Shown: one piece after another, positions 1 to 64,000 of the stretch | How positions within the stretch are numbered: position 1 is the stretch's first letter | Layout of the letters: each line of letters starts with the position of its first letter | Assembly: GCF_004136555.1 (NCBI RefSeq) | Contig: NZ_NOIT01000018.1 | Span: 1 to 64,000, forward strand | Source of the DNA: Kocuria carniphila | GTDB taxonomy: Bacteria > Actinomycetota > Actinomycetes > Actinomycetales > Micrococcaceae | DNA length: 64,000 nt | Reading direction: 5' to 3' | Notes under the pieces: model-generated | What the model was told of the DNA's origin: nothing | The model's input: only the letters and a program-made list of their open reading frames with translations | Database searches by the model: none | Position numbers and translations under genes: made by a program

Positions 1-81
1 CACCCCAGGGAACTACGCGGACATTCTTACGTGAGGCACCCGCTCCCGTTCCCGGACCTTTTAGCTGAGTCTCGTCGCCAG

Positions 82-296
82 TTCGCAGTTGCCCGCGACA
101 GCTGCTATGGTAGCTAGGAATTGCTCGGTCACGAGCGTGTGCATTTTCGATTCAATGGCAAATTGGACCCTGTCCTTTGGTACGCGGTTTGTACCTAGAT
201 GCCATTTTTTGTCATGCCTGCTTCCGTGACTCACCAATCCGCAGTCAGCAGGCCGTTCACCCGGTGAACGCAAGGTCTGCCCAAACAGGAGGCACT
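82..296 (+). promoter_or_regulatory. str operon upstream region with weak promoter candidate and leader hairpin
   Basis: The 296 bases before rpsL hold no convincing gene. A weak promoter candidate is TTCGCA at 82-87, an 18-nt spacer, and TATGGT at 106-111. A second -35-like TTGGAC sits at 163-168 without a good -10. A hairpin CGTTCAC/GTGAACG (254-260 with 264-270) lies just before the rpsL Shine-Dalgarno AGGAGG (287-292). Bases 1-81 show nothing I can assign. The promoter call is inference from motif match only. Confidence 0.35.
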
Positions 297-671
297 GTGC
301 CAACTATTCAGCAGCTGGTCCGCAAGGGCCGGACGTCCAAGGTCGTCAAGACCAAAGCCCCCGCGCTCAAGGGCAACCCCATGAAGCGCGGCGTGTGCAC
401 CCGTGTGTTCACCACCACCCCCAAGAAGCCGAACTCGGCTCTCCGTAAGGTGGCTCGTGTCAAGCTCAACGGCGGCGTGGAAGTTACCGCGTACATCCCC
501 GGTGAGGGACACAACCTGCAGGAACACTCCATCGTGCTGGTGCGCGGTGGTCGTGTGAAGGACCTGCCGGGTGTTCGCTACAAGATCGTGCGCGGCGCAC
601 TCGACACCCAGGGTGTCAAGGGTCGCCAGCAGGCTCGTTCCCGCTACGGCGCCAAGAAGGAGAAGAAGTAA
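297..671 (+). CDS. rpsL: 30S ribosomal protein uS12 (S12)
   Basis: Small-subunit protein at the decoding centre, 124 aa, the usual length. The GTG at 297 is chosen because AGGAGG lies 4 nt upstream and the product then begins with the family's (M)[10 protein letters not shown]. The loop [10 protein letters not shown] carries K43, and GGRVKDLPG carries K88 followed by D89 (the Asp that RimO methylthiolates in other bacteria). Both lysines match the streptomycin-sensitive form. It is the first gene of the str operon; its TAA overlaps the rpsG ATG (TAATG), implying translational coupling. Confidence 0.98.
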
Positions 672-1141
672 TGCCTCGTAAAGGTCCCGCTCCCAAGCGC
701 CCCCTCGTCGTAGACCCCGTCTACAGCTCTCCCGTTGTCACGCAGCTGATCAACAAGGTCCTGCAGGACGGCAAGAAGTCCACCGCAGAGCGCATCGTCT
801 ACGGCGCCCTGGAGGGTGTTCGTAACAAGACCAACGCCGACCCCGTCGCAACCTTGAAGAAGGCCCTCGACAACGTCAAGCCGGCCCTCGAGGTCCGCTC
901 CCGCCGTGTCGGTGGCGCCACCTACCAGGTTCCCGTCGAGGTCAAGGCAGGCCGCGCCACCGCGCTGTCCCTGCGCTGGCTTGTCGGCTACGCCAAGGTT
1001 CGTCGCGAAAACACCATGACTGAGCGTCTCCAGAACGAGATCCTCGACGCCTCCAACGGCCTGGGTGCCGCTGTGAAGCGCCGCGAGGATACTCACAAGA
1101 TGGCTGAGTCCAACAAGGCCTTCGCCCACTATCGCTGGTAA
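671..1141 (+). CDS. rpsG: 30S ribosomal protein uS7 (S7)
   Basis: Primary 16S rRNA-binding assembly protein of the 30S head, 156 aa as usual in bacteria. It starts [10 protein letters not shown] and ends KAFAHYRW, both characteristic of actinobacterial S7. The ATG overlaps the rpsL stop by one base. In E. coli S7 is the str operon autoregulator acting at the S12-S7 junction; here that junction is a direct overlap, so any feedback would need another site. A 13-bp perfect hairpin (1154-1184) follows, before fusA. Confidence 0.98.
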
Positions 1142-1153
1142 AATCCGATAGTC

Positions 1154-1184
1154 GTGTCGACCCCGCCAACAGCGGGGTCGACAC
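1154..1184 (+). other. perfect 13-bp stem-loop between rpsG and fusA
   Basis: GTGTCGACCCCGC (1154-1166) pairs perfectly with GCGGGGTCGACAC (1172-1184) around a CAACA loop. No U-tract follows, so it may be an attenuator, RNA processing or mRNA-stability element that sets fusA apart from rpsL-rpsG. Confidence 0.6.
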
Positions 1185-1220
1185 CTGGGCCCGGCACCAA
1201 CCTTTACGAAGGGAACCATC

Positions 1221-3335
<2,115 letters not shown>

Positions 3336-3494
3336 GCCCACCGGGGACTAGTCCCCGAATTTCGATAAACCACTAAAGCCAAAGTAGACTTGCACAGGTT
3401 TCGACTGCAGCAGTGCTATGCGCTGTGATAGCAGACTCCGGACATTCGGAGTCGTCGAGTAAGTCTCACCTCAATGTTCTAGGAGGAACACATC
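3336..3494 (+). promoter_or_regulatory. fusA-tuf intergenic region with palindrome, possible tuf promoter and leader hairpin
   Basis: A perfect 16-bp palindrome CGGGGACTAGTCCCCG lies at 3342-3357, just after the fusA stop, and could reduce read-through. A good -35 hexamer TTGCAC is at 3390-3395, but the -10 is uncertain (TGCTAT at 3414 or TATGCG at 3417). A 7-bp hairpin GACTCCG/CGGAGTC spans 3434-3453. The AGGAGG of tuf is at 3481-3486. A separate tuf promoter is plausible, not proven. Confidence 0.4.
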
Positions 3495-4685
3495 ATGGCG
3501 AAGGCCAAGTTCGAGCGCACCAAGCCGCACCTCAACATCGGCACCATCGGCCACGTTGACCACGGCAAGACCACGCTCACCGCTGCGATCTCCAAGGTGC
3601 TTGCTGACAAGTACCCGGACATCAACGAGCAGCGCGACTTCGGTGCCATCGACTCCGCTCCGGAGGAGAAGCAGCGCGGCATTACCATCAACATCTCTCA
3701 CATCGAGTACCAGACCGAGAAGCGTCACTACGCACACGTTGACGCCCCCGGTCACGCGGACTACGTGAAGAACATGATCACCGGTGCTGCTCAGATGGAC
3801 GGCGCAATCCTCGTGGTTGCCGCTACCGACGGCCCCATGGCACAGACCCGCGAGCACGTTCTGCTCGCCCGTCAGGTGGGCGTTCCCTACCTGCTGGTCG
3901 CACTGAACAAGTCCGACATGGTCGACGACGAGGAACTGCTGGACCTCGTTGAAATGGAAGTTCGTGAACTGCTGTCCGACCAGGGCTTCGACGGCGACAA
4001 CGCACCCGTGGTGCGCGTGTCCGCGCTGAAGGCTCTCGAGGGCGACGCTGAGTGGGTCAAGTCCGTCGAGGACCTCATGGAGGCCGTGGACGAGAACATC
4101 CCGGAGCCGGAGCGCGACACCGACAAGCCGTTCCTGATGCCCGTTGAGGACGTCTTCACCATCACCGGTCGTGGCACCGTTGTGACCGGCCGTGCCGAGC
4201 GTGGCACCCTGCCGATCAACTCCGAGGTCGAGATCGTCGGCATCCGCCCGATCCAGAAGACCACCGTGACCGGTATCGAGATGTTCCACAAGCAGATGGA
4301 CGAAGCCCTCGCGGGCGAGAACTGTGGTCTGCTGCTGCGTGGCCTCAAGCGCGACGATGTCGAGCGTGGCCAGGTTGTCTGCAAGCCGGGTTCCATCACC
4401 CCGCACACGGACTTCGAGGCAAACGTCTACATCCTGTCCAAGGAAGAAGGCGGACGTCACAACCCGTTCTACTCGAACTACCGTCCGCAGTTCTACTTCC
4501 GCACCACCGACGTCACCGGCGTCATCACGCTGCCCGAAGGCACCGAGATGGTCATGCCCGGTGACAACACCGAAATGAGCGTTGAGCTGATCCAGCCCAT
4601 CGCCATGGAGGACGGCCTCGGCTTCGCTATCCGTGAGGGTGGCCGCACCGTTGGTTCCGGCAAGGTGACCAAGATCATCAAGTAA
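3495..4685 (+). CDS. tuf: Elongation factor Tu
   Basis: GTPase that delivers aminoacyl-tRNA to the ribosomal A site, 396 aa, the standard length. G1 is GHVDHGKT (residues 19-26), with DAPGHADY (G3) and NKSD (G4) downstream. Domains II and III follow, ending KVTKIIK. The start is fixed by AGGAGG 8 nt upstream of ATG 3495. It is the last gene of the str operon and is followed by a 16-bp perfect hairpin terminator. It may be transcribed both from the operon and from its own promoter in the 159-bp gap. Confidence 0.99.
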
Positions 4686-4730
4686 TCTCTGATGACTGAA
4701 GTGATCGTCGGCTAGCCCGATACACCACTC

Positions 4731-4769
4731 CGTAAGGCCCCGCCAGTTTCTTGCTGGCGGGGCCTTACG
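4731..4769 (+). terminator. str operon terminator
   Basis: CGTAAGGCCCCGCCAG (4731-4746) pairs with CTGGCGGGGCCTTACG (4754-4769) around a 7-nt loop: 16 bp, no mismatch. There is no U-tract, as in many actinobacterial terminators. The downstream stretch 4770-4863 is very GC-rich and includes an 8-bp stem GACGACGC/GCGTCGTC at 4789-4820. Confidence 0.85.
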
Positions 4770-4863
4770 CGTCTGGCAGTACGGCGACGACGACGCTCGG
4801 CCGGCCGCGGCGGCGTCGTCGGCCTTGCGTACGGCCTGCGGGCGGGGGATGAGAAGAGCGCGT

Positions 4864-5219
4864 TTGCAAAGGCGTGTAAATCTCTGGCAGAATGGTCGCT
4901 GTTGTTCACGTGTCGGCGTGTGCCCGTAAAAAGGTCCCGACCGCGTCGGGCGAACCGGTACACCGAAGCAGCCTCAACGAGCCATGGCCTCCATGGGAAC
5001 CACGTGAACAGCCATCCAATCGACACCATAGAAATTATTTGTGCGAACTCGTGTTTGCGTTTTCCGCGACACGCCCGAGTTCGGGTGTCGGTGCTTCAGC
5101 AGGGTGAGGAACCCGGTTCTACCGGATTCAGCCTGTGTGAAGTGGCGATATAAGCGCCAAAACACAAGGAGCGAAAGCTCCACACAGGGAAGTACTTGAA
5201 GAAAGAGAGTCACGACGCC
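4864..5219 (+). promoter_or_regulatory. S10 operon promoter and long structured leader
   Basis: Promoter: TTGCAA (4864-4869), 18-nt spacer, CAGAAT (4888-4893). A leader of about 320 nt follows before rpsJ. Helices seen: CCCGAC/GTCGGG (4936-4950), a long hairpin 5044-5083 (CGAACT/AGTTCG, then CGTGT/ACACG, then GCG/CGC), a bulged stem 5094-5142 (CTTCA..CAGG with CCTG..TGAAG, enclosing CCGG/CCGG), and GGAGC-GAAA-GCTCC with a GNRA tetraloop at 5168-5181. Small reading frames cross this region but look like chance. In E. coli L4 represses the S10 operon through its leader; whether that applies here is unknown. Confidence 0.55.
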
Positions 5220-5528
5220 ATGGCGGGACAAAAAATCCGCATCCGGCTGAAGTCCTATGACCACGAGGTCATCGACGTCTCGGCCCGGAAAATCGTTGAG
5301 ACGGTGACGCGCGCAGGCGCCACGGTAGTGGGACCCGTCCCGCTGCCCACGGAGAAGAACGTCTACTGCGTGATCCGCTCGCCGCACAAGTACAAGGACA
5401 GCCGTGAGCACTTCGAAATGCGCACACACAAGCGGCTGATCGACATCATCGACCCCACGCCCAAGGCCGTCGATTCGCTCATGCGTCTCGACCTGCCGGC
5501 TGACGTGAACATCGAAATCAAGCTGTAA
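5220..5528 (+). CDS. rpsJ: 30S ribosomal protein uS10 (S10)
   Basis: 30S head protein that also acts in antitermination as NusE with NusB. It is 102 aa, normal for actinobacteria, from [14 protein letters not shown] to DVNIEIKL. The frame is open upstream to a TTG at 5196, but the product only aligns with the family from ATG 5220. The Shine-Dalgarno is poor (GAAAGAG about 13 nt upstream), so structure in the leader may govern initiation. First gene of the S10 operon; rplC follows after 16 nt. Confidence 0.97.
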
Positions 5529-5544
5529 AAAGGATCGCACCCCA

Positions 5545-6201
5545 ATGACTACCACTTTCGAACGCCAGGTTAAGGGCCTGCTGGGCACCAAGCTCGGCAT
5601 GACCCAGGTCTGGGACGAGAACGGGAAGTTCGTGCCGGTGACCGTGGTCAAGGCCGACTCCAACGTCGTGACGCAGCTGCGCAACGAGGACAAGGACGGC
5701 TACAACGCCGTTCAGATCGGCTTCGGTGCGATCGATCCCCGCAAGGTTTCTAAGCCGCTGGCTGGCCACTTCGCCGCCGCCGGAGTAACCCCGCGCCGCC
5801 ACGTCGTCGAACTTCGTACTTCCGACTCCGCTGACTACGAGCTCGGCCAGGAACTGTCCGTCGAAATCTTCGACGCCGGTACCAAGGTCGACGTCGTCGG
5901 CACCACCAAGGGCAAGGGCACCGCCGGTGTTATGAAGCGTCACGGCTTCTCCGGCGTTGGCGCCTCCCACGGTGCACACAAGAACCACCGCAAGCCGGGA
6001 TCCATCGGCGGCGCGTCTTACCCCGCACGTGTTTTCAAGGGCATGAAGATGGCTGGTCGCATGGGCAACGCCCGTCACACCACCATGAACCTGACCGTTC
6101 ACGCTGTTGACGCCGACAACTCCCTGCTGCTCATCAAGGGCGCCCTGCCGGGCCCCAAGGGATCGGTCGTCCTCGTCCGAACCGCAGTGAAGGGAGCCTG
6201 A
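5545..6201 (+). CDS. rplC: 50S ribosomal protein uL3 (L3)
   Basis: Early-assembling 23S rRNA-binding protein whose extended loop reaches the peptidyl transferase centre. Length 218 aa, standard. The N-terminus reads [16 protein letters not shown], and the central loop contains [16 protein letters not shown] and [11 protein letters not shown], typical of the family. ATG 5545 follows a weak AAAAGGA. It lies 6 nt before rplD within the S10 operon. Confidence 0.98.
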
Positions 6202-6207
6202 TAAGCC

Positions 6208-6837
6208 ATGGCAACTGAAACCGTAAACGTCGAGCTGCCCGCTGAGATCTTCGACGCGCAGACCAACGTGGCACTGCTTCACCAGGTCGTCGTCGCTCAG
6301 TTGGCCGCTGCTCGCCAGGGAACGCACAAGACCAAGACCCGCGCCGAAGTTTCCGGTGCAGGCCGTAAGCCGTTCAAGCAGAAAGGCACGGGTCGCGCTC
6401 GTCAGGGCTCCATCCGCGCTCCTCACATGACCGGCGGTGGCGTTGTCCACGGTCCGACCCCGCGTGACTACTCGCAGCGCACGCCCAAGAAGATGAAGGC
6501 GGCTGCCCTGCGCGGTGCCCTCTCGGACCGGGCTCGCAACAACCGCATCCACGTGGTTGCCGATCTGGTGACTGCTTCCGAGCCGTCCACCAAGGCCGCC
6601 AAGGAAGCACTGCGTTCGATCACCGAACGCAAGAACGTGCTGGTTGTTCTGGACCGCAGCGACGATGTCACTGCATTGTCCGTGCGCAACCTGGTCAACA
6701 CGCACGCCGTGTACGCAGACCAGCTCAACACGTACGACGTGCTCGTCTCGGACGACGTGATCTTCACCAAGGCCGCTTACGACTCGTTCGTTGCTGCTGC
6801 GTCCGCTACGGGTAAGAACCAGGAGGACGCCAAGTGA
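6208..6837 (+). CDS. rplD: 50S ribosomal protein uL4 (L4)
   Basis: Exit-tunnel protein, 209 aa. The signature [17 protein letters not shown] marks the tunnel loop that contacts 23S rRNA and, in other bacteria, is a site of macrolide-resistance mutations; I see no deletion in it. L4 is the known autoregulator of S10 operons in gamma-proteobacteria. Its stop overlaps the rplW start as GTGA (6834-6837), indicating coupled translation. Confidence 0.98.
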
Positions 6838-7139
6838 GCGCGATCTACAACAAGGACCCGCGCGATGTGATCATTCGCCCGGTCGTCTCCGAGAAGTCCT
6901 ACGGACTGATCGACGAGGGTAAGTACACCTTCCAGGTGGACCCCTCAGCGAACAAGACCGAGATCAAGTACGCCGTGGAGAAGATCTTCGGTGTCAAGGT
7001 CGAGTCCGTCAACACCCTCAATCGTCCCGGTAAGCGCAAGCGCACTCGCTTCGGCTGGGGAACGCGAAAGGCCACCAAGCGTGCCATCGTGTCCCTTCGG
7101 GAAGGTTCCATCGACATCTTCGGCGGTCCGCTCGCCTGA
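6834..7139 (+). CDS. rplW: 50S ribosomal protein uL23 (L23)
   Basis: Protein at the polypeptide exit site that docks trigger factor and SRP, 101 aa. It contains [13 protein letters not shown] near the N-terminus and the [14 protein letters not shown] loop that contacts rRNA. The start is GTG 6834 overlapping the rplD stop. It is followed by a 31-nt gap and rplB. Confidence 0.98.
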
Positions 7140-7170
7140 GCGGAGACCACTTTAACGAGGAATTTCAACT

Positions 7171-8010
7171 ATGGCTATCCGTAAGCACAAGCCGACAACC
7201 CCGGGCCGTCGTGGCTCGTCGGTTGCCGACTTCGTAGAAATCACGCGCACAACGCCCGAGAAGTCTCTGGTGCGTCCGCTGCCCAAGAAGGGCGGTCGTA
7301 ACAACACCGGTCGTATCACCACCCGTCACAAGGGCGGTGGACACAAGCGCCAGTACCGTGTCATCGACTTCCGTCGTCACGACAAGGACGGCATTGATGC
7401 CAAGGTCGCTCACATCGAGTACGACCCCAACCGTACGGCTCGCATTGCGCTGCTGCACTTCGTTGACGGCACCAAGCGCTACATCGTGGCTCCCAACAAG
7501 CTCAAGCAGGGCGATGTTGTCGAGTCCGGCCCGTCCGCCGACATCAAGCCCGGTAACAACCTGCCGCTGCGCAACATCCCCGTGGGCACCGTGCTCCACG
7601 CCGTGGAGTTGCGTCCCGGTGGCGGCGCCAAGCTGGCTCGTTCGGCCGGCGCCTCCGTGCAGCTCGTCGCCAAGGAAGGCAAGTACGGCCAGCTCCGTCT
7701 GCCCTCCGGCGAGATCCGCAACGTCGACGTGCGCTGCCGCGCAACCGTGGGCGAGGTTGGCAACGCCGAGCAGTCCAACATCAACTGGGGCAAGGCCGGC
7801 CGTAACCGTTGGAAGGGCATCCGCCCGACCGTCCGCGGTGTCGTCATGAACCCCGTGGATCACCCCCACGGTGGTGGTGAGGGTAAGACTTCCGGTGGTC
7901 GCCACCCGGTCAACCCGAACGGCAAGCCCGAGGGACGCACCCGTCGCCCCAACAAGGAAAGCGACAAGCTCATCGTCCGTCGTCGTCGTACCGGCAAGAA
8001 CAAGCGCTAA
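7171..8010 (+). CDS. rplB: 50S ribosomal protein uL2 (L2)
   Basis: Conserved 23S-binding protein needed for subunit association and peptidyl transferase assembly, 279 aa. The C-terminal region holds [17 protein letters not shown], including the functionally important histidine cluster. ATG 7171 follows AACGAGGAA. Gaps are 31 nt to rplW and 12 nt to rpsS. Confidence 0.99.
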
Positions 8011-8022
8011 GGAGCCTGACTA

Positions 8023-8304
8023 ATGCCACGCAGCCTCAAGAAGGGCCCTTTCGTTGATCAGCACCTCTACCTGAAGGTCGCCAAGGAGAACGAGAAGGGC
8101 ACCAAGAACGTCATCAAGACGTGGTCCCGCCGCTCGATGATCGTGCCCGACATGCTCGGCCACACGATCGCCGTGCACGACGGACGCAAGCACATCCCGG
8201 TGTTCATCACGGAGTCGATGGTCGGGCACAAGCTCGGCGAATTCGCTCCCACCCGCACATTCCGCGGCCATGTGAAGGACGACAAGAAGGGCAAGCGTCG
8301 CTGA
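8023..8304 (+). CDS. rpsS: 30S ribosomal protein uS19 (S19)
   Basis: 30S head protein that contacts the A-site tRNA and bridge B1a, 93 aa. It begins [15 protein letters not shown] and contains [12 protein letters not shown] and [13 protein letters not shown], all typical. ATG 8023 follows AAGGAGCC. It is followed by a 50-nt gap before rplV. Confidence 0.98.
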
Positions 8305-8354
8305 CCTCTGGTTAGCACGTAGCACTTCTTCGACAAGACGAGAGAAGGAAAGCA

Positions 8355-8720
8355 ATGGAAGCCAAGGCATCTGCGCGCTACATCCGCGTGACGCCTATGA
8401 AGGCCCGGCGCGTCGTCAACCTGATTCGTGGCCAGCAGGCGAATGAGGCATTGGCGATTCTGAAGTTTGCCCCCCAGGCAGCTTCCGAGCCGGTATTCAA
8501 GGTTCTCGAATCCGCCGTAGCTAACGCACGGCAGAAGGCCGACCGTGAAGGCCTCGCGTTCAAGCAGGAAGACCTCGTTGTCTCCGCTGCTTACGTGGAC
8601 GAGGGCCCCACCATGAAGCGGTTCCAGCCGCGCGCCCAGGGTCGTGCGTACCGCATCAACAAGCGCACGAGCCACGTGACCGTGGTCGTGGCGACCCCGG
8701 AGAAGGAGGAGGTCCGCTAA
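8355..8720 (+). CDS. rplV: 50S ribosomal protein uL22 (L22)
   Basis: Exit-tunnel protein whose hairpin, with L4, lines the constriction; 121 aa. It contains [20 protein letters not shown] near the N-terminus and the hairpin region [20 protein letters not shown] 8355 follows GAGAAGGA. Its TAA (8718-8720) is directly adjacent to the rpsC GTG with no gap. Confidence 0.98.
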
Positions 8721-9563
8721 GTGGGACAGAAAATCAACCCCAACGGATTCCGTCTGGGTATCACCACCGACCACATCTCGCACTGGTACGCCGACTCCAA
8801 CCAGCCGGGCCAGCGCTACAAGGACTACATCCGCGAGGATGTGAAGATCCGCGAACTCATGTCCAAGGGCATGGAGCGCGCCGGTATCTCCAAGGTCGAG
8901 ATCGAGCGCACCCGTGACCGTGTGCGTGTGGACATCCACACCGCCCGTCCGGGCATCGTGATCGGCCGCCGCGGCGCCGAAGCTGACCGCATCCGCGGTG
9001 AGCTCGAAAAGCTGACCGGCAAGCAGATCCAGCTGAACATCCTGGAAGTCAAGAACCCCGAGACCGACGCACAGTTGGTTGCTCAGGGCGTCGCCGAGCA
9101 GCTCGCTTCTCGCGTGGCCTTCCGCCGCGCCATGAAGAAGGCTATTCAGTCCGCACAGCGTGCGGGTGCCAAGGGTATTCGTATCCAGTGCGCCGGCCGC
9201 CTGGGAGGCGCTGAAATGTCCCGCTCGGAGTTCTACCGCGAAGGCCGTGTGCCCCTGCACACCCTGCGCGCGAACATCGACTACGGCTTCTTCGAGGCCA
9301 AGACCACCTTCGGCCGTATCGGCGTGAAGGTCTGGATCTACAAGGGCGACCTGACCTCCAAGGAACTGGCTGCACAGCAGGCCGCTGCTCCGTCTTCGCG
9401 CGGACGCAACGACCGTCGCGGTGGCGCCGGTGGCGGCGAGCGTCGTCGTCGTGGTGGCAATGACCGTAACGACCGTGGCGGACGCCGTGAGCGTAACGAC
9501 TCCGCCGCAGCCCCGCAGCAGAACAACGCTGCGGAGGCGCCCAACGCAGAGGGTGGTAAGTAA
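8721..9563 (+). CDS. rpsC: 30S ribosomal protein uS3 (S3) with RG-rich C-terminal tail
   Basis: 30S head protein lining the mRNA entry tunnel, where it contributes to helicase activity; 280 aa. KH domain motif [13 protein letters not shown] near residue 75-85, and the C-terminal S3 domain with [13 protein letters not shown]. From about residue 214 a low-complexity tail rich in Arg, Gly, Asn and Asp (short motifs such as GRNDRRGG and RRRRGG) adds over 60 residues. Such tails occur in actinobacterial S3, but the RG content parallels uS5 here. The start is GTG 8721, one base after the rplV stop; AGGAGG lies in the end of rplV. The stop overlaps rplP (TAATG). Confidence 0.98.
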
Positions 9564-9979
9564 TGCTTATCCCACGTCGTGTTAAGTTCCGCAAGCAGCA
9601 CCACCCCAAGCGTCGGGGCCAGGCTAAGGGCGGAACCCAGGTATCGTTCGGCGAGTGGGGCATCCAGGCACTGAGCCCGGCATATGTCACCAACCGTCAG
9701 ATCGAGTCCGCGCGTATCGCAATGACCCGTCACATCAAGCGTGGCGGTAAGGTCTGGATCAACATTTACCCGGACCGTCCCCTGACCAAGAAGCCTGCCG
9801 AAACCCGTATGGGTTCCGGTAAGGGTTCTCCCGAATGGTGGGTCGCCAACGTCAAGCCCGGACGCATCATGTTCGAGATCTCCGGCGTGTCCGAAGAGGT
9901 CGCCCGTGAGGCGCTTCGTTTGGCAATCCACAAGCTCCCGATGAAGGCACGTATCGTGCGTCGCGAAGGTGGTGAATGA
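9563..9979 (+). CDS. rplP: 50S ribosomal protein uL16 (L16)
   Basis: Protein near the peptidyl transferase centre that helps position A-site tRNA, 138 aa. The N-terminus [19 protein letters not shown] and the [24 protein letters not shown] region are diagnostic. The ATG overlaps the rpsC stop by one base. rpmC starts 3 nt after its TGA. Confidence 0.98.
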
Positions 9980-9982
9980 TCA

Positions 9983-10288
9983 ATGGCCATTGGATCTAAG
10001 GATCTGAACATGGAAAACCTCGCGGAGCTCGACAACAGTGCTCTGACCGAGCAGTTGCGGAAGTCCAAGGAAGAGCTGTTCAACCTGCGCTTCCAGTCCG
10101 CAACCGGTCAGCTCGAGAGCAACGGTCGTCTGAAGTCCGTCAAGCGTGACATCGCCCGCATCTACACCGTGCTCCGTGAGCGCGAGCTGGGCATCCGCGA
10201 AGAGGTCCAGGCGACTGCTGTAGAGACCGACAAGAAGGCAGCCAAGAAAAGCAAGAAGGCCGCCAAGTCTGAGGATGATGCCAAGTGA
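9983..10288 (+). CDS. rpmC: 50S ribosomal protein bL29/uL29 (L29) with basic C-terminal extension
   Basis: Exit-site protein next to L23, 101 aa versus the usual 60-80. The core has [25 protein letters not shown] and [18 protein letters not shown]. About 25 extra C-terminal residues are rich in Lys and Ala ([14 protein letters not shown]), presumably disordered. ATG 9983 was taken because the family core begins shortly after it. The stop overlaps rpsQ as GTGA. Confidence 0.96.
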
Positions 10289-10569
10289 GCGAGCAGGTTA
10301 ACAACGAGGCCACGGCCGAGCGCGGTGACCGTAAGACCCGTCGCGGCTACGTAGTCTCCGACAAGATGGACAAGACCGTGGTCGTGCAGGTCGAGGATCG
10401 TGTGAAGCACGCCCTCTACGGCAAGGTCATGCGTAAGTCCAAGCGCATCAAGGCGCACGACGAGGAGAACACCGCTGGTGTCGGTGACCTCGTGCGTATC
10501 GCCGAGACGCGTCCGCTGTCCGCCAGCAAGAACTGGCGCATCGTGGAGATCATCGAGAAGGCCAAGTAA
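10285..10569 (+). CDS. rpsQ: 30S ribosomal protein uS17 (S17)
   Basis: 16S-binding primary assembly protein with an OB fold, 94 aa. It contains [19 protein letters not shown] and [27 protein letters not shown] 10285 overlaps the rpmC stop. The S10 operon ends here: a UUCG-capped terminator lies 42 nt downstream. Confidence 0.97.
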
Positions 10570-10611
10570 GGCTTCCCGAGATCGACAAAGCATGCCGGCT
10601 CTGAGCCGACA

Positions 10612-10643
10612 CACGGGCCCTCATCTTCGGATGGGGGCCCGTG
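10612..10643 (+). terminator. S10 operon terminator with UUCG tetraloop
   Basis: CACGGGCCC-T-CATC (10612-10625) pairs with GATG-G-GGGCCCGTG (10630-10643) around a TTCG loop closed by C-G: 14 bp with one G-U pair. C(UUCG)G is an exceptionally stable loop. There is no long U-tract. It separates the S10 and spc transcription units. Confidence 0.85.
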
Positions 10644-10663
10644 GCTTTGCCGGAACCGCCCAG

Positions 10664-10693
10664 TTGGACCTACCAGTCCGTGGGCTGTACAGT
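10664..10693 (+). promoter_or_regulatory. spc operon (rplN) promoter
   Basis: TTGGAC (10664-10669), 18-nt spacer, TACAGT (10688-10693), close to the sigma-70-class consensus. The predicted transcription start is near 10700. A 12-bp palindrome GCACACGTGTGC (10711-10722) lies just downstream and could be an operator or simply a leader hairpin. Confidence 0.75.
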
Positions 10694-10699
10694 GGATCA

Positions 10700-11140
10700 G
10701 TACGCGTGTGGCACACGTGTGCCCACATCACTGACTTCGACACTGCTGAGTCAGAATCCACAATGCCCCACGGCCCGCCCGGCGGACCGTGATTTCCGCA
10801 GGGAAATCGGGGCATGAACCAGCGTCTTCGTGCGGCTTTACGCGCGAAGTACCACGCGGCATCGCCAAGCGATGTTCACCGCGTGCCGTTGCCCGTTCAC
10901 GGATTCTGGTTGAGCAGACCGATCCTCGGTGGGGCAGCGAAGCAGACGATTAGTTCGTCTGAATTACTTCGAATCACTCACGCCACAAACCCAGCGCGTA
11001 CGTGCTTTGCGAAAACGCCTCGGGCCCCTCCTACGGCCACGGGGAGCACCGTTCAGCGAAGCGTTCAAATATCTACCGTTCCGCAAGGCTCGACATCGTC
11101 CAGATATGGATGAGAACCGGCGCGACGACAGGAGAAATCA
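10700..11140 (+). promoter_or_regulatory. Long, highly structured leader RNA upstream of rplN
   Basis: About 440 nt separate the promoter from rplN. A gap-free three-way junction is seen: outer stem ATGCCCC/GGGGCAT (10763-10769 with 10809-10815), arm 1 at 10770-10790 (one mismatch) and arm 2 GATTTCC/GGAAATC (10791-10797 with 10802-10808). Then come a 9-bp hairpin 10826-10849 (one G-U), an interrupted stem 10854-10884, CAGACGA/TCGTCTG (10943-10961), and possibly ATATCT/AGATAT (11069-11074 with 11102-11107). The rplN Shine-Dalgarno AGGAG is at 11130-11134. Small reading frames in the region look incidental. Function is not known; an autoregulatory r-protein leader is the natural hypothesis. Confidence 0.6.
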
Positions 11141-11509
11141 GTGATTCAGCAGGAGTCGCGGCTTAGGGTCGCCGATAACACGGGTGCGAAGGAAATCCTC
11201 ACCATCCGTGTACTCGGTGGATCCGGACGCCGTTACGCAGGCATTGGTGACGTCATTGTCGCCACCGTTAAGGACGCAATCCCCGGTGGCAACGTCAAGA
11301 AGGGCGACGTTGTCAAGGCAGTTGTGGTCCGTACCAAGAAGCAGAGGCGCCGTTCCGACGGTTCCTACATTCGTTTCGACGAGAACGCCGCAGTGATCTT
11401 GAAGACCGACGGGGATCCCCGTGGCACGCGTATCTTCGGCCCCGTGGGCCGCGAGCTGCGCGACAAGAAGTTCATGAAGATCATCTCGCTGGCTCCGGAG
11501 GTGCTCTGA
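11141..11509 (+). CDS. rplN: 50S ribosomal protein uL14 (L14)
   Basis: 23S-binding protein at the subunit interface, the docking site for RsfS; 122 aa, standard. It contains [24 protein letters not shown] and [20 protein letters not shown] 11141 follows AGGAG by 6 nt. First gene of the spc operon, behind a long structured leader; rplX begins 1 nt after its stop. Confidence 0.98.
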
Positions 11510-11510
11510 C

Positions 11511-11855
11511 ATGGCGAAATTCAAGATCAAGACCGGAGACCTGGTTCAGGTTATTTCCGGCAACAAGCAGAACAAGGGCAAGCAGGGCAAGGTCCTGCGT
11601 GTGATCACCGAGACTTCCCGCGTGGTTGTCGAAGGTGTCAACGTGGTGACCAAGCACAAGCGTGCCAGCGCCCAGGGCGAAGCCGGCGGCATCGTCAAGA
11701 CCGAGGCTCCCATTCACATCTCGAACGTGATGCTCGTGGACCCGGAGACCGGCAAGCCGACCCGCGTGGGCTATCGCACCGAGACCGTGGAGCGTGACGG
11801 CAAGCAGAAGACCGTTCGCGTTCGCGTGTCCAAGAGCACCGGCAAGGATCTGTGA
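11511..11855 (+). CDS. rplX: 50S ribosomal protein uL24 (L24)
   Basis: Assembly-initiating 50S protein, 114 aa. It carries the KOW motif [22 protein letters not shown] near the N-terminus, and ends with actinobacterial-type [18 protein letters not shown] 11511 lies one base after the rplN stop. Its TGA overlaps the rplE ATG (TGATG). Confidence 0.97.
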
Positions 11856-12424
11856 TGAGCGAAACGACCGAAACCAAGATGACCCCGCGGTTCAAGACCA
11901 AGTACCAGGAAACCGTTGCGCCGGCACTCCAGGAAGAGTTCGGTTACACGAACGTCATGGAACTGCCCCGCATCACCAAGGTTGTCGTGAACATGGGTCT
12001 GGGCGAGGCAGCCAAGGATTCCAAGCTGGTGGATTCCGCCATCAAGGACCTGACCGCCATCACCGGCCAGAAGCCCGTGGTCAACCGTGCCAAGAAGTCC
12101 ATCGCGCAGTTCAAGCTGCGCGAAGGTATGCCCATCGGCGCTCACGTCACCATGCGTGGCGATCGTATGTGGGAATTCCTGGACCGTCTGGTCACGCTGG
12201 CCCTGCCGCGTATCCGTGACTTCCGTGGCTTGTCCGACCGTCACTTCGACGGCAACGGCAACTACACCTTCGGTTTGACGGAACAGTCCATGTTCCACGA
12301 AATCGACCAGGACCGGATCGACCGTGTGCGCGGTATGGACATCACCGTGGTGACCACCGCAAAGACTGACGACGAGGGTCGCGCGCTGCTCAAGGCGCTC
12401 GGCTTCCCGTTCAAGACCAACTAA
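11855..12424 (+). CDS. rplE: 50S ribosomal protein uL5 (L5)
   Basis: 5S rRNA-binding protein of the central protuberance, 189 aa. It contains [20 protein letters not shown] and [24 protein letters not shown] 11855, overlapping the rplX stop, is preferred; an in-frame GTG at 11852 would add one residue. After it a 75-nt gap with a 10-bp hairpin leads to rpsH, where many bacteria carry rpsN. Confidence 0.98.
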
Positions 12425-12442
12425 TTCCCGCGACGTCAGAGG

Positions 12443-12468
12443 TCCCGACTGGCTGTAACCGGTCGGGA
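12443..12468 (+). other. stem-loop between rplE and rpsH
   Basis: TCCCGACTGG (12443-12452) pairs with CCGGTCGGGA (12459-12468), one G-U, loop CTGTAA. It occupies the place where rpsN lies in many other bacteria. It may act as a processing or attenuation site; no U-tract follows. Confidence 0.5.
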
Positions 12469-12499
12469 AACCGTGACGAGGAAGGGCATGTGCCCAAAC

Positions 12500-12898
12500 A
12501 TGACAATGACAGATCCTGTCGCAGACATGCTGACGCGTCTGCGTAATGCGAACTCCGCATACCACGACACCGTGAGCATGCCGTACTCCAAGCTGAAGGC
12601 TCGGGTTGCGGACATCCTCAAGGCCGAAGGTTACATCGCGGACTGGAGTGAGGAACCGGCCAAGGTCGGTAAGACCCTCACCCTGTCCCTGAAGTTCGGC
12701 CCCAACCGTGAGCGCTCCATTGCAGGCGTTCGCCGTATCTCCAAGCCGGGTTTGCGCGTTTACGCGAAGTCCACCAACCTGCCGAAGGTTCTCGGCGGCA
12801 TGGGCATCGCGATCCTCTCCACCTCTTCGGGTCTGCTGACTGACAAGCAGGCCGGCAAGAAGGGCGTGGGCGGGGAAGTCCTCGCGTACGTCTGGTAA
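12500..12898 (+). CDS. rpsH: 30S ribosomal protein uS8 (S8)
   Basis: Primary 16S-binding protein, 132 aa from ATG 12500, the usual length, beginning [18 protein letters not shown]. Upstream in-frame starts (GTG 12473, ATG 12488) would add up to nine residues that do not resemble the family. GGAAGG about 14 nt upstream is the nearest Shine-Dalgarno, rather far. The C-terminus has [28 protein letters not shown]. In E. coli S8 autoregulates the spc operon at L5; no rRNA-mimic site was recognised by eye here. Confidence 0.96.
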
Positions 12899-12930
12899 TC
12901 GGCAGCACAGAACAAAGAAAGGAAGAGAAC

Positions 12931-13467
12931 ATGTCACGTATTGGACGTCTCCCGATCTCTGTGCCCGCCGGTGTGGAGGTCGCTGTGGACGGTTCCGTGG
13001 TGAAGGTCAAGGGCCCCAAGGGCGAATTGACTCACACCGTGGCCGCTCCCATCACCGTGGTTGTTGAAGACGGCACCGTTCAGGTTGCCCGCCCCAACGA
13101 CGAGCGCGAGTCCCGCGCTCTGCACGGTTTGACTCGTACCCTGATCGCCAACATGGTCCAGGGTGTCTCCGAGGGTTACAGCAAGCAGCTGGAAATCGTC
13201 GGAACCGGTTACCGTGTTCAGGCCAAGGGCGCCAACCTGGAGTTCGCTCTGGGTTACAGCCACCCTGTTCCGTTCGAGGCTCCGGACGGCATCACGCTGT
13301 CCGTGGAAGGTTCGAACAAAGTCACCGTCGCCGGTATCGACAAGCAGCAGGTTGGCCAGGTTGCCGCAAAGATCCGCAAGCTGCGTCTGCCCGACCCCTA
13401 CAAGGGCAAGGGCGTGCGTTACGCCGGCGAGCAGATCCGCCGCAAGGCCGGAAAGGCTGGTAAGTAA
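12931..13467 (+). CDS. rplF: 50S ribosomal protein uL6 (L6)
   Basis: 50S protein near the factor-binding site, 178 aa. It begins [17 protein letters not shown] and ends with the conserved [30 protein letters not shown] precedes ATG 12931. rplR follows after 2 nt. Confidence 0.98.
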
Positions 13468-13469
13468 TC

Positions 13470-13841
13470 ATGGCTCTCGTAATCAAGGGCAAGTCGAAGT
13501 CCGCTCAGCGCGCACGTCGTCACCGCCGCGTACGCAAGTACGTTTCGGGTACCGCTCTGCGTCCCCGTCTCGTAGTGACCCGTTCCGCGCGTCACATGGT
13601 CGCTCAGGTGATCGACGACGACAAGGGTGTAACCCTGGCGTCAGCTTCCACCATGGAAGCTGACCTGCGGGCCGCCTCGGAGGACAAAACCGCCAAGGCC
13701 AAGCGTGTCGGCGAACTCGTCGCCGAACGCGCCAAGGCTGCCGGTGTCGAAACGGTTGTCTTCGACCGTGGCGGTAACAAGTACCACGGCCGTGTGGCCG
13801 CGGTGGCCGATGGTGCCCGTGAAGGAGGTCTGGCGCTGTGA
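13470..13841 (+). CDS. rplR: 50S ribosomal protein uL18 (L18)
   Basis: 5S rRNA-binding protein of the central protuberance, 123 aa. It has [21 protein letters not shown] in the N-terminal half and [23 protein letters not shown] at the C-terminus. The start ATG 13470 is 2 nt after the rplF stop. Its stop overlaps rpsE as GTGA. Confidence 0.97.
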
Positions 13842-14563
13842 GCGAGCAGAACAATGAGAAGGAAACCAAGGTGAGCGAAGCCACCAACGCTTCCAACGAA
13901 GCTACTGAGGCTCAGCAGGGAACCGAGGACAACCGCGGTGGCCGCGGCGGTCGCGGTAACCGCAACGAGCGCGGTGGCCGTGGCGAGCGCGGCGGTCGTA
14001 ACGAGCGCGGCGGCCGTGGTGGCCGTGGCGGTCGCGAGGAAGAGAAGGACAAGTTCCTCGAGCGCGTCGTGACCATCAACCGTGTCTCCAAGGTGGTCAA
14101 GGGTGGCCGCCGCTTCAGCTTCACCGCCCTCGTGGTGGTTGGCGATGGCAACGGCATGGTTGGCGTGGGCTACGGCAAGGCCAAGGAAGTTCCCGCCGCC
14201 ATCTCCAAGGGCGTCGAGGAAGCCAAGAAGAACTTCTTCCGGGTTCCTCGCGTGGAAGAGCGCACCATTCCGCACCGCGTGCAGGGCGAAGCCGCTGCCG
14301 GTGTCGTGATGTTGCGTCCGGCCACTCCGGGTACCGGTGTTATCGCCGGCGGTCCGGTGCGTGCCGTACTCGAGTGCGCGGGCATCCACGACGTGTTGTC
14401 CAAGTCCTTGGGCTCGTCCAACCAGATCAACATCGTGCACGCAACCATTGAGGCCCTGCGTATGCTCGAAGAGCCCGCTTCCGTGGCTGCCCGTCGTGGC
14501 CTGCCCATGGACGAGGTTGTTCCGGGCCCGCTGCTGCGCGATATCCAGAAGGCAGGTGCCTGA
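13838..14563 (+). CDS. rpsE: 30S ribosomal protein uS5 (S5) with RG-repeat N-terminal extension
   Basis: 30S protein important for accuracy and located at the mRNA entry; 241 aa against about 165 in E. coli. The extra length is N-terminal: residues 1-32 are acidic and Gln/Asn/Thr-rich, and residues 33-66 are built of repeats such as [15 protein letters not shown] and RGERGG. The double-stranded-RNA-binding and S5 fold start at about residue 72 ([13 protein letters not shown]). GTG 13838 overlaps the rplR stop. N-terminal extensions occur in actinobacterial S5, but this density of RG repeats is notable. TGATG overlap with rpmD. Confidence 0.97.
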
Positions 14564-14772
14564 TGAACGGAAAGCGTATTCAGGCCAACGGTGCCACACT
14601 GCGTATCAAGCAGATCCGCTCCGTGGTCGGTCAGAAGCAGAACATGCGCGACACCCTTCGTTCCCTCGGTTTGAAGAAGCCGGGCAACGTGGTGGAGCGC
14701 AAGGCCGATGCAGCGACCGCGGGCATGATCAATACCGTGTCGCATCTCGTAGAGGTTGAGGAGGCCGAGTGA
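14563..14772 (+). CDS. rpmD: 50S ribosomal protein uL30 (L30)
   Basis: Small 50S protein, 69 aa, with [28 protein letters not shown], the family core. ATG 14563 overlaps the rpsE stop by one base; the stop overlaps the rplO GTG as GTGA. Confidence 0.97.
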
Positions 14773-15245
14773 CCATGGCTGAAAACACTGGGAGCAAGAA
14801 GCAGCACGCTCTGAAGGTTCACCACCTGCGTCCGGCCCCCGGATCTCACCAGTCCAAGACCCGTGTGGGTCGTGGTGAGGCTTCGAAGGGTAAGACTGCC
14901 GGTCGCGGTACCAAGGGCACCAAGGCGCGTTACCAGGTGAAGGCCGGTTTTGCCGGCGGTCAGCTGCCGTTGCACATGCGTCTGCCCAAGCTGCGCGGGT
15001 TCAAGAACCCGTTCCGCGTCGAGTACCAGGTCGTGAACCTGGATCGTCTGGGCGAGCTGTTCCCCGAGGGCGGCACGATCGGTATTTCCGATCTCGTTGC
15101 CAAGGGTGCAGTGCGCAAGAACCAGCCGGTCAAGGTTCTGGGCACCGGAGAGATCTCCGTTGCACTGAACATCACCGCGGACAAGTTCTCGGCCTCCGCG
15201 GCTGAGAAGATCGCAGCTGCCGGCGGTTCCACGCAGACCGCGTGA
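14769..15245 (+). CDS. rplO: 50S ribosomal protein uL15 (L15)
   Basis: Late-assembly 50S protein, 158 aa from GTG 14769 or 156 from ATG 14775. GAGGAGG at 14758-14764 suits either; the GTGA overlap with rpmD resembles three other junctions in this cluster. It contains [35 protein letters not shown] in pieces typical of the family and [16 protein letters not shown]. It ends the spc transcription unit: a 15-bp terminator with U-tract follows. Confidence 0.96.
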
Positions 15246-15289
15246 GACTGAACGCAGTAATCGGTTGTAGGGTGTAACCCTGAACTGAA

Positions 15290-15333
15290 GCGGGCCCCGT
15301 GCCGTATTGTCGGCACGGGGCCCGCTGCTTTTT
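15290..15333 (+). terminator. spc operon terminator
   Basis: GCGGGCCCCGTGCCG (15290-15304) pairs perfectly with CGGCACGGGGCCCGC (15311-15325), loop TATTGT, followed by TGCTTTTT. It is the textbook intrinsic terminator of this cluster and separates rplO from secY. Confidence 0.93.
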
Positions 15334-15441
15334 ATCAGGGTGTTCGCGCTCACCTCTCGCGTGTGCGCGCAACATCCTTCGCTAGACTTGCCCGGGGTCG
15401 GGACCGGCCGGGCCAACACTGAAGTTTTTGGAGGAGGACCT

Positions 15442-16755
15442 GTGCTCAGTGCTTTCGCACGGGCGTTCACAACGCCGGAACTGCGCAACAAGCTGCTGTT
15501 CACCCTCGGGATCATCGTGATCTACCGGTTGGGCACTTTCATTCCTGCGCCTGGCGTGGACTACGGCAACGTACAGCAGTGTCTAGCACTGGGTAACACG
15601 ACCGGTGGCGTGTACGACTTGGTCAACCTGTTCAGCGGTGGCGCACTGTTGCAGTTGTCCATTTTTGCGCTCGGTGTGATGCCGTACATCACGGCGAGCA
15701 TCATCGTGCAGCTGTTGCGCGTGGTGATTCCCCGGTTCCAGGAACTCCACGAAGAGGGTGCCCAGGGGCAGACCAAACTCACTCAGTACACTCGTTATCT
15801 GACCATTGGGCTGGCCGCGCTCAACGCGACCACCGTGGTCTCGCTGGCTCGATCCGGCGCGCTGTTGGGTGACTGCCCCTTGCCGATCATCCCGAACGAT
15901 TCCCTGATGATCCTGGTCATCATGATTCTTACGATGACCGCCGGCACCACGCTGATCATGTGGCTGGGCGAACGCATCACCGACCGCGGTGTCGGCAACG
16001 GCATGTCCTTGCTGATCTTCACCTCGATCGCCGCAACCTTCCCGTCCGCACTGGGCGACATCCTTCGCACCCGCGGCTGGGGCCTGTTCCTGGCCGTGTG
16101 CGCCGTGGGACTCGTGGTCATCACGTGCGTCGTGTTCGTGGAGCAGTCGCAGCGTCGCATCCCGGTGCAGTACGCCAAGCGCATGGTGGGTCGTCGAACC
16201 ATTGGCGGCACCAGCACCTACATCCCACTCAAGGTCAACATGGCCGGCGTGATCCCCATCATCTTCGCCTCATCCATGCTCATGCTGCCGTCCATGATCG
16301 CGCAGTTCGGGATGCCGAATGACGGCTCTCCGGTGCCCGGTTGGGTCAATTGGATCAACACGTACCTGACATCCGGTGACCACCCGGTCTACATGGTCAC
16401 GTACTTCCTGATGATCGTGGCGTTCACGTACTTCTACGTGTCCATCACGTTCAATCCGGAAGAGGTCTCCAACAACATGAAGCGATACGGCGGCTTCATC
16501 CCCGGAATTCGCGCGGGCCGGCCCACGGAGAACTACCTGCGCTACGTGCTGTCCCGCATTACGCTCCCGGGTGCTCTCTACCTGGGCATCGTGTCCATGA
16601 TCCCGCTCATCGCTCTGGTGTTGTTCGACGCCAACCAGAACTTCCCGTTCGGTGGTCCTTCGCTGCTGATCATGGTGGGCGTGGGTTTGGACACCGTGAA
16701 GCAGATCGACGCGCAGCTGCAGCAGCGTCACTACGAGGGGTTGCTGCGTAAGTAG
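15442..16755 (+). CDS. secY: Protein translocase subunit SecY
   Basis: Central channel of the Sec translocon with SecE and SecG in the cytoplasmic membrane; 437 aa with ten hydrophobic segments. The frame is open further upstream, but GGAGGAGG (15430-15437) fixes GTG 15442 and gives the family-typical start (M)LSAFARAFTTPELRNKLLF. The ITDRGVGNGMSLLIF motif and the YYVSITFNPEEVSNNMKRYGGFIPG-like cytoplasmic region are present. It has its own promoter region: a -10 TAGACT at 15383-15388 downstream of the spc terminator, -35 poor. A 7-bp hairpin (16772-16790) precedes adk. Confidence 0.97.
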   Translation: MLSAFARAFTTPELRNKLLFTLGIIVIYRLGTFIPAPGVDYGNVQQCLALGNTTGGVYDLVNLFSGGALLQLSIFALGVMPYITASIIVQLLRVVIPRFQELHEEGAQGQTKLTQYTRYLTIGLAALNATTVVSLARSGALLGDCPLPIIPNDSLMILVIMILTMTAGTTLIMWLGERITDRGVGNGMSLLIFTSIAATFPSALGDILRTRGWGLFLAVCAVGLVVITCVVFVEQSQRRIPVQYAKRMVGRRTIGGTSTYIPLKVNMAGVIPIIFASSMLMLPSMIAQFGMPNDGSPVPGWVNWINTYLTSGDHPVYMVTYFLMIVAFTYFYVSITFNPEEVSNNMKRYGGFIPGIRAGRPTENYLRYVLSRITLPGALYLGIVSMIPLIALVLFDANQNFPFGGPSLLIMVGVGLDTVKQIDAQLQQRHYEGLLRK

Positions 16756-16771
16756 TTGTCCACCAAGTCCC

Positions 16772-16790
16772 GCGGATCCGTACGATCCGC
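16772..16790 (+). other. stem-loop between secY and adk
   Basis: GCGGATC (16772-16778) pairs with GATCCGC (16784-16790), loop CGTAC. It is short and lacks a U-tract; possibly a partial terminator or processing element. Confidence 0.4.
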
Positions 16791-16854
16791 CCCGCTGCCG
16801 GGCTGTTGCCAGTAAAGTGGTGGGGGACCAGAGAAGTTCGTGCAAGGAGAAACC

Positions 16855-17421
16855 ATGACCCGTTTGTTGATCATCGGACCGCCAGGCGCTGGCAAGGGCA
16901 CTCAGGCGGCTCGCATTTGTGAACGGTTGAACGTTCCTGCGATCTCCACCGGGGACATTTTCCGAGCCAATATCAAAGAGCAGACCGAACTCGGCAAGGA
17001 AGCGCAGCGGTACACGGACGCGGGCAATCTGGTGCCGGACTCCGTGACCAATTCCATGGTGCGGGACCGTTTGGCACAGGATGACGTGAACAACGGGTTC
17101 CTGCTGGACGGTTACCCGCGCACCGTGGCCCAGGTCGAGGAGCTGGACAGCATCCTCGAGGCCAATGGCACTCACCTGGATGTCGTGCTGCTGCTGACCG
17201 CTGACAACGACGAGCTCGTCAAGCGCTTGCTCGGCCGCGCGCAGGATCAGGGCCGCACCGATGACACGGAAGACGTCATTCGGCACCGCCTGGACGTGTA
17301 TGACCAGCAGACCGCGCCGGTCGTTGGCGTGTACGAGAAGCGCGGCATTGTCACCGAGGTCGACGGCCTGGGCGACATCGATCAGGTCACCGAGCGCATC
17401 ATGGCGGCGCTGGCCAGCTGA
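16855..17421 (+). CDS. adk: Adenylate kinase
   Basis: Catalyses ATP + AMP to 2 ADP; 188 aa, the short-lid form lacking a zinc finger, as in other actinobacteria. P-loop GPPGAGKGTQ near residues 8-17, AMP-binding ISTGDIFR, and GYPRTVAQ follow. ATG 16855 is chosen for AAGGAGA 5-6 nt upstream rather than the in-frame GTG 16840. A TAAAGT at 16813-16818 might serve as a -10. Neighbours secY and map form the conserved secY-adk-map block; a hairpin separates adk from map. Confidence 0.97.
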   Translation: MTRLLIIGPPGAGKGTQAARICERLNVPAISTGDIFRANIKEQTELGKEAQRYTDAGNLVPDSVTNSMVRDRLAQDDVNNGFLLDGYPRTVAQVEELDSILEANGTHLDVVLLLTADNDELVKRLLGRAQDQGRTDDTEDVIRHRLDVYDQQTAPVVGVYEKRGIVTEVDGLGDIDQVTERIMAALAS

Positions 17422-17455
17422 AATGCGATCTCGCTGAGATAAGAATTTGGGTGTG

Positions 17456-17494
17456 AGCCCTCGGAACGGCGCCATACAGCGCGTTCCGAGGGCT
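17456..17494 (+). terminator. adk terminator
   Basis: AGCCCTCGGAACG (17456-17468) pairs with CGTTCCGAGGGCT (17482-17494), 13 bp perfect with a 13-nt loop. No U-tract. It lies between adk and map. Confidence 0.7.
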
Positions 17495-17537
17495 TAGCCG
17501 TTGATAGAACTCACCACTACGAAGGGAAGCGCGCACC

Positions 17538-18371
17538 GTGTTTGGTCGCCGCAAGGTAGAACTGAAGTCCGATGCCCAGCTTGCGCTCATGTCGCGAGCC
17601 GGGGTGGTGACCTCGCGCGCGCTCGACGCCGCCGTGGCCGCTGCCGTTCCCGGGGCCACCACCGCTGATGTGGATCAAGCTTTCCGGGACGTCCTGGCGG
17701 CCAACAATGCCGAGTCCAACTTCCTGGGCTACTACGGTTATCCGGCCACGGTGTGCGTATCCGTCAACGACCGCGTTGTTCACGGAATCCCGGGGGACCA
17801 GGTGTTGCTCGATGGGGACATTGTTTCCATCGACGGCGGTGCCATCGTGGATGGTTGGCACGGTGACTCGGCTCGCACTGTCCTGGTGGGGGAGCACCAC
17901 GACCCGGCGGACGTCGAGCTGTCCAAGGTGACCCGCGCGGCGATGTGGCGCGGCATCGCGGCCATGGCCACCGGCACTCACGTGGGTGACATCGGTCAGG
18001 CTGTGGAGGATTACGTCCACGGATTGGTCGGACAGCGGTTGGGGATCCTCGAGGACTACGTGGGCCACGGCATCGGCACCGCCATGCACATGGCCCCGGA
18101 CGTTCCCAATTACGCCGTGCGCAACCGCGGACCCCGGCTCGTCCCGGGCATGGCACTGGCTATTGAACCGATGCTGGTGCGCGGCGGGATCGAGACCAAG
18201 ATCCTGGACGACGACTGGACCGTGGTGACCGTGGACGGCGCCAACGCGAGCCAGTGGGAACACAGCGTGTGCCTGCACTCCAAGGGCCTGTGGGTCCTCA
18301 CCGCTGAAGACGGCGGCGCATCCGAACTCGAACCCCTGGGCGTACATCCCGTCCCGATAGCCGCATCCTGA
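17538..18371 (+). CDS. map: Type I methionine aminopeptidase
   Basis: Removes N-terminal Met from nascent proteins; cytosolic, 277 aa, without an N-terminal zinc finger. The five metal ligands are visible: D in [16 protein letters not shown] (two Asp), H in [10 protein letters not shown] in IEPM, and E in WEHSV. GTG 17538 is preceded by GAAGGGAA. It follows adk after a hairpin and lies 37 nt before rlmN. Confidence 0.96.
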
Positions 18372-18408
18372 ACCGCACGCGCGGTACGCACGAGCGAAAG
18401 GACCTGAC

Positions 18409-19554
18409 ATGGCCACCGACGTAGAGATCACCGAACGACCTAAACCCGGGCAGCTGGTATTCAAACCCGCTCGCCGGGGTAAACCCCCGCAGCACCTGGC
18501 CGACCTGGATCTGGCCGGGCGCAAGAAGATGCTGCAGGACGCCGGCTACCCGGCGTTCCGAGCGGCGCAATTGTCCAAGCACTACTTCGAACGGTTCGAA
18601 ACCGATCCGGACAAGATGACCGACCTGCCGGCTGGACAACGCGAGGAACTGGTTGCAGCGGCCATGCCGCCACTGTTGACCACGGTCAAGAACCTCAAGG
18701 CGGACCAGGGCATGACGGTCAAGTCCGTCCATCGGCTGTTCGACGGCGCCATGGTCGAGTCCGTGCTCATGCGATACAGCAAGCGCGTGACCATGTGCAT
18801 CTCATCCCAGGCAGGTTGTGGCATGAACTGCCCGTTCTGCGCGACCGGTCAGGCAGGTCTGACTCGTAACCTCTCCGCCGCGGAGATCGTGGACCAAGTT
18901 GTCCAGGGCATCCGAGGTCTGCGTGACGGTGTGGTGGGTCCTGCAGAGGAAGCACCGCTGCGCGTGTCGAACATCGTGTTCATGGGCATGGGGGAGGCCC
19001 TCGCCAACTACAAGGCCACCATGGGCGCGGTACACCGCCTGATCGATCCGTCACCGGAGGGTCTGGGACTTTCCGCGCGCGGGTTGACCATGTCCACTGT
19101 GGGTCTGGTGCCCGGGATGCGGAAGTTCACGCAGGAGAAGTTGCCCATCACCCTGGCGCTGTCCCTGCACGCCCCGGACGACGAACTGCGCGACGAACTG
19201 ATCCCGGTCAACAATCGGTGGAAGGTGGATGAGGCGCTGGATGCCGCCCGCGAGTACTACGACGCCACCGGGCGCCGTGTATCAATCGAGTACGCCCTGA
19301 TCCGTGACATGAACGATCAAGGCTGGCGTGCGGATTTGCTGGGGGAGAAGCTCAACAAGCGCGGTGCCGGTTGGGTGCACGTTAACCCCATCCCGCTCAA
19401 TCCCACCCCGGGGTCCAAGTGGACGGCCTCGCGTCCTGGAGTCGAGCAGAACTTCGTGGAGCGTCTGCGCGCCCACGGAATTCCCACCACGGTGCGTGAT
19501 ACACGCGGTTCCGACATCGACGGCGCGTGCGGCCAGCTGGCCGCGGACGTCTAG
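18409..19554 (+). CDS. rlmN: Dual-specificity 23S rRNA/tRNA adenine-C2 methyltransferase RlmN
   Basis: Radical-SAM enzyme that methylates C2 of A2503 in 23S rRNA and A37 in some tRNAs; 381 aa. The Fe-S cluster motif CX3CX2C is C137-GMN-C141-PF-C144, followed by GEALAN (SAM binding). The catalytic methyl-carrying Cys is conserved near the end in [11 protein letters not shown] (C374). ATG 18409 follows GAAAGGA. Location next to map is inside a translation-related neighbourhood. Cfr is the paralogous resistance enzyme, but the length and neighbourhood favour RlmN. Confidence 0.95.
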
Positions 19555-19558
19555 ACCC

Positions 19559-19592
19559 GCGGCGGCGTCGTCGCCCCGGATCGACCCGCCGC
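19559..19592 (+). terminator. weak terminator hairpin after rlmN
   Basis: GCGGCGG (19559-19565) pairs with CCGCCGC (19586-19592) with a 20-nt loop. No U-tract; modest support. Confidence 0.4.
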
Positions 19593-19626
19593 GAAGGTCG
19601 CAGGTGACTCACTACCCGTTACCGGA

Positions 19627-19655
19627 TTGCATATCAAGTCTCAACCGCGTAAAGT
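19627..19655 (+). promoter_or_regulatory. infA promoter
   Basis: TTGCAT (19627-19632), 17-nt spacer, TAAAGT (19650-19655), a strong match to the housekeeping consensus. It would drive infA-rpmJ-rpsM-rpsK with a leader of about 155 nt. Confidence 0.8.
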
Positions 19656-19818
19656 ATTGCGTTGGTTGTCTGTGCTCGCGCCGCTGAGCCCTGCCCGTCC
19701 ACAAATCCACCCCGAGCTCACGCTGCAGGGGCGCATTGTGGCTGTCGGCAATCAGCGGAGAGAGTCCTGTAAACCGTCCGGATAGATAACCGGACCCCTC
19801 GAAAAGTTAGCGGAGGAT

Positions 19819-20040
19819 ATGGCCAAGAAAGACGGAGTCATCGAGATCGAAGGCACTGTGGTCGAGGCTCTGCCCAACGCGTCGTTCCGTGTTGAGCTGA
19901 ACAACGGTCACAAGGTGCTTGCCCACATCTCTGGGAAAATGCGCCAACACTACATCCGAATCCTTCCTGAGGACCGGGTCGTGGTGGAGCTGAGCCCGTA
20001 TGACCTAACCCGAGGCCGGATCGTCTACCGCTACAAGTAG
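19819..20040 (+). CDS. infA: Translation initiation factor IF-1
   Basis: OB-fold factor that occupies the 30S A site during initiation; 73 aa. It contains the family-typical [23 protein letters not shown] and RIVYRYK end. GGAGGA precedes ATG 19819. First gene of the alpha-operon segment, driven by a strong promoter 160 nt upstream. An 8-bp hairpin CGCGGATC/GATCTGCG (20063-20083) lies between it and rpmJ. Confidence 0.98.
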
Positions 20041-20130
20041 AAATTCGCGGCACCACGCACCGCGCGGATCGTTGTGATCTGCGGGGTGTTTGCTGCGTTA
20101 TTCACCACCACTAGTACGCGAAGGAATGCG

Positions 20131-20244
20131 ATGAAGGTCCAACCGAGCGTCAAGCAGATCTGCGACAACTGCAAGGTGATTCGCCGTAATGGCCGAGTCA
20201 TGGTGATCTGCTCGAACCCCAGGCACAAGCAGCGCCAGGGCTGA
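20131..20244 (+). CDS. rpmJ: 50S ribosomal protein bL36 (L36), zinc-binding form
   Basis: Smallest 50S protein, 37 aa: starts [14 protein letters not shown] and ends RHKQRQG. The zinc ligands C-x2-C, a later C and an H are all present, so this is the zinc-containing (C+) paralogue. GAAGGAA precedes ATG 20131. A 14-bp palindrome CGGGAGCGCTCCCG (20245-20258) begins immediately after the stop and may attenuate read-through into rpsM. Confidence 0.97.
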
Positions 20245-20405
20245 CGGGAGCGCTCCCGCCCACGCAAGTGGATTGACAGAACGGACACTGCAGCTAGCAC
20301 CGCACGGTGCGGCAACCCCCGGCACGGAGGCCGGAGACCGAACGCAACATCTTGTTCGGGACGCAGTGTTCAAGACCTCCGGACAGTACAAGGAGAACCG
20401 CCAAT

Positions 20406-20774
20406 ATGGCTCGTCTCGCAGGCGTAGACCTCCCCCGCGAAAAGCGGCTGGAAATTGCGCTGACTTACATCTACGGCGTGGGTCGTACCCGTGCACTCGC
20501 AACCCTTGAGGCCACCGGCATCTCGGGTGACGTGCGCGTGAAGGATCTCACCGACGCTCAGCTCGTCGAGCTGCGCGACTACATCGAAGGCAACTACAAG
20601 GTCGAAGGCGATTTGCGCCGCGAGGTTGCCGCCGACATCCGCCGCAAGGTCGAAATCGGCAGCTACCAGGGTGTGCGTCACCGCCGTGGCCTTCCGGTCC
20701 ACGGTCAGCGCACCAAGACCAACGCACGTACCCGCAAGGGTCCCAAGCGCACGGTCGCCGGCAAGAAGAAGTAA
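20406..20774 (+). CDS. rpsM: 30S ribosomal protein uS13 (S13)
   Basis: 30S head protein forming the B1 bridges, 122 aa. It starts [21 protein letters not shown] and contains [23 protein letters not shown]. The frame is open upstream for 33 codons, but AAGGAGAACC places the start at ATG 20406. Separated from rpmJ by 161 nt and from rpsK by 59 nt. Confidence 0.98.
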
Positions 20775-20833
20775 TCGTGGTCGCCACCCAAGCCGGTGGC
20801 TGATCAACGTCGAAGATCTTTGTAGGAGAATTC

Positions 20834-21238
20834 ATGGCTCAGAAAACTCGCGCGACGGCTGCTCGTAAGCCGCGTCGCAAGGTTAATAAGAACGTGACTC
20901 AGGGCCAGGCCCACATCAAGTCCACGTTCAACAACACCATCGTTTCCATCACCGACCCCTCCGGTGCCGTTCTGTCGTGGGCTTCCGCCGGCGGCATGGG
21001 CTTCAAGGGATCCCGTAAATCCACCCCGTTCGCCGCTCAGCAGGCCGCCGAGGCCGCAGCCAAGGGTGCTCAGGAGCACGGCATGCGCAAGGTTGACGTG
21101 TTCGTCAAAGGACCGGGTTCCGGACGTGAAACCGCTATCCGCGCACTGCAGGCCACCGGGCTCGAGGTTGGTTCCATTCAGGACGTCACCCCGTCCGCTC
21201 ACAATGGTTGCCGTCCCCCCAAGCGCCGTCGCGTTTGA
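20834..21238 (+). CDS. rpsK: 30S ribosomal protein uS11 (S11)
   Basis: 30S platform protein that contacts the mRNA exit, 134 aa. It contains [17 protein letters not shown] and [18 protein letters not shown] at the C-terminus. AGGAGAA precedes ATG 20834. rpsD, which follows rpsK in several bacteria, is not here; instead there is a hairpin and a promoter candidate before rpoA. Confidence 0.98.
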
Positions 21239-21252
21239 TGCGTGCAGCGTGA

Positions 21253-21277
21253 GCACCGAACCCTCAGGGTTCGGTGC
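21253..21277 (+). terminator. hairpin between rpsK and rpoA
   Basis: GCACCGAACCC (21253-21263) pairs perfectly with GGGTTCGGTGC (21267-21277), loop TCA. No U-tract. It may be a terminator or attenuator that adjusts rpoA relative to the upstream r-protein genes. Confidence 0.6.
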
Positions 21278-21325
21278 CCGCGCATCGACGCGGTGATCTC
21301 GCCTGATCTCCGCGCACCTCACCCC

Positions 21326-21354
21326 TTGTTTTCCACCACCTGCGTGCGTCATAT
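21326..21354 (+). promoter_or_regulatory. candidate rpoA promoter
   Basis: TTGTTT (21326-21331), 17-nt spacer, TCATAT (21349-21354). It lies between the post-rpsK hairpin and rpoA; moderate match, position plausible. Confidence 0.45.
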
Positions 21355-21382
21355 GGCGGAGGCACGCTGAAAGGAAACATCA

Positions 21383-22402
21383 GTGCTCATCGCACAGCGC
21401 CCCACCCTCACCGAAGAGGTAGTGGCTGATAACCGCTCCCGGTTCGTGATCGAACCGCTCGAGCCCGGTTTCGGCTACACCCTCGGCAACTCCCTGCGCC
21501 GCACTCTCTTGTCCTCCATCCCCGGTGCCGCCGTGACCAGCATCCGCATTGACGGTGTGCTGCACGAGTTCTCCACCGTGGACGGTGTCAAGGAAGACGT
21601 CACCGAGCTGATCTTGAACATCAAGAAGCTCTCGCTCTCCTCCGAGGAGGACGAGCCCGTGACCGCGTGGCTGCGCAAGCAGGGACCCGGCGAAGTGACC
21701 GCCGCTGACATCTCGGCTCCGGCCGGTGTCGAGGTCCACAACCCGGAACTGCACATTGCCACCCTGAACTCCAAGGGCCAGCTGGAGATCGAACTGACGA
21801 TCGAGCGCGGCCGCGGCTACGTTTCTGCTTCGCAGAACAAGTCAGCGGATGCCGAGATCGGTCGCGTTCCGGTCGACTCCATCTACTCCCCGGTGCTCAA
21901 GGTGACGTTCCGCGTGGAAGCCACCCGTGTGGAGCAGCGCACCGACTTCGACAAGCTCATCCTGGACGTGGAGACCAAGGAAGCCATCACCCCGCGTGAT
22001 GCCGTTGCTTCCGCCGGTACCACCCTGGTCGAGTTGTTCGGTCTGGCTCGCGAGCTCAACACCACGGCTGAGGGTATCGAGATCGGCCCGTCTCCCACGG
22101 ACGCTGCCGCTGCCGCTGACATGGCTCTGCCCATCGAGGATCTCGAACTGACGGTTCGTTCCTACAACTGCTTGAAGCGTGAGGGCATCCACAGCGTGGG
22201 TGAACTGGTTGCACGCTCTGAGGCAGACCTGATGGACATCCGTAACTTCGGCGCCAAGTCCATTGACGAGGTCAAGGCCAAGCTCCAGGAGCTCGGACTT
22301 GCTCTCAAGGACTCCCCGCCAGGTTACGACCTCGCCGCGCACGCAGCTTCGTTGGAGGACGAGGACGAGAACAACAACCCGTTCGACGTCGACCTCGACT
22401 GA
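21383..22402 (+). CDS. rpoA: RNA polymerase alpha subunit
   Basis: Alpha subunit; the N-terminal domain dimerises and nucleates polymerase assembly, the C-terminal domain binds UP elements and activators. 339 aa. NTD has [25 protein letters not shown] (about residues 245-305) has [32 protein letters not shown]. The tail is acidic ([15 protein letters not shown]). GTG 21383 follows GAAAGGAA. rplQ is 74 nt downstream. Confidence 0.98.
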
Positions 22403-22476
22403 AGTCTTACAACTTTCCCGTTTCTCACGAGGCAGCCTGCTAGCCACGCGAGAGACCGACCACCAGGAGACCTACT

Positions 22477-23238
22477 ATGCCTACCCCTACCAAGGGACCC
22501 CGTCTCGGCGGCGGGCCTACCCACGAGCGCATGATGCTCTCGAACATGTCTCAGCAGCTGTTCGAGCACAAGCGCATCACCACCACGGTGACCAAGGCCA
22601 AGCGCCTTCGCCCGGTGGCCGAGCGTCTGATCACCTTCGCCAAGCGCGGTGACCTGGCTTCTCGCCGCCGTGTGATGCGTCAGCTCAACGACAAGTCCGT
22701 CGTGCACGAGCTGTTCACCGCCATTGCTCCGGCCATGGACGGCCGCGACGGTGGTTACACCCGTATCACGAAGATCGGTAACCGCAAGGGCGACAACGCC
22801 CCCATGGCCGTCATCGAGCTGGTCATGGAGCCCGTTGCTTCCAAGTCCACCGTTGCCGAGGCCGAGAAGGCCACCGAGAAGGCTGCTGCAGCCCCGGCTG
22901 CTCCGGTCGACACCCCGGCTGATACCACTGCCGAAGAGGTCAAGGCTCAGGAGATCCCCGCTGAAGAGCAGGCTCCCGAGACCCCTGAAGAGGCAGCTGA
23001 GGTCGCAGCCGAGAACCAGGACGCTGAGTTCGCCGGTTCACACGCACCGTTGGAGTCCGGCGAAGCCCCCGAGGGCTTCTCCATCAAGGGCAACAAGAAC
23101 TCCATGAAGTACCACGTTCCCGGCTCCCGCTGGTACTCCGGTACCACCGCCGAGATCTGGTTCGATTCCCCGGCCAACGCCGAGGCCGCTGGTTTCCAGC
23201 CGGCCGGTGGCGCTGCCGCTCAGAAGATCTCCGAGTAA
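22477..23238 (+). CDS. rplQ: 50S ribosomal protein bL17 (L17) with Ala/Glu linker and C-terminal Ada-like ('sunset-type') domain
   Basis: Exit-site 50S protein, but 253 aa against about 127 in E. coli. Core L17 covers residues 1-122 ([40 protein letters not shown]). Residues 123-200 are a low-complexity Ala/Glu/Pro linker. Residues 202-243 form a small domain with pattern [18 protein letters not shown], TxAEIWFDS and AEAAGFQP, which resembles the Ada-type metal-binding motif found in secreted nuclease-associated domains but lacks its cysteines. I believe similar tails exist in related actinobacterial L17, but cannot check. A strong terminator follows. Confidence 0.95.
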
Positions 23239-23256
23239 GCACGTAGCTGCTTGATC

Positions 23257-23296
23257 GACGCCGCCGCAGGTAACCTGCGGCGGCGTCGTCGTTTTT
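23257..23296 (+). terminator. rplQ terminator
   Basis: GACGCCGCCGCAGG (23257-23270) pairs with CCTGCGGCGGCGTC (23274-23287), loop TAA, followed by GTCGTTTTT. Strong intrinsic terminator. It ends 9 nt before the last base of the truA Shine-Dalgarno region begins, so truA must be read through or use a hidden promoter. Confidence 0.9.
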
Positions 23297-23311
23297 CGGG
23301 AGGTTATGAAC

Positions 23312-24202
23312 ATGTCGGGTGAGTTGGTTCGTCTGCGGATCGATTTGGCCTACGACGGCGCTCCGTTCAGCGGGTGGGCGGCGCAGCCTTCCCTGCCCAC
23401 GGTGCAGGGAGCGGTGGAGGCCGCGCTCGAGCTGGTGCTGCGCCATCCGTTGCGCACCGTGGTGGCCGGTCGCACGGATACGGGTGTGCATGCTCGCCGT
23501 CAGACCGTTCACGTGGATGTTCCGGTCGATGCGTGGGAGACGGTGACGCGTGGCGCGGAGGTTGCCCCCGGGGCGGCTCTGGTGCGCAGGTTGAACGGTG
23601 CGCTCAATCGAGTGCTCGGTAAGGACCGGTCGGTTCTGGGTCTTCAACCAGCCCTCGGTGCCGTGGTGATTCACGACGCCGCTCTGGCACCCGCCGGTTT
23701 CGACGCTAGGTTCTCGGCGTTGTCGCGTAGCTATGCCTATCGCATCTCCGACGCCGCCAGCGGCCACGATCCGCTCACGCGTGGTTTTGCGTGGTGGGTC
23801 AATGAGGAGCTCGACGTCCCTGCCATGAATGCCGCAGTGACCGATCTACTGGGGCTGAACGACTTCCTGAGTTTCTGCAAGCCGCGGGAGGGCGCAACGA
23901 CGATTCGCGAACTGCAATCCGCGTCGGTGGAACGGGATGCTTCGGGTCTTGTGACGGTGCGGCTGCAGGCGGACGCATTCTGCCACCACATGGTCCGCTC
24001 CGTGGTGGGCGCCGCAACACGGGTGGGCCAGGGGCGCTACGAACAGGACTGGTTGGGGGAGCGGTTGGAGGCGCGCGTGCGCGACGCTCGCGTGTTGCTC
24101 GCACCCCCGCACGGGTTGGTTCTGGAATCCGTCGAGTACCCCGCGGATCACGAACTGGCCGCCCGTGCGGAACAGACTCGGGCCAAGCGTCCGGAGGACT
24201 GA
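23312..24202 (+). CDS. truA: tRNA pseudouridine(38-40) synthase TruA
   Basis: Converts U38-U40 in the anticodon stem-loop of many tRNAs to pseudouridine; 296 aa. The catalytic motif GRTDTGVHA places the nucleophilic Asp at residue 56. The conserved HHMVRSVVGA region lies in the C-terminal half. ATG 23312 is preferred to ATG 23306 because GGGAGG (23298-23303) is 8 nt from it. Linkage rplQ-truA is common in actinobacteria. Confidence 0.95.
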   Translation: MSGELVRLRIDLAYDGAPFSGWAAQPSLPTVQGAVEAALELVLRHPLRTVVAGRTDTGVHARRQTVHVDVPVDAWETVTRGAEVAPGAALVRRLNGALNRVLGKDRSVLGLQPALGAVVIHDAALAPAGFDARFSALSRSYAYRISDAASGHDPLTRGFAWWVNEELDVPAMNAAVTDLLGLNDFLSFCKPREGATTIRELQSASVERDASGLVTVRLQADAFCHHMVRSVVGAATRVGQGRYEQDWLGERLEARVRDARVLLAPPHGLVLESVEYPADHELAARAEQTRAKRPED

Positions 24203-24281
24203 ACCCCTGGTTACCGACTGGTTGAACGCGTAGTCTCGGTAGAAGAGCACTCATCTTTGCGGCTCTGACCCGGAGGCATTC

Positions 24282-24545
24282 ATGACCAGCGCAACCTCAG
24301 AACGTCAGACGAGTCCCATCTGGGACGGGCCCATCGCCCCGAAAGTGGCGTGGGTGTGTGCCTTCCTTAGCCTGGCCGCCGTGAGTTTCGCCCTGCTGGG
24401 GTACTCCGCGGGCACCTGGCTCTCTTTCCCCCTCGGCCTGCTCGGGGCTATCGCCGGAGGAAACTCACGGCGCTTCCTTCCCATGATCCTGTGCATTATC
24501 GCGGCCTTGGTACTGCCCCTGGCGATGACCCTGACGGGATTCTGA
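24282..24545 (+). CDS. Small hydrophobic membrane protein of unknown function
   Basis: 87 aa. A short polar N-terminus (about 20 residues) is followed by a hydrophobic segment around residues 24-42, a glycine-rich hydrophobic segment around 46-60, an RR pair, and a third hydrophobic segment around 67-85 ending LAMTLTGF. It has a good Shine-Dalgarno (CGGAGG, 8 nt before ATG). I do not recognise a named family. Its place between truA and rplM, on the same strand, suggests a housekeeping membrane role, but nothing in the sequence shows which. Confidence 0.65.
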   Translation: MTSATSERQTSPIWDGPIAPKVAWVCAFLSLAAVSFALLGYSAGTWLSFPLGLLGAIAGGNSRRFLPMILCIIAALVLPLAMTLTGF

Positions 24546-24610
24546 CCGCGATAGGTGGGAGCGCGCCGTCGGCGGACGTCGTGTGTGTGGAAACGCGGAG
24601 GATCCGTTAA

Positions 24611-24640
24611 TTGGCGCGGATTTGAAGCTTCCGGTAACAT
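24611..24640 (+). promoter_or_regulatory. rplM-rpsI promoter
   Basis: TTGGCG (24611-24616), 18-nt spacer, TAACAT (24635-24640). It predicts a leader of about 190 nt before rplM. The rest of the 290-bp gap (24546-24835) shows no gene. Confidence 0.6.
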
Positions 24641-24835
24641 TGATTGCTGTTGTGCGTGCCCGCCTCGGTCACGTGTACCCAAAGCGGTTGCTCATGTTGC
24701 AGAGCGCACGACCGATTGGTGCACCGGGTTGCGGGAGCGCGGATGCCGCCAGGCTCTCACCCTGGCCCCGAAGCACAGCGAAACAACCCGACACGGTCTC
24801 TCGTGTCATCAGTAGACAAACGAAGGCAGATCAAC

Positions 24836-25279
24836 GTGCGTACGTACACTCCGAAGCCCGGTGACGTCCAGCGTCAGTGGCACGTCATCGACGCCACCGA
24901 CGTAGTCCTGGGTCGTCTTGCCAGCCAGACCGCAACACTGCTGCGCGGGAAGCACAAGCCGACCTTCGCTCCCCACGTGGACATGGGCGATTTCGTCATC
25001 ATCATCAACGCAGAAAAGGTCGCACTGACCGGCGCCAAGCTGGAACAGAAGCGTGCCTACCGCCACTCCGGTTACCCGGGCGGTCTCAAGTCCACCAACT
25101 ACGCAGAGTTGCTGGAAAAGAACCCCACCCGTGCAGTGGAAAAGGCCATCAAGGGCATGCTGCCCAAGAACAAGCTGGCCGCTCAGCAGCTTTCCAAGCT
25201 GAAGGTCTACGCAGGCCCCGAGCACCCGCACTCGGCACAGCAGCCCAAGCCCTACGAATTCACCCAGGTCGCCCAGTAA
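24836..25279 (+). CDS. rplM: 50S ribosomal protein uL13 (L13)
   Basis: Early-assembly 50S protein, 147 aa, the normal length, beginning (M)[19 protein letters not shown] with [11 protein letters not shown] close behind. The frame is open upstream by 64 codons, but GTG 24836 gives the family N-terminus; the Shine-Dalgarno GAAGG is modest. It forms the universal rplM-rpsI pair, 32 nt apart. Confidence 0.97.
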
Positions 25280-25311
25280 TTCGGGCCAACGAGAGCACAA
25301 CAAGGAGAATC

Positions 25312-25839
25312 GTGGCTCAGAATACTGAAGAAGTAGAAGTTACCGAGATTGTCGAAGGTGCTGACGGCACCGAGGAGCTGAGCAGCTACACCTCGGAATC
25401 CACCGGCCCCGTCGAAGGTGGTGCCCCCGCTTCCGAGCGCGCACCCCTCACCGTTTCCGGTCAGGCTGTCGGCCGTCGCAAGCAGGCCATCGCCCGCGTG
25501 CGCCTGGTCCCCGGGTCCGGCAAGTGGATCGTCAACGGCCGCGAACTGGCCGAGTACTTCCCGAACAAGCTCCACCAGCAGGAAGTGAACGATCCGTTCC
25601 GTCTGCTGGACCTCGAAGGCGCTTACGACGTGACCGCTCGCATCTCCGGTGGTGGCCCCTCGGGCCAGGCCGGTGCCATGCGTCTCGGCATCGCCCGTGC
25701 ACTGAACGAGATTGACTTGGAGCACAACCGCCCGGCACTCAAGAAGGCCGGCTTCCTGACTCGTGACGCCCGCGTCATCGAGCGCAAGAAGGCAGGCCTC
25801 AAGAAGGCCCGCAAGGCTCCGCAGTACTCCAAGCGCTAA
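25312..25839 (+). CDS. rpsI: 30S ribosomal protein uS9 (S9) with acidic N-terminal extension
   Basis: 30S head protein whose C-terminal SKR tail touches P-site tRNA; 175 aa, about 45 more than E. coli. Residues 1-44 are acidic and Ser/Thr-rich ([15 protein letters not shown]). The core starts at about residue 47 with [18 protein letters not shown] and ends KAPQYSKR, the conserved tail. AAGGAG (25302-25307) supports GTG 25312; the much longer open frame upstream is a shadow of rplM. A 17-bp terminator follows. Confidence 0.97.
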
Positions 25840-25856
25840 TCCAGCGTTTACGAACC

Positions 25857-25905
25857 GGGTCCCGCATTTCGGCTTTTGCCGAAGCGCGGGGCCCGCTTCG
25901 TTTTA
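25857..25905 (+). terminator. rplM-rpsI terminator
   Basis: A 17-nt arm 25857-25873 pairs with 25878-25894 (two G-U pairs, one mismatch) around a TTTT loop, followed by GCTTCGTTTTA. Strong intrinsic terminator. Confidence 0.92.
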
Positions 25906-25913
25906 AGTGTCGC

Positions 25914-26010
25914 TACAGCCCTTGCAGGCATCTCATGTTTCGGTAGAGCCCTTGCGCAGCTGTAGAAGGGTTCTAACGGCGCACAATGTGCGCGGCAAGG
26001 TTCTAATGGC
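25914..26010 (+). repeat. Paired direct repeats and a palindrome upstream of ppk2
   Basis: TACAGCCCTTGC (25914-25925) and TAGAGCCCTTGC (25944-25955) are exactly 30 bp apart. GGTTCTAACGGC (25969-25980) and GGTTCTAATGGC (25999-26010) are also exactly 30 bp apart. Between the latter is a perfect 15-bp palindrome GCGCACA-A-TGTGCGC (25979-25993). AGAGCCCTT (25945-25953) and AAGGGTTCT (25966-25974) can pair as an inverted repeat with one G-U. No gene is seen in 25906-26181. These look like protein-binding sites or an RNA element ahead of ppk2; the ligand is unknown. Confidence 0.6.
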
Positions 26011-26181
26011 ACATATGGCGGTTTCGCGTCTCAAGTGGCCTAGCGCGTACGTGGTGGGGGAGCGGCGTCGGCGACTCGTGCCCGCGCAACCGGCCAACGC
26101 GACCCGAACAAGAAGCAAATGGGGCGTAAAATGGGACGCGGAGCACAGTGGCTCCGCACCCGAATCCACGAGAGGGCCCGG

Positions 26182-27234
26182 ATGAGCACGCAAGCGGACC
26201 AGAACCAGAGCAAGACTTCGGCGAAGAAGGACCAGGACAAGAAGGCCGTCGCTGAGGAACTCGCCCAGGAAAAGGATGTCGTGACGAGCGAGATCGACCA
26301 GGAAGAGCACCACCGCATCTCCGTGGTCGAGGATTACGCGGCTGAGCTGGACGAGATTGCGGAACTCGGCCGCAAGCTCCACGACGATGCCGGACTGTCC
26401 CGCTCCGATGCGTGGAAGCGCGGCTACCCGTACGACGAGAAGATGAGCCGCAAGGAGTACGAGAAGACCAAGCGTGCTCTGCAGATCGAGCTCCTCAAAC
26501 TTCAGCTCTGGATCAAGGAAACAGGTCAGAAGCTGCTGATCATTTTTGAAGGCCGCGATGCCGCGGGCAAGGGTGGTTCGATCAAGCGCTTCACCGAGCA
26601 CCTCAACCCACGTGGTGCTCGCGTGGTGGCGCTCGAGAAGCCCACCGACATCGAGCAGACCCAGTGGTACTTCCAGCGTTACATCAAGCACCTGCCCTCC
26701 GGTGGCGAAATCGTGCTGATGGACCGTTCGTGGTACAACCGTGCCGGCGTGGAGCGCGTGATGGGTTACTGCACGTCGCAGCAGTATTACGAATTCATGC
26801 GTCAGGCCCCCGAGTTCGAGCGCATGCTGGTGAACTCAGACACCCACCTGATCAAGTTCTGGTTCTCGGTGACCCGTGCCGAGCAGTTGGCTCGTTTCCA
26901 GGCTCGTCGTACGGATCCCGTGCGTCAGTGGAAGCTGTCACCGACCGACGTGGCATCCCTGGACAAGTGGGATGACTACACGGAGGCCAAGGAAGCCATG
27001 TTCTTCTACACGGATACCGGGGACGCTCCCTGGACCGTGATCAAGTCCAACGACAAGAAGCGCGCCCGCCTGGAAGCCATGCGCCACGTCCTGTCCCAGT
27101 TCGACTACCCGAATAAGGACCACTCCGTAGTGGGCACGCCCGACCCCAAGATCGTGGGCGGTTCCAACGACGTCATGGACGACAACGGAGTCAACCCGGA
27201 CGGGTTTCCGGTAGTCCGACCCGGCAACGACTAG
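26182..27234 (+). CDS. ppk2: Polyphosphate kinase 2 family protein
   Basis: PPK2 enzymes transfer phosphate between inorganic polyphosphate and nucleoside diphosphates (class I usually favours ADP or GDP to triphosphate). 350 aa from ATG 26182; upstream frame extension lacks family similarity. The first 60 residues are highly charged. Walker A EGRDAAGKGGS (residues 123-133) and the lid/Walker B region MDRSWYNRAGVERVMG (180-195) are intact. The C-terminal tail (VGTPDPKIVGGSNDVMDDNG) is unusual and may be lineage-specific. Upstream DNA has paired repeats. Exact class cannot be decided by eye. Confidence 0.93.
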   Translation: MSTQADQNQSKTSAKKDQDKKAVAEELAQEKDVVTSEIDQEEHHRISVVEDYAAELDEIAELGRKLHDDAGLSRSDAWKRGYPYDEKMSRKEYEKTKRALQIELLKLQLWIKETGQKLLIIFEGRDAAGKGGSIKRFTEHLNPRGARVVALEKPTDIEQTQWYFQRYIKHLPSGGEIVLMDRSWYNRAGVERVMGYCTSQQYYEFMRQAPEFERMLVNSDTHLIKFWFSVTRAEQLARFQARRTDPVRQWKLSPTDVASLDKWDDYTEAKEAMFFYTDTGDAPWTVIKSNDKKRARLEAMRHVLSQFDYPNKDHSVVGTPDPKIVGGSNDVMDDNGVNPDGFPVVRPGND

Positions 27235-27282
27235 TCGATGCGCTTCGCGGTTCTCGCGTGGCACGTCGTAGGATGACAGGCG

Positions 27283-28635
27283 ATGTCTAGAATTTTTGGA
27301 ACGGACGGCATTCGCGGACTCGCGAACGGCCTCCTCACAGCTGACCTTGCAATGGAGCTGTCTCAAGCAGCCGCGATCGTGTTGGGCCACGGGCACGCCA
27401 AGCCCGGCGTCCGACCTCGAGCCGTGGTCGCACGGGACGGTCGCGCGAGCGGCGAGTTCATCGGGGCGGCGGTCACCGCCGGTCTGGCGAGCTCCGGCGT
27501 GGACGTCTACGACGCCGGGGTGATTCCCACTCCGGCCACGGCGTACCTCGTGGCGGACATCGACGCCGATTTCGGTGTCATGATCTCCGCATCCCACAAC
27601 CCCGCTCCGGACAACGGCATCAAGTTCCTTGCCCACGGGGGTAAGAAACTGCCGGACTCCATCGAGGACAAAATCCAGGAAGTCTACGAGAAGCGCGAGT
27701 TCCTGCGCCCCACGGGTGCTCAAGTCGGCCGCATCAACCGGCTCTCGGACGCCGAGGACCGCTACATCCTGCACCTGGTCGGCGCGATTCCGCAGCGTCT
27801 CGACGGTCTCACGGTGGTTCTGGACTGTGCCCACGGCGCGGCATCCGGTTCCTCGCCGGATGCCTTCCGCGACGCCGGTGCCAATATTCACGTGATCGGC
27901 GCCCAGCCGGACGGCCTCAACATCAATGACGGCGTGGGCTCCACCCACCTGGGGCCACTCAAGGAAGCGGTCATCAAGTACGGCGCGGATCTCGGCATCG
28001 CCCACGACGGCGACGCCGATCGCTGCCTGGCCGTGGACCACACCGGTACCGAGGTGGACGGCGACCAGATCATGTGCATCCTTGCAATGGCCATGAAGGA
28101 CGCAGGCAAGCTCAACCAGGACACCCTGGTGGCCACGGTCATGAGCAACCTGGGTCTGCAGCTGGCACTCGAAGAGCAGGGCATCCGCCTGGAACGAGCA
28201 GCGGTGGGTGACCGGTACGTCCTGGAATCCATGGTCGCCAACGGTTACAACCTGGGTGGCGAGCAGTCGGGTCACGTGATCATGGCCGATTACGCCACGA
28301 CCGGTGACGGTCTGCTGACCGGCCTGATGTTGGCTTCACGCGTTGCGCAGACCGGAATGCCGCTGTCCGAATTGGCCTCCGTCATGACCCGCATGCCGCA
28401 GACGATGATCAATGTGGCCAACGTGGACAAGGCCGCTGCCAAGACTCACCCCGAGGTACTTGCCGCAGTGGCGGAGACCGAGGAGCGCCTTGGCGGAGAA
28501 GGGCGTGTCCTATTGCGCCCGTCCGGTACCGAACCGGTGGTGCGTGTCATGGTCGAGGCCGCCAGTCACGAGCAGGCCCGACATGAAGCCGAGGCACTAG
28601 TGAAGATCGTGGAGCAGCACCTTCGCCTGAGCTGA
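27283..28635 (+). CDS. glmM: Phosphoglucosamine mutase
   Basis: Interconverts glucosamine-6-phosphate and glucosamine-1-phosphate on the route to UDP-GlcNAc; 450 aa. It begins [15 protein letters not shown]; the active phosphoserine is S104 in ISASHNP, the metal loop is DGDADRC, and the sugar-binding GGEQSGHVI follows. There is no Shine-Dalgarno; TAGGAT (27269-27274) ends 8 nt before ATG 27283, suggesting a very short or absent leader. glmS lies 1.7 kb downstream, separated by the reverse-strand mscL and coaA. Confidence 0.97.
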
Positions 28636-28661
28636 TCCGGTTCCGGTTCGCTTTTTAACTA

Positions 28662-28697
28662 CTGAGGCCCCGCTTCCTTCTGGAAGCGGGGCCTCAG
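28662..28697 (+). terminator. Bidirectional terminator between glmM and mscL
   Basis: CTGAGGCCCCGCTTCC (28662-28677) pairs with GGAAGCGGGGCCTCAG (28682-28697), loop TTCT: 16 bp perfect. It lies between convergent genes and can serve both; no U-tract on either side. Confidence 0.85.
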
Positions 28698-28722
28698 CAG
28701 TAGTCGGGATAGTTGGAAAGAA

Positions 28723-29151
28723 TTACAGGGTCTTGGAACCGGGGCCGTCCACGGTGCCACCCTTGCCTGCAACCAGTGCGTCGCGGATTTCAGTGAGCAG
28801 CAGGGTGTTGGGATCGGCTTCCTCGGCGGCGGGGTCGATGCCCAGGCGACGGTTGCGAGCCTCGATCATCTTGTTCATCGGCAGGACGATGGCGAAGTAG
28901 ACAGCGGCTGCGATCAGCAGGAAGTTGACGATGGCGGTCAGCAGGACACCGAACTTGATGTCGTTGCCGTTGAAGGTGACCAGCGCGAAATTGTCGAAGT
29001 TGGGAGAGCCCACAATGCCGGAGATGGCGGGCATGAGGACGGATTCAACCAGAGCGTTGACGATCTGGCCGAAGGCAGCGCCGATGATGACGGCGACGGC
29101 AAGGTCGAGGACATTGCCCTTCATGATGAATTCTTTGAAACCATTAAGCAT
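28723..29151 (-). CDS. mscL: Large-conductance mechanosensitive channel MscL
   Basis: Pentameric stretch-activated channel that releases solutes on osmotic downshock; inner membrane, 142 aa. It begins MLNGFKEFIMKGNVLDLAVAVIIG, the amphipathic helix plus first membrane segment, followed by a second segment around residues 65-90 (LLTAIVNFLLIAAAVYFAIV). The acidic C-terminus (ADPNTLLLTEIRDAL) matches the family bundle. TAATCT lies 6 nt before the ATG on the reverse strand (complement of 29158-29163) with no Shine-Dalgarno, predicting a leaderless mRNA. Confidence 0.96.
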   Translation of the reverse strand: MLNGFKEFIMKGNVLDLAVAVIIGAAFGQIVNALVESVLMPAISGIVGSPNFDNFALVTFNGNDIKFGVLLTAIVNFLLIAAAVYFAIVLPMNKMIEARNRRLGIDPAAEEADPNTLLLTEIRDALVAGKGGTVDGPGSKTL

Positions 29152-29301
29152 GGCGATAGATTACCCAGACCGCTGGCCAACAGGAAACAAAAAAGAGCAA
29201 AGTTATCCAACATCACACTTAAATTAGAAAGCTACCTTGCTAATTCCCGCATTATTGGTATACGCACTAGTGACAAGTCATGAATTAGTCATCGAAAGGT
29301 A

Positions 29302-30258
29302 TCAATTCTTTCGAAGTAGCACGCGTCTGGTCTTGTGATCTTGGTCCTTGGAAAGTATGAGTCGCGCCCGTCCCCGGGTAGGGCGAACATTCTGTTCCAA
29401 GTTGGGTTCGTTGATGCGTCGCCAAATATCCGTGGCCACTTCTACGGCCTCGGCGTCCGTGAGGTTGGCGTAGCGGTGGAAGTAGGACTGAGGATTCGCG
29501 AACGCTGAGCTGCGCAACGCCTGGAATCGCTCAACGTACCAGTGCTCGATGTCACTGGTGCGTGCGTCCACGTAAATACTGAAGTCGAAGAAGTCGCTCA
29601 GTGCCAGGGCCGCACGGTTTCCCGGGCTCAGCTTGGCGGGCGCGAGCACGTTCAGGCCTTCCACGATCACGACGTCGGGTTTGGTCACCACGATCTCCTC
29701 GTCCGGGAGGATGTCGTAGGTGGTGTGTGAGTATTTGGGCGCCCGCACCTCGGGTGCGCCGGATTTGATCTCGGACATGAAACGCAACAGCGCACGGCGA
29801 TCGTAGGACTCCGGGAACCCCTTGCGATCCATGAGCCCGCGACGGACCAGCTCCGCATTCGGGTAGAGGAACCCGTCCGTGGTAACCAATTGGACGTTGG
29901 GGGTGGACGGCCAGCGCGAGAGCATTTCACGCAACAAGCGCGCAGTCGTCGATTTACCGGCCGCCACGGAACCCGCGATGCCAATGACGAAAGGGGTTCG
30001 TGCGTGATCCTCACCCAGGAAGGCGTTGGTCTCCGAGTTGAGGTGATTCGCGGAGGCGTCATAGAGCGTGAGCAAACGGGAAAGGGGGAGGTAGACCTCA
30101 CGCACCTCATCCACATCCAGGCGGTCACCAAGACCGCGCAGGTTCTCGATTTCCTGCGCGGTAAGGGGCACGTCTATTTCGTGCGACAAGCGCGACCACG
30201 TCTGTCGGTCCAGCTCCACAAACGGGGATGCGCGATGAGTCAGTGACTGTGTGCTCAT
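29302..30258 (-). CDS. coaA: Type I pantothenate kinase
   Basis: Commits pantothenate to coenzyme A by ATP-dependent phosphorylation; 318 aa, the bacterial CoaA length. P-loop GIAGSVAAGKSTTARLL lies around residues 91-107; it then has TTDGFLYPNAEL, RKGFPESYD and the VIVEGLNVL strand. The gene diverges from glmS; TAGACT (complement of 30268-30273) lies 9 nt before the ATG with no Shine-Dalgarno. Downstream, 29152-29301 is an AT-rich spacer before mscL. Confidence 0.96.
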   Translation of the reverse strand: MSTQSLTHRASPFVELDRQTWSRLSHEIDVPLTAQEIENLRGLGDRLDVDEVREVYLPLSRLLTLYDASANHLNSETNAFLGEDHARTPFVIGIAGSVAAGKSTTARLLREMLSRWPSTPNVQLVTTDGFLYPNAELVRRGLMDRKGFPESYDRRALLRFMSEIKSGAPEVRAPKYSHTTYDILPDEEIVVTKPDVVIVEGLNVLAPAKLSPGNRAALALSDFFDFSIYVDARTSDIEHWYVERFQALRSSAFANPQSYFHRYANLTDAEAVEVATDIWRRINEPNLEQNVRPTRGRARLILSKDQDHKTRRVLLRKN

Positions 30259-30333
30259 GTTCAGACCAGTCTATGGCCGGTGGTGTGGCAGGTAACAGCA
30301 GTGACGCGGGTGGTTTCCGGTAGAGTTCTCCGC
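30259..30333. promoter_or_regulatory. Divergent coaA/glmS promoter region
   Basis: Only 75 bp separate the two start codons. A reverse -10 TAGACT (complement 30268-30273) faces coaA with TTACCT 16 nt upstream as a -35 candidate; a forward -10 TAGAGT (30321-30326) faces glmS 7 nt from its ATG. -35 elements are weak. Confidence 0.55.
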
Positions 30334-32217
30334 ATGTGTGGAATTGTGGGCTATGTAGGATCCCCGGACGTCAAAGCCGGTGGACACAACGCGTTGGACG
30401 TGATTCTCGAGGGTTTGCGTCGCCTCGAATACCGTGGATATGACTCCGCCGGCGTCGCTGTCATCGCGGACGGCAAAGTGGATTACCGCAAGAAGGCTGG
30501 CAAGCTGACCAACCTTCTGGCCGAGCTGGAGGCCGATCCGCTGCCGGATTCCCAGATCGGCATCGGTCATACCCGGTGGGCCACCCACGGTGGACCGTCG
30601 GACGTCAACGCGCACCCGCACGTGGTGGACGGCGGCAAGCTCGCCATGATCCACAACGGCATCATCGAGAACTTCAATGAAATCAAGCGTGAGCTGGCCG
30701 CCGAGGGCGAGACTTTCGTGTCCGAGACCGACACCGAGGTCGCCGCGGTGCTGTTGGCTCGCACCTACAACGCGCAGCCCGCCGACTCCAAGGACCTGAC
30801 CGTGGCCATGCAGGACACGAGCCGTCGTCTGGAAGGCGCGTTCACCCTGCTGGCTGTGCATGCCGATCACCCGGACCGCGTGGTGGCATCCCGCCGTAAC
30901 TCCCCGTTGGTCATCGGCCTGGGCGAGGGCGAGAACTTCCTGGGCTCTGACGTCTCCGGTTTCATCGACTACACCAAGAAGGCTGTGGAGATGGGGCAGG
31001 ACCAAATCGTCACCATCACCGCCGATGACTACAAGATCGTGGACTTCAACGGCAACCCGGCGGAGGGTAAGCCCTTTGACATCAAATGGGATGCCGCCGC
31101 AGCGGAGAAGGACGGCTACCCGTCCTTCATGGAGAAGGAGATCCACGATCAGCCTTCCGCCGTGGAGCAGACCCTGTTGGGCCGCCTGGACGAGTCCGGT
31201 CGCTTGACCCTGGACGAAATCAAGATTGACGAAACCGTTCTGCGCTCGATCGACAAGATCGTGGTGATCGCCTGCGGCACGGCGTCCTACGCCGGTCAGG
31301 TCGCTCGTTACGCCATTGAGCACTGGTGCCGGATTCCCACCGAAGTGGAATTGGCCCACGAGTTCCGTTACCGCGACCCCATTGTCAATGAGAAGACCCT
31401 GGTCGTGGCCGTGTCCCAGTCCGGAGAGACCATGGATACCCTCATGGCCGTGCGGCACGCGCAGGAACAGGGCGCCAAGGTGGTTGCCATTTGCAACACC
31501 AACGGTTCCACGATTCCCCGCGAAGCGGACGCCGTGCTCTACACGCACGCCGGTCCCGAGATCGCAGTGGCCTCCACCAAGGCGTTCCTTGCGCAGATCA
31601 CCGCGGCCTACTTGTTAGGGCTGTACCTGGCACAGCTGCGCGGCAACAAGTTCAAGGACGAGATCGCCACCATGCTCACCGAGCTGGAGGCCATGCCCGC
31701 CAAGATCCAGCGTGTGCTCGACGAGATCGAGGGCGACGTCAAGGATCTGGCACAGGCCATGAAGGACGCGTCGTCCGTGCTGTTCCTGGGCCGTCACGTG
31801 GGATTCCCCGTGGCCATGGAGGGTGCGCTCAAGCTCAAGGAGATTGCGTACATTCACGCCGAGGGCTTTGCCGCCGGTGAACTCAAGCACGGCCCCATCG
31901 CTCTGATCGATGAGGGCCAGCCCGTGTTCGTGATCGTTCCCTCTCCCAAGGGCCGCGATTCGCTGCACGCTAAGGTGGTCTCCAACATTCAGGAGATCCG
32001 CGCTCGCGGTGCCGTGACGATCGTGATTGCGGAAGAAGGTGACGAGGCCGTCAAGGACTTCGCCAATCACATCTTCTACGTGCCCGAGGCACCCACGCTG
32101 CTCCAGCCGTTGCTGGCCACCGTGCCGTTGCAGATTTTCGCTGCGGAGCTTTCCACGGCCAAGGGCTACGACGTGGACCAGCCGCGTAACCTCGCCAAGT
32201 CCGTGACCGTCGAGTAA
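30334..32217 (+). CDS. glmS: Glutamine--fructose-6-phosphate aminotransferase (isomerizing)
   Basis: Makes glucosamine-6-phosphate from fructose-6-phosphate and glutamine, first step of UDP-GlcNAc synthesis; 627 aa. The N-terminal glutaminase begins MCGIVGYVG, leaving Cys at position 1 after Met removal. Two SIS sugar-isomerase domains follow ([10 protein letters not shown]; then [15 protein letters not shown]) and the end is [13 protein letters not shown]. No glmS riboswitch is possible in the 75-bp upstream gap; TAGAGT 7 nt before the ATG predicts a leaderless message. A 19-20-bp terminator follows. Confidence 0.98.
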
Positions 32218-32239
32218 GACTCTCGTCCCACGCATCGCC

Positions 32240-32284
32240 GACGGCGGGTGCCCACCGAATTTTCGGTGGGCACCCGCCGTCGTT
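32240..32284 (+). terminator. glmS terminator
   Basis: The arm 32240-32259 (GACGGCGGGTGCCCACCGAA) pairs perfectly with 32262-32281, then GTTATT. About 19 bp of stem. The acpS -10 begins only 22 nt further on. Confidence 0.9.
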
Positions 32285-32318
32285 ATTCGTGTCCGCACCC
32301 GCGGGTAGGCTGGCGGGC

Positions 32319-32690
32319 ATGATCGTGGGAACGGGCGTGGACATCGTGGACGTGGAACGGTTCAAGAGGCAGCTGGAGCGGACGCCTCGGTTGCGGGAAC
32401 GCTTGTTCGTGGAACACGAGCGCGACCTTTCCCTGAACTCGCTCGCCGCGCGGTTCGCCGTCAAGGAAGCCGCGGCCAAGGCGCTGCTGGCTCCGCCCGG
32501 AATGATCTGGCAGGACTGCTGGATCACCAATGACGAACACGGTGCGCCCCGTTTACACACCACGGGTACGGTGGCAGAAGTGGCCGAACGCCGGGGCGTG
32601 GAGTCGTGGCACGTGACGATTTCCCATGACGGCGGGATGGCCGTGGCATTCGTTGTGGCCGAAGGATCGGGAGGTCCCAGAAGTGATTGA
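32319..32690 (+). CDS. acpS: Holo-[acyl-carrier-protein] synthase
   Basis: Transfers 4'-phosphopantetheine from CoA to acyl carrier protein; 123 aa. It begins [15 protein letters not shown] with the metal-binding D8; the second signature [11 protein letters not shown] provides the conserved Glu. The upstream in-frame ATG at 32289 is rejected because the family starts at MIVG; TAGGCT (32306-32311) ends 7 nt before ATG 32319, predicting leaderless translation. The last 8 nt overlap nnr. Confidence 0.95.
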
Positions 32691-34338
32691 CGCATACACC
32701 GGCGCCAGCGTACGCGCTGCCGAACAACCCCTGCTCGATGCGGGGTACGGGGACATCCTGATGCGCCGAGCCGCACTGGGGCTGTCCCGGGTCTGCGAAA
32801 CACATCTACGCCGCGCCAATCGCAAGGGCTTGCTGTCCGGCACCACAGCCATCATCCTGGTGGGCTCCGGCAACAACGGTGGAGACGGTTTATGGGCGGG
32901 ATCGTTCCTACGCCGTGCGGGCGTGATGGTGACTGCAATTCTGACCGGGTCCAAGGCTCATCCGCAGGGGCTCAAGGCACTGCGCGCGCTGGGCGGATCC
33001 GTGGTTCGACTCGAAGGGCAGGACGAGGCAAGCGACCCGAATGCGGAGCCCGATGCATCGATCGCCGGATTTCACACCGTGGATCGTGGTCAGGCCCTGT
33101 CCAAACTGACGTCCGCGCACCTCGTGGTTGACGCCGTGCTCGGCACCGGCGCCTCGGGCGGTCTGCGGGGCGAGGTCGCTGCACTCGTTCAGGATTTCAA
33201 CGCCTTTCAACGCACCAGCCCCACGGGTCCTCGCATCGTCGCGTGCGACGTGGTGTCCGGTGTGGATGCCGATACCGGGGAGGCTCCCGAGCCGGTGTTG
33301 AAGGCTCACGCCACCGTGACGTTCGGCGCGGCCAAGGTGGCCCACGTGGTGGCTCCGGGGGAGCAGGTCTCCGGTCAGCTGACGGTCATACCCATTGGGA
33401 TTGAGGAGCGCTTGGAAGACCCCTCGGTCTTCCGGCTCGAAGCCAGGGACATTCTCAAGGCTTGGCCCCGTCCCACTCCCACGGACACCAAGTACACGCG
33501 CGGGGTGCTGGGTGTGGTGGCGGGTACCCCGAGTTATCCGGGTGCGGCCATCATGTCCACCAACGCCGCGGTGAACTCCGGCGCGGGCATGATTCGTTTC
33601 CTGGGTGACGCCACCACCCGCGGCATGGTGTTGGCCCAGAGCCCCGAGGTTGTGTGTTCGGACGATCAGCCCTGGGACGTGCACGTCCAGGCATGGCTGG
33701 CGGGACCCGGTGTCGCGGACGATGAAAGCCAATCCGCACGCGTTCAGGCCGTGATCGAGTCCCCGGAGCCCGCCGTTCTCGATGCCGGTGCCCTCACCCC
33801 AGCGGCACAGGCTGTCGCGGACGGGCGGCTCGGGGCTCAGAAGATTCTGACCCCGCATGCGGGGGAATTGGAGCAGGTCTTCGAATGGCTCAAAGGGTTC
33901 GGTGTCACGGATGATGCCCCGGACCGCGACCGCATCGAAGCAGCACCCGTTCATTGGGCACGCGAGGCGGCGCGGCTGACCGGTGCCACGGTTCTTCTCA
34001 AGGGCGCCACCACCATCATCGCGTCACCCGGCTCCGACGAGGACGGGGTCGAGCAAGTGTGCTTGAGCATCGGGCAAGCCAGTCCATGGCTGGCCACTGC
34101 GGGTTCGGGCGACACGCTCGCCGGAATTCTGGGCACCGTGGTGGCTCACGTGGCCGAGCACCCGGATGCCCTCCGCAACCTGGGCGCGTGGGCCCGCGAG
34201 GACGGCCGTTGGGCCGCCGCAGCCGCCCTCGGAGCCGGTGTGCACGCGCTCGCCTCGCGCGTGGACGGAGAGGGCCCGGTGCCTCCCACGGTGTTGGCGG
34301 CCAACGTGCGCAAGGTATTACGCACAACGCGACAGTAA
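32683..34338 (+). CDS. nnr: Bifunctional NAD(P)HX epimerase / ADP-dependent NAD(P)HX dehydratase
   Basis: Repairs hydrated NADH and NADPH: the N-terminal YjeF_N domain (about 1-220, [13 protein letters not shown]) epimerises NAD(P)HX, and the C-terminal kinase-like domain (about 250-545, [11 protein letters not shown]) dehydrates it using ADP. 551 aa from GTG 32683, which has GGAGG 8 nt upstream and overlaps acpS. acpS-nnr is a conserved actinobacterial pair. The stretch of about 30 residues around 105-120 ([14 protein letters not shown]) looks like an insertion. Confidence 0.94.
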
Positions 34339-34435
34339 GTACCCGCTATTCTTGGGTGTTGGCCAATGACGTCCCAACGCGCCCGCGCGTACGCAACGTC
34401 GTTCGCCATGACATCAATCTCTAGGAGACAACCCC

Positions 34436-36622
34436 ATGGAAGTTTGGCCCGGTCACGCCTATCCGTTAGGCGCCACGTTCGACGGCACAGGCACCAATTT
34501 CGCCCTCTTCTCGGAAGTGGCCGAAAAAGTGGAGCTGTGCCTGTTCGACGAGGACGGCCAGGAAACCCGCGTGGACGTCACCGCCGTGGACAGCTACGTG
34601 TGGCATTGCTACCTCCCCCAGGTGCAGCCCGGTCAGCGCTACGGCTATCGCGTGCACGGCCCGTGGGATCCTTCCCAGGGTCTGCGCTGCAATCCCAACA
34701 AATTGTTGCTCGACCCTTATGCCAAGGCCGTCGAAGGCGGCATGGACTGGGACGAGTCCATGTTCTCTTACCACTTTGGCGATGAGGACTCCTACAACGA
34801 TCAGGACTCCGCCGAGCACATGATGAAGGGCGTGGTGATCAACCCGTTCTTCGACTGGGAGGGTGACCGCACCCCGCACACCCCGTACCACAAGTCCGTG
34901 ATCTACGAAGCCCACGTCAAGGGCCTGACCATGCAGCACCCGGACGTTCCGGATGAGCAGCGCGGCACGTACGCGGGCGTGGCACACCCCTCGGTCATCG
35001 AACACCTGCAGAAGCTCGGCGTGACCGCCATTGAGCTCATGCCCGTGCACCAGTTCGTGCAGGACTCCACGCTGTTGGATCAGGGTCTGCGTAACTACTG
35101 GGGTTACAACACCATTGCGTTCTTCGCCCCCCACAACGAGTACAGCTCGGCCTCTCACCTGGGCAGCCAGGTGCAGGAGTTCAAGGCCATGGTGCGGGCA
35201 CTGCACCAGGCCGACATCGAAGTGATCCTGGACGTGGTCTACAACCACACCGCCGAGGGCAACCACATGGGTCCCACGCTGTCCATGAAGGGCATCGACA
35301 ACAACGCGTACTACCGCACCGTTGACGACGACCACAAGTTCTACATGGACTACACCGGCACCGGTAACTCCTTGAACGTGCGCCACCCGCACTCGTTGCA
35401 GCTGATCATGGATTCGCTGCGTTACTGGGTGACCGAGATGCACGTGGACGGTTTCCGCTTCGACCTGGCCGCGACCCTGGCCCGTGAGTTCTACGATGTG
35501 GACAAGCTCTCCACGTTCTTCGAGCTCGTGCAGCAGGACCCGATTGTTTCGCAGGTCAAGCTCATTGCCGAGCCGTGGGACATCGGCCCCGGCGGCTACC
35601 AGGTGGGTAACTTCCCGCCGCAGTGGACCGAGTGGAACGGTAAGTACCGCGACACCGTGCGTGACTTCTGGCGCGGTGAGCCCGCAACCCTGGGCGAGTT
35701 CGCCTCCCGTATCACCGGTTCCGCGGATCTTTACGAGAACAGTGGCCGCCGTCCGTTCGCGTCCGTCAACTTTGTGACCGCTCACGATGGCTTCACACTG
35801 CGCGATCTCGTGTCCTACAACGAGAAGCACAACGATGCCAACGGCGAGGGCAACAATGACGGCGAGTCCCACAACCGTTCCTGGAATTGCGGTGAGGAGG
35901 GCCCCACGGACGATCCCAATGTCTTGGCCTTGCGCGCCCGCCAGCAGCGCAACTTCCTGACCACGTTGCTGTTGTCCCAGGGCACGCCCATGCTGCTGCA
36001 CGGCGACGAGCTGGGCCGCACTCAGGACGGCAACAACAACACGTACTGTCAGGACAACGAGCTGTCATGGATCAACTGGGAGCGCATGGACGGCCCGTTG
36101 ATCGAGTTCACCGCAGCGATCACGCACCTGCGCCAGAACCACCCCACGTTCCGCCGTTCGCAGTTCTTCGACGGTCGCCCCGTGGACATGGGTGAGCGCT
36201 CGGACGAAGATCCCATGCCGGACATTGCGTGGCTCAACGCTGACGGCACCCCCATGGTGCCGAAGGACTGGGACGAACCGCTGACCCGCTCCATGGGTAT
36301 GTGGCTCAACGGTCAGGGCATTGCGGGCGAGGATATGCGCGGCCGCCAGATCGTGGACGTCAACTTCATCGTCTACTTCAACTCGGCTCCCGAGGAAGTA
36401 GAGTTCACGTTGCCCGCAGCCAACTACGGCGAGAAGTGGGAAGAGATCCTGGACACGGCCGGCGAGCACGGTGACGGCGAGATCCGTGATCACTCCACGC
36501 AGATCACGCTGGCCGGTAAGTCCACCGTGGTCCTGCGCGCGTGGGAAGCTCCCGAGGAAGAGCCGGACGCGTCCGTGGCCGCTTCGGTGGCCGCTTACGC
36601 CCAAGCACCCCAGGCTCAGTAG
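34436..36622 (+). CDS. glgX: Glycogen debranching enzyme GlgX/TreX type
   Basis: Hydrolyses alpha-1,6 branches of glycogen or limit dextrin; 728 aa. N-terminal CBM48-like domain (PLGATFDGTGTNFALFSEVA), then a GH13 barrel: VYNHTAEGN, nucleophile Asp in DGFRFDLA, acid in AEPWDIGPGGY, and VTAHDGFTLRD. AGGAGA precedes ATG 34436. It sits upstream of treY and treZ, which use the released maltodextrins, so the three make trehalose from glycogen. The C-terminus ends in an Ala-rich tail. A perfect 42-bp palindrome terminates it. Confidence 0.95.
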   Translation: MEVWPGHAYPLGATFDGTGTNFALFSEVAEKVELCLFDEDGQETRVDVTAVDSYVWHCYLPQVQPGQRYGYRVHGPWDPSQGLRCNPNKLLLDPYAKAVEGGMDWDESMFSYHFGDEDSYNDQDSAEHMMKGVVINPFFDWEGDRTPHTPYHKSVIYEAHVKGLTMQHPDVPDEQRGTYAGVAHPSVIEHLQKLGVTAIELMPVHQFVQDSTLLDQGLRNYWGYNTIAFFAPHNEYSSASHLGSQVQEFKAMVRALHQADIEVILDVVYNHTAEGNHMGPTLSMKGIDNNAYYRTVDDDHKFYMDYTGTGNSLNVRHPHSLQLIMDSLRYWVTEMHVDGFRFDLAATLAREFYDVDKLSTFFELVQQDPIVSQVKLIAEPWDIGPGGYQVGNFPPQWTEWNGKYRDTVRDFWRGEPATLGEFASRITGSADLYENSGRRPFASVNFVTAHDGFTLRDLVSYNEKHNDANGEGNNDGESHNRSWNCGEEGPTDDPNVLALRARQQRNFLTTLLLSQGTPMLLHGDELGRTQDGNNNTYCQDNELSWINWERMDGPLIEFTAAITHLRQNHPTFRRSQFFDGRPVDMGERSDEDPMPDIAWLNADGTPMVPKDWDEPLTRSMGMWLNGQGIAGEDMRGRQIVDVNFIVYFNSAPEEVEFTLPAANYGEKWEEILDTAGEHGDGEIRDHSTQITLAGKSTVVLRAWEAPEEEPDASVAASVAAYAQAPQAQ

Positions 36623-36666
36623 CAATTCGCAGAGTGAGCGCGCCCTGACCGAGGGCGCGCCGGACA

Positions 36667-36708
36667 CAACCGCCGACGCCGCCCGGTACCGGGCGGCGTC
36701 GGCGGTTG
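36667..36708 (+). terminator. Perfect 42-bp palindromic terminator after glgX
   Basis: The 20-nt arm 36667-36686 (CAACCGCCGACGCCGCCCGG) pairs perfectly with 36689-36708 with TA between, so the loop is formed by opening inner pairs. A smaller hairpin GCGCGCCCT/AGGGCGCGC precedes it at 36638-36660. No long U-tract. Confidence 0.85.
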
Positions 36709-36797
36709 CGTTAACGGTCGCGCACCCTGTCCACGACTCGTTCTCGCTCGTGGCGGAGTGGCTGGCATTGCGGGGCGTGAGCGACAAGACTGGAAGG

Positions 36798-39161
36798 GTG
36801 CTGACTCCCACCTCAACGTACCGGTTGCAAATCACCTCACAGCAGGACCTGTTCCGCGCGGCGGAACTCGTCCCGTACTTGAAGCGCCTGGGCGCGGATT
36901 GGGTCTATCTTTCGCCCATCCTGCGTGCCACGAGCGGCTCGGATCACGGTTACGACGTAACCGATCCGACCGAAATCGATCCCGAACGCGGGGGAGCGGA
37001 TGGCCTGGCCGCGCTCTCGGCGGCCGCCCGAGACGCCGGAATGGGCGTGGTGGTGGACATCGTTCCCAATCACCAGGGTGTGGCCGTACCGCAGGAGAAC
37101 CCGTGGTGGTGGTCGCTGCTCAAGGACGGCAAGAACAGCCCGCACGCTGATTCCTTCGACGTGGATTGGGACGCAGGTCATGGCAAGCTCCTGATTCCGG
37201 TCTTGGGTGACGGGGACGAAGACCTCTCCGCGCTGACCGTCGAGGACGGCGCCCTGCGTTATTACGAGAACGTGTACCCGCTGGCGGAGGGCAGCTATCA
37301 AGAGGGCGATTCGCCGCAGGAAGCGCACGCCAAGCAGAACTACGAACTGGTGAACTGGCACCGCGGTGATTCGGAGCTGAATTACCGCCGGTTCTTCACG
37401 GTCACCACGCTGGCCGGCGTGCGCGTGGAAGACCAGAAGGTATTCGACGAGTCCCACGTGGAGGTGCGCCGCTGGTTCGACGAGAAGCTCGTGGACGGCA
37501 TGCGTATCGACCACCCGGACGGCGTGCGCGACCCCGAGGACTACCTCGAGAAGCTCGCGGATGTCACCGGCGGTGCCTGGACGACGGTCGAGAAGATCCT
37601 GGAACCCGGAGAGTCGCTGCCGCAGCAGTGGAAGACCGCGGGCACCACGGGCTACGACTCGCTCGGCTGGATCGACCGCGTGCTGACCAACCCGGAGGGC
37701 CACTACGAGTTGGCCTCCCTGGACACCAAGCTGCGCGAAGGCGACCCCGTGCGGTGGGAAGAACTGATCCACGACACCAAGCGCCGCATGGCCGATGTGG
37801 GTCTGGCCGCCGAGGTGCACCGACTGGTGCGCAACCTCCCCGAGAACTTCGGACATTCGGACGAACAGGCCTACGACGGCCTCGCGGAAATCCTCGCGAA
37901 CTTCCCGGTGTACCGCACCTACTTGCCGTTCGGCGTCGACTATCAACGCGAAGCCGTGGCTGCCGCGAAGAAGGCCCGCCCGGAACTGAGCGCCGTGATC
38001 GACGATCTCGCCGCAGTGTTGGGTGACGCAGCGGCGTCGGTGGAGGAAATGACCGAGGTTGCAAAGCGTTTCCAGCAGACCTCCGGCATGATCATGGCCA
38101 AGGGCGTGGAGGACACCGCGTTCTACCGGTTCACCAAACTGACGTCCCTGACGGAAGTGGGCGGTGATCCCTCCGTGTTCTCACTGACACCAGCCGAATT
38201 CCACGAGCTGGCCGCGCAGCGGCAGCGGGAATCCCCGGACACCATGAATGCTCTGACCACGCACGACACCAAGCGCTCGGCCTCGGTCCGCGCTCGTATC
38301 ACGGTGCTGTCCGAATCGGCCAAGGCCTGGTCCGAGGTGCTCGCCACCTTGTACTCGCGAGCCCGCGACGCGGGGATTTCCCTGCAGGACGGCCCGGCAA
38401 TCAACCTTGTACTGCAGGCCATCGTGGGTGCGTGGCCGCTCGAGCGTGACCGTGCGGTGGACTACGCGATGAAGGCCGTGCGTGAAGCTTCCGTGTCCAC
38501 GGCGTGGGTGGATGGTGACGAGGAGTTCGAGAAGGAACTGACCCGCTTCATCGATTTCGTCTTCACCAACCCGCGAGCCAGGGGCATCGTGGAGGGTTTC
38601 GTGGAGCGCGCCACCGCCCCGGGCTGGTCCAACGGCATGGCGGCGACCGCCCTGCAGTTGACCCTGCCGGGCGTGCCGGACGTGTACCAGGGACAGGAGC
38701 TGTGGGAGCCGTCCCTGGTGGACCCGGACAACCGGCGTCCCGTGGACTTCGAAGTTCGCGATGAATTGCTCACCGCTCTGGACTCAGGACTTCCGGGTAC
38801 TGACGGCGGCTCGCCGTCGGTGGACGAGACCGGTGCCGCCCGCATGCTGCTGACCTCCCGGGCGCTGCGACTGCGCCGTGAACACCCCGAGTTGTTCACC
38901 GGCTACGAACCGCTCAAGATCACTGGTGCCCTGGCCGATCACGCGTTGGGTTTCGACCGCGGAGGCGCGGCCACCGTGGTGACGCGCTTCCCCGTGGGTC
39001 TGACCAAGGCCGGCGGTTGGACGGACGAAACTGTGAACCTGAGCGACGGCGATTGGGAAGACATCCTGACCCGCCGCACCTTTACCTCGACCGGCGGCGT
39101 ACAGCTCGCCGAACTCCTTGACATCTATCCCGTGGCGTTGCTGCGCCGAAAGGACCGCTGA
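36798..39161 (+). CDS. treY: Maltooligosyltrehalose synthase
   Basis: Intramolecular transglucosylase that converts the reducing end of a maltooligosaccharide to a trehalose unit; GH13, 787 aa. The N-terminus TPTSTYRLQITSQQDLFRAAELVPYL and GSDHGYDV are diagnostic; DGMRIDHPDG carries the nucleophile. GTG 36798 begins the family N-terminus; the long upstream open frame is spurious. GGAAGG sits directly before the GTG, but AAGACT (36786-36791) with CTGGCA 18 nt upstream also fits a near-leaderless promoter. treZ starts 2 nt after its stop. Confidence 0.95.
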   Translation: MLTPTSTYRLQITSQQDLFRAAELVPYLKRLGADWVYLSPILRATSGSDHGYDVTDPTEIDPERGGADGLAALSAAARDAGMGVVVDIVPNHQGVAVPQENPWWWSLLKDGKNSPHADSFDVDWDAGHGKLLIPVLGDGDEDLSALTVEDGALRYYENVYPLAEGSYQEGDSPQEAHAKQNYELVNWHRGDSELNYRRFFTVTTLAGVRVEDQKVFDESHVEVRRWFDEKLVDGMRIDHPDGVRDPEDYLEKLADVTGGAWTTVEKILEPGESLPQQWKTAGTTGYDSLGWIDRVLTNPEGHYELASLDTKLREGDPVRWEELIHDTKRRMADVGLAAEVHRLVRNLPENFGHSDEQAYDGLAEILANFPVYRTYLPFGVDYQREAVAAAKKARPELSAVIDDLAAVLGDAAASVEEMTEVAKRFQQTSGMIMAKGVEDTAFYRFTKLTSLTEVGGDPSVFSLTPAEFHELAAQRQRESPDTMNALTTHDTKRSASVRARITVLSESAKAWSEVLATLYSRARDAGISLQDGPAINLVLQAIVGAWPLERDRAVDYAMKAVREASVSTAWVDGDEEFEKELTRFIDFVFTNPRARGIVEGFVERATAPGWSNGMAATALQLTLPGVPDVYQGQELWEPSLVDPDNRRPVDFEVRDELLTALDSGLPGTDGGSPSVDETGAARMLLTSRALRLRREHPELFTGYEPLKITGALADHALGFDRGGAATVVTRFPVGLTKAGGWTDETVNLSDGDWEDILTRRTFTSTGGVQLAELLDIYPVALLRRKDR

Positions 39162-39163
39162 GC

Positions 39164-40984
39164 ATGACCAACGATCATCGTTTCGACGTGTGGGCACCCC
39201 ACGCCCGCGAAGTCACCGTCCGCGTGGAGGGCGTCGACCACCCCATGGAGGGCTTGGCCGAGCGACCCGGGTGGTGGACGCTCGCGGAAGGTGAGCAGGC
39301 GGCGTCGGGAACCGTGCGTTACGGCTACTTGCTGACCAAGGTCTTCGACGAGGGCACGGACAAGGAACGCACCTCTGTCTCCGACGTGCTGCCGGATCCG
39401 CGCTCGCGGCGCCAGCCGCAGGGTGTGCACGATCTGTCCTGCACCTTTGATCCGGAGGAATTCCAGTGGAGCGACGCCGCCTGGCGGCCTCCGTTGCTCA
39501 AGGATTCCGTGCTGTACGAACTGCACCCGGGCACGTTCACACCCGAGGGCACGCTGGACTCGGCCATCGAGAAGCTCGACTACCTGGCGGACCTGGGCGT
39601 GGATTACGTAGAGCTCTTGCCGGTCAACGGCTTCAACGGCGACCACAACTGGGGCTATGACGGGGTGGCCTGGTACACCGTGGACGAATCCTACGGTGGC
39701 CCCGAGGCTTATCAGCGCTTCGTAGATGCCTGCCATGCCAAGGGAATCGGTGTGATCCAGGACGTGGTCTACAACCACCTGGGTCCCAGCGGTAACTATC
39801 TGCCGTTGTTCGCAGATTACTTCAAGCCTGGTGCCTCCAGCTGGGGTGACCTGATCAACCTGGACGACTGGGGCTCGGACGGGGTGCGCGAATACATCCT
39901 GGACAACGTGACCATGTGGCTGCGCGAGTATCACGTGGACGGATTCCGCCTGGATGCCGTGCACGCGCTCGCGGACACCCGCGCCAAGCACATCCTGCAG
40001 GAAATTGCAGAACGAGTGGCCGAAGAATCCGAGCGCACGGGTAAAGGCCAGTTCACGATTGCGGAATCAGACCTCAACGATCCGCGCATGATCATCCCCG
40101 CCGAGGAACACGGGCAGGGCATGGATGCTCAGTGGCTGGACGATGTGCACCACGCCGCTCACGTGGCCTTCACGGGGGAGAACCACGGGTACTACGGGGA
40201 CTTCGATTCCCTGCACGCCCTGGAGAAGACCATGCACACCGCGTACTTCCACAACGGGACGTACTCCACGTTCCGCGGGCGTTCGCACGGTCGGGAAATC
40301 AACCCGTCCGAGGTGTCCCCGTGGCAGTTCGTCACGTTCCTGCAGAACCACGACCAGGTGGGCAATCGCGCGGCCGGTGACCGGATGAACCACACCATGA
40401 GCGTTGACCGTGCACTGTGCGCAGCCACATGGCTGATGACCCAGCCGTTCACGCCCATGCTATTCATGGGCGAGGAATTCGGCGCGAGCACACCGTGGCA
40501 GTTCTTCACGGCTCACCCCGAACCGGAGCTGGGTAAGGCTGTGGCCGAGGGCCGTAAGGCTGAGTTCGCGGCCATGGCATGGGACCACGCGTCCGTGCCG
40601 GATCCGCAGGACCCGCAGACCTTCGAGCGCTCCAAGCTCAAGTGGGACGAGGTGCACCAGGGCGATCACGAACGGATCTTCACCGCCTATCGCGACCTGA
40701 TCGCGCTGCGCCGCAACACCCCCGAGCTGACCAACCAGGACTGGGCCACCATGGCCACCCAGGCCAATGACGACGAGCAGTGGTTCGTGTTCAAGCGCAT
40801 GAGCGAACCCGAATCAGAGCACGGTGTGGTCACCGCGATCAACCTGTCCGACCAGGAACGCGAGCTGCCCCTCATGGGTGGTGACGCGCCCCAGGTGCTG
40901 TTTGCGAGCGGCGTCGAGCCCGGGCTGGACACCCCCGGAAAGGTCACGCTGGCGCCCAACACCGCTGCCGTGCTGCGCGTCTGA
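39164..40984 (+). CDS. treZ: Malto-oligosyltrehalose trehalohydrolase
   Basis: Releases trehalose from maltooligosyltrehalose; GH13, 606 aa. N-terminal domain FDVWAPHAREVTVRV, then VVYNHLGPSGNYL, DGFRLDAVHALAD (nucleophile), AESDLNDPRM (acid), and LQNHDQVGNRAAGDR. ATG 39164 is 2 nt past the treY stop, so the two are translationally linked. Completes the GlgX-TreY-TreZ route. A very stable terminator with U-tract follows. Confidence 0.95.
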   Translation: MTNDHRFDVWAPHAREVTVRVEGVDHPMEGLAERPGWWTLAEGEQAASGTVRYGYLLTKVFDEGTDKERTSVSDVLPDPRSRRQPQGVHDLSCTFDPEEFQWSDAAWRPPLLKDSVLYELHPGTFTPEGTLDSAIEKLDYLADLGVDYVELLPVNGFNGDHNWGYDGVAWYTVDESYGGPEAYQRFVDACHAKGIGVIQDVVYNHLGPSGNYLPLFADYFKPGASSWGDLINLDDWGSDGVREYILDNVTMWLREYHVDGFRLDAVHALADTRAKHILQEIAERVAEESERTGKGQFTIAESDLNDPRMIIPAEEHGQGMDAQWLDDVHHAAHVAFTGENHGYYGDFDSLHALEKTMHTAYFHNGTYSTFRGRSHGREINPSEVSPWQFVTFLQNHDQVGNRAAGDRMNHTMSVDRALCAATWLMTQPFTPMLFMGEEFGASTPWQFFTAHPEPELGKAVAEGRKAEFAAMAWDHASVPDPQDPQTFERSKLKWDEVHQGDHERIFTAYRDLIALRRNTPELTNQDWATMATQANDDEQWFVFKRMSEPESEHGVVTAINLSDQERELPLMGGDAPQVLFASGVEPGLDTPGKVTLAPNTAAVLRV

Positions 40985-40992
40985 GCAGGGCT

Positions 40993-41040
40993 AAAGCCGC
41001 GGCGACCGGAATCGACGGATTCCTGGTTGTCGCGGCTTTT
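40993..41040 (+). terminator. treYZ terminator
   Basis: AAAGCCGCG (40993-41001) pairs with CGCGGCTTT (41031-41039); inside, GCGACC pairs with GGTTGT (two G-U) and GGAATC (41008-41013) pairs with GATTCC (41018-41023), loop GACG. The tail is TTTTCC. Very strong terminator; it also marks the left edge of the fucose island. Confidence 0.92.
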
Positions 41041-41118
41041 CCGTTTCTGAATTCAACGAAGCAAACGCGCACCTGATCGTTCACGTATTTGGTTGGCTCG
41101 GGGTGGGTGATCATGAGG

Positions 41119-41208
41119 TCATCCGATGTTCCGCCGGCGGTGCGCAATGAGCTGGTATCCACGCACCGCGTGTGTATGATCAGGCTCACGTCATAATCAT
41201 CCGATGTC
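41119..41208 (+). promoter_or_regulatory. Promoter of the BASS transporter gene flanked by two CATC-N-GATG operators
   Basis: Promoter candidate: CTGGTA (41152-41157), 17-nt spacer, TATGAT (41175-41180). Operator A TCATCCGATGTT is at 41119-41130, upstream of the -35; operator B TCATCCGATGTC is at 41197-41208, about 10 nt past the predicted transcription start. Their centres are 78 bp apart. Both share the CATC-C-GATG core with the fucose operon operators at 42219 and 42309. An ATG inside operator B is probably not the start codon. Confidence 0.65.
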
Positions 41209-41233
41209 TGCTCCTGTTCAATCAGGAGTTCCC

Positions 41234-42202
41234 TTGGCGCGCCTCTCTCGGTCCAGCATGTCCGTGCTGGCCTTTCCTCTCATCATTATTCTCGCTGGCC
41301 TGCTCGGCTTGGTGTTCCATCAGCAAGCCTCGGCTCTCGGGCCGGCGATCACGCCGCTGCTCGGAGTGGTCATGTTCTTCATGGGTATGACCATTGCCTT
41401 ACCCGATCTGAAGATTCTTGCCACCAAGCCCCACGCGGTGATCCTGGGTGCGATTGCCCAGTACATCATCATGCCCCTGGCCGGATTGGGCGTGGGTGTA
41501 GCTCTGCAGCTCGACCCGATTCTGATTGTCGGGATGGTTGTTCTGGGGTCGGCACCGGGCGGGGCTTCATCGAACATCGTGGCCTATCTGGCAAATGGCA
41601 ACGTTGCATTGTCCGTGTGCACCACGGCCGTTTCGACCCTGGTCGCACCCCTCATGACACCGCTGCTGATTCTGTGGCTGGCCGGTAGCTACGTGGACGT
41701 CTCCTTTGCCGCCATGCTCAAGCAGATCCTCACCATTGTTCTGATCCCCGTGCTATTGGGTGTGCTCGTTCGCATCGTCGCAAAACGTCTGGTTTCTCGC
41801 GTCAGCTCCGTGATCCCATGGCTCTCCATTGCCGCTCTGGCCGTGGTGATCGCGGGCATTATGGCCGCGAACGCGCAGGTTCTTGCGTCCGCACTGGGGA
41901 TGGTCTTTGTGGCGGTGGTGCTGCACAACGCCTTCGGGTTTGCCCTGGGTTGGGCGGCGGCGAGGTTGGCCCGACTGGGCTACCGCGAACGCCGGGCAAT
42001 CAGCGTCGAAGTGGGTATGCAGAACGCTGGACTGGCTGCGGCGCTGTGTCATCAGAACTTTGAACCCATGAGCGCACTGCCCTCAGCGGTGGCCACCATC
42101 TGGCACAACGTGGCCGGTGCGCTTCTGGCTACGGGTTTCGGCGTGGTGGACTCCCATAACCATCGGACCAATCAGGAAAAAGAGCGGCAAAAAATCGCGT
42201 AA
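41234..42202 (+). CDS. Bile acid:sodium symporter (BASS) family transporter
   Basis: Secondary carrier, 322 aa with 9-10 hydrophobic segments. Family signature GSAPGGASSNIVAYLANGNVALSV (about residues 105-128) and the C-terminal SVEVGMQNAGLAAALC region are present. Known BASS members move bile acids, pyruvate, pantoate and other organic anions with sodium, so the substrate is open. The TTG at 41234 is preferred because AGGAG (41224-41228) is 5 nt upstream; ATG 41204 lacks a Shine-Dalgarno and lies within operator B. Shared operators with the fucose operon suggest uptake or export of an organic anion from that pathway, for example lactate or pyruvate (inference). Confidence 0.85.
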   Translation: MARLSRSSMSVLAFPLIIILAGLLGLVFHQQASALGPAITPLLGVVMFFMGMTIALPDLKILATKPHAVILGAIAQYIIMPLAGLGVGVALQLDPILIVGMVVLGSAPGGASSNIVAYLANGNVALSVCTTAVSTLVAPLMTPLLILWLAGSYVDVSFAAMLKQILTIVLIPVLLGVLVRIVAKRLVSRVSSVIPWLSIAALAVVIAGIMAANAQVLASALGMVFVAVVLHNAFGFALGWAAARLARLGYRERRAISVEVGMQNAGLAAALCHQNFEPMSALPSAVATIWHNVAGALLATGFGVVDSHNHRTNQEKERQKIA

Positions 42203-42209
42203 TGGGCTC

Positions 42210-42239
42210 TTGACGGACTAAACATCAGATGTTTACTCT
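42210..42239 (+). promoter_or_regulatory. Fucose operon promoter with perfect 17-bp operator in the spacer
   Basis: TTGACG (42210-42215), 18-nt spacer, TACTCT (42234-42239). The perfect palindrome TAAACATCAGATGTTTA (42219-42235) fills the spacer and touches the -10, so a bound protein would block RNA polymerase. This is the best example of the CATC-N-GATG motif in the window. Confidence 0.8.
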
Positions 42240-42308
42240 GTGGGAGACGTCAATCACGTGACTCCAGTCACAAGCGGTGGATGACTCGCAACAAACACCA
42301 TTGAGCAG

Positions 42309-42319
42309 ACATCGGATGA
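42309..42319 (+). promoter_or_regulatory. Second operator of the fucose operon
   Basis: ACATCGGATGA at 42309-42319 contains CATC-G-GATG, 87 bp downstream of the operator in the promoter, inside the predicted leader of the fuconate dehydratase gene. It could act as a secondary or looping site. Confidence 0.6.
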
Positions 42320-42375
42320 ACCCGCCGCCTGGACCCGAGAGCACACTTCAGCGATCCGCCTGCGAAAGGCCAAGC

Positions 42376-43704
42376 ATGAGCACCATTGTCGAAAGCCGAG
42401 TGCGAGACATTCGGTTCCCCACCTCCAAGGAGTTGGACGGATCGGACGCCATGAACCCCGATCCCGATTACTCAGCGGCGTACCTTGAACTACGCACCGA
42501 CCACCCCGACGGAGTGGAAGGCCACGGCTTCGTTTTCACCATCGGACGTGGCAACGACGTCCAAGCAGCGGCCATTGAGGTGGTCGTCCAACGGTTCATC
42601 GGACGGGAGGTCGAACCCCTCCTGGATGACCTGGGAAGTGTGTGGCGAGAACTCAATAACGATTCACAGTTGCGCTGGCTCGGCCCCGAAAAGGGCGTGA
42701 TGCACATGGCCATCGGCGCTGTTATCAATGCCCTGTGGGATCTCAAGGCCAAGAAGGCCAATAAGCCCTTGTGGCTGCTGTTGGCGGAGATGTCGCCCGA
42801 GGAACTGTTCGGGCTCATCGATCTGCGATACCTCACCGATGCCATGTCGGAGCAGGAGGCTCTGAATATCCTGCGGCGCGGGGCGGAAGAAAAGCAGGCA
42901 CGCATCGACCGAGTGCGAGCGGAGGGTTACGCCGCCTACACCACCTCTCCGGGGTGGCTGGGCTACTCCGATGAGAAGCTCGAGCGGCTAGCGCGTGAAG
43001 CCATGGCCGATGGCTTCCCACAGATCAAACTCAAAGTGGGAGCCAATCTTCAGGACGACATCCGTCGAGTCCGCAAGGCTCGCGAGGTGTGTGGCCCGGA
43101 TTTCCCGATCGCCATTGACGCGAATCAGCGATGGGATGTCGCAGATGCCATCGAGTGGGTTCGTGAATTGGCTCCCTACGACCTGGCCTGGGTCGAAGAG
43201 CCCACCAGCCCGGACGATGTCCTCGGGCATGCGGCAATTGCCGAGGCGATCGCTCCAATTCCCGTGGCAACAGGTGAGCACGTGCAGAACCGCGTGGTGT
43301 TCAAACAGATGCTTCAGGCAAAGAGTCTTCAAGTTCTGCAGATGGACGCTTGCCGCGTGGCAGGTGTGAACGAGAACATCACCATCCTGCTACTCGCTGC
43401 GCACTTCGGCGTGCGGGTGTGCCCCCATGCAGGGGGAGTGGGCCTGTGCGAACTGGTCCAGCACTTGTCCTTCTTTGATTCCATTGCCATCTCCGGGCAG
43501 CTGGACAACTCCCGCATGATCGAGTTCGTGGACCACTTGCACGAACATTTTCTGACACCCGTGGACGTCCATGACGGACGGTACTGGCCGCCCGAAGCGC
43601 CGGGCTCCACAGCGGAAATGTCCCAGCCATCCTTGGCCCGGTACGAGTTCCCGAACGGTGCCGAGTGGGCGACCACCGACACCCCCGTGGGTGTCAGCGT
43701 CTAG
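42376..43704 (+). CDS. L-fuconate dehydratase (enolase superfamily)
   Basis: Dehydrates L-fuconate to 2-keto-3-deoxy-L-fuconate; 442 aa, matching the FucD subgroup. Catalytic features of the mandelate racemase-like barrel are visible: KLKVG (KxK base), [17 protein letters not shown] and GEHVQNR metal/acid ligands, and the His of [11 protein letters not shown]. The subgroup-typical [19 protein letters not shown] is present. ATG 42376 is preceded by GAAAGG; an in-frame ATG at 42277 is rejected as the family begins near [17 protein letters not shown]. First gene of the fucose operon. Confidence 0.93.
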
Positions 43705-43791
43705 CGACGCCCGCCTCAGTTCTGATTTTTACCTCATCCAACGTGAGGGCCGGCAAAGATGCCGACCCACGAATGACCTTTAGGGGTTCTC

Positions 43792-45276
43792 ATGTCCAAT
43801 TTCGGTTCATCGCGCGCCGCTGGCGCGCCTGAAATTCACGGCGAAACGCGTGACACACGTACAACTGGCGCAGCAACGTCGGCTGCTCCCGGTATGGCGG
43901 CCCAGGCAGACTTCATGCGCGAGCCGATCCCGCGCAAGGTGTACCTGGTCGCGGTACTGGCGGGCTTGTCCGGCCTGTTGTACGGCTTCGACTCCGGGGC
44001 CATCTCGGGTGCCTTGCCATTGCTCGAGGGCCAATTTGGCCTCACGGCATCACAGACCGGCCTCATCACCTCGCTGCTGCTCTACGGCGCGCTGCCCTCC
44101 ATCGTGGTCTCCACCATTGCGGCTCGTCGCTTCGACCGGCGGCAGATCCTGCTGGTTGGTGGTGTGATCTTCATTCTCGGATCCTTGTTCTGCGCCATTG
44201 TTTCGGGCCCCGTTGGCCTGATGGCTGCGCGGTTCTTCCTGGGATTCGGTATCGGTATTGCCAACATGTTCGGCTTGATCTACCTGTCGGAGTTGGCACC
44301 CACGCGTGTTCGTGGTCTGCTGACCGGCCTGTACCAGCTTGCCGTGAATGTCGGAATCCTGGCCGCCTACGCGGTGGGCGACATCTTCCACAGCACCCCC
44401 GACGGCTGGCGCTGGATGCTCGGCTTGGGCGTGATTCCTGCAGTGATCTTCTTCGTGGGTATGGTCATCGCTCCGCCCTCACCTCGCTGGTTGATGATGC
44501 GTGGTCGTTCCCGAGACGCGCTCAACGTTCTGCGGACCATGCGCGGTGGTAAGGAATTCGCGGCCAAGGAAATCCAGGAAATCGAAGAGGTCCTGGACCG
44601 CCCCACCAAGGGCCTGGGCGGTGTCCTGTCCGACGCGCGGAAACCGCTCACCATTCTTGCCATCCTGACGTTCTTCCAGGTGTGGACCGGCATCAACGCG
44701 GTGGTCTACTACGCGCCCATCATCTTCAAGGACGTGGAGGGGCTTGGTAACAACCCCGGTGCCGTGGCCAACTACGGCGTGGGCACGGCCCTGGTGATCT
44801 CCACAGCCATTGCTCTACCGCTGATCGACAAGATGGGCCGTGTGAAAATGCTCGCCGTCTCCATGGCTGGTCAGGCAGTGGCGATGGTCGTCTTGACCTT
44901 CTTCGCCGAATCCGGGTGGATCGCCGTGGCTGCGGTGTTCGTCTACACCTTCTCCTTCGGCTTCGGACTGGGCCCGGTGTTCTGGCTGTACGTTCCGGAG
45001 ATCCTGCCGCTGCAGACTCGCGCTATCGGTACCGGCATCATCACCTTCACGCAGTACCTGCTCAATGCGACCTTCGCCCTGGTGTTCCCCATGCTGCTCG
45101 CAGGCATGGGCCCGTGGATCTTCATGGTCTTCGCGGTCCTGTCAGTGGCAGGAACGGCTTACACGATTCTGCGGGTGCCGGAGACCAAGGGCCGTTCCCT
45201 CGAGGAGATCGAAGAAGAGATTTTCGGTGAGGTCAAGTCCGTGACCGACAAGCAGACCGCGGGCAGTAACTCATGA
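43792..45276 (+). CDS. MFS sugar porter, probable L-fucose importer
   Basis: Proton-coupled sugar transporter of the sugar-porter family, 494 aa, twelve hydrophobic segments. N-terminal cytosolic extension of about 40 residues, then GFDSGAISGALPLL (segment 1), RFFLGFGIGIANMFGLIYLSE, and the C-terminal PETKGRSLEEIEEE signature. Family members carry xylose, arabinose, galactose or inositol; L-fucose is inferred from operon context. It is not of the FucP subgroup. Coupled to fucU by an ATGA overlap. Confidence 0.9.
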   Translation: MSNFGSSRAAGAPEIHGETRDTRTTGAATSAAPGMAAQADFMREPIPRKVYLVAVLAGLSGLLYGFDSGAISGALPLLEGQFGLTASQTGLITSLLLYGALPSIVVSTIAARRFDRRQILLVGGVIFILGSLFCAIVSGPVGLMAARFFLGFGIGIANMFGLIYLSELAPTRVRGLLTGLYQLAVNVGILAAYAVGDIFHSTPDGWRWMLGLGVIPAVIFFVGMVIAPPSPRWLMMRGRSRDALNVLRTMRGGKEFAAKEIQEIEEVLDRPTKGLGGVLSDARKPLTILAILTFFQVWTGINAVVYYAPIIFKDVEGLGNNPGAVANYGVGTALVISTAIALPLIDKMGRVKMLAVSMAGQAVAMVVLTFFAESGWIAVAAVFVYTFSFGFGLGPVFWLYVPEILPLQTRAIGTGIITFTQYLLNATFALVFPMLLAGMGPWIFMVFAVLSVAGTAYTILRVPETKGRSLEEIEEEIFGEVKSVTDKQTAGSNS

Positions 45277-45734
45277 TGCGAACACCAATCACCCATCCAG
45301 AGTTGTTGGCCGCATTGGCCCGGTGCGGTCACGGAACCAAGATCCTCATCGCCGATGGCAACTACCCCCACGTCACGGGGGTGGGCCCTCGCGCCACACG
45401 GATCCCGCTCAACGTGGCACCGGGGTTGCTGACGGCGGACCAGGTTCTGGAGCTCCTAATTACCACGGTTCCGGTAGAGGCCGCCGAGTACATGGAGAAC
45501 GCCGACGGCGCCGCTTCGCCGGCCGTCGAGGGCTACGGCGAGACCCTCGGATCCCAGGTCGAATTGACGGGATTGGAACGGTTCACGTTCTACGACCGTG
45601 CTCGCGATAATGACGTGGCTGTGGTCATCGCCACCGGTGAGCAGCGCCAGTACGCCAATCTCCTGCTCACGGTAGGCGTGATCCCGGAAACTCCTACCTT
45701 GGTGAACACCACCGGCGCGGGGAGGGCTGCGTAG
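45273..45734 (+). CDS. fucU: RbsD/FucU family mutarotase, probable L-fucose mutarotase
   Basis: Interconverts alpha and beta L-fucopyranose so that the dehydrogenase gets its preferred anomer; 153 aa. Family hallmarks: H in RCGHGTKILIADGNYP near the N-terminus, and ATGEQRQYANLLLTVGV toward the end. ATG 45273 overlaps the transporter stop. The lactonase gene starts 2 nt after its stop. Confidence 0.9.
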   Translation: MMRTPITHPELLAALARCGHGTKILIADGNYPHVTGVGPRATRIPLNVAPGLLTADQVLELLITTVPVEAAEYMENADGAASPAVEGYGETLGSQVELTGLERFTFYDRARDNDVAVVIATGEQRQYANLLLTVGVIPETPTLVNTTGAGRAA

Positions 45735-45736
45735 TA

Positions 45737-46735
45737 ATGAATCAGACGACGTCGGCCCCCGAGCACACCCTGGTGCCCGTGGTGGATTCCCACCGTCACC
45801 TGTGGGATCTGCACCACCTGCCGTGGAACTGGGTCCGAGGAGCAGGCCTTCCCACGGAGGACCTGTTCGAGGAATCGGAACCTCTGCCCTCGGTGCTGGT
45901 GGAGGCGGGGGTCGACGTCGGCTACGAGAGAGCTGAGCTGGAATGGCTGCTCGACATTGCCGAACGGAACGACAAGGTCCTGGGCATCATCGCGGCATTA
46001 CCCCATGGGATGGGTGCCACTCAGGACACGATGAGCGCGCTCGCAGACACACCACGCGTGGCTGGAGTCAGACACAACCTGCAAGAACTTGGCCCGGGAG
46101 AATTGGCGTCTCGCGACGTCGTCGGCGTCATTGCTGCAGTGCATTCGGCCGGATTGCCGTTCGACGTGTGCGTTCGGGCCCACCAGCTCGTGGAGGTGAC
46201 GCACATGCTGCGGATGCTCGACACGGACGGAACCCTGGTGCTTGACCATCTGGGAAAGCCTCCGCTGGGGCAGGACCTGACGCGCTGGCGTGACGACATC
46301 GCAACGCTGGCGGCCGACCCCCGGGTGGTTGTGAAGTGTTCGGGCCTGGTCGCCGAAATGCCCCCGCCGTATCAGCCGCAGAGAGCCAGATCGGAGCCGG
46401 CAACCGAGCAGTCCTCGCGAACAGTGCTGACACCTGAGGCCGCTGAATTGTGCAGCGCGCCGCTGCGGTTTGCGCTCAGGAACTTCGGCCACGAACGCGT
46501 CATGCTCGGTTCTGACGCACCGGTATCGGGGAAGGGATGGGTCCGACCACGGGACTGCATTCAGTTCCAGATCCAGCTGCTGAAACCCGACCTGACCGGG
46601 CCAGCGCTCGAGTCAATCGCATCCTTGACCGCGCAGCGGATCTACGGCCTGAGTGAGCAGACAGCGACGGCTACCAGTGCGACCGCTACCAATGCGGAGA
46701 GCGCTCCGCACAGCAACCACCAGAACAACTTGTGA
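45737..46735 (+). CDS. Amidohydrolase family lactonase, probable L-fuconolactonase
   Basis: Amidohydrolase-2 (TIM-barrel) protein, 332 aa, predicted to hydrolyse L-fucono-1,5-lactone to L-fuconate. The N-terminal DSHRHLWD gives the HxH metal motif; LDHLGKPP and GSDAPVSGKG supply the later His and Asp. Pathway context supports fuconolactonase. Residues about 215-235 and the Thr/Ala/Ser-rich C-terminal tail look poorly conserved. GGAGGG upstream of ATG 45737 supports the start. Confidence 0.88.
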   Translation: MNQTTSAPEHTLVPVVDSHRHLWDLHHLPWNWVRGAGLPTEDLFEESEPLPSVLVEAGVDVGYERAELEWLLDIAERNDKVLGIIAALPHGMGATQDTMSALADTPRVAGVRHNLQELGPGELASRDVVGVIAAVHSAGLPFDVCVRAHQLVEVTHMLRMLDTDGTLVLDHLGKPPLGQDLTRWRDDIATLAADPRVVVKCSGLVAEMPPPYQPQRARSEPATEQSSRTVLTPEAAELCSAPLRFALRNFGHERVMLGSDAPVSGKGWVRPRDCIQFQIQLLKPDLTGPALESIASLTAQRIYGLSEQTATATSATATNAESAPHSNHQNNL

Positions 46736-46755
46736 ACGTCAAGAGGACAACCGTT

Positions 46756-47724
46756 ATGAAGCCATCACTCGAAGAAGCAATCGCCCGTCACGGTCGACTG
46801 GGTTACGGGGCGGCACAGCTCGGAAACCTATACCGCACGGTCGATGACGCCACGGCCCGTGAGGCGCTCGAAACGGCGTGGGACTTGGGAATTCGCCACT
46901 TCGATACCGCACCGCACTACGGGTTGGGACTCTCGGAACGGAGGCTCGGCGCATTTCTGCAGACCAAGCCGCGCGACGAGTTCATTCTCTCCACCAAGGT
47001 GGGACGTTTGCTCCGGGACAACCCACATCCTCAGGGAAAGGACACCGAGGGATTCGAAGTTCCTGATGACCTGTACCGCGTGCGGGATTACTCCTCGGAC
47101 GGCGTGAAGCGGTCCCTCGAGGAATCCTTGGAACGCCTGGGACTGGACCGGGTGGACATCGCCTATATCCACGACCCGGATGAGTACTGGGAGCAGGCGT
47201 TGCACGGAGCAGTACCCGCTTTGTCAGAGCTGCGCGAGCAAGGCGTGATCCAAGCCTGGGGTGCCGGCATGAACCAGTGGCAAATGCTGGAACGGTTCGT
47301 GAGGGAAACTCAACCGGACATCATCATGTTGGCCGGCCGGTACACGCTCCTGGAACAGGAGGCGGCTCAATCGTTGCTGCCCGCGTGCGTGGAGCACAAC
47401 GTGAAAGTCAATGCGGTGGGAGTTTTCAACTCGGGTCTCCTGGCCCGCCAGGATGTCCCGGACGACGCGCATTACAACTACGACGCCGCTCCGCCGGAGC
47501 TCCTCGCGCGGGCCAGGAAACTGGCGGATCTCGCGGCAGAGTACAGCACCACCTTGCCTGCCGCAGCTCTGGCCTTCCCGATGCGCCATTCGGCGATCGT
47601 GACCAGCGTGGTGGGGATGAGGACTCCGGACCACGTGCGCCGCAATGTGGAGCTCTTCGAGACACCTGTCCCGGACGAATTCTGGTCCGCAGCCGCGGAT
47701 GCGGGGCTCATCACCAATCACTGA
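46756..47724 (+). CDS. Aldo/keto reductase, probable L-fucose dehydrogenase (D-threo-aldose 1-dehydrogenase type)
   Basis: NAD(P)-dependent oxidation of L-fucose to its lactone; AKR fold, 322 aa from ATG 46756 (AAGAGGA 9 nt upstream; GTG 46732 is an alternative overlapping the lactonase stop). The catalytic tetrad can be traced: D and Y in FDTAPHYG, K in LSTKVGR, H in AYIHDPDE. GAAQLGNLYR at the N-terminus is typical of the D-threo-aldose dehydrogenase group. Substrate is inferred from the operon. Confidence 0.88.
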   Translation: MKPSLEEAIARHGRLGYGAAQLGNLYRTVDDATAREALETAWDLGIRHFDTAPHYGLGLSERRLGAFLQTKPRDEFILSTKVGRLLRDNPHPQGKDTEGFEVPDDLYRVRDYSSDGVKRSLEESLERLGLDRVDIAYIHDPDEYWEQALHGAVPALSELREQGVIQAWGAGMNQWQMLERFVRETQPDIIMLAGRYTLLEQEAAQSLLPACVEHNVKVNAVGVFNSGLLARQDVPDDAHYNYDAAPPELLARARKLADLAAEYSTTLPAAALAFPMRHSAIVTSVVGMRTPDHVRRNVELFETPVPDEFWSAAADAGLITNH

Positions 47725-47765
47725 TCCAAAGACACTACTGCTCAACGAGATACACGGAGGAACAC

Positions 47766-48614
47766 ATGAAACTGATGCGAGTGGGCGAGAAGGGGCAAGA
47801 AATCCCGGTCGTCGAATATCAGGGGGCGCATTACGATGCTTCCGCAGCGGTGAAGGATTTCGACCCGGAGTTTTTCGCGACCGGGGGGATCGAATCCCTG
47901 CGAGCTGCCCTGGAACGCGGCGAGCTGTCGAACGCGGACATCACCGGTCAGCGCATCGGTGCGCCACTCACCAGGCCTTCTGCGGTGATCTGCATCGGCC
48001 AGAACTACGTGGAGCACGCTGCCGAGTCGGGTGACGCACCTCCCAAACTGCCCATCATCTTCTTCAAGACTCCCAACACCTTGACCGGCCCCAACGACAA
48101 CATCGCGTTGCCACCGGGGTCAGAGAAGAGCGACTGGGAAGTCGAGCTGGTCATCGTGGTGGGCAAGCAAGCGGCCTATTTGGAGACCGAAGCAGAAGCT
48201 GCGGAATGTATTGCCGGCTATACCCTGGCGGACGATCTGTCCGAGCGTGCCTATCAGATCGAAGACTCGGGGGGCCAGTGGTCCAAGGGCAAGTGCATCA
48301 AGGACTACATGCCACTGGGGCCGGTGGTTGTGACCGCGGATGAGTTCGACCCGCACGACGTGGCACTGGGTTCCTCAGTCAACGGCGAGCCGCGGCAGGG
48401 ATCGCGGACCTCGGACATGATCTTCTCGGTCGAGTACATCGTGAAGCACCTGTCCCATTACATGCAGCTGGAACCGGGGGACATCATCTCCACCGGCACG
48501 CCCAAGGGCGTAGCGCTGTCCGGAAAGTTCCCGTATTTGAAGGACGGCGACGTGGTGGAGGTGGAGATCGAGGGTATCGGTCAACAGCGTCACCGCATGG
48601 TTGCCCGTTCCTGA
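47766..48614 (+). CDS. FAH family hydrolase, probable 2,4-diketo-3-deoxy-L-fuconate hydrolase
   Basis: Fumarylacetoacetate hydrolase-like enzyme, 282 aa, predicted to cleave 2,4-diketo-3-deoxy-L-fuconate to pyruvate and L-lactate, the last step of the pathway known from Xanthomonas. Family motifs: ICIGQNYVEHAAE, metal ligands in SDWEVELVIVVG and TLADDLSERAYQ, and STGTPKGVAL at the C-terminal part. GGAGG (47756-47760) supports ATG 47766; the longer open frame upstream is spurious. SDR follows after 35 nt. Confidence 0.9.
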   Translation: MKLMRVGEKGQEIPVVEYQGAHYDASAAVKDFDPEFFATGGIESLRAALERGELSNADITGQRIGAPLTRPSAVICIGQNYVEHAAESGDAPPKLPIIFFKTPNTLTGPNDNIALPPGSEKSDWEVELVIVVGKQAAYLETEAEAAECIAGYTLADDLSERAYQIEDSGGQWSKGKCIKDYMPLGPVVVTADEFDPHDVALGSSVNGEPRQGSRTSDMIFSVEYIVKHLSHYMQLEPGDIISTGTPKGVALSGKFPYLKDGDVVEVEIEGIGQQRHRMVARS

Positions 48615-48649
48615 ACCGGCCAGCACCGAAGTAACGAGGAGAGACATTC

Positions 48650-49408
48650 ATGAGCTCACAAGAATTCGATGGACTGGTGGCCGTTGTCACCGGAGGTGCT
48701 TCGGGGATCGGAGATTCCGCGACCCGGGCTTTGCAGGCTAAAGGTGCCAAAGTTGCCGTTCTCGATCTCAACCCCGCGAACGCTGCCACGGGCGCGGTTC
48801 AGGTCCAGTGCGACGTCGCCGACGACGCCTCGGTCCAGAACGCGATCGACAAGGTCGTGGCCGAACTGGGCGGGATCGACGTGGTGATCAACAATGCCGG
48901 AATCGGGGCCCAGGGTGACGTCGCCGCCAACGACGACGATGAGTGGCACCGCGTCTGGGACATCAACGTGGTCGGTATGGTCCGCGTGACCCGGGCGGCG
49001 CTGCCGTACCTGCGGAAATCGAAGCACGCGTCCGTGGTCAACACGTGCTCCATCGCGGCGACCGCGGGTCTGCCCGAACGAGTGCTGTACTCGGCTACCA
49101 AGGGTGCGATTCTCGCGATGACCCGGGCCATGGCAGCGGATCACCTGCGCGAGGGAATCCGGGTGAACTGCGTGAATCCGGGAACCGCCAACACCCCCTG
49201 GATCGGCAATTTGCTGTCCAAGGCGCCCGACCCCGAAGCCGAACGGGCAGCCCTGAACGCTCGCCAGCCGCACGGACGGCTCGTGGAACCGGACGAGGTG
49301 GCCTCCGCCATTTGCTATTTGGCCAGCCCACTCAACGCATCGACCAGTGGCGTCGATCTTGCAGTGGACGGTGGTATGGAGGCTCTGCGCCTGCGCCCTG
49401 CCGAGTGA
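48650..49408 (+). CDS. Short-chain dehydrogenase, probable 2-keto-3-deoxy-L-fuconate dehydrogenase
   Basis: Rossmann-fold SDR, 252 aa. Cofactor motif GGASGIG (residues 15-21 region), INNAGIG, catalytic Ser in NTCSIAATAG, and YSATK (Tyr/Lys pair). Predicted to oxidise 2-keto-3-deoxy-L-fuconate at C4 to the 2,4-diketo acid, ahead of the FAH hydrolase. The Asp at the end of strand 2 (VLDLN) indicates NAD preference. AGGAGA precedes ATG 48650. Last gene of the forward fucose operon before a convergent terminator. Confidence 0.9.
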   Translation: MSSQEFDGLVAVVTGGASGIGDSATRALQAKGAKVAVLDLNPANAATGAVQVQCDVADDASVQNAIDKVVAELGGIDVVINNAGIGAQGDVAANDDDEWHRVWDINVVGMVRVTRAALPYLRKSKHASVVNTCSIAATAGLPERVLYSATKGAILAMTRAMAADHLREGIRVNCVNPGTANTPWIGNLLSKAPDPEAERAALNARQPHGRLVEPDEVASAICYLASPLNASTSGVDLAVDGGMEALRLRPAE

Positions 49409-49426
49409 TCGATGCTAGCGAACCAG

Positions 49427-49467
49427 AACGGCCCGGCCGGTTGACATGCTCAATCGGCCGGGCCGTT
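49427..49467. terminator. Bidirectional terminator overlapping the 3' end of the regulator gene
   Basis: AACGGCCCGGCCG (49427-49439) pairs perfectly with CGGCCGGGCCGTT (49455-49467), 15-nt loop. The reverse-strand regulator stop codon (49450-49452) lies inside the loop, so 18 nt of the coding region form part of the structure. Confidence 0.8.
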
Positions 49468-50169
49468 GAGGTCTTCCGGGATGTCTGAGACGGGGGTTTC
49501 GGTCAGGGCAATGCGCAGCCAGCGCTCCACGCCCTGAAGGTGGTGGATCATGGCGGCGCGGGCCAGCGCGGGGTCCCTGCGGCGGAGGGCGTCCAGAATC
49601 TCCTGGTGCTCTTCCATAGTGCGTTCGGCCGAGCCCTGCTGCGTCATCCCGCGCCAGGCGCGGGCCCGAACAGTTCGTGAGTTGAGGCTGCCCGTCAGGG
49701 AGCTCAGATAGCCATTGCCGGCGGCATCTCCGATGATGCCGTGAAAGGCCAGGTCCTGGTCCACGAGCGAGTCGATGTTCTCCACATCCGTATCGTCCAG
49801 AGTCCGCTGGATTTTCTCGAGCTGCTCCTCCGAGATCCGTGCTGCGGCTAATTCGACCGCGGCAGCTTCCAGAACGCGGCGGGTTTCCAGCAGCTCCAGG
49901 ACTGATGAGTTCTGATGCAACTCCAGTACGAAAGAGATCGCCTCGGAGAGGTGCTGGGTGTTCAACTCCGTCACGTACGTGCCGTCGCCCTGCCTGATGT
50001 CCAGAATCCGCACCACTTCGAGTGCCTTGACCGCTTCGCGTAGCGAACTACGTGACAGGCCCAGGCGATCTGCCAGTTCCTTCTCCGGGGGCAGCCTGTC
50101 GCCGGGGCCCAGCTCACCATTGAGGATCATGGCGCGCAACCTGGCCATGGCGGTATTGGTGAGCGACAC
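49450..50169 (-). CDS. GntR-family (FadR/FCD subfamily) transcriptional regulator of the fucose island
   Basis: 239 aa. Winged helix-turn-helix in residues about 5-70 with GDRLPPEKELADRLGLSRSSLREAVKALE, typical of FadR-type GntR regulators, then an all-helical FCD ligand domain (DQDLAFHGIIGDAAGN, and later EEHQEILDALRRRDP with metal-binding His). GTG start at 50169 with AGGAGA upstream on the reverse strand. It is the only DNA-binding regulator in the island, so it is the likely binder of the CATC-N-GATG sites; no such site is seen in front of its own gene. Confidence 0.92.
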   Translation of the reverse strand: MSLTNTAMARLRAMILNGELGPGDRLPPEKELADRLGLSRSSLREAVKALEVVRILDIRQGDGTYVTELNTQHLSEAISFVLELHQNSSVLELLETRRVLEAAAVELAAARISEEQLEKIQRTLDDTDVENIDSLVDQDLAFHGIIGDAAGNGYLSSLTGSLNSRTVRARAWRGMTQQGSAERTMEEHQEILDALRRRDPALARAAMIHHLQGVERWLRIALTETPVSDIPEDLNGPAD

Positions 50170-50312
50170 GGTGCGATCTCCTGAATTTGGTGGTCAGACA
50201 CGGACTAACGGGGTGGCGGAAACCCGCCTCCCCAAGTATCCCTGACGTGTTCGAGAGAAAGCTTATGAGTCAAATAACAGGTCGCTTTGAGTCAGGTGGC
50301 AGACTAGTTCCC

Positions 50313-51404
50313 ATGCTGACTTTCGGTGATGACACTGTCTGGACCGCGGCCCAGGACCGCTACGAAACCATGCCCTATCGGCGGGTGGGGAACTCTGGTT
50401 TGAAGCTGCCCGCGCTGTCCCTGGGGCTGTGGCACAACTTTGGTGACGACACCCCAGTGGCAAACATGCGCGCCACCCTGCGCAAGGCCTTCGACCTGGG
50501 TATCACCCACTTCGATCTGGCCAACAACTACGGCCCGCCGGCCGGCTCCGCCGAATTGAACTTCGGCCGGATCCTCCGTGAGGACTTCGCCCGGTACCGC
50601 CAGGAACTCATCATCTCCACCAAGGCCGGCTGGCAGATGTGGCCGGGCCCGTACGGGGGAGTGGGCGGCTCGCGGAAGTACCTGCTGGACTCCATCGACC
50701 AGTCCCTGGAACGCATGGGTCTGGACCGGGTGGACATCTTCTACCACCACCGCCCGGACGCCGACACTCCGCTCGAAGAGACCATGGGCGCCTTGGACCA
50801 CATCGTGCGTTCTGGTCGGGCCACCTACGTGGGCATCTCGTCCTACAGCGCGGACCTCACGCTGGCGGCGCAGAAGATCATGAAGGAGCTGGGCACCCCG
50901 CTGCTCATCCACCAGCCCTCGTACTCCATGCTCAACCGCTGGATCGAGAAGCCCAACGAGCACGCGGACGGCAAGAACCTGCTCGGCGCCCTCACCGAGG
51001 CAGGCATGGGGTCCATCAGCTTCTCCCCGTTGGCCCAGGGCATGCTCACGAACAAGTACCTGGGCGGAGTCCCGGGGGAGTCTCGCGCTGCCGCGGGCAA
51101 GTCCCTCAACCCGGAATGGTTGACAGACAACACCCTGGAGCAGATCAAGGAACTGAATTCAATGGCCGAGGATCGGGGTCAGACGCTGGCACAGATGGCC
51201 ATTGCGTGGGTCCTGCGTCCGCAGGCCGAAGGCCAGGTCACCACGGCGCTCGTGGGGGCGTCGTCCCCGGAACAGATCACTGATTCCGCGGCGGCCATTC
51301 AGAACCTGGACTTCTCTGACGCTGAACTCGAACGCATCGACTCTCTGGTCACGGATGCCGACATCAACATCTGGGGCGCGGCAACGGACTCCAAGCACGC
51401 ATGA
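50313..51404 (+). CDS. Aldo/keto reductase of the YghZ/MgrA (L-glyceraldehyde 3-phosphate reductase) type
   Basis: NADPH-dependent AKR, 363 aa. YRRVGNSGLKLPALSLGLWHNFG near the N-terminus and YGPPAGSAELNFG and HHRPDADTPLEETM are typical of the YghZ group; tetrad D and Y in FDLANNYG, K in STKAGW, H in FYHHRPD. ATG 50313 is chosen because homologues begin near MPYRR with a short leader; CAGACT ends 7 nt upstream, compatible with a leaderless mRNA. ATG 50265 is an alternative. Role in fucose use is uncertain; it may detoxify aldehydes such as lactaldehyde or methylglyoxal. Overlaps lysE by 4 nt. Confidence 0.88.
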   Translation: MLTFGDDTVWTAAQDRYETMPYRRVGNSGLKLPALSLGLWHNFGDDTPVANMRATLRKAFDLGITHFDLANNYGPPAGSAELNFGRILREDFARYRQELIISTKAGWQMWPGPYGGVGGSRKYLLDSIDQSLERMGLDRVDIFYHHRPDADTPLEETMGALDHIVRSGRATYVGISSYSADLTLAAQKIMKELGTPLLIHQPSYSMLNRWIEKPNEHADGKNLLGALTEAGMGSISFSPLAQGMLTNKYLGGVPGESRAAAGKSLNPEWLTDNTLEQIKELNSMAEDRGQTLAQMAIAWVLRPQAEGQVTTALVGASSPEQITDSAAAIQNLDFSDAELERIDSLVTDADINIWGAATDSKHA

Positions 51405-52168
51405 GCACCACACAGTACCTGGCCCTGCTCGGCCTGTGGATCGCGGGCATCGTCTCGCCCGGCCCGGACATTCTGGTCATCCTCCGCAACGCGTTCCTGT
51501 CATCGCGCGGCAAGGCCATGCTCACGGCACTAGGCGTGATGATCGGCAACATCATCTGGATCACCCTCTCGCTCACCGGCGTCACGGTGGTGATCAACCA
51601 GAACGAGGTCCTCAAGCTGACCATCCAGATCGCGGGTGCACTGTTCCTCGCGTGGATGGGCTACGGCTCCATTCGCTCGGCGCTCGCGGCCAAGGCGAAT
51701 TCACGACGTCGTTCGGAGACTACCCACGCGAGCCCGACGGGCGGTGCCGTACCCGGCTCGAGTGAGGCGGCGCCGTCGCCGGCCACCGTGGAGGCCGCCG
51801 AGCAAATTCCCGAACCCGCGCCCAGCGCGCACGGCGGGGGGATCCTGGGTACCAAGAACCTGACCGGGTTCAGAGCGGTGGTGCAGGGCATCATCACGAA
51901 TCTCTCCAATGCCAAGGCCATCGTGTTCTTCATCGCGTTGTTCGCCTCGGTGGTTCCGGCGAATGCGCTGTGGTGGGAATCAATGCTCGTGGCCGTGCTG
52001 TTGTTCGTGGTGGGGCTGGCGTGGTTCTGCGCCGTTGCGTGGTTCGGATCCGTGCCGGCACTGGCCGCAAGGTTCCAAGCCCACTCCGTGGGCGTGGAAC
52101 TGATCGCCGGGGTGGTCTTCCTGGCGGTCTCTGTGCTGCTGCTCGTGGAGGCTGCGCTGTCCTGGTAA
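51401..52168 (+). CDS. LysE/RhtB family exporter
   Basis: Small-molecule exporter, 255 aa, about six hydrophobic segments, starting LLGLWIAGIVSPGPDILVILRN, the family signature. The cytoplasmic loop between segments 3 and 4 is long, Ala/Pro/Ser-rich and low in conservation (about residues 100-145). ATG 51401 overlaps the reductase stop, so the two are coupled. Substrate unknown; family members export amino acids and related solutes. Confidence 0.88.
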   Translation: MSTTQYLALLGLWIAGIVSPGPDILVILRNAFLSSRGKAMLTALGVMIGNIIWITLSLTGVTVVINQNEVLKLTIQIAGALFLAWMGYGSIRSALAAKANSRRRSETTHASPTGGAVPGSSEAAPSPATVEAAEQIPEPAPSAHGGGILGTKNLTGFRAVVQGIITNLSNAKAIVFFIALFASVVPANALWWESMLVAVLLFVVGLAWFCAVAWFGSVPALAARFQAHSVGVELIAGVVFLAVSVLLLVEAALSW

Positions 52169-52219
52169 GCCCCAGGCATGACTGTCCGCAACGGTACGTT
52201 AACCGCTCCGTTGCTTGAC

Positions 52220-52329
52220 TAGACTGTGGAGTTGGTTCTGTGCGGCGCGGCACTGCGGTGGTCAGCCATCCGTGTGTCGGCGCGGGTCTGCACAATGACC
52301 ACTGACTACTTGATTCCCCGAGGAGAACC
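52220..52329 (+). promoter_or_regulatory. ino1 upstream region
   Basis: A clear -10 TAGACT sits at 52220-52225 with only weak -35 candidates (CGTTAA or TTAACC near 52197). The leader is about 95 nt and ends in AGGAG close to GTG 52330. Nothing else is seen. Confidence 0.5.
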
Positions 52330-53415
52330 GTGTCCGAACACCCCATTCGCGTGGCCATTGCAGGTGTGGGCAACTGTGCCACATCGCTCATTCAGGGCGT
52401 GCACTTCTACCGCGACGCCGACCCCTCCGAGGCCGTCCCCGGCCTGATGCACGTGCAGTTCGGTGCTTACCACGTGCGTGATGTCGAATTCGTGGCGGCC
52501 TTCGACGTGGACGCGGCCAAGGTGGGCCGGGACCTCTCCGACGCGATCCTGGCATCCGAGAACAACACCATGAAGATCGCGGACGTCCCCAACCTGGGCG
52601 TGACCGTGCAGCGCGGCCCCACCCTGGATGGCCTGGGCGAGTACTACCGCGAAATGATCACCGAGTCGGATGCAGAACCGGTGGACGTCGCTCAGGCGCT
52701 GCGTGACGCCAAGGTGGACGTGCTCGTCTCCTACTTGCCCGTGGGCTCCGAGGACGCTGACCGGTACTACGCGCAGGCCGCCATCGACGCCGGCGTAGCC
52801 TTCGTCAACGCACTGCCCGTGTTCATTGCGGGCACCGAGGAGTGGGCACAGAAGTTCCGCGACGCCGGTGTTCCCATCGTGGGCGACGACATCAAGTCTC
52901 AGGTGGGCGCCACCATCACCCACCGCGTGCTGGCCAAATTGCTCGAGGACCGCGGCTACGTGCTGGACCGCACCTACCAGCTCAACGTGGGCGGCAACAT
53001 GGACTTCAAGAACATGTTGGAGCGCTCCCGTTTGGAGTCCAAGAAGATCTCCAAGACCCAGGCCGTGACCTCCAACGTGCCGCACGAGATGCGCGCGAAA
53101 GACGTTCACATCGGCCCCTCGGACTACGTGGGCTGGCTGGACGACCGCAAGTTCGCGTTCGTGCGCCTCGAAGGTCACGGCTTCGGCAATGCACCCATCT
53201 CCTTGGAGTACAAGCTCGAGGTGTGGGACTCCCCGAACTCCGCCGGCGTGATCATCGACGCCATCCGCGCGGCCAAGATCGGCCTGGACCGCGGCATCGG
53301 CGGCCCGCTGACCTCGGCGTCCTCGTACTTCATGAAGTCCCCGCCCGAGCAGTTCGATGACGACACCGCTCGCGAGAACGTCGAGAAGTTCATCCGCGGC
53401 GAGATCGAGCGCTAA
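52330..53415 (+). CDS. ino1: myo-Inositol-1-phosphate synthase
   Basis: Converts glucose-6-phosphate to L-myo-inositol-1-phosphate (1D-Ins-3-P), precursor of mycothiol and phosphatidylinositol; 361 aa, the actinobacterial length. NAD-binding [13 protein letters not shown] at residues 10-22, then [25 protein letters not shown] and [12 protein letters not shown], all conserved. GTG 52330 follows AGGAGA. It converges on the phosphatase and mshA genes, which use its product; a 20-bp terminator lies between. Confidence 0.96.
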
Positions 53416-53432
53416 ACACGTTTTTCAACCGA

Positions 53433-53476
53433 CGGCGGCGCCCGGTACCGAAGCATTTCGGTACCGGGCGCCGCCG
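53433..53476. terminator. Terminator between ino1 and the phosphatase gene
   Basis: The arm 53433-53452 pairs perfectly with 53457-53476 (CGGCGGCGCCCGGTACCGAA and complement), loop GCAT: 20 bp. Works for both convergent units. Confidence 0.88.
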
Positions 53477-53556
53477 ATTCAGTGGGTACCTGAGATCCGA
53501 AGCATCCCCGCGCCACTCTTACCCCAGCAGAATGCTCAGAATCTCAGGTTGCAGAT

Positions 53557-54354
53557 CTATCGCCGGTCCTGCCCCGCCAAACCGGCGCGGGAAATGATGT
53601 AGTCGACCAGCGGATTGTAGAGGTGCGGGGCCACGTTGTCGTCCAGGGGAACGGTGACCTCCACGTCACCCTGGGCCTCGGCCACGAAGATACCGGGGTC
53701 GTTGCAGTCGCCCATGGCGATGGTGCGTAGTTTGGCCCGCGAACCCGCGTAACCGGCCATGCCGTGGTCGGAAACGACAAGGTCCGGCTGCTCGCGACCC
53801 TCTGCGGCCAACTGCTCCAGAACCAGTTTCATAGGCTCGGGGGAGTGTGTGTGTCGCAGACCGCCGTACTGCTCGACCATCACGACATCCTCTACCTGCC
53901 GCACGTCACCGTCCTCGAACGGGATGGCACCGTCCACCCGCAGCACACGGGCACCGGACTTGCGGGCAACTCGGGCGAGCCGGGCGTAGACGGGTGCGAG
54001 CCCGGCGGGGTGTGCCGTGGCGAACAACAAGCGTTTGCGGCCCTTGACGGCCTCACTGAAAACATCCGCGTACTTGTCGAGCGCGGCAATGCACAGGTTG
54101 GCGGAAATGGAGTCCTGGCCCTCCGTGTACTTGGGGTCCTCATTGATGCCTACGCGATCACGCATGAGCTTGAACACGGACTTGTAGGTCCAGTCCTTGG
54201 TCTGTTCGACGCCCATGTGCTGGTGCTGGTCGCCATCCAGGAAACCCTGGATGTTACGGAGGTTGGCTTCACGGGGGGTCGCTACGGCGCCGGTGATCCG
54301 GGATCGATCCAGATACCTGGCCAACGATTCACGGCTGAGATACGCGGTGGTCAC
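53557..54354 (-). CDS. PF15698-type phosphatase next to mshA; candidate GlcNAc-inositol phosphate phosphatase
   Basis: 265 aa. It begins VTTAYLSRESLARYLDRSRI and carries TPREANLRNIQGFLDGD, GHRLLFATAHP-like FATAHPAGLAP, THSPEPMKLVLEQL, VSDHGMAGYAG and MGDCNDPGIFVAEAQG; I recognise these as the actinobacterial 'phosphatase' family (PF15698), whose substrate is to my knowledge unassigned. GTG at 54354; the open frame extends upstream into mshA but without family similarity. It follows mshA by 10 nt on the same strand and faces ino1. TAGACT 7 nt before the GTG (complement 54362-54367) adds a possible own leaderless promoter. Assignment to mycothiol step MshA2 is inference from context. Confidence 0.8.
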   Translation of the reverse strand: MTTAYLSRESLARYLDRSRITGAVATPREANLRNIQGFLDGDQHQHMGVEQTKDWTYKSVFKLMRDRVGINEDPKYTEGQDSISANLCIAALDKYADVFSEAVKGRKRLLFATAHPAGLAPVYARLARVARKSGARVLRVDGAIPFEDGDVRQVEDVVMVEQYGGLRHTHSPEPMKLVLEQLAAEGREQPDLVVSDHGMAGYAGSRAKLRTIAMGDCNDPGIFVAEAQGDVEVTVPLDDNVAPHLYNPLVDYIISRAGLAGQDRR

Positions 54355-54364
54355 ACTCTCGAGT

Positions 54365-55666
54365 CTAGGTGTTAACGGGCTCGGCCGCGCAGCGTGTGTA
54401 AGCCACCTCATGTTGGGCGGCCACATGGTCCCATGTGAGTTCGCGCGCCCGCTCCGCCGCAGCCTGGGACATGGCCCGCCAGTGCTCAGGGTTCGACGCC
54501 GCTCGGTACAGCGCCTCCGCCCACAGTTCCGGGGTGCGCCCGGGCACCAACCATCCGGTGCGATGGTCCTCCACTGCGTAGCGCAGCCCGTCCACGTCGG
54601 TGGCCAGAACCGGCGTTCCGCATGCCTGGGCCTCCAGAGCCACCAGACCGAAGGTCTCGGACGAGGACGGCATGGCCACCGCATCCACGGAACGCATCAA
54701 CTCGGCCAGTTCGGATGACGGCATGGAGCCTTGGAACTCGATGACGTCCGCCACGTCGTATTCGGCGACCAACCGATGCAACGCCGCCAGAAAATCTGGG
54801 GAGCCCACCCCCGCAAGGATCAGCCTGATCGCGCAGTCGGGGTGCTCGTGGCGCAACAGTCCCATGGCGGCCACCAGAATCTGCGGACCCTTGAGTGGCT
54901 GCATGCGACCCGCGCACAACACGGTGAACGGCCGCCCCGCCGCACGGGCAGAAGAAGACGGAGCAATCGAGGCGATCGACGTGACGGAAGGCTCACCGGA
55001 ATCATCAGCGGAGGCGGTCTGCGCTCTTGGGTAGAAGATTTCCGGATCCACCCCCGGAGGAATCACACGAATCCGGTCCCGGGAGGCCCCGTAGAGCTCC
55101 ACCATGTGATCGGCCTCGGCGGGTGTGTTGACCACCAGGGTGCAGGAGCTGGCCACGAGCTCCCGTTCGGCAAGCTCGCGGGACGCGGGTTCCGGATTCT
55201 CGCCCGGCCCGGCGCGCAGGTTCTTCACCGCCGCAGAGGTGTGCAGCGTGAGCATCTGGGGGATCTTGAGAGCCTCACAGATTTCACGGGCCGCCACCCC
55301 GGACAGCCAATAATGGGCGTGGACGAGGAGGGGAGCGTCGTCGTCGTCGTCGTAAAAAGTGGCGAGCGCGCGGCCGAACTCGACCGCGAACTCGGGGAGC
55401 TGTTCCTTGGGTGCACTGGCCGCCCCGGGAAGCGCCACCGAGAGCAAGCGGAGACCATTGGACAGAGGAGCCACCGTGATGCCCGCGGGATGCAAAGGAT
55501 CCCGGTCGAGAGTGGCCATGTCCACGTCCCAACCGCGCTGGGACAGCGAACGGGCCAGGTGCAGAACGTACACGTTCATGCCGCCGGCGTCGCCGGAGCC
55601 GGGCTGGTCCACGGGCGAGGTGTGCATGCTCACGAGCAGCACGCGCGGCGGGGTCTGTTGGGGCAC
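54365..55666 (-). CDS. mshA: D-inositol-3-phosphate glycosyltransferase MshA
   Basis: Transfers GlcNAc from UDP-GlcNAc to inositol-3-phosphate, first committed step of mycothiol synthesis; GT4 family, GT-B fold, 433 aa. Diagnostic SMHTSPVDQPGSGDAGGMNVYVLHL (residues 13-37), HAHYWLSGVA, VIPPGVDPEIFYP (201-213), GRMQPLKGPQI and the ETFGLVALEAQACGTPV donor-site motif. A run of five Asp (106-110) and a Ser/Ala-rich linker (about 215-245) between the two lobes are unusual. GTG 55666 has TAGGCT 6 nt upstream (complement 55673-55678), so the mRNA should be leaderless. The phosphatase gene follows by 10 nt. Confidence 0.92.
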   Translation of the reverse strand: MPQQTPPRVLLVSMHTSPVDQPGSGDAGGMNVYVLHLARSLSQRGWDVDMATLDRDPLHPAGITVAPLSNGLRLLSVALPGAASAPKEQLPEFAVEFGRALATFYDDDDDAPLLVHAHYWLSGVAAREICEALKIPQMLTLHTSAAVKNLRAGPGENPEPASRELAERELVASSCTLVVNTPAEADHMVELYGASRDRIRVIPPGVDPEIFYPRAQTASADDSGEPSVTSIASIAPSSSARAAGRPFTVLCAGRMQPLKGPQILVAAMGLLRHEHPDCAIRLILAGVGSPDFLAALHRLVAEYDVADVIEFQGSMPSSELAELMRSVDAVAMPSSSETFGLVALEAQACGTPVLATDVDGLRYAVEDHRTGWLVPGRTPELWAEALYRAASNPEHWRAMSQAAAERARELTWDHVAAQHEVAYTRCAAEPVNT

Positions 55667-55754
55667 CAGACCAGCCTAGCGGGAAGCGCCGCGGCACAGT
55701 GCAGTAATGGTGGTCAGGCGCGCGGCGGCGCGCGGAACAGGCACAATGGAGGGC
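55667..55754. promoter_or_regulatory. Divergent mshA/alr promoter region
   Basis: 88 bp between divergent start codons. Reverse -10 TAGGCT (complement 55673-55678) is 6 nt from the mshA GTG; forward CACAAT (55742-55747) is 7 nt from the alr GTG, with GGAGGG in between. Both predict leaderless or nearly leaderless messages. Confidence 0.5.
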
Positions 55755-57764
55755 GTGAGCGTAACAACGTCGTGGCAGTCCGAAGAACCCAGCGAGCGCA
55801 GCGCGGTCATCGACCTCTCGGCCGTGTGGCACAACGTGGTCCGATTAACGCAGTTGGCGCGCGGACGAAAATTGATCGCCGTGGTCAAGGCGGACGCCTA
55901 CGGCCATGGTGCCCCGGAGGTGGCCCGCACCGCGCTCTCAGCGGGAGCGGATCTGTTGGGCACCGCGCACGTGAGTGAGGCACTCGCGTTGCGCTACGCA
56001 GGGATCACCGCACCCGTGCTCTCGTGGCTGCACACCACGAGCACCGACTTCTTTGACGCACTGGAACACAACGTGTCCCTGGGGATCAGCGGTTGGGAGC
56101 TCGACGCCGTGCTCACCGCCGCCCGTGAGACCGGTAAGACGGCCACACTGCACCTCAAGATCGACACCGGTCTGGGCCGCAACGGCTCCACCGCCGGGCA
56201 ATGGCCGGAGCTGGTGGAGCGGGTAGTGGCCGCCCAGAACGAGGGTCTGGTCCATGTGGAGGGCATCTTCACGCACCTGTCCGTGGCGGACGAACCTGCC
56301 CGCGGTGACGAGACCATGGAGCAGCTCAACGCCCTGACCGATGCCGTGCGGATCGCGCGCAAGGCCGGCCTGAAACCCGCCATGATCCACGCCGCCAACA
56401 CGCCCGCACTGTTGTCCGCGGATCAGCTCGAGGACCCCGACTACATCCTGCGCGACGCCGTGCGCATCGGTCTGGGCATCTACGGACTGAGCCCGTTCGA
56501 GGACCGCCCGCCCAAGGATTTCGGTTTGATTCCCGCCATGACCCTGCGCACGCGCGTGGCCAACGTCAAGGCCGTCCCCACTGGTCAGGGCGTCTCCTAC
56601 GGACTCACCTACCGCACCGAGGGCCCCACGCACCTCGCGCTCATCCCGCTGGGCTATGCCGACGGCGTTCCCCGCGTTGCGACCGGAGCACCCGTCTACA
56701 TCGGTGGCCGGGTTTACCCCGTGGTCGGCCGCATTGCCATGGACCAGTGCGTGATCGACCTGGCGCAGGGCCAGACCGTGACACCCGAGGGCATCCCCGC
56801 CGGAACCCCCGTGGTGGACGAAGCCGTGGATCCCATGGTGCACATCGGGGACGAGGCCGTGCTCTTCGGCGCTGGTGACTACCCGTCAGCGACCGAGTGG
56901 GCGGACGCTTCTGGAAGCATCAACTACGAGATCGTCACGCGGGTGTCCCCGCGCGTGCCCCGTGAGTACACGAGCCACAGCCATCTGACTCTGGGGGACG
57001 TGACCGTGTCTCGCAGTGCCAGCGCCTTGGCCGCCCACAGTCTGCCGCAGGACCCGCGGCCCACGCGTGATTCCTCCGGGGAGTCCTACACCCAGCCGAA
57101 CTGGACACTGACCCGCTATCCGTCCTCCGCGGAAGAAACCCAGCTGATCGCGCAGAAACTTGCCACGCACCTGAAGGCCGGGGACCTGCTCATGCTCAAC
57201 GGCGAACTGGGCGCAGGCAAGACGACGTTCACACAGGGGCTCGGAGCGGGAATGGGTGTGCGCGAGGGCATCATTTCGCCCACGTTCGTTCTGTCCCGCA
57301 AGCACCCGAATCTGCCGGCAGGTCCCAACCCCGGTGGACCGGATCTCGTGCACGTGGATGCCTACCGTTTGGACACCTCAGCGGACATCGACAACATCGA
57401 CCTCGAGGACACGGTGGAGTCCAGCGTGACCGTGGTCGAGTGGGGTACCGGCAAGGTGGAGCACCTGAGCGAATCGCGCCTGGTCATCGACATCGTGCGA
57501 CCCCGGGGAGCGGTGGGAGCGCCGTCGGCGGCCTTTTCCCTGAACTACGAGATCAACCAGAGCGCGGGCGAGACGGAACAGTCCGGCGCTGGTGCCCAGG
57601 GACCGGGCGAGAGCTCCGCGGCGGCCGAGGAGTCCCAGTCCCTCGCGAGCGCTCTCGATGCCCTCAACGAGGAATGGGATGAGGACGAGGAAGACACGGA
57701 TGAGCCGCGCACCATCATCATGCGCGGCTACGGTCCCCGCTGGTTCGAGCGTCTGGACCTCTGA
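55755..57764 (+). CDS. alr-tsaE: Fusion of alanine racemase and TsaE (tRNA t6A ATPase)
   Basis: 669 aa in one uninterrupted frame. Residues 1 to about 395 are alanine racemase: PLP lysine K45 in AVVKADAYGHG, VSYGLTY, GYADGVPR and the catalytic-Tyr region; it supplies D-alanine for peptidoglycan. From about residue 445 the TsaE ATPase of the t6A complex: P-loop GELGAGKTT (483-491), SPTFVLSRKH, VHVDAYRLD and VEWGTGKVE. After about 590 a Glu/Asp/Ser-rich tail ends in RGYGPRWFERLDL. GTG 55755 starts the family N-terminus. tsaB, rimI, tsaD follow, so the fusion keeps the usual alr-tsaE-tsaB-rimI-tsaD order. Confidence 0.93.
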   Translation: MSVTTSWQSEEPSERSAVIDLSAVWHNVVRLTQLARGRKLIAVVKADAYGHGAPEVARTALSAGADLLGTAHVSEALALRYAGITAPVLSWLHTTSTDFFDALEHNVSLGISGWELDAVLTAARETGKTATLHLKIDTGLGRNGSTAGQWPELVERVVAAQNEGLVHVEGIFTHLSVADEPARGDETMEQLNALTDAVRIARKAGLKPAMIHAANTPALLSADQLEDPDYILRDAVRIGLGIYGLSPFEDRPPKDFGLIPAMTLRTRVANVKAVPTGQGVSYGLTYRTEGPTHLALIPLGYADGVPRVATGAPVYIGGRVYPVVGRIAMDQCVIDLAQGQTVTPEGIPAGTPVVDEAVDPMVHIGDEAVLFGAGDYPSATEWADASGSINYEIVTRVSPRVPREYTSHSHLTLGDVTVSRSASALAAHSLPQDPRPTRDSSGESYTQPNWTLTRYPSSAEETQLIAQKLATHLKAGDLLMLNGELGAGKTTFTQGLGAGMGVREGIISPTFVLSRKHPNLPAGPNPGGPDLVHVDAYRLDTSADIDNIDLEDTVESSVTVVEWGTGKVEHLSESRLVIDIVRPRGAVGAPSAAFSLNYEINQSAGETEQSGAGAQGPGESSAAAEESQSLASALDALNEEWDEDEEDTDEPRTIIMRGYGPRWFERLDL

Positions 57765-57786
57765 TCGCCGGGCTTAGACTGTTCAG

Positions 57787-58467
57787 GTGCTTGTGCTGAG
57801 TCTGGATTCGTCGTCCATTGCGTCCGCGGCGCTGACCCGTAACGGGGAGGTGCTCGCGGAGTTCGCCACCCAGGACACACGTTCCCATGCCGAGGCCCTG
57901 GCCCCGGCCGTCTACAACCTGCTGGGTCAGGCGGATGTAGAACCGTCACAGCTGAAGGCCATTCTGGTGGGGACCGGACCCGGCCCCTTCACGGGTCTGC
58001 GCGCGGGATTGGTGAGCGGCCGCACGTTTGGTTTCGCGTGGAATCTTCCCGTGTACGGCCTGTGCTCCCTGGACGCACTGGCCCATCGGGCGGCACAGGG
58101 CACCACGGAGCGAACCGAGTTCCTGGTCGCCACCGATGCCCGCCGCAAGGAGCTGTACTGGGGCCGTTACGAGGTCCACGAGGACGGCCACGGCCGTTTC
58201 GCGGTGTCCGTGGACGGTCCACAGGTCACCGCCCCCGAGGGTCTCCCGAAGCTGCCGGTCTACGGCTCCGGTGCCGGGCTGTATGCCGACCAACTTCCGC
58301 AGACCGTGGCGGACTCCACCGACTGGCAACCAACCGCCGCCGATCTCTCCCGCGCTGCCTGGGCGCTGCAGGAGCGGGGCACGGGCCTGAGCACGGACAC
58401 GTCCCCGCTCTACCTGCGCGAGTCGGACGCCAAGGTGCCCGTGCAACGCAAGAAGGCACTGCGGTGA
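57787..58467 (+). CDS. tsaB: tRNA t6A biosynthesis protein TsaB
   Basis: ASKHA-fold scaffold of the TsaB-TsaD-TsaE complex that makes N6-threonylcarbamoyladenosine; 226 aa. It begins VLSLDSSSIASAALTRNGEVLAE and contains VGTGPGPFTGLRAGLVSGRTFGFA, the conserved dimer and TsaD contact region. TAGACT (57775-57780) is 6 nt before GTG 57787 with no Shine-Dalgarno, so a separate leaderless transcript may start here although alr-tsaE ends only 22 nt upstream. Stop overlaps rimI as GTGA. Confidence 0.94.
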   Translation: MLVLSLDSSSIASAALTRNGEVLAEFATQDTRSHAEALAPAVYNLLGQADVEPSQLKAILVGTGPGPFTGLRAGLVSGRTFGFAWNLPVYGLCSLDALAHRAAQGTTERTEFLVATDARRKELYWGRYEVHEDGHGRFAVSVDGPQVTAPEGLPKLPVYGSGAGLYADQLPQTVADSTDWQPTAADLSRAAWALQERGTGLSTDTSPLYLRESDAKVPVQRKKALR

Positions 58468-59006
58468 CGGCACACGAAGCGGCCGGTGCGGCGGCGTCGT
58501 CGTTGCCGGAAGGCTACGCCCTGCGACCCATGCAACCCGCGGACCTGGACGAGGTCTACGCGCTGGAGACCGCGCTGTTCCCCGAGGACGCGTGGCCGCG
58601 CCACATGTTCGACGAGGAACTGGCCCACCCCACTCGACAGTATTGGGCGCTCACGCGAGAGCAGGAGATCGTCGGTTACGCGGGCATGATGTGCATCCCG
58701 CCGGTCGCGGACGTGCAGACCATCGCGGTGGCCACGGGGCACGAAGGCAAGGGCCTGGGCAGCGCGCTGTTGCGTGCGCTGCACGAGGCCGCACGCCACG
58801 CCCGCGGCACGGAGATTCTGCTGGAGGTGCGCTCGGACAACCACCGGGCGCAGCAGCTGTACCGGCGCTTCGGCTACGAACACATTCACACCCGCCCCGG
58901 CTACTACGGGGACGGTCATGACGCGCTGATCATGCGCTGCGAGCTGGTCCCGGCCGGGCCGCCGCAGCGCAGCGCGGACGGAAGGACCATTCATGGCAAC
59001 CGCTGA
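58464..59006 (+). CDS. rimI: GNAT acetyltransferase RimI (ribosomal protein uS18 N-alanine acetyltransferase type)
   Basis: 180 aa GNAT fold: [27 protein letters not shown] at the start, acetyl-CoA loop [19 protein letters not shown], and [27 protein letters not shown] near the end. In E. coli RimI acetylates S18; in actinobacteria of the tsaB-rimI-tsaD locus it has broader or unclear targets. GTG 58464 overlaps tsaB; the 3' end overlaps tsaD by 14 nt. Confidence 0.92.
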
Positions 59007-60072
59007 ACCGCTCGTGCTGGGCATCGAATCCTCGTGCGACGAAACGGGCGTGGGCCTCGTGCGCGGCACCGAACTGCTGACCAACACGGTGTCCTCGTCG
59101 ATGGATGAACACGTGCGTTTCGGCGGCGTGATCCCCGAGATTGCCTCGCGCGCGCACCTGGAAGCCTTCGTGCCCACGTTGCAGGCCGCCCTCGACGACG
59201 CCGGCGTGACGCTCGATGAGATCGACGCCATTGCCGTGACCTCCGGACCCGGCCTGGCCGGCGCGCTCATGGTGGGGGTGGCCGCGGCCAAGGCGCTCGC
59301 GGTCGCCACGGGAAAACCGCTCTATGCCATCAATCACCTGGTCGCCCACGTGAGCGTGGGTTTGCTCGACGACAACGACGAGCTGCCCTCGAACCTGGGC
59401 GCGCTGCTCGTCTCCGGTGGCCACACCGAAATTCTTTCCGTCCCGGATATCACCGGCGACGTCCGCTTGCTGGGCGCGACAATCGACGACGCCGCCGGCG
59501 AAGCCTACGACAAGGTCGCCCGGTTGCTCGGGCTGGGTTATCCCGGGGGACCGGCCATCGACAAGGCCGCCCAGGACGGGGACCCCAACGCGTTCCGCTT
59601 CCCGCGCGGACTGACCGCTGGAAAGTACATGGGATCGGCCGAGAAGCCCGGATCGCACCGCTACGACATGTCCTTCTCGGGACTCAAGACCGCGGTGGCT
59701 CGAGTGGTGGAGACCTACGAAGCTTCCGGGCAGCCGGTTCCGGTCGCGGACGTTGCCGCGTCCTTCCAGGAATCCGTGGTGGACGTGATTTCCCGCAAGA
59801 CCGTTCTGGCGTGCACCGAGAACTCGATCGACACGCTGCTCATGGGGGGCGGCGTGGCCGCGAACTCGCGGTTGCGGGCGTTGGTGACCGAGCGCTGCAA
59901 TGCCCGGGGGATCGAGGTGATCGTTCCGTCGCTGAGCCTGTGCACGGACAACGGGGCCATGGTGGCCGCCCTCGGGGCGCGGTTGGCGGCGGAGGGTCGC
60001 GCCGCGACCGGGATCGTGTTCACCGCGGATCCGGGGCTTCCGGTGTCCACGGTGTCGATGGGGGCGGCGTAG
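58993..60072 (+). CDS. tsaD: tRNA N6-adenosine threonylcarbamoyltransferase TsaD
   Basis: Catalytic subunit of t6A37 formation on ANN-decoding tRNAs; 359 aa. Begins [20 protein letters not shown]; metal His pair in [12 protein letters not shown]; phosphate loops VSGGHTEIL and [12 protein letters not shown]-terminal [13 protein letters not shown] with the metal Asp. ATG 58993 overlaps rimI. Last gene of the block; no obvious terminator in the 91-bp gap before the convergent ybdK-like gene. Confidence 0.96.
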
Positions 60073-60163
60073 CGCTTACCCGGCACCGGGCTGAACGGCG
60101 CGTTGGGCAGTGTGTCCCGAGCGCGACTGACGGTGCGGCCCGTGCGTTACGGACGGGTGCGGT

Positions 60164-61312
60164 TCAGCCCACCGAGTTGCGGTTGCGCTCCACGATGTCC
60201 AGGACCACGGCGCGCAGGTCGCCGTTGTGCTCCTTGGCCACGCGTTGCTGCCGCTGGTACCCGGCACCATTGCGGATGATGTCCTCCACGCGCGCGAGCT
60301 CGTCGCCACAGCTGAGGTCTGAGGCAATGGGCTCCAGCTTGTTGAGGAGCTCGGTGAGATCCTCGGTGATCAGGCGCTCGTCACTCTGTGCGTTCTGAAT
60401 GATGATGGCGTCCAGACCGTAACGGGCCGCGCGCCACTTGTTCTCCTGGTGGTGCCACGGCGGCATGGTGTGAATGGTTCCGCCGTCGTTGAGGGTGCGG
60501 GAGAAGGACTCCACGAGGCACTGGGTCAGGGCGGTCAGCGCGCTCACGTCGTGCAGGGTGGAGGGCCCGTCGCACACGCGCATTTCCACGGTGCCGAAGC
60601 GAGGAACGGGTCGGATGTCCCAGCGGTTTTCGGAATCGTCCTCGATCACGCCGGTGGTCAGCAAGTCCTGAACGTAGGACTCGTATTCGTCCCAGCTCTT
60701 GAACTGGAACGGCAGTCCCGCGGTGGGCAGCTGCTGGAACACCTGGGAACGGTGTGACGCGTAGCCGGTGTCGTGGCCGCACCAGTACGGCGAGTTGGCG
60801 GAGAGCGCGAGCAAGTGCGGGTAGTAGTTCAGCAACCCTTCGAGAACCGGCAGGGCCTTGTTCTTGTGATCCACGCCCACGTGTACGTGCAGGCCGTAAA
60901 TCACCATTTGGCGGCCCCAGTACTGCGCGCGGTCCACCACTTTGTAGTAGCGCTCCTTGTCCACGACGGCCTGGTCCTGCCACTCCGAGAACGGATGGGT
61001 TCCGGCGGCGAAGATCTCCAACCCCTCGGGATCGGCGACCTTGCGGATCTCGTCCGACGTAAATTTCAACTGCGCGGTGGCCTCGGCTACGTCGTGGCAC
61101 ACTCCCGTGACCATTTCCACGGTGTTCTGCAGGAACTCACCGGTGACGCGAGGGTGGTCGCCGTCCTCGCCCATTTCGGGATTGGACGCGATGACCGCTT
61201 CGAGGACTTCCTGGCCGCGCGGTTCGAGCTCCCCGGTTTCACGATCAACCAGGGCGATCTCCCACTCGACGCCCAACGATGAGCGTTCGGAAGAGACGAA
61301 ATCAATGTGCAC
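60164..61312 (-). CDS. ybdK: Carboxylate-amine ligase, YbdK (GCS2) family
   Basis: ATP-dependent glutamate-cysteine ligase-like enzyme of the ATP-grasp-like GCS2 fold; 382 aa. It begins HIDFVSSERSSLGVEWEIALVD and contains GTHPFSEW, YGLHVHVGVD, WDIRPVPRFGTVEMRVCDGP and PPWHHQENKWRA, all conserved. Family members have weak gamma-glutamylcysteine or other amine-ligase activity; physiological substrate unknown in a mycothiol producer. GTG 61312 with AGAGGA 9 nt upstream is preferred to the longer frame. Confidence 0.92.
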   Translation of the reverse strand: MHIDFVSSERSSLGVEWEIALVDRETGELEPRGQEVLEAVIASNPEMGEDGDHPRVTGEFLQNTVEMVTGVCHDVAEATAQLKFTSDEIRKVADPEGLEIFAAGTHPFSEWQDQAVVDKERYYKVVDRAQYWGRQMVIYGLHVHVGVDHKNKALPVLEGLLNYYPHLLALSANSPYWCGHDTGYASHRSQVFQQLPTAGLPFQFKSWDEYESYVQDLLTTGVIEDDSENRWDIRPVPRFGTVEMRVCDGPSTLHDVSALTALTQCLVESFSRTLNDGGTIHTMPPWHHQENKWRAARYGLDAIIIQNAQSDERLITEDLTELLNKLEPIASDLSCGDELARVEDIIRNGAGYQRQQRVAKEHNGDLRAVVLDIVERNRNSVG

Positions 61313-61408
61313 GGCAGTGGTCCTCTCATGGGTGCACCGGGGATGTCCCGCAGTCCATGAGCGAGGCCGGGAATTCTTCACCGAATCTCGCACGGCTTAG
61401 CGGGTACT

Positions 61409-62671
61409 TCAGTGTACGGGGTCAACCACCAGCGCCGCGCGACGTTCTTTCCCGATTTCTTGCAAACGTGTCATCACCAGAGTGGCTTTTTCGGTGCCGC
61501 GAGGGGCCAGCTGTTTCCTGAGCTGTTCCGGAGTCACGTCCGTGCCGCGCTTCTTGATGGTCAGCGTGCCCACGTTGTGATCCCGCACCCACTTCTTGAG
61601 GGTCTTCACGTTGTGAGGCAGCACGTCGCGCACGCGGTACGCCGTGGCCAGCGGGGAGTCATGCAGCTCGTCCCCGGACAGATACGCGATGGTCGGGTGG
61701 ATCAGGTGCGCGTCCAATTGCTGCGCCAGATCAGTGACCAATCCGGCGCGGATCACGGCGCCGTCGGGCTCGTAGAAGAACTCGCCCACTTCGCCCAGCA
61801 GGTCACCTTCGGGAGCGGGGGAATCCCAAGTCTCGGAGGTCAGTTCCGCGGCGGTCGCGGAACCGTCCGCGCGCGAGCCCAGCACGAGCGCGGCACGGGC
61901 CACGTCCGGGCGGCGCACCGCGTTGAACCACAGCACCACCTCGACCACGTCGCCGTGATCGGAAACCCACTGTGCCTCTGCGTCGGCCGGCACCTGATCG
62001 TGAGGAATTCCGGGTCCCAGCTTGGCACCCACGGCCAAACCCTGATCGGCCAGCCCCGACACGAAGGAGAGGGGAGGCGAAAACGCCTCGGGGTCGAAAA
62101 CGCGCTGGGTGCGCCCCGAACCGGTGACCCGACGCGCGGGATCCAGCCAGACGCCGTCGGGCGCGCCATTCTCGAGATCCGAAAAATCAAGGGTTTCGAC
62201 GTCGCCGCACACCACGTTCGCGTTGGGCCACCCGGTGAGGTTGACCGTGGCCACAGCGGCGGTCAGCTCGTCCTTCTCGACGGCGGTCACGGTGCGATCG
62301 AGGGCAGCCAGGGCGAGGGAATCCGCACCGATTCCGCACCCGAGATCGGCCACGTGGGTGAGGTCCGCCTGGGCGTATCGGCGGGCGTGCAGCGCAGCCA
62401 CGGACCAGCGCGTGGCCTGTTCCAGACCGTTGCGGGTGAAGACCATGTGCTGAGCAAACTCGCCGAATTTGGCCTTGGCCTGGGCGCGTAGCTTGGCCTG
62501 TGTGAGGGCCGCGGAGACCAGCTCGGGCGAGTAGCCCTCGGCGCGCAGCGACTCGGACAACTTGAGTGAGCGCTCGGGATCGTAGGTTCCGATCGAATCC
62601 ACCAGGTGCAGGCCCTGGGGCGTGAGGAGCTGGGCGAGGGCGTGCATCTCGGCATCGGCGGGGGAATTCAC
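61409..62671 (-). CDS. Class I SAM-dependent methyltransferase with THUMP-like C-terminal domain
   Basis: 420 aa. The N-terminal third is helical (TPQGLHLVDSIGTYDP), the SAM motif is VADLGCGIGADSLALAA, followed by WLDPARR; the C-terminal part (YLSGDELHDSPLATAYRVRDVLPHNVKTLKKWVRDHNVGTLTIKKRGTDV in segments) is the THUMP_like domain. Such proteins are presumed RNA methyltransferases, target unknown to me. GTG 62671 start on the reverse strand. Confidence 0.88.
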   Translation of the reverse strand: MNSPADAEMHALAQLLTPQGLHLVDSIGTYDPERSLKLSESLRAEGYSPELVSAALTQAKLRAQAKAKFGEFAQHMVFTRNGLEQATRWSVAALHARRYAQADLTHVADLGCGIGADSLALAALDRTVTAVEKDELTAAVATVNLTGWPNANVVCGDVETLDFSDLENGAPDGVWLDPARRVTGSGRTQRVFDPEAFSPPLSFVSGLADQGLAVGAKLGPGIPHDQVPADAEAQWVSDHGDVVEVVLWFNAVRRPDVARAALVLGSRADGSATAAELTSETWDSPAPEGDLLGEVGEFFYEPDGAVIRAGLVTDLAQQLDAHLIHPTIAYLSGDELHDSPLATAYRVRDVLPHNVKTLKKWVRDHNVGTLTIKKRGTDVTPEQLRKQLAPRGTEKATLVMTRLQEIGKERRAALVVDPVH

Positions 62672-62702
62672 GGTTCCATCACATCACGAGCGCGCTCGCG
62701 GG

Positions 62703-63461
62703 TCACATGTAGTACATGCCCACGTGGTGGCCGTTGATGACCTCCACGCGGATATCCATGTCGTAGATGTCGCGCAGGATGTCCGGCTGCATGATCTCCT
62801 CGGGGGTGCCCTGACAGACGAGCGCGCCCTCCTTCATGGCCAGGATGCGATCCGAATAACACGAGGCGAAGTTGATGTCGTGAATCACCAGGATCACAGT
62901 CTTGCCGAGCTCGTGGGTCATGCGCCGCAGGAGCTTCATCATTTCCACGGAGTGCTTCATGTCCAGGTTGTTGAGCGGCTCGTCCAGGAGCACGTAGTCC
63001 GTGTCCTGGGCAATCACCATGGCAATGAACACGCGCTGCCGCTGACCGCCGGAGAGTTCGTCCACGTAGCGGTCTTCGAATTCGGTGAGGTTCAGGTAGT
63101 CCAGGGCGCGGTCGATGTGCTCGGTGTCCTCGGGCCGGAGTCGACCCTTCGAATGCGGGAATCTGCCGAAGCCCACCAGGTCGCGCACCGTGAGGCGAAC
63201 CGTCAGGGTGTTCTCCTGGCGCAGAATGGACAGCTTCTTGGCCAACTGGTCCGAGGGGGTATTGAGCACGTCGTGGTCGTCCACGAACACGGAGCCGTCG
63301 TCCATGGTGACCAGGCGAGCAACCATGGACAGCGCGGTGGATTTGCCTGCCCCGTTGGCACCGATGATCGAAACCACCCCACCGGGTTCGATCTGTGCCG
63401 AGACATGATCCACCACGGTGGTCTCGCCATACTTCTTGGTGAGACCGGACAGCTCAATCAC
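62703..63461 (-). CDS. Iron-siderophore type ABC transporter ATP-binding protein
   Basis: FecE/FhuC-like ATPase, 252 aa. Walker A GANGAGKST (about 33-41), Q-loop LRQENTLTVRLTV, signature LSGGQRQRV, Walker B VLLDEPLNNLD, and switch His in VIHDINFA. Its start overlaps the permease gene by 4 nt, so the pair is coupled. The substrate is probably a ferric siderophore; which one cannot be read from the ATPase. Confidence 0.93.
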   Translation of the reverse strand: MIELSGLTKKYGETTVVDHVSAQIEPGGVVSIIGANGAGKSTALSMVARLVTMDDGSVFVDDHDVLNTPSDQLAKKLSILRQENTLTVRLTVRDLVGFGRFPHSKGRLRPEDTEHIDRALDYLNLTEFEDRYVDELSGGQRQRVFIAMVIAQDTDYVLLDEPLNNLDMKHSVEMMKLLRRMTHELGKTVILVIHDINFASCYSDRILAMKEGALVCQGTPEEIMQPDILRDIYDMDIRVEVINGHHVGMYYM

Positions 63462-64000
63462 TTGATGGACCCTCTCAACAACAGGAACAAGAACAACAAC
63501 CCACCGCAGAACTCAATCACAATGGACAGCGCCGTATCGAATGCGAAGACGCGCTCCAGGATCAATTGTCCGCCCACGAGCGCCACGATGCCGAGAAGCA
63601 CGGAAATCGGCAGGATCCAGGCGTGGCGGAAGGTGCGGCACAGGGCATAGGCCAGGTTGGCCACGATCAGTCCGAAGAACGTAATGGGACCCACCAGCGC
63701 GGTGCAGACGCCCACGAAGATCGAGCAGACGATCAACACGGTGGTCACAGTGCGGGTGTGGTTGATCCCCAAGCTGATCGCGGTGTCACGGCCCAGGGAC
63801 AGAACGTCGAAGCGGCGCCGCATCACGATCAGCGGAATGGTGGCGGCGGCAATGATGGCCACGGAGATTCGCAGCAGACCCAGGTCCACACCGGTGAACG
63901 AGGCGAACATGGAATCCTGCAGCACCATGAACTCGCTGGGGTCCAACAGGCGCTGCAGCAGCGAAGAAATACCGCGGAACAGCGTGCCGAACACGATGCC
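63458..64000 (-). CDS. FecCD-family iron ABC transporter permease (5' end outside the window)
   Basis: C-terminal portion, about 180 codons, of an integral membrane permease; family length is about 330 aa, so roughly half is missing. The frame stays open to base 64000. Visible motifs: LGRDTAISLGINHTR (the contact loop for the ATPase), TALVGPITFFGLIVANLAY and VLLGIVALVGGQLILERVF, ending with a short LLRGSIK. Together with the preceding ATPase it forms a siderophore importer whose remaining genes lie beyond the window. Confidence 0.92.
   Translation of the reverse strand, partial: GIVFGTLFRGISSLLQRLLDPSEFMVLQDSMFASFTGVDLGLLRISVAIIAAATIPLIVMRRRFDVLSLGRDTAISLGINHTRTVTTVLIVCSIFVGVCTALVGPITFFGLIVANLAYALCRTFRHAWILPISVLLGIVALVGGQLILERVFAFDTALSIVIEFCGGLLFLFLLLRGSIK

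Follow-up and report, generated by a model that had tools for sequence, protein, structure and literature searches.

In the biosynthesis of the protective thiol mycothiol, mshA is the first gene; MshA makes GlcNAc-Ins-3-P, and the phosphate must leave before MshB in a step called MshA2. In the passages of the published work available to us, this dephosphorylation between MshA and MshB is attributed to "an unidentified phosphatase" (PMC7278568) or described as the task of a missing predicted phosphatase, for which ImpC has been proposed in M. tuberculosis (PMC2834668). Other passages enter mshA2 among the mycothiol genes (PMC10893638; PMC4360819), and the enzyme is named MshA2 in other papers (among PMC9736012, PMC10826361, PMC7924645 and PMC2628429), in passages that give no locus or proof. 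Across the open-access literature searched, no title or abstract start was found to assign a gene to MshA2 or to a GlcNAc-Ins-P phosphatase. Known enzymes of comparable activity are the IMPases of family PF00459 (SuhB, ImpA, ImpC/HisN, CysQ), which remove phosphate from inositol phosphates. A sequence-only reading of a Kocuria carniphila contig had proposed a different kind of protein, of the sparsely studied family PF15698, as MshA2.

The window, a stretch of 64,000 nt of this contig (NZ_NOIT01000018.1), contains the following features.

52330..53415, plus strand: ino1, inositol-3-phosphate synthase, convergent with the two genes below (TIGR03450, 673.9 bits against a cut-off of 638)
53433..53476, no strand: perfect inverted repeat of 20 nt, loop of 4 nt, in the convergent intergenic gap (sequence)
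53557..54354, minus strand: PF15698 "Phosphatase" family protein, 265 aa, GTG start at 54354 (Pfam E 1.3e-95; AlphaFold2 model)
54365..55666, minus strand: putative divergent MshA-type glycosyltransferase (GT4), 433 aa, GTG start (TIGR03449, structure 3c48, Ins-P-site columns)

The stop codon of the mshA-like gene is separated by 10 nt from the start of the PF15698 gene on the same strand (TAG-ACTCGAGAGT-GTG), and this pair converges with ino1 across 141 nt that contain the inverted repeat, perhaps a shared terminator of the convergent genes. A consensus scan gave no terminator- or promoter-like match between the pair and ino1 or between mshA and PF15698, and the repeat at 53433-53476 was itself absent from its list. 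The arrangement first described from sequence, with mshA and a 265-aa PF15698 gene 10 nt apart on one strand and facing ino1, was correct in coordinates, sizes and spacing. The window Ino1 passes the TIGR03450 equivalog cut-off, and MshC is encoded elsewhere in the Kocuria genome, with a score above the MshC cut-off. The nearest named Kocuria relatives share 94-96% identity in the PF15698 protein, and more distant comparisons were made with two sister genera, g147 and g148, the latter of which we take to be possibly Rothia. On the far side of mshA and divergent from it, alanine racemase and TsaE are fused in one 685-aa ORF (55707-57764, plus strand); the ORFs of this racemase/TsaE cluster measure 661-1104 aa in eight other Kocuria loci, 418-436 aa in three K. 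rosea-group loci, and 405-437 aa in g148, where there is a separate piece of 189-211 aa.

We read the glycosyltransferase as a divergent MshA. Its score against the TIGR03449 equivalog (330.3 bits, E 1.5e-98) lies under the curated cut-off of 462.5, and it is therefore called MshA-like rather than filed as a member. However, none of the other TIGR03449 matches in the genome (18 in all) comes within 200 bits of it, the runner-up scoring 127.6 bits. Its residues 2-426 of 433, near its full length, align with the C. glutamicum MshA structure 3c48 (E 3e-74; one of the set 3c48/3c4q/3c4v). The phosphate contacts of Ins-P in C. glutamicum MshA, which we take to be K78, Y110, T134 and R154, defined four columns of a 31-sequence alignment; every one of the 11 paired MshA rows, that of the window included, has K, Y, T and R there, whereas three paralogue rows share the K and R and have F and A in place of Y and T. 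Among the sister genera, the paired g147 partners score above the MshA cut-off (481 and 478 against 462.5 bits) and the paired g148 partners below it (298-355 bits), like the window protein. The naming of the neighbor as mshA thus stands on its rank in the genome, the retained Ins-P columns and the passing g147 relatives, but not on the equivalog score of the window protein.

The pair is conserved. Immediately upstream of PF15698, and in the same orientation, all 14 named Kocuria loci and all 5 g147 and g148 loci have a gene for an MshA-type glycosyltransferase (19 of 19); at the edge of a K. atrinae draft contig (L114), only the end of mshA is present. The PF15698 frame on that contig (L114:198-991) is interrupted, with 157 aa open, due to assembly error or decay. 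Four K. rosea-group loci show a 4-nt overlap between the start and stop codons of the pair, compared with the 10-nt gap in the window. PF15698 was found in 6 of the 15 genomes of the family sample, all six genes being paired with mshA and all six genomes being MshC-positive. A lack of linkage to mshA elsewhere, combined with wide occurrence in genomes lacking mycothiol, had been named beforehand as grounds against the proposal; the link in fact recurs in three genera and two MshA lineages.

Outside these genera the linkage was not seen. No MshA-type glycosyltransferase flanks PF15698 at any of 47 other loci of the class (14 from family f59, 13 from f4 and 20 others), with 1.0 to 8 kb examined on each side, and in the deep phylum sample a GT4 gene 32-36% identical to that of the window lies roughly 4-8 kb from PF15698 at 5 of 27 loci. 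Most f59 loci (f59/g155, which we presume to be Brevibacterium-like) are flanked by SpoU-methylase on one side and tRNA-editing/L31/thiD-type genes on the other. The deep phylum loci are often near genes for histone-deacetylase-like, BldC-like HTH (HTH_17), CLP1_P, SAM-HAT, epimerase and acyltransferase proteins; one f4 copy (L041-L051; f4/g6, presumably Streptomyces-like) also has histone-deacetylase-like and BldC-like HTH neighbors and is near an ECF sigma factor gene and a DUF5667 gene. As a guide to function, these neighborhoods were uninformative. With the family so widespread without mshA linkage (f59, deep phylum, f4 neighborhoods), the paired protein might be a phosphatase of another or broad specificity, house-cleaning or regulatory, that follows mshA by inherited accident or through co-regulation without a shared pathway, and the additional synteny shared by Kocuria and g148 (the alanine racemase gene upstream) is in line with such inheritance. 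We regard this explanation as improbable, given that the pair is kept in g147 with a different upstream gene (annotated locus G230) and another MshA lineage, and given the start/stop overlap in the K. rosea group.

A second alternative starts from ino1. The PF15698 protein could act on Ins-3-P or on a phosphatidylinositol phosphate, supplying free inositol or PI, with the location reflecting shared inositol-phosphate metabolism. Ten of 14 Kocuria loci and 2 of 2 g147 loci do have a convergent ino1 beside the pair, as against 0 of 3 g148 loci, giving 12 of 19 overall; the Kocuria pairs without ino1 in their flanks are L107, L108, L111 and L112 (K. salsicia, K. varians, a MAG and K. rosea). The three g148 genomes (G245, G315 and G380) have no Ino1 match at all, despite carrying MshA-like and PF15698 genes as well as MshC over its cut-off. 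Since the pair persists without ino1 in its flanks (7 of 19 loci) and, in g148, without any Ino1 match, the PF15698 gene follows mshA rather than ino1. Relatives in the family that lack PF15698 can likewise have mshA next to ino1 (7 of 9 loci). In 7 of the 9 unpaired genomes mshA is followed by a formate-tetrahydrofolate ligase gene, with a convergent ino1 at the same locus in 6 of these 7, and at one more unpaired locus (L307) mshA and ino1 converge directly. No alternative phosphatase was seen in the PF15698 slot of these unpaired relatives, which the ligase gene occupies in the same 7 of 9. At the two g147 loci the genes run mshA, PF15698, formate-tetrahydrofolate ligase and then convergent ino1. 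At L312 (G008:C1), a second ino1 lies beside a GT223-like ORF whose MshA match is broken into two segments and which may be the decayed remnant of another mshA. The IMPase complement described below would leave the same gap for Ins-P and counts in favor of this alternative; overall, we regard an Ins-3-P or phosphatidylinositol phosphate substrate as improbable.

The history of the pair was examined with trees of both proteins. In the MshA tree, Kocuria and g148 are separated from g147, which groups with genera that lack the pair. A test prompted by this tree, with two long rows left out, rejected the constraint of all paired MshA rows to one clade (p-AU 0.0035). The test thus rejects a pair formed once and then inherited along with a single mshA lineage, and PF15698 follows mshA in two MshA lineages. 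In the PF15698 tree the three paired genera fall together with modest support (92/56; 95/63 in a second tree), and alternative placements of g147 gave p-AU values of 0.31 and 0.13. Because the PF15698 data fit more than one placement of g147, the genes may have been joined twice, or one ancestral pair may have been lost repeatedly. The second of these PF15698 trees placed 19 of 20 added class rows and all Kocuria, sister-genus, f59 and f4 rows on one side (100/99); the opposite side held one class row and the eight retained deep phylum rows. In the first, the row of L102 (Kocuria sp. cx-455) carries the tree label Korobacteraceae, Acidobacteriota, probably a name-parsing slip.

We also compared IMPase complements within the family sample. 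The six paired genomes carry 2, 3, 1, 1, 1 and 1 PF00459 genes and the nine unpaired genomes 3, 3, 4, 3, 3, 2, 3, 3 and 3. A tree of 86 IMPases, built from all 36 family-sample hits and 50 of 84 hits from the f59 search, places the sole IMPase of G301, G245, G315 and G380 in the HisN clade, the G245 copy on a long branch and with the motif absent from its open part. Two of the sole copies were searched further, and both had as best match the histidinol-phosphatase 5yht (8e-94 and 1e-44), which we take to be the structure of ImpC (Rv3137). HisN is thus the only IMPase in 4 of 6 paired compared with 0 of 9 unpaired genomes (Fisher 0.011), though three of the four belong to one genus, so the losses represent about two independent events. 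G301 is the telling case for the MshA2 reading: mshA, mshC and ino1 are all over their cut-offs, HisN is the only IMPase, and PF15698 follows mshA. A SuhB-type gene is retained in 9 of 9 unpaired genomes, in the genome of the window (G000) and in G230, and PF15698 is hence not the sole candidate in Kocuria (G000) and G230. A general anticorrelation between PF15698 and IMPases was not found: in f59, PF15698 coexists with HisN in 14 of 14 genomes and with a SuhB-side gene in 13 of 14 (the second IMPase sequence of G381 was not included).

We also compared the distribution of PF15698 with that of MshC, taking MshC over cut-off as the stand-in for mycothiol. In the order sample of 198 genomes, PF15698 was over cut-off in 20 (one more below) and MshC in 140, and all 20 were among the 140 (hypergeometric 6e-4, a p value that ignores ancestry). 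In the class sample of 394 genomes, the 111 PF15698-positive genomes were all among the 353 MshC-positive ones, with 0 of the 41 MshC-negative genomes carrying PF15698 (hypergeometric 5e-7, again ignoring ancestry). Conversely, PF15698 is missing from 242 of the 353 MshC-positive class genomes, and this distribution rules out PF15698 as the universal MshA2. The phylum sample of 197 genomes had 51 over the PF15698 cut-off and 18 MshC-positive, with 8 of the 51 among these 18; of the 43 others, 9 have intermediate MshC-like scores (382-426 bits). For the family as a whole, the concern that PF15698 might be widespread without mycothiol was borne out by these 43 of 51 genomes, judged by the MshC stand-in. 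Between the whole family and the paired genera lies an intermediate version, in which the actinomycete clade (Kocuria, the sister genera, f59, both f4 copies and most other class members) would be the metal-dependent, IMPase-unrelated MshA2 of about one third of producers (111 of 353), with an S2-like core, and the other producers would use another enzyme; we hold this broader version to be unlikely.

The protein itself is a clear PF15698 member (319.9 bits against a gathering cut-off of 28.4, profile positions 1-256 of 256, E 1.3e-95). Unlike the IMPases, it has no PF00459 match, PF15698 being its sole Pfam match at E up to 1. Its AlphaFold2 model is confident (pLDDT 90.9, pTM 0.91). In 26 diverse PF15698 sequences, 18 positions are invariant, including nine His/Asp residues (H116, H169, H171, D197, H198, D217, D220, D239 and D240, numbered in a 266-residue reading, one above the GTG-started 265-aa protein); seven of the nine coincide with the end of a predicted strand or follow one by no more than four residues, and together they would form a metal-site-like set. 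Sequence searches of solved structures gave no match with the single protein and only E 0.087 and worse with the family alignment. In the structural comparison, the 50 entries displayed all represent ribosomes, S2 or laminin receptors. The titles of 1vi5, 1vi6 and 4toi mention S2, and the remaining entries are assigned by our reading; no enzyme family is among these 50, which excludes no family. The literature and structure searches returned nothing biochemical supporting phosphatase activity, and the open-access literature searched gave no mention of "PF15698". That the protein is a phosphatase is suggested by Pfam's name for the family together with the placement of the invariant His/Asp residues. 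The Pfam name could be a misnomer for a protein that acts in another way on the MshA product or on MshA, but this seems quite improbable given the metal-site-like set that the invariant residues would form.

Collectively, the most economical reading is a lineage-specific MshA2 role of PF15698 in Kocuria and its two sister genera, to which we assign a probability of roughly one half; the general MshA2 role first proposed does not survive the distribution, while a lineage-specific candidate is credible (19 of 19 loci, two MshA lineages). In this scheme, MshA would make GlcNAc-Ins-3-P in Kocuria and both sister genera, and the PF15698 enzyme, for which GlcNAc-Ins-P is the putative substrate, would remove the phosphate before MshB. 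PF15698 would be a recruited, non-orthologous solution, and producers without it would have to rely on a different phosphatase, possibly an IMPase. This reading is favored because 4 of 6 paired genomes are without any non-HisN IMPase, and we also count for it the invariant order and strand of the pair, the K. rosea-group overlap, the g147 partners over the MshA cut-off, the Ins-P columns, the two MshA lineages, the g147 gene order and the MshC-positive status of all 111 PF15698-positive class genomes. Against it we count the SuhB-type IMPase kept in G000 and G230, the coexistence of PF15698 with IMPases in f59, the three g148 genomes without an Ino1 match as Ins-P source, the 47 class loci away from mshA, the phylum relatives without MshC over cut-off and the small number of independent IMPase losses. 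Compared with the predicted MshA2, the PF15698 gene matches in its place directly after mshA and in the MshC-positive status of its six paired genomes, and differs in not being universal.

A gene tied to mshA, in part in genomes without the usual suspects, makes the open MshA2 step directly testable. The MshA2 reading predicts more than one evolutionary solution for GlcNAc-Ins-P dephosphorylation, and the existence of several solutions could explain why co-occurrence over all producers singled out no gene.
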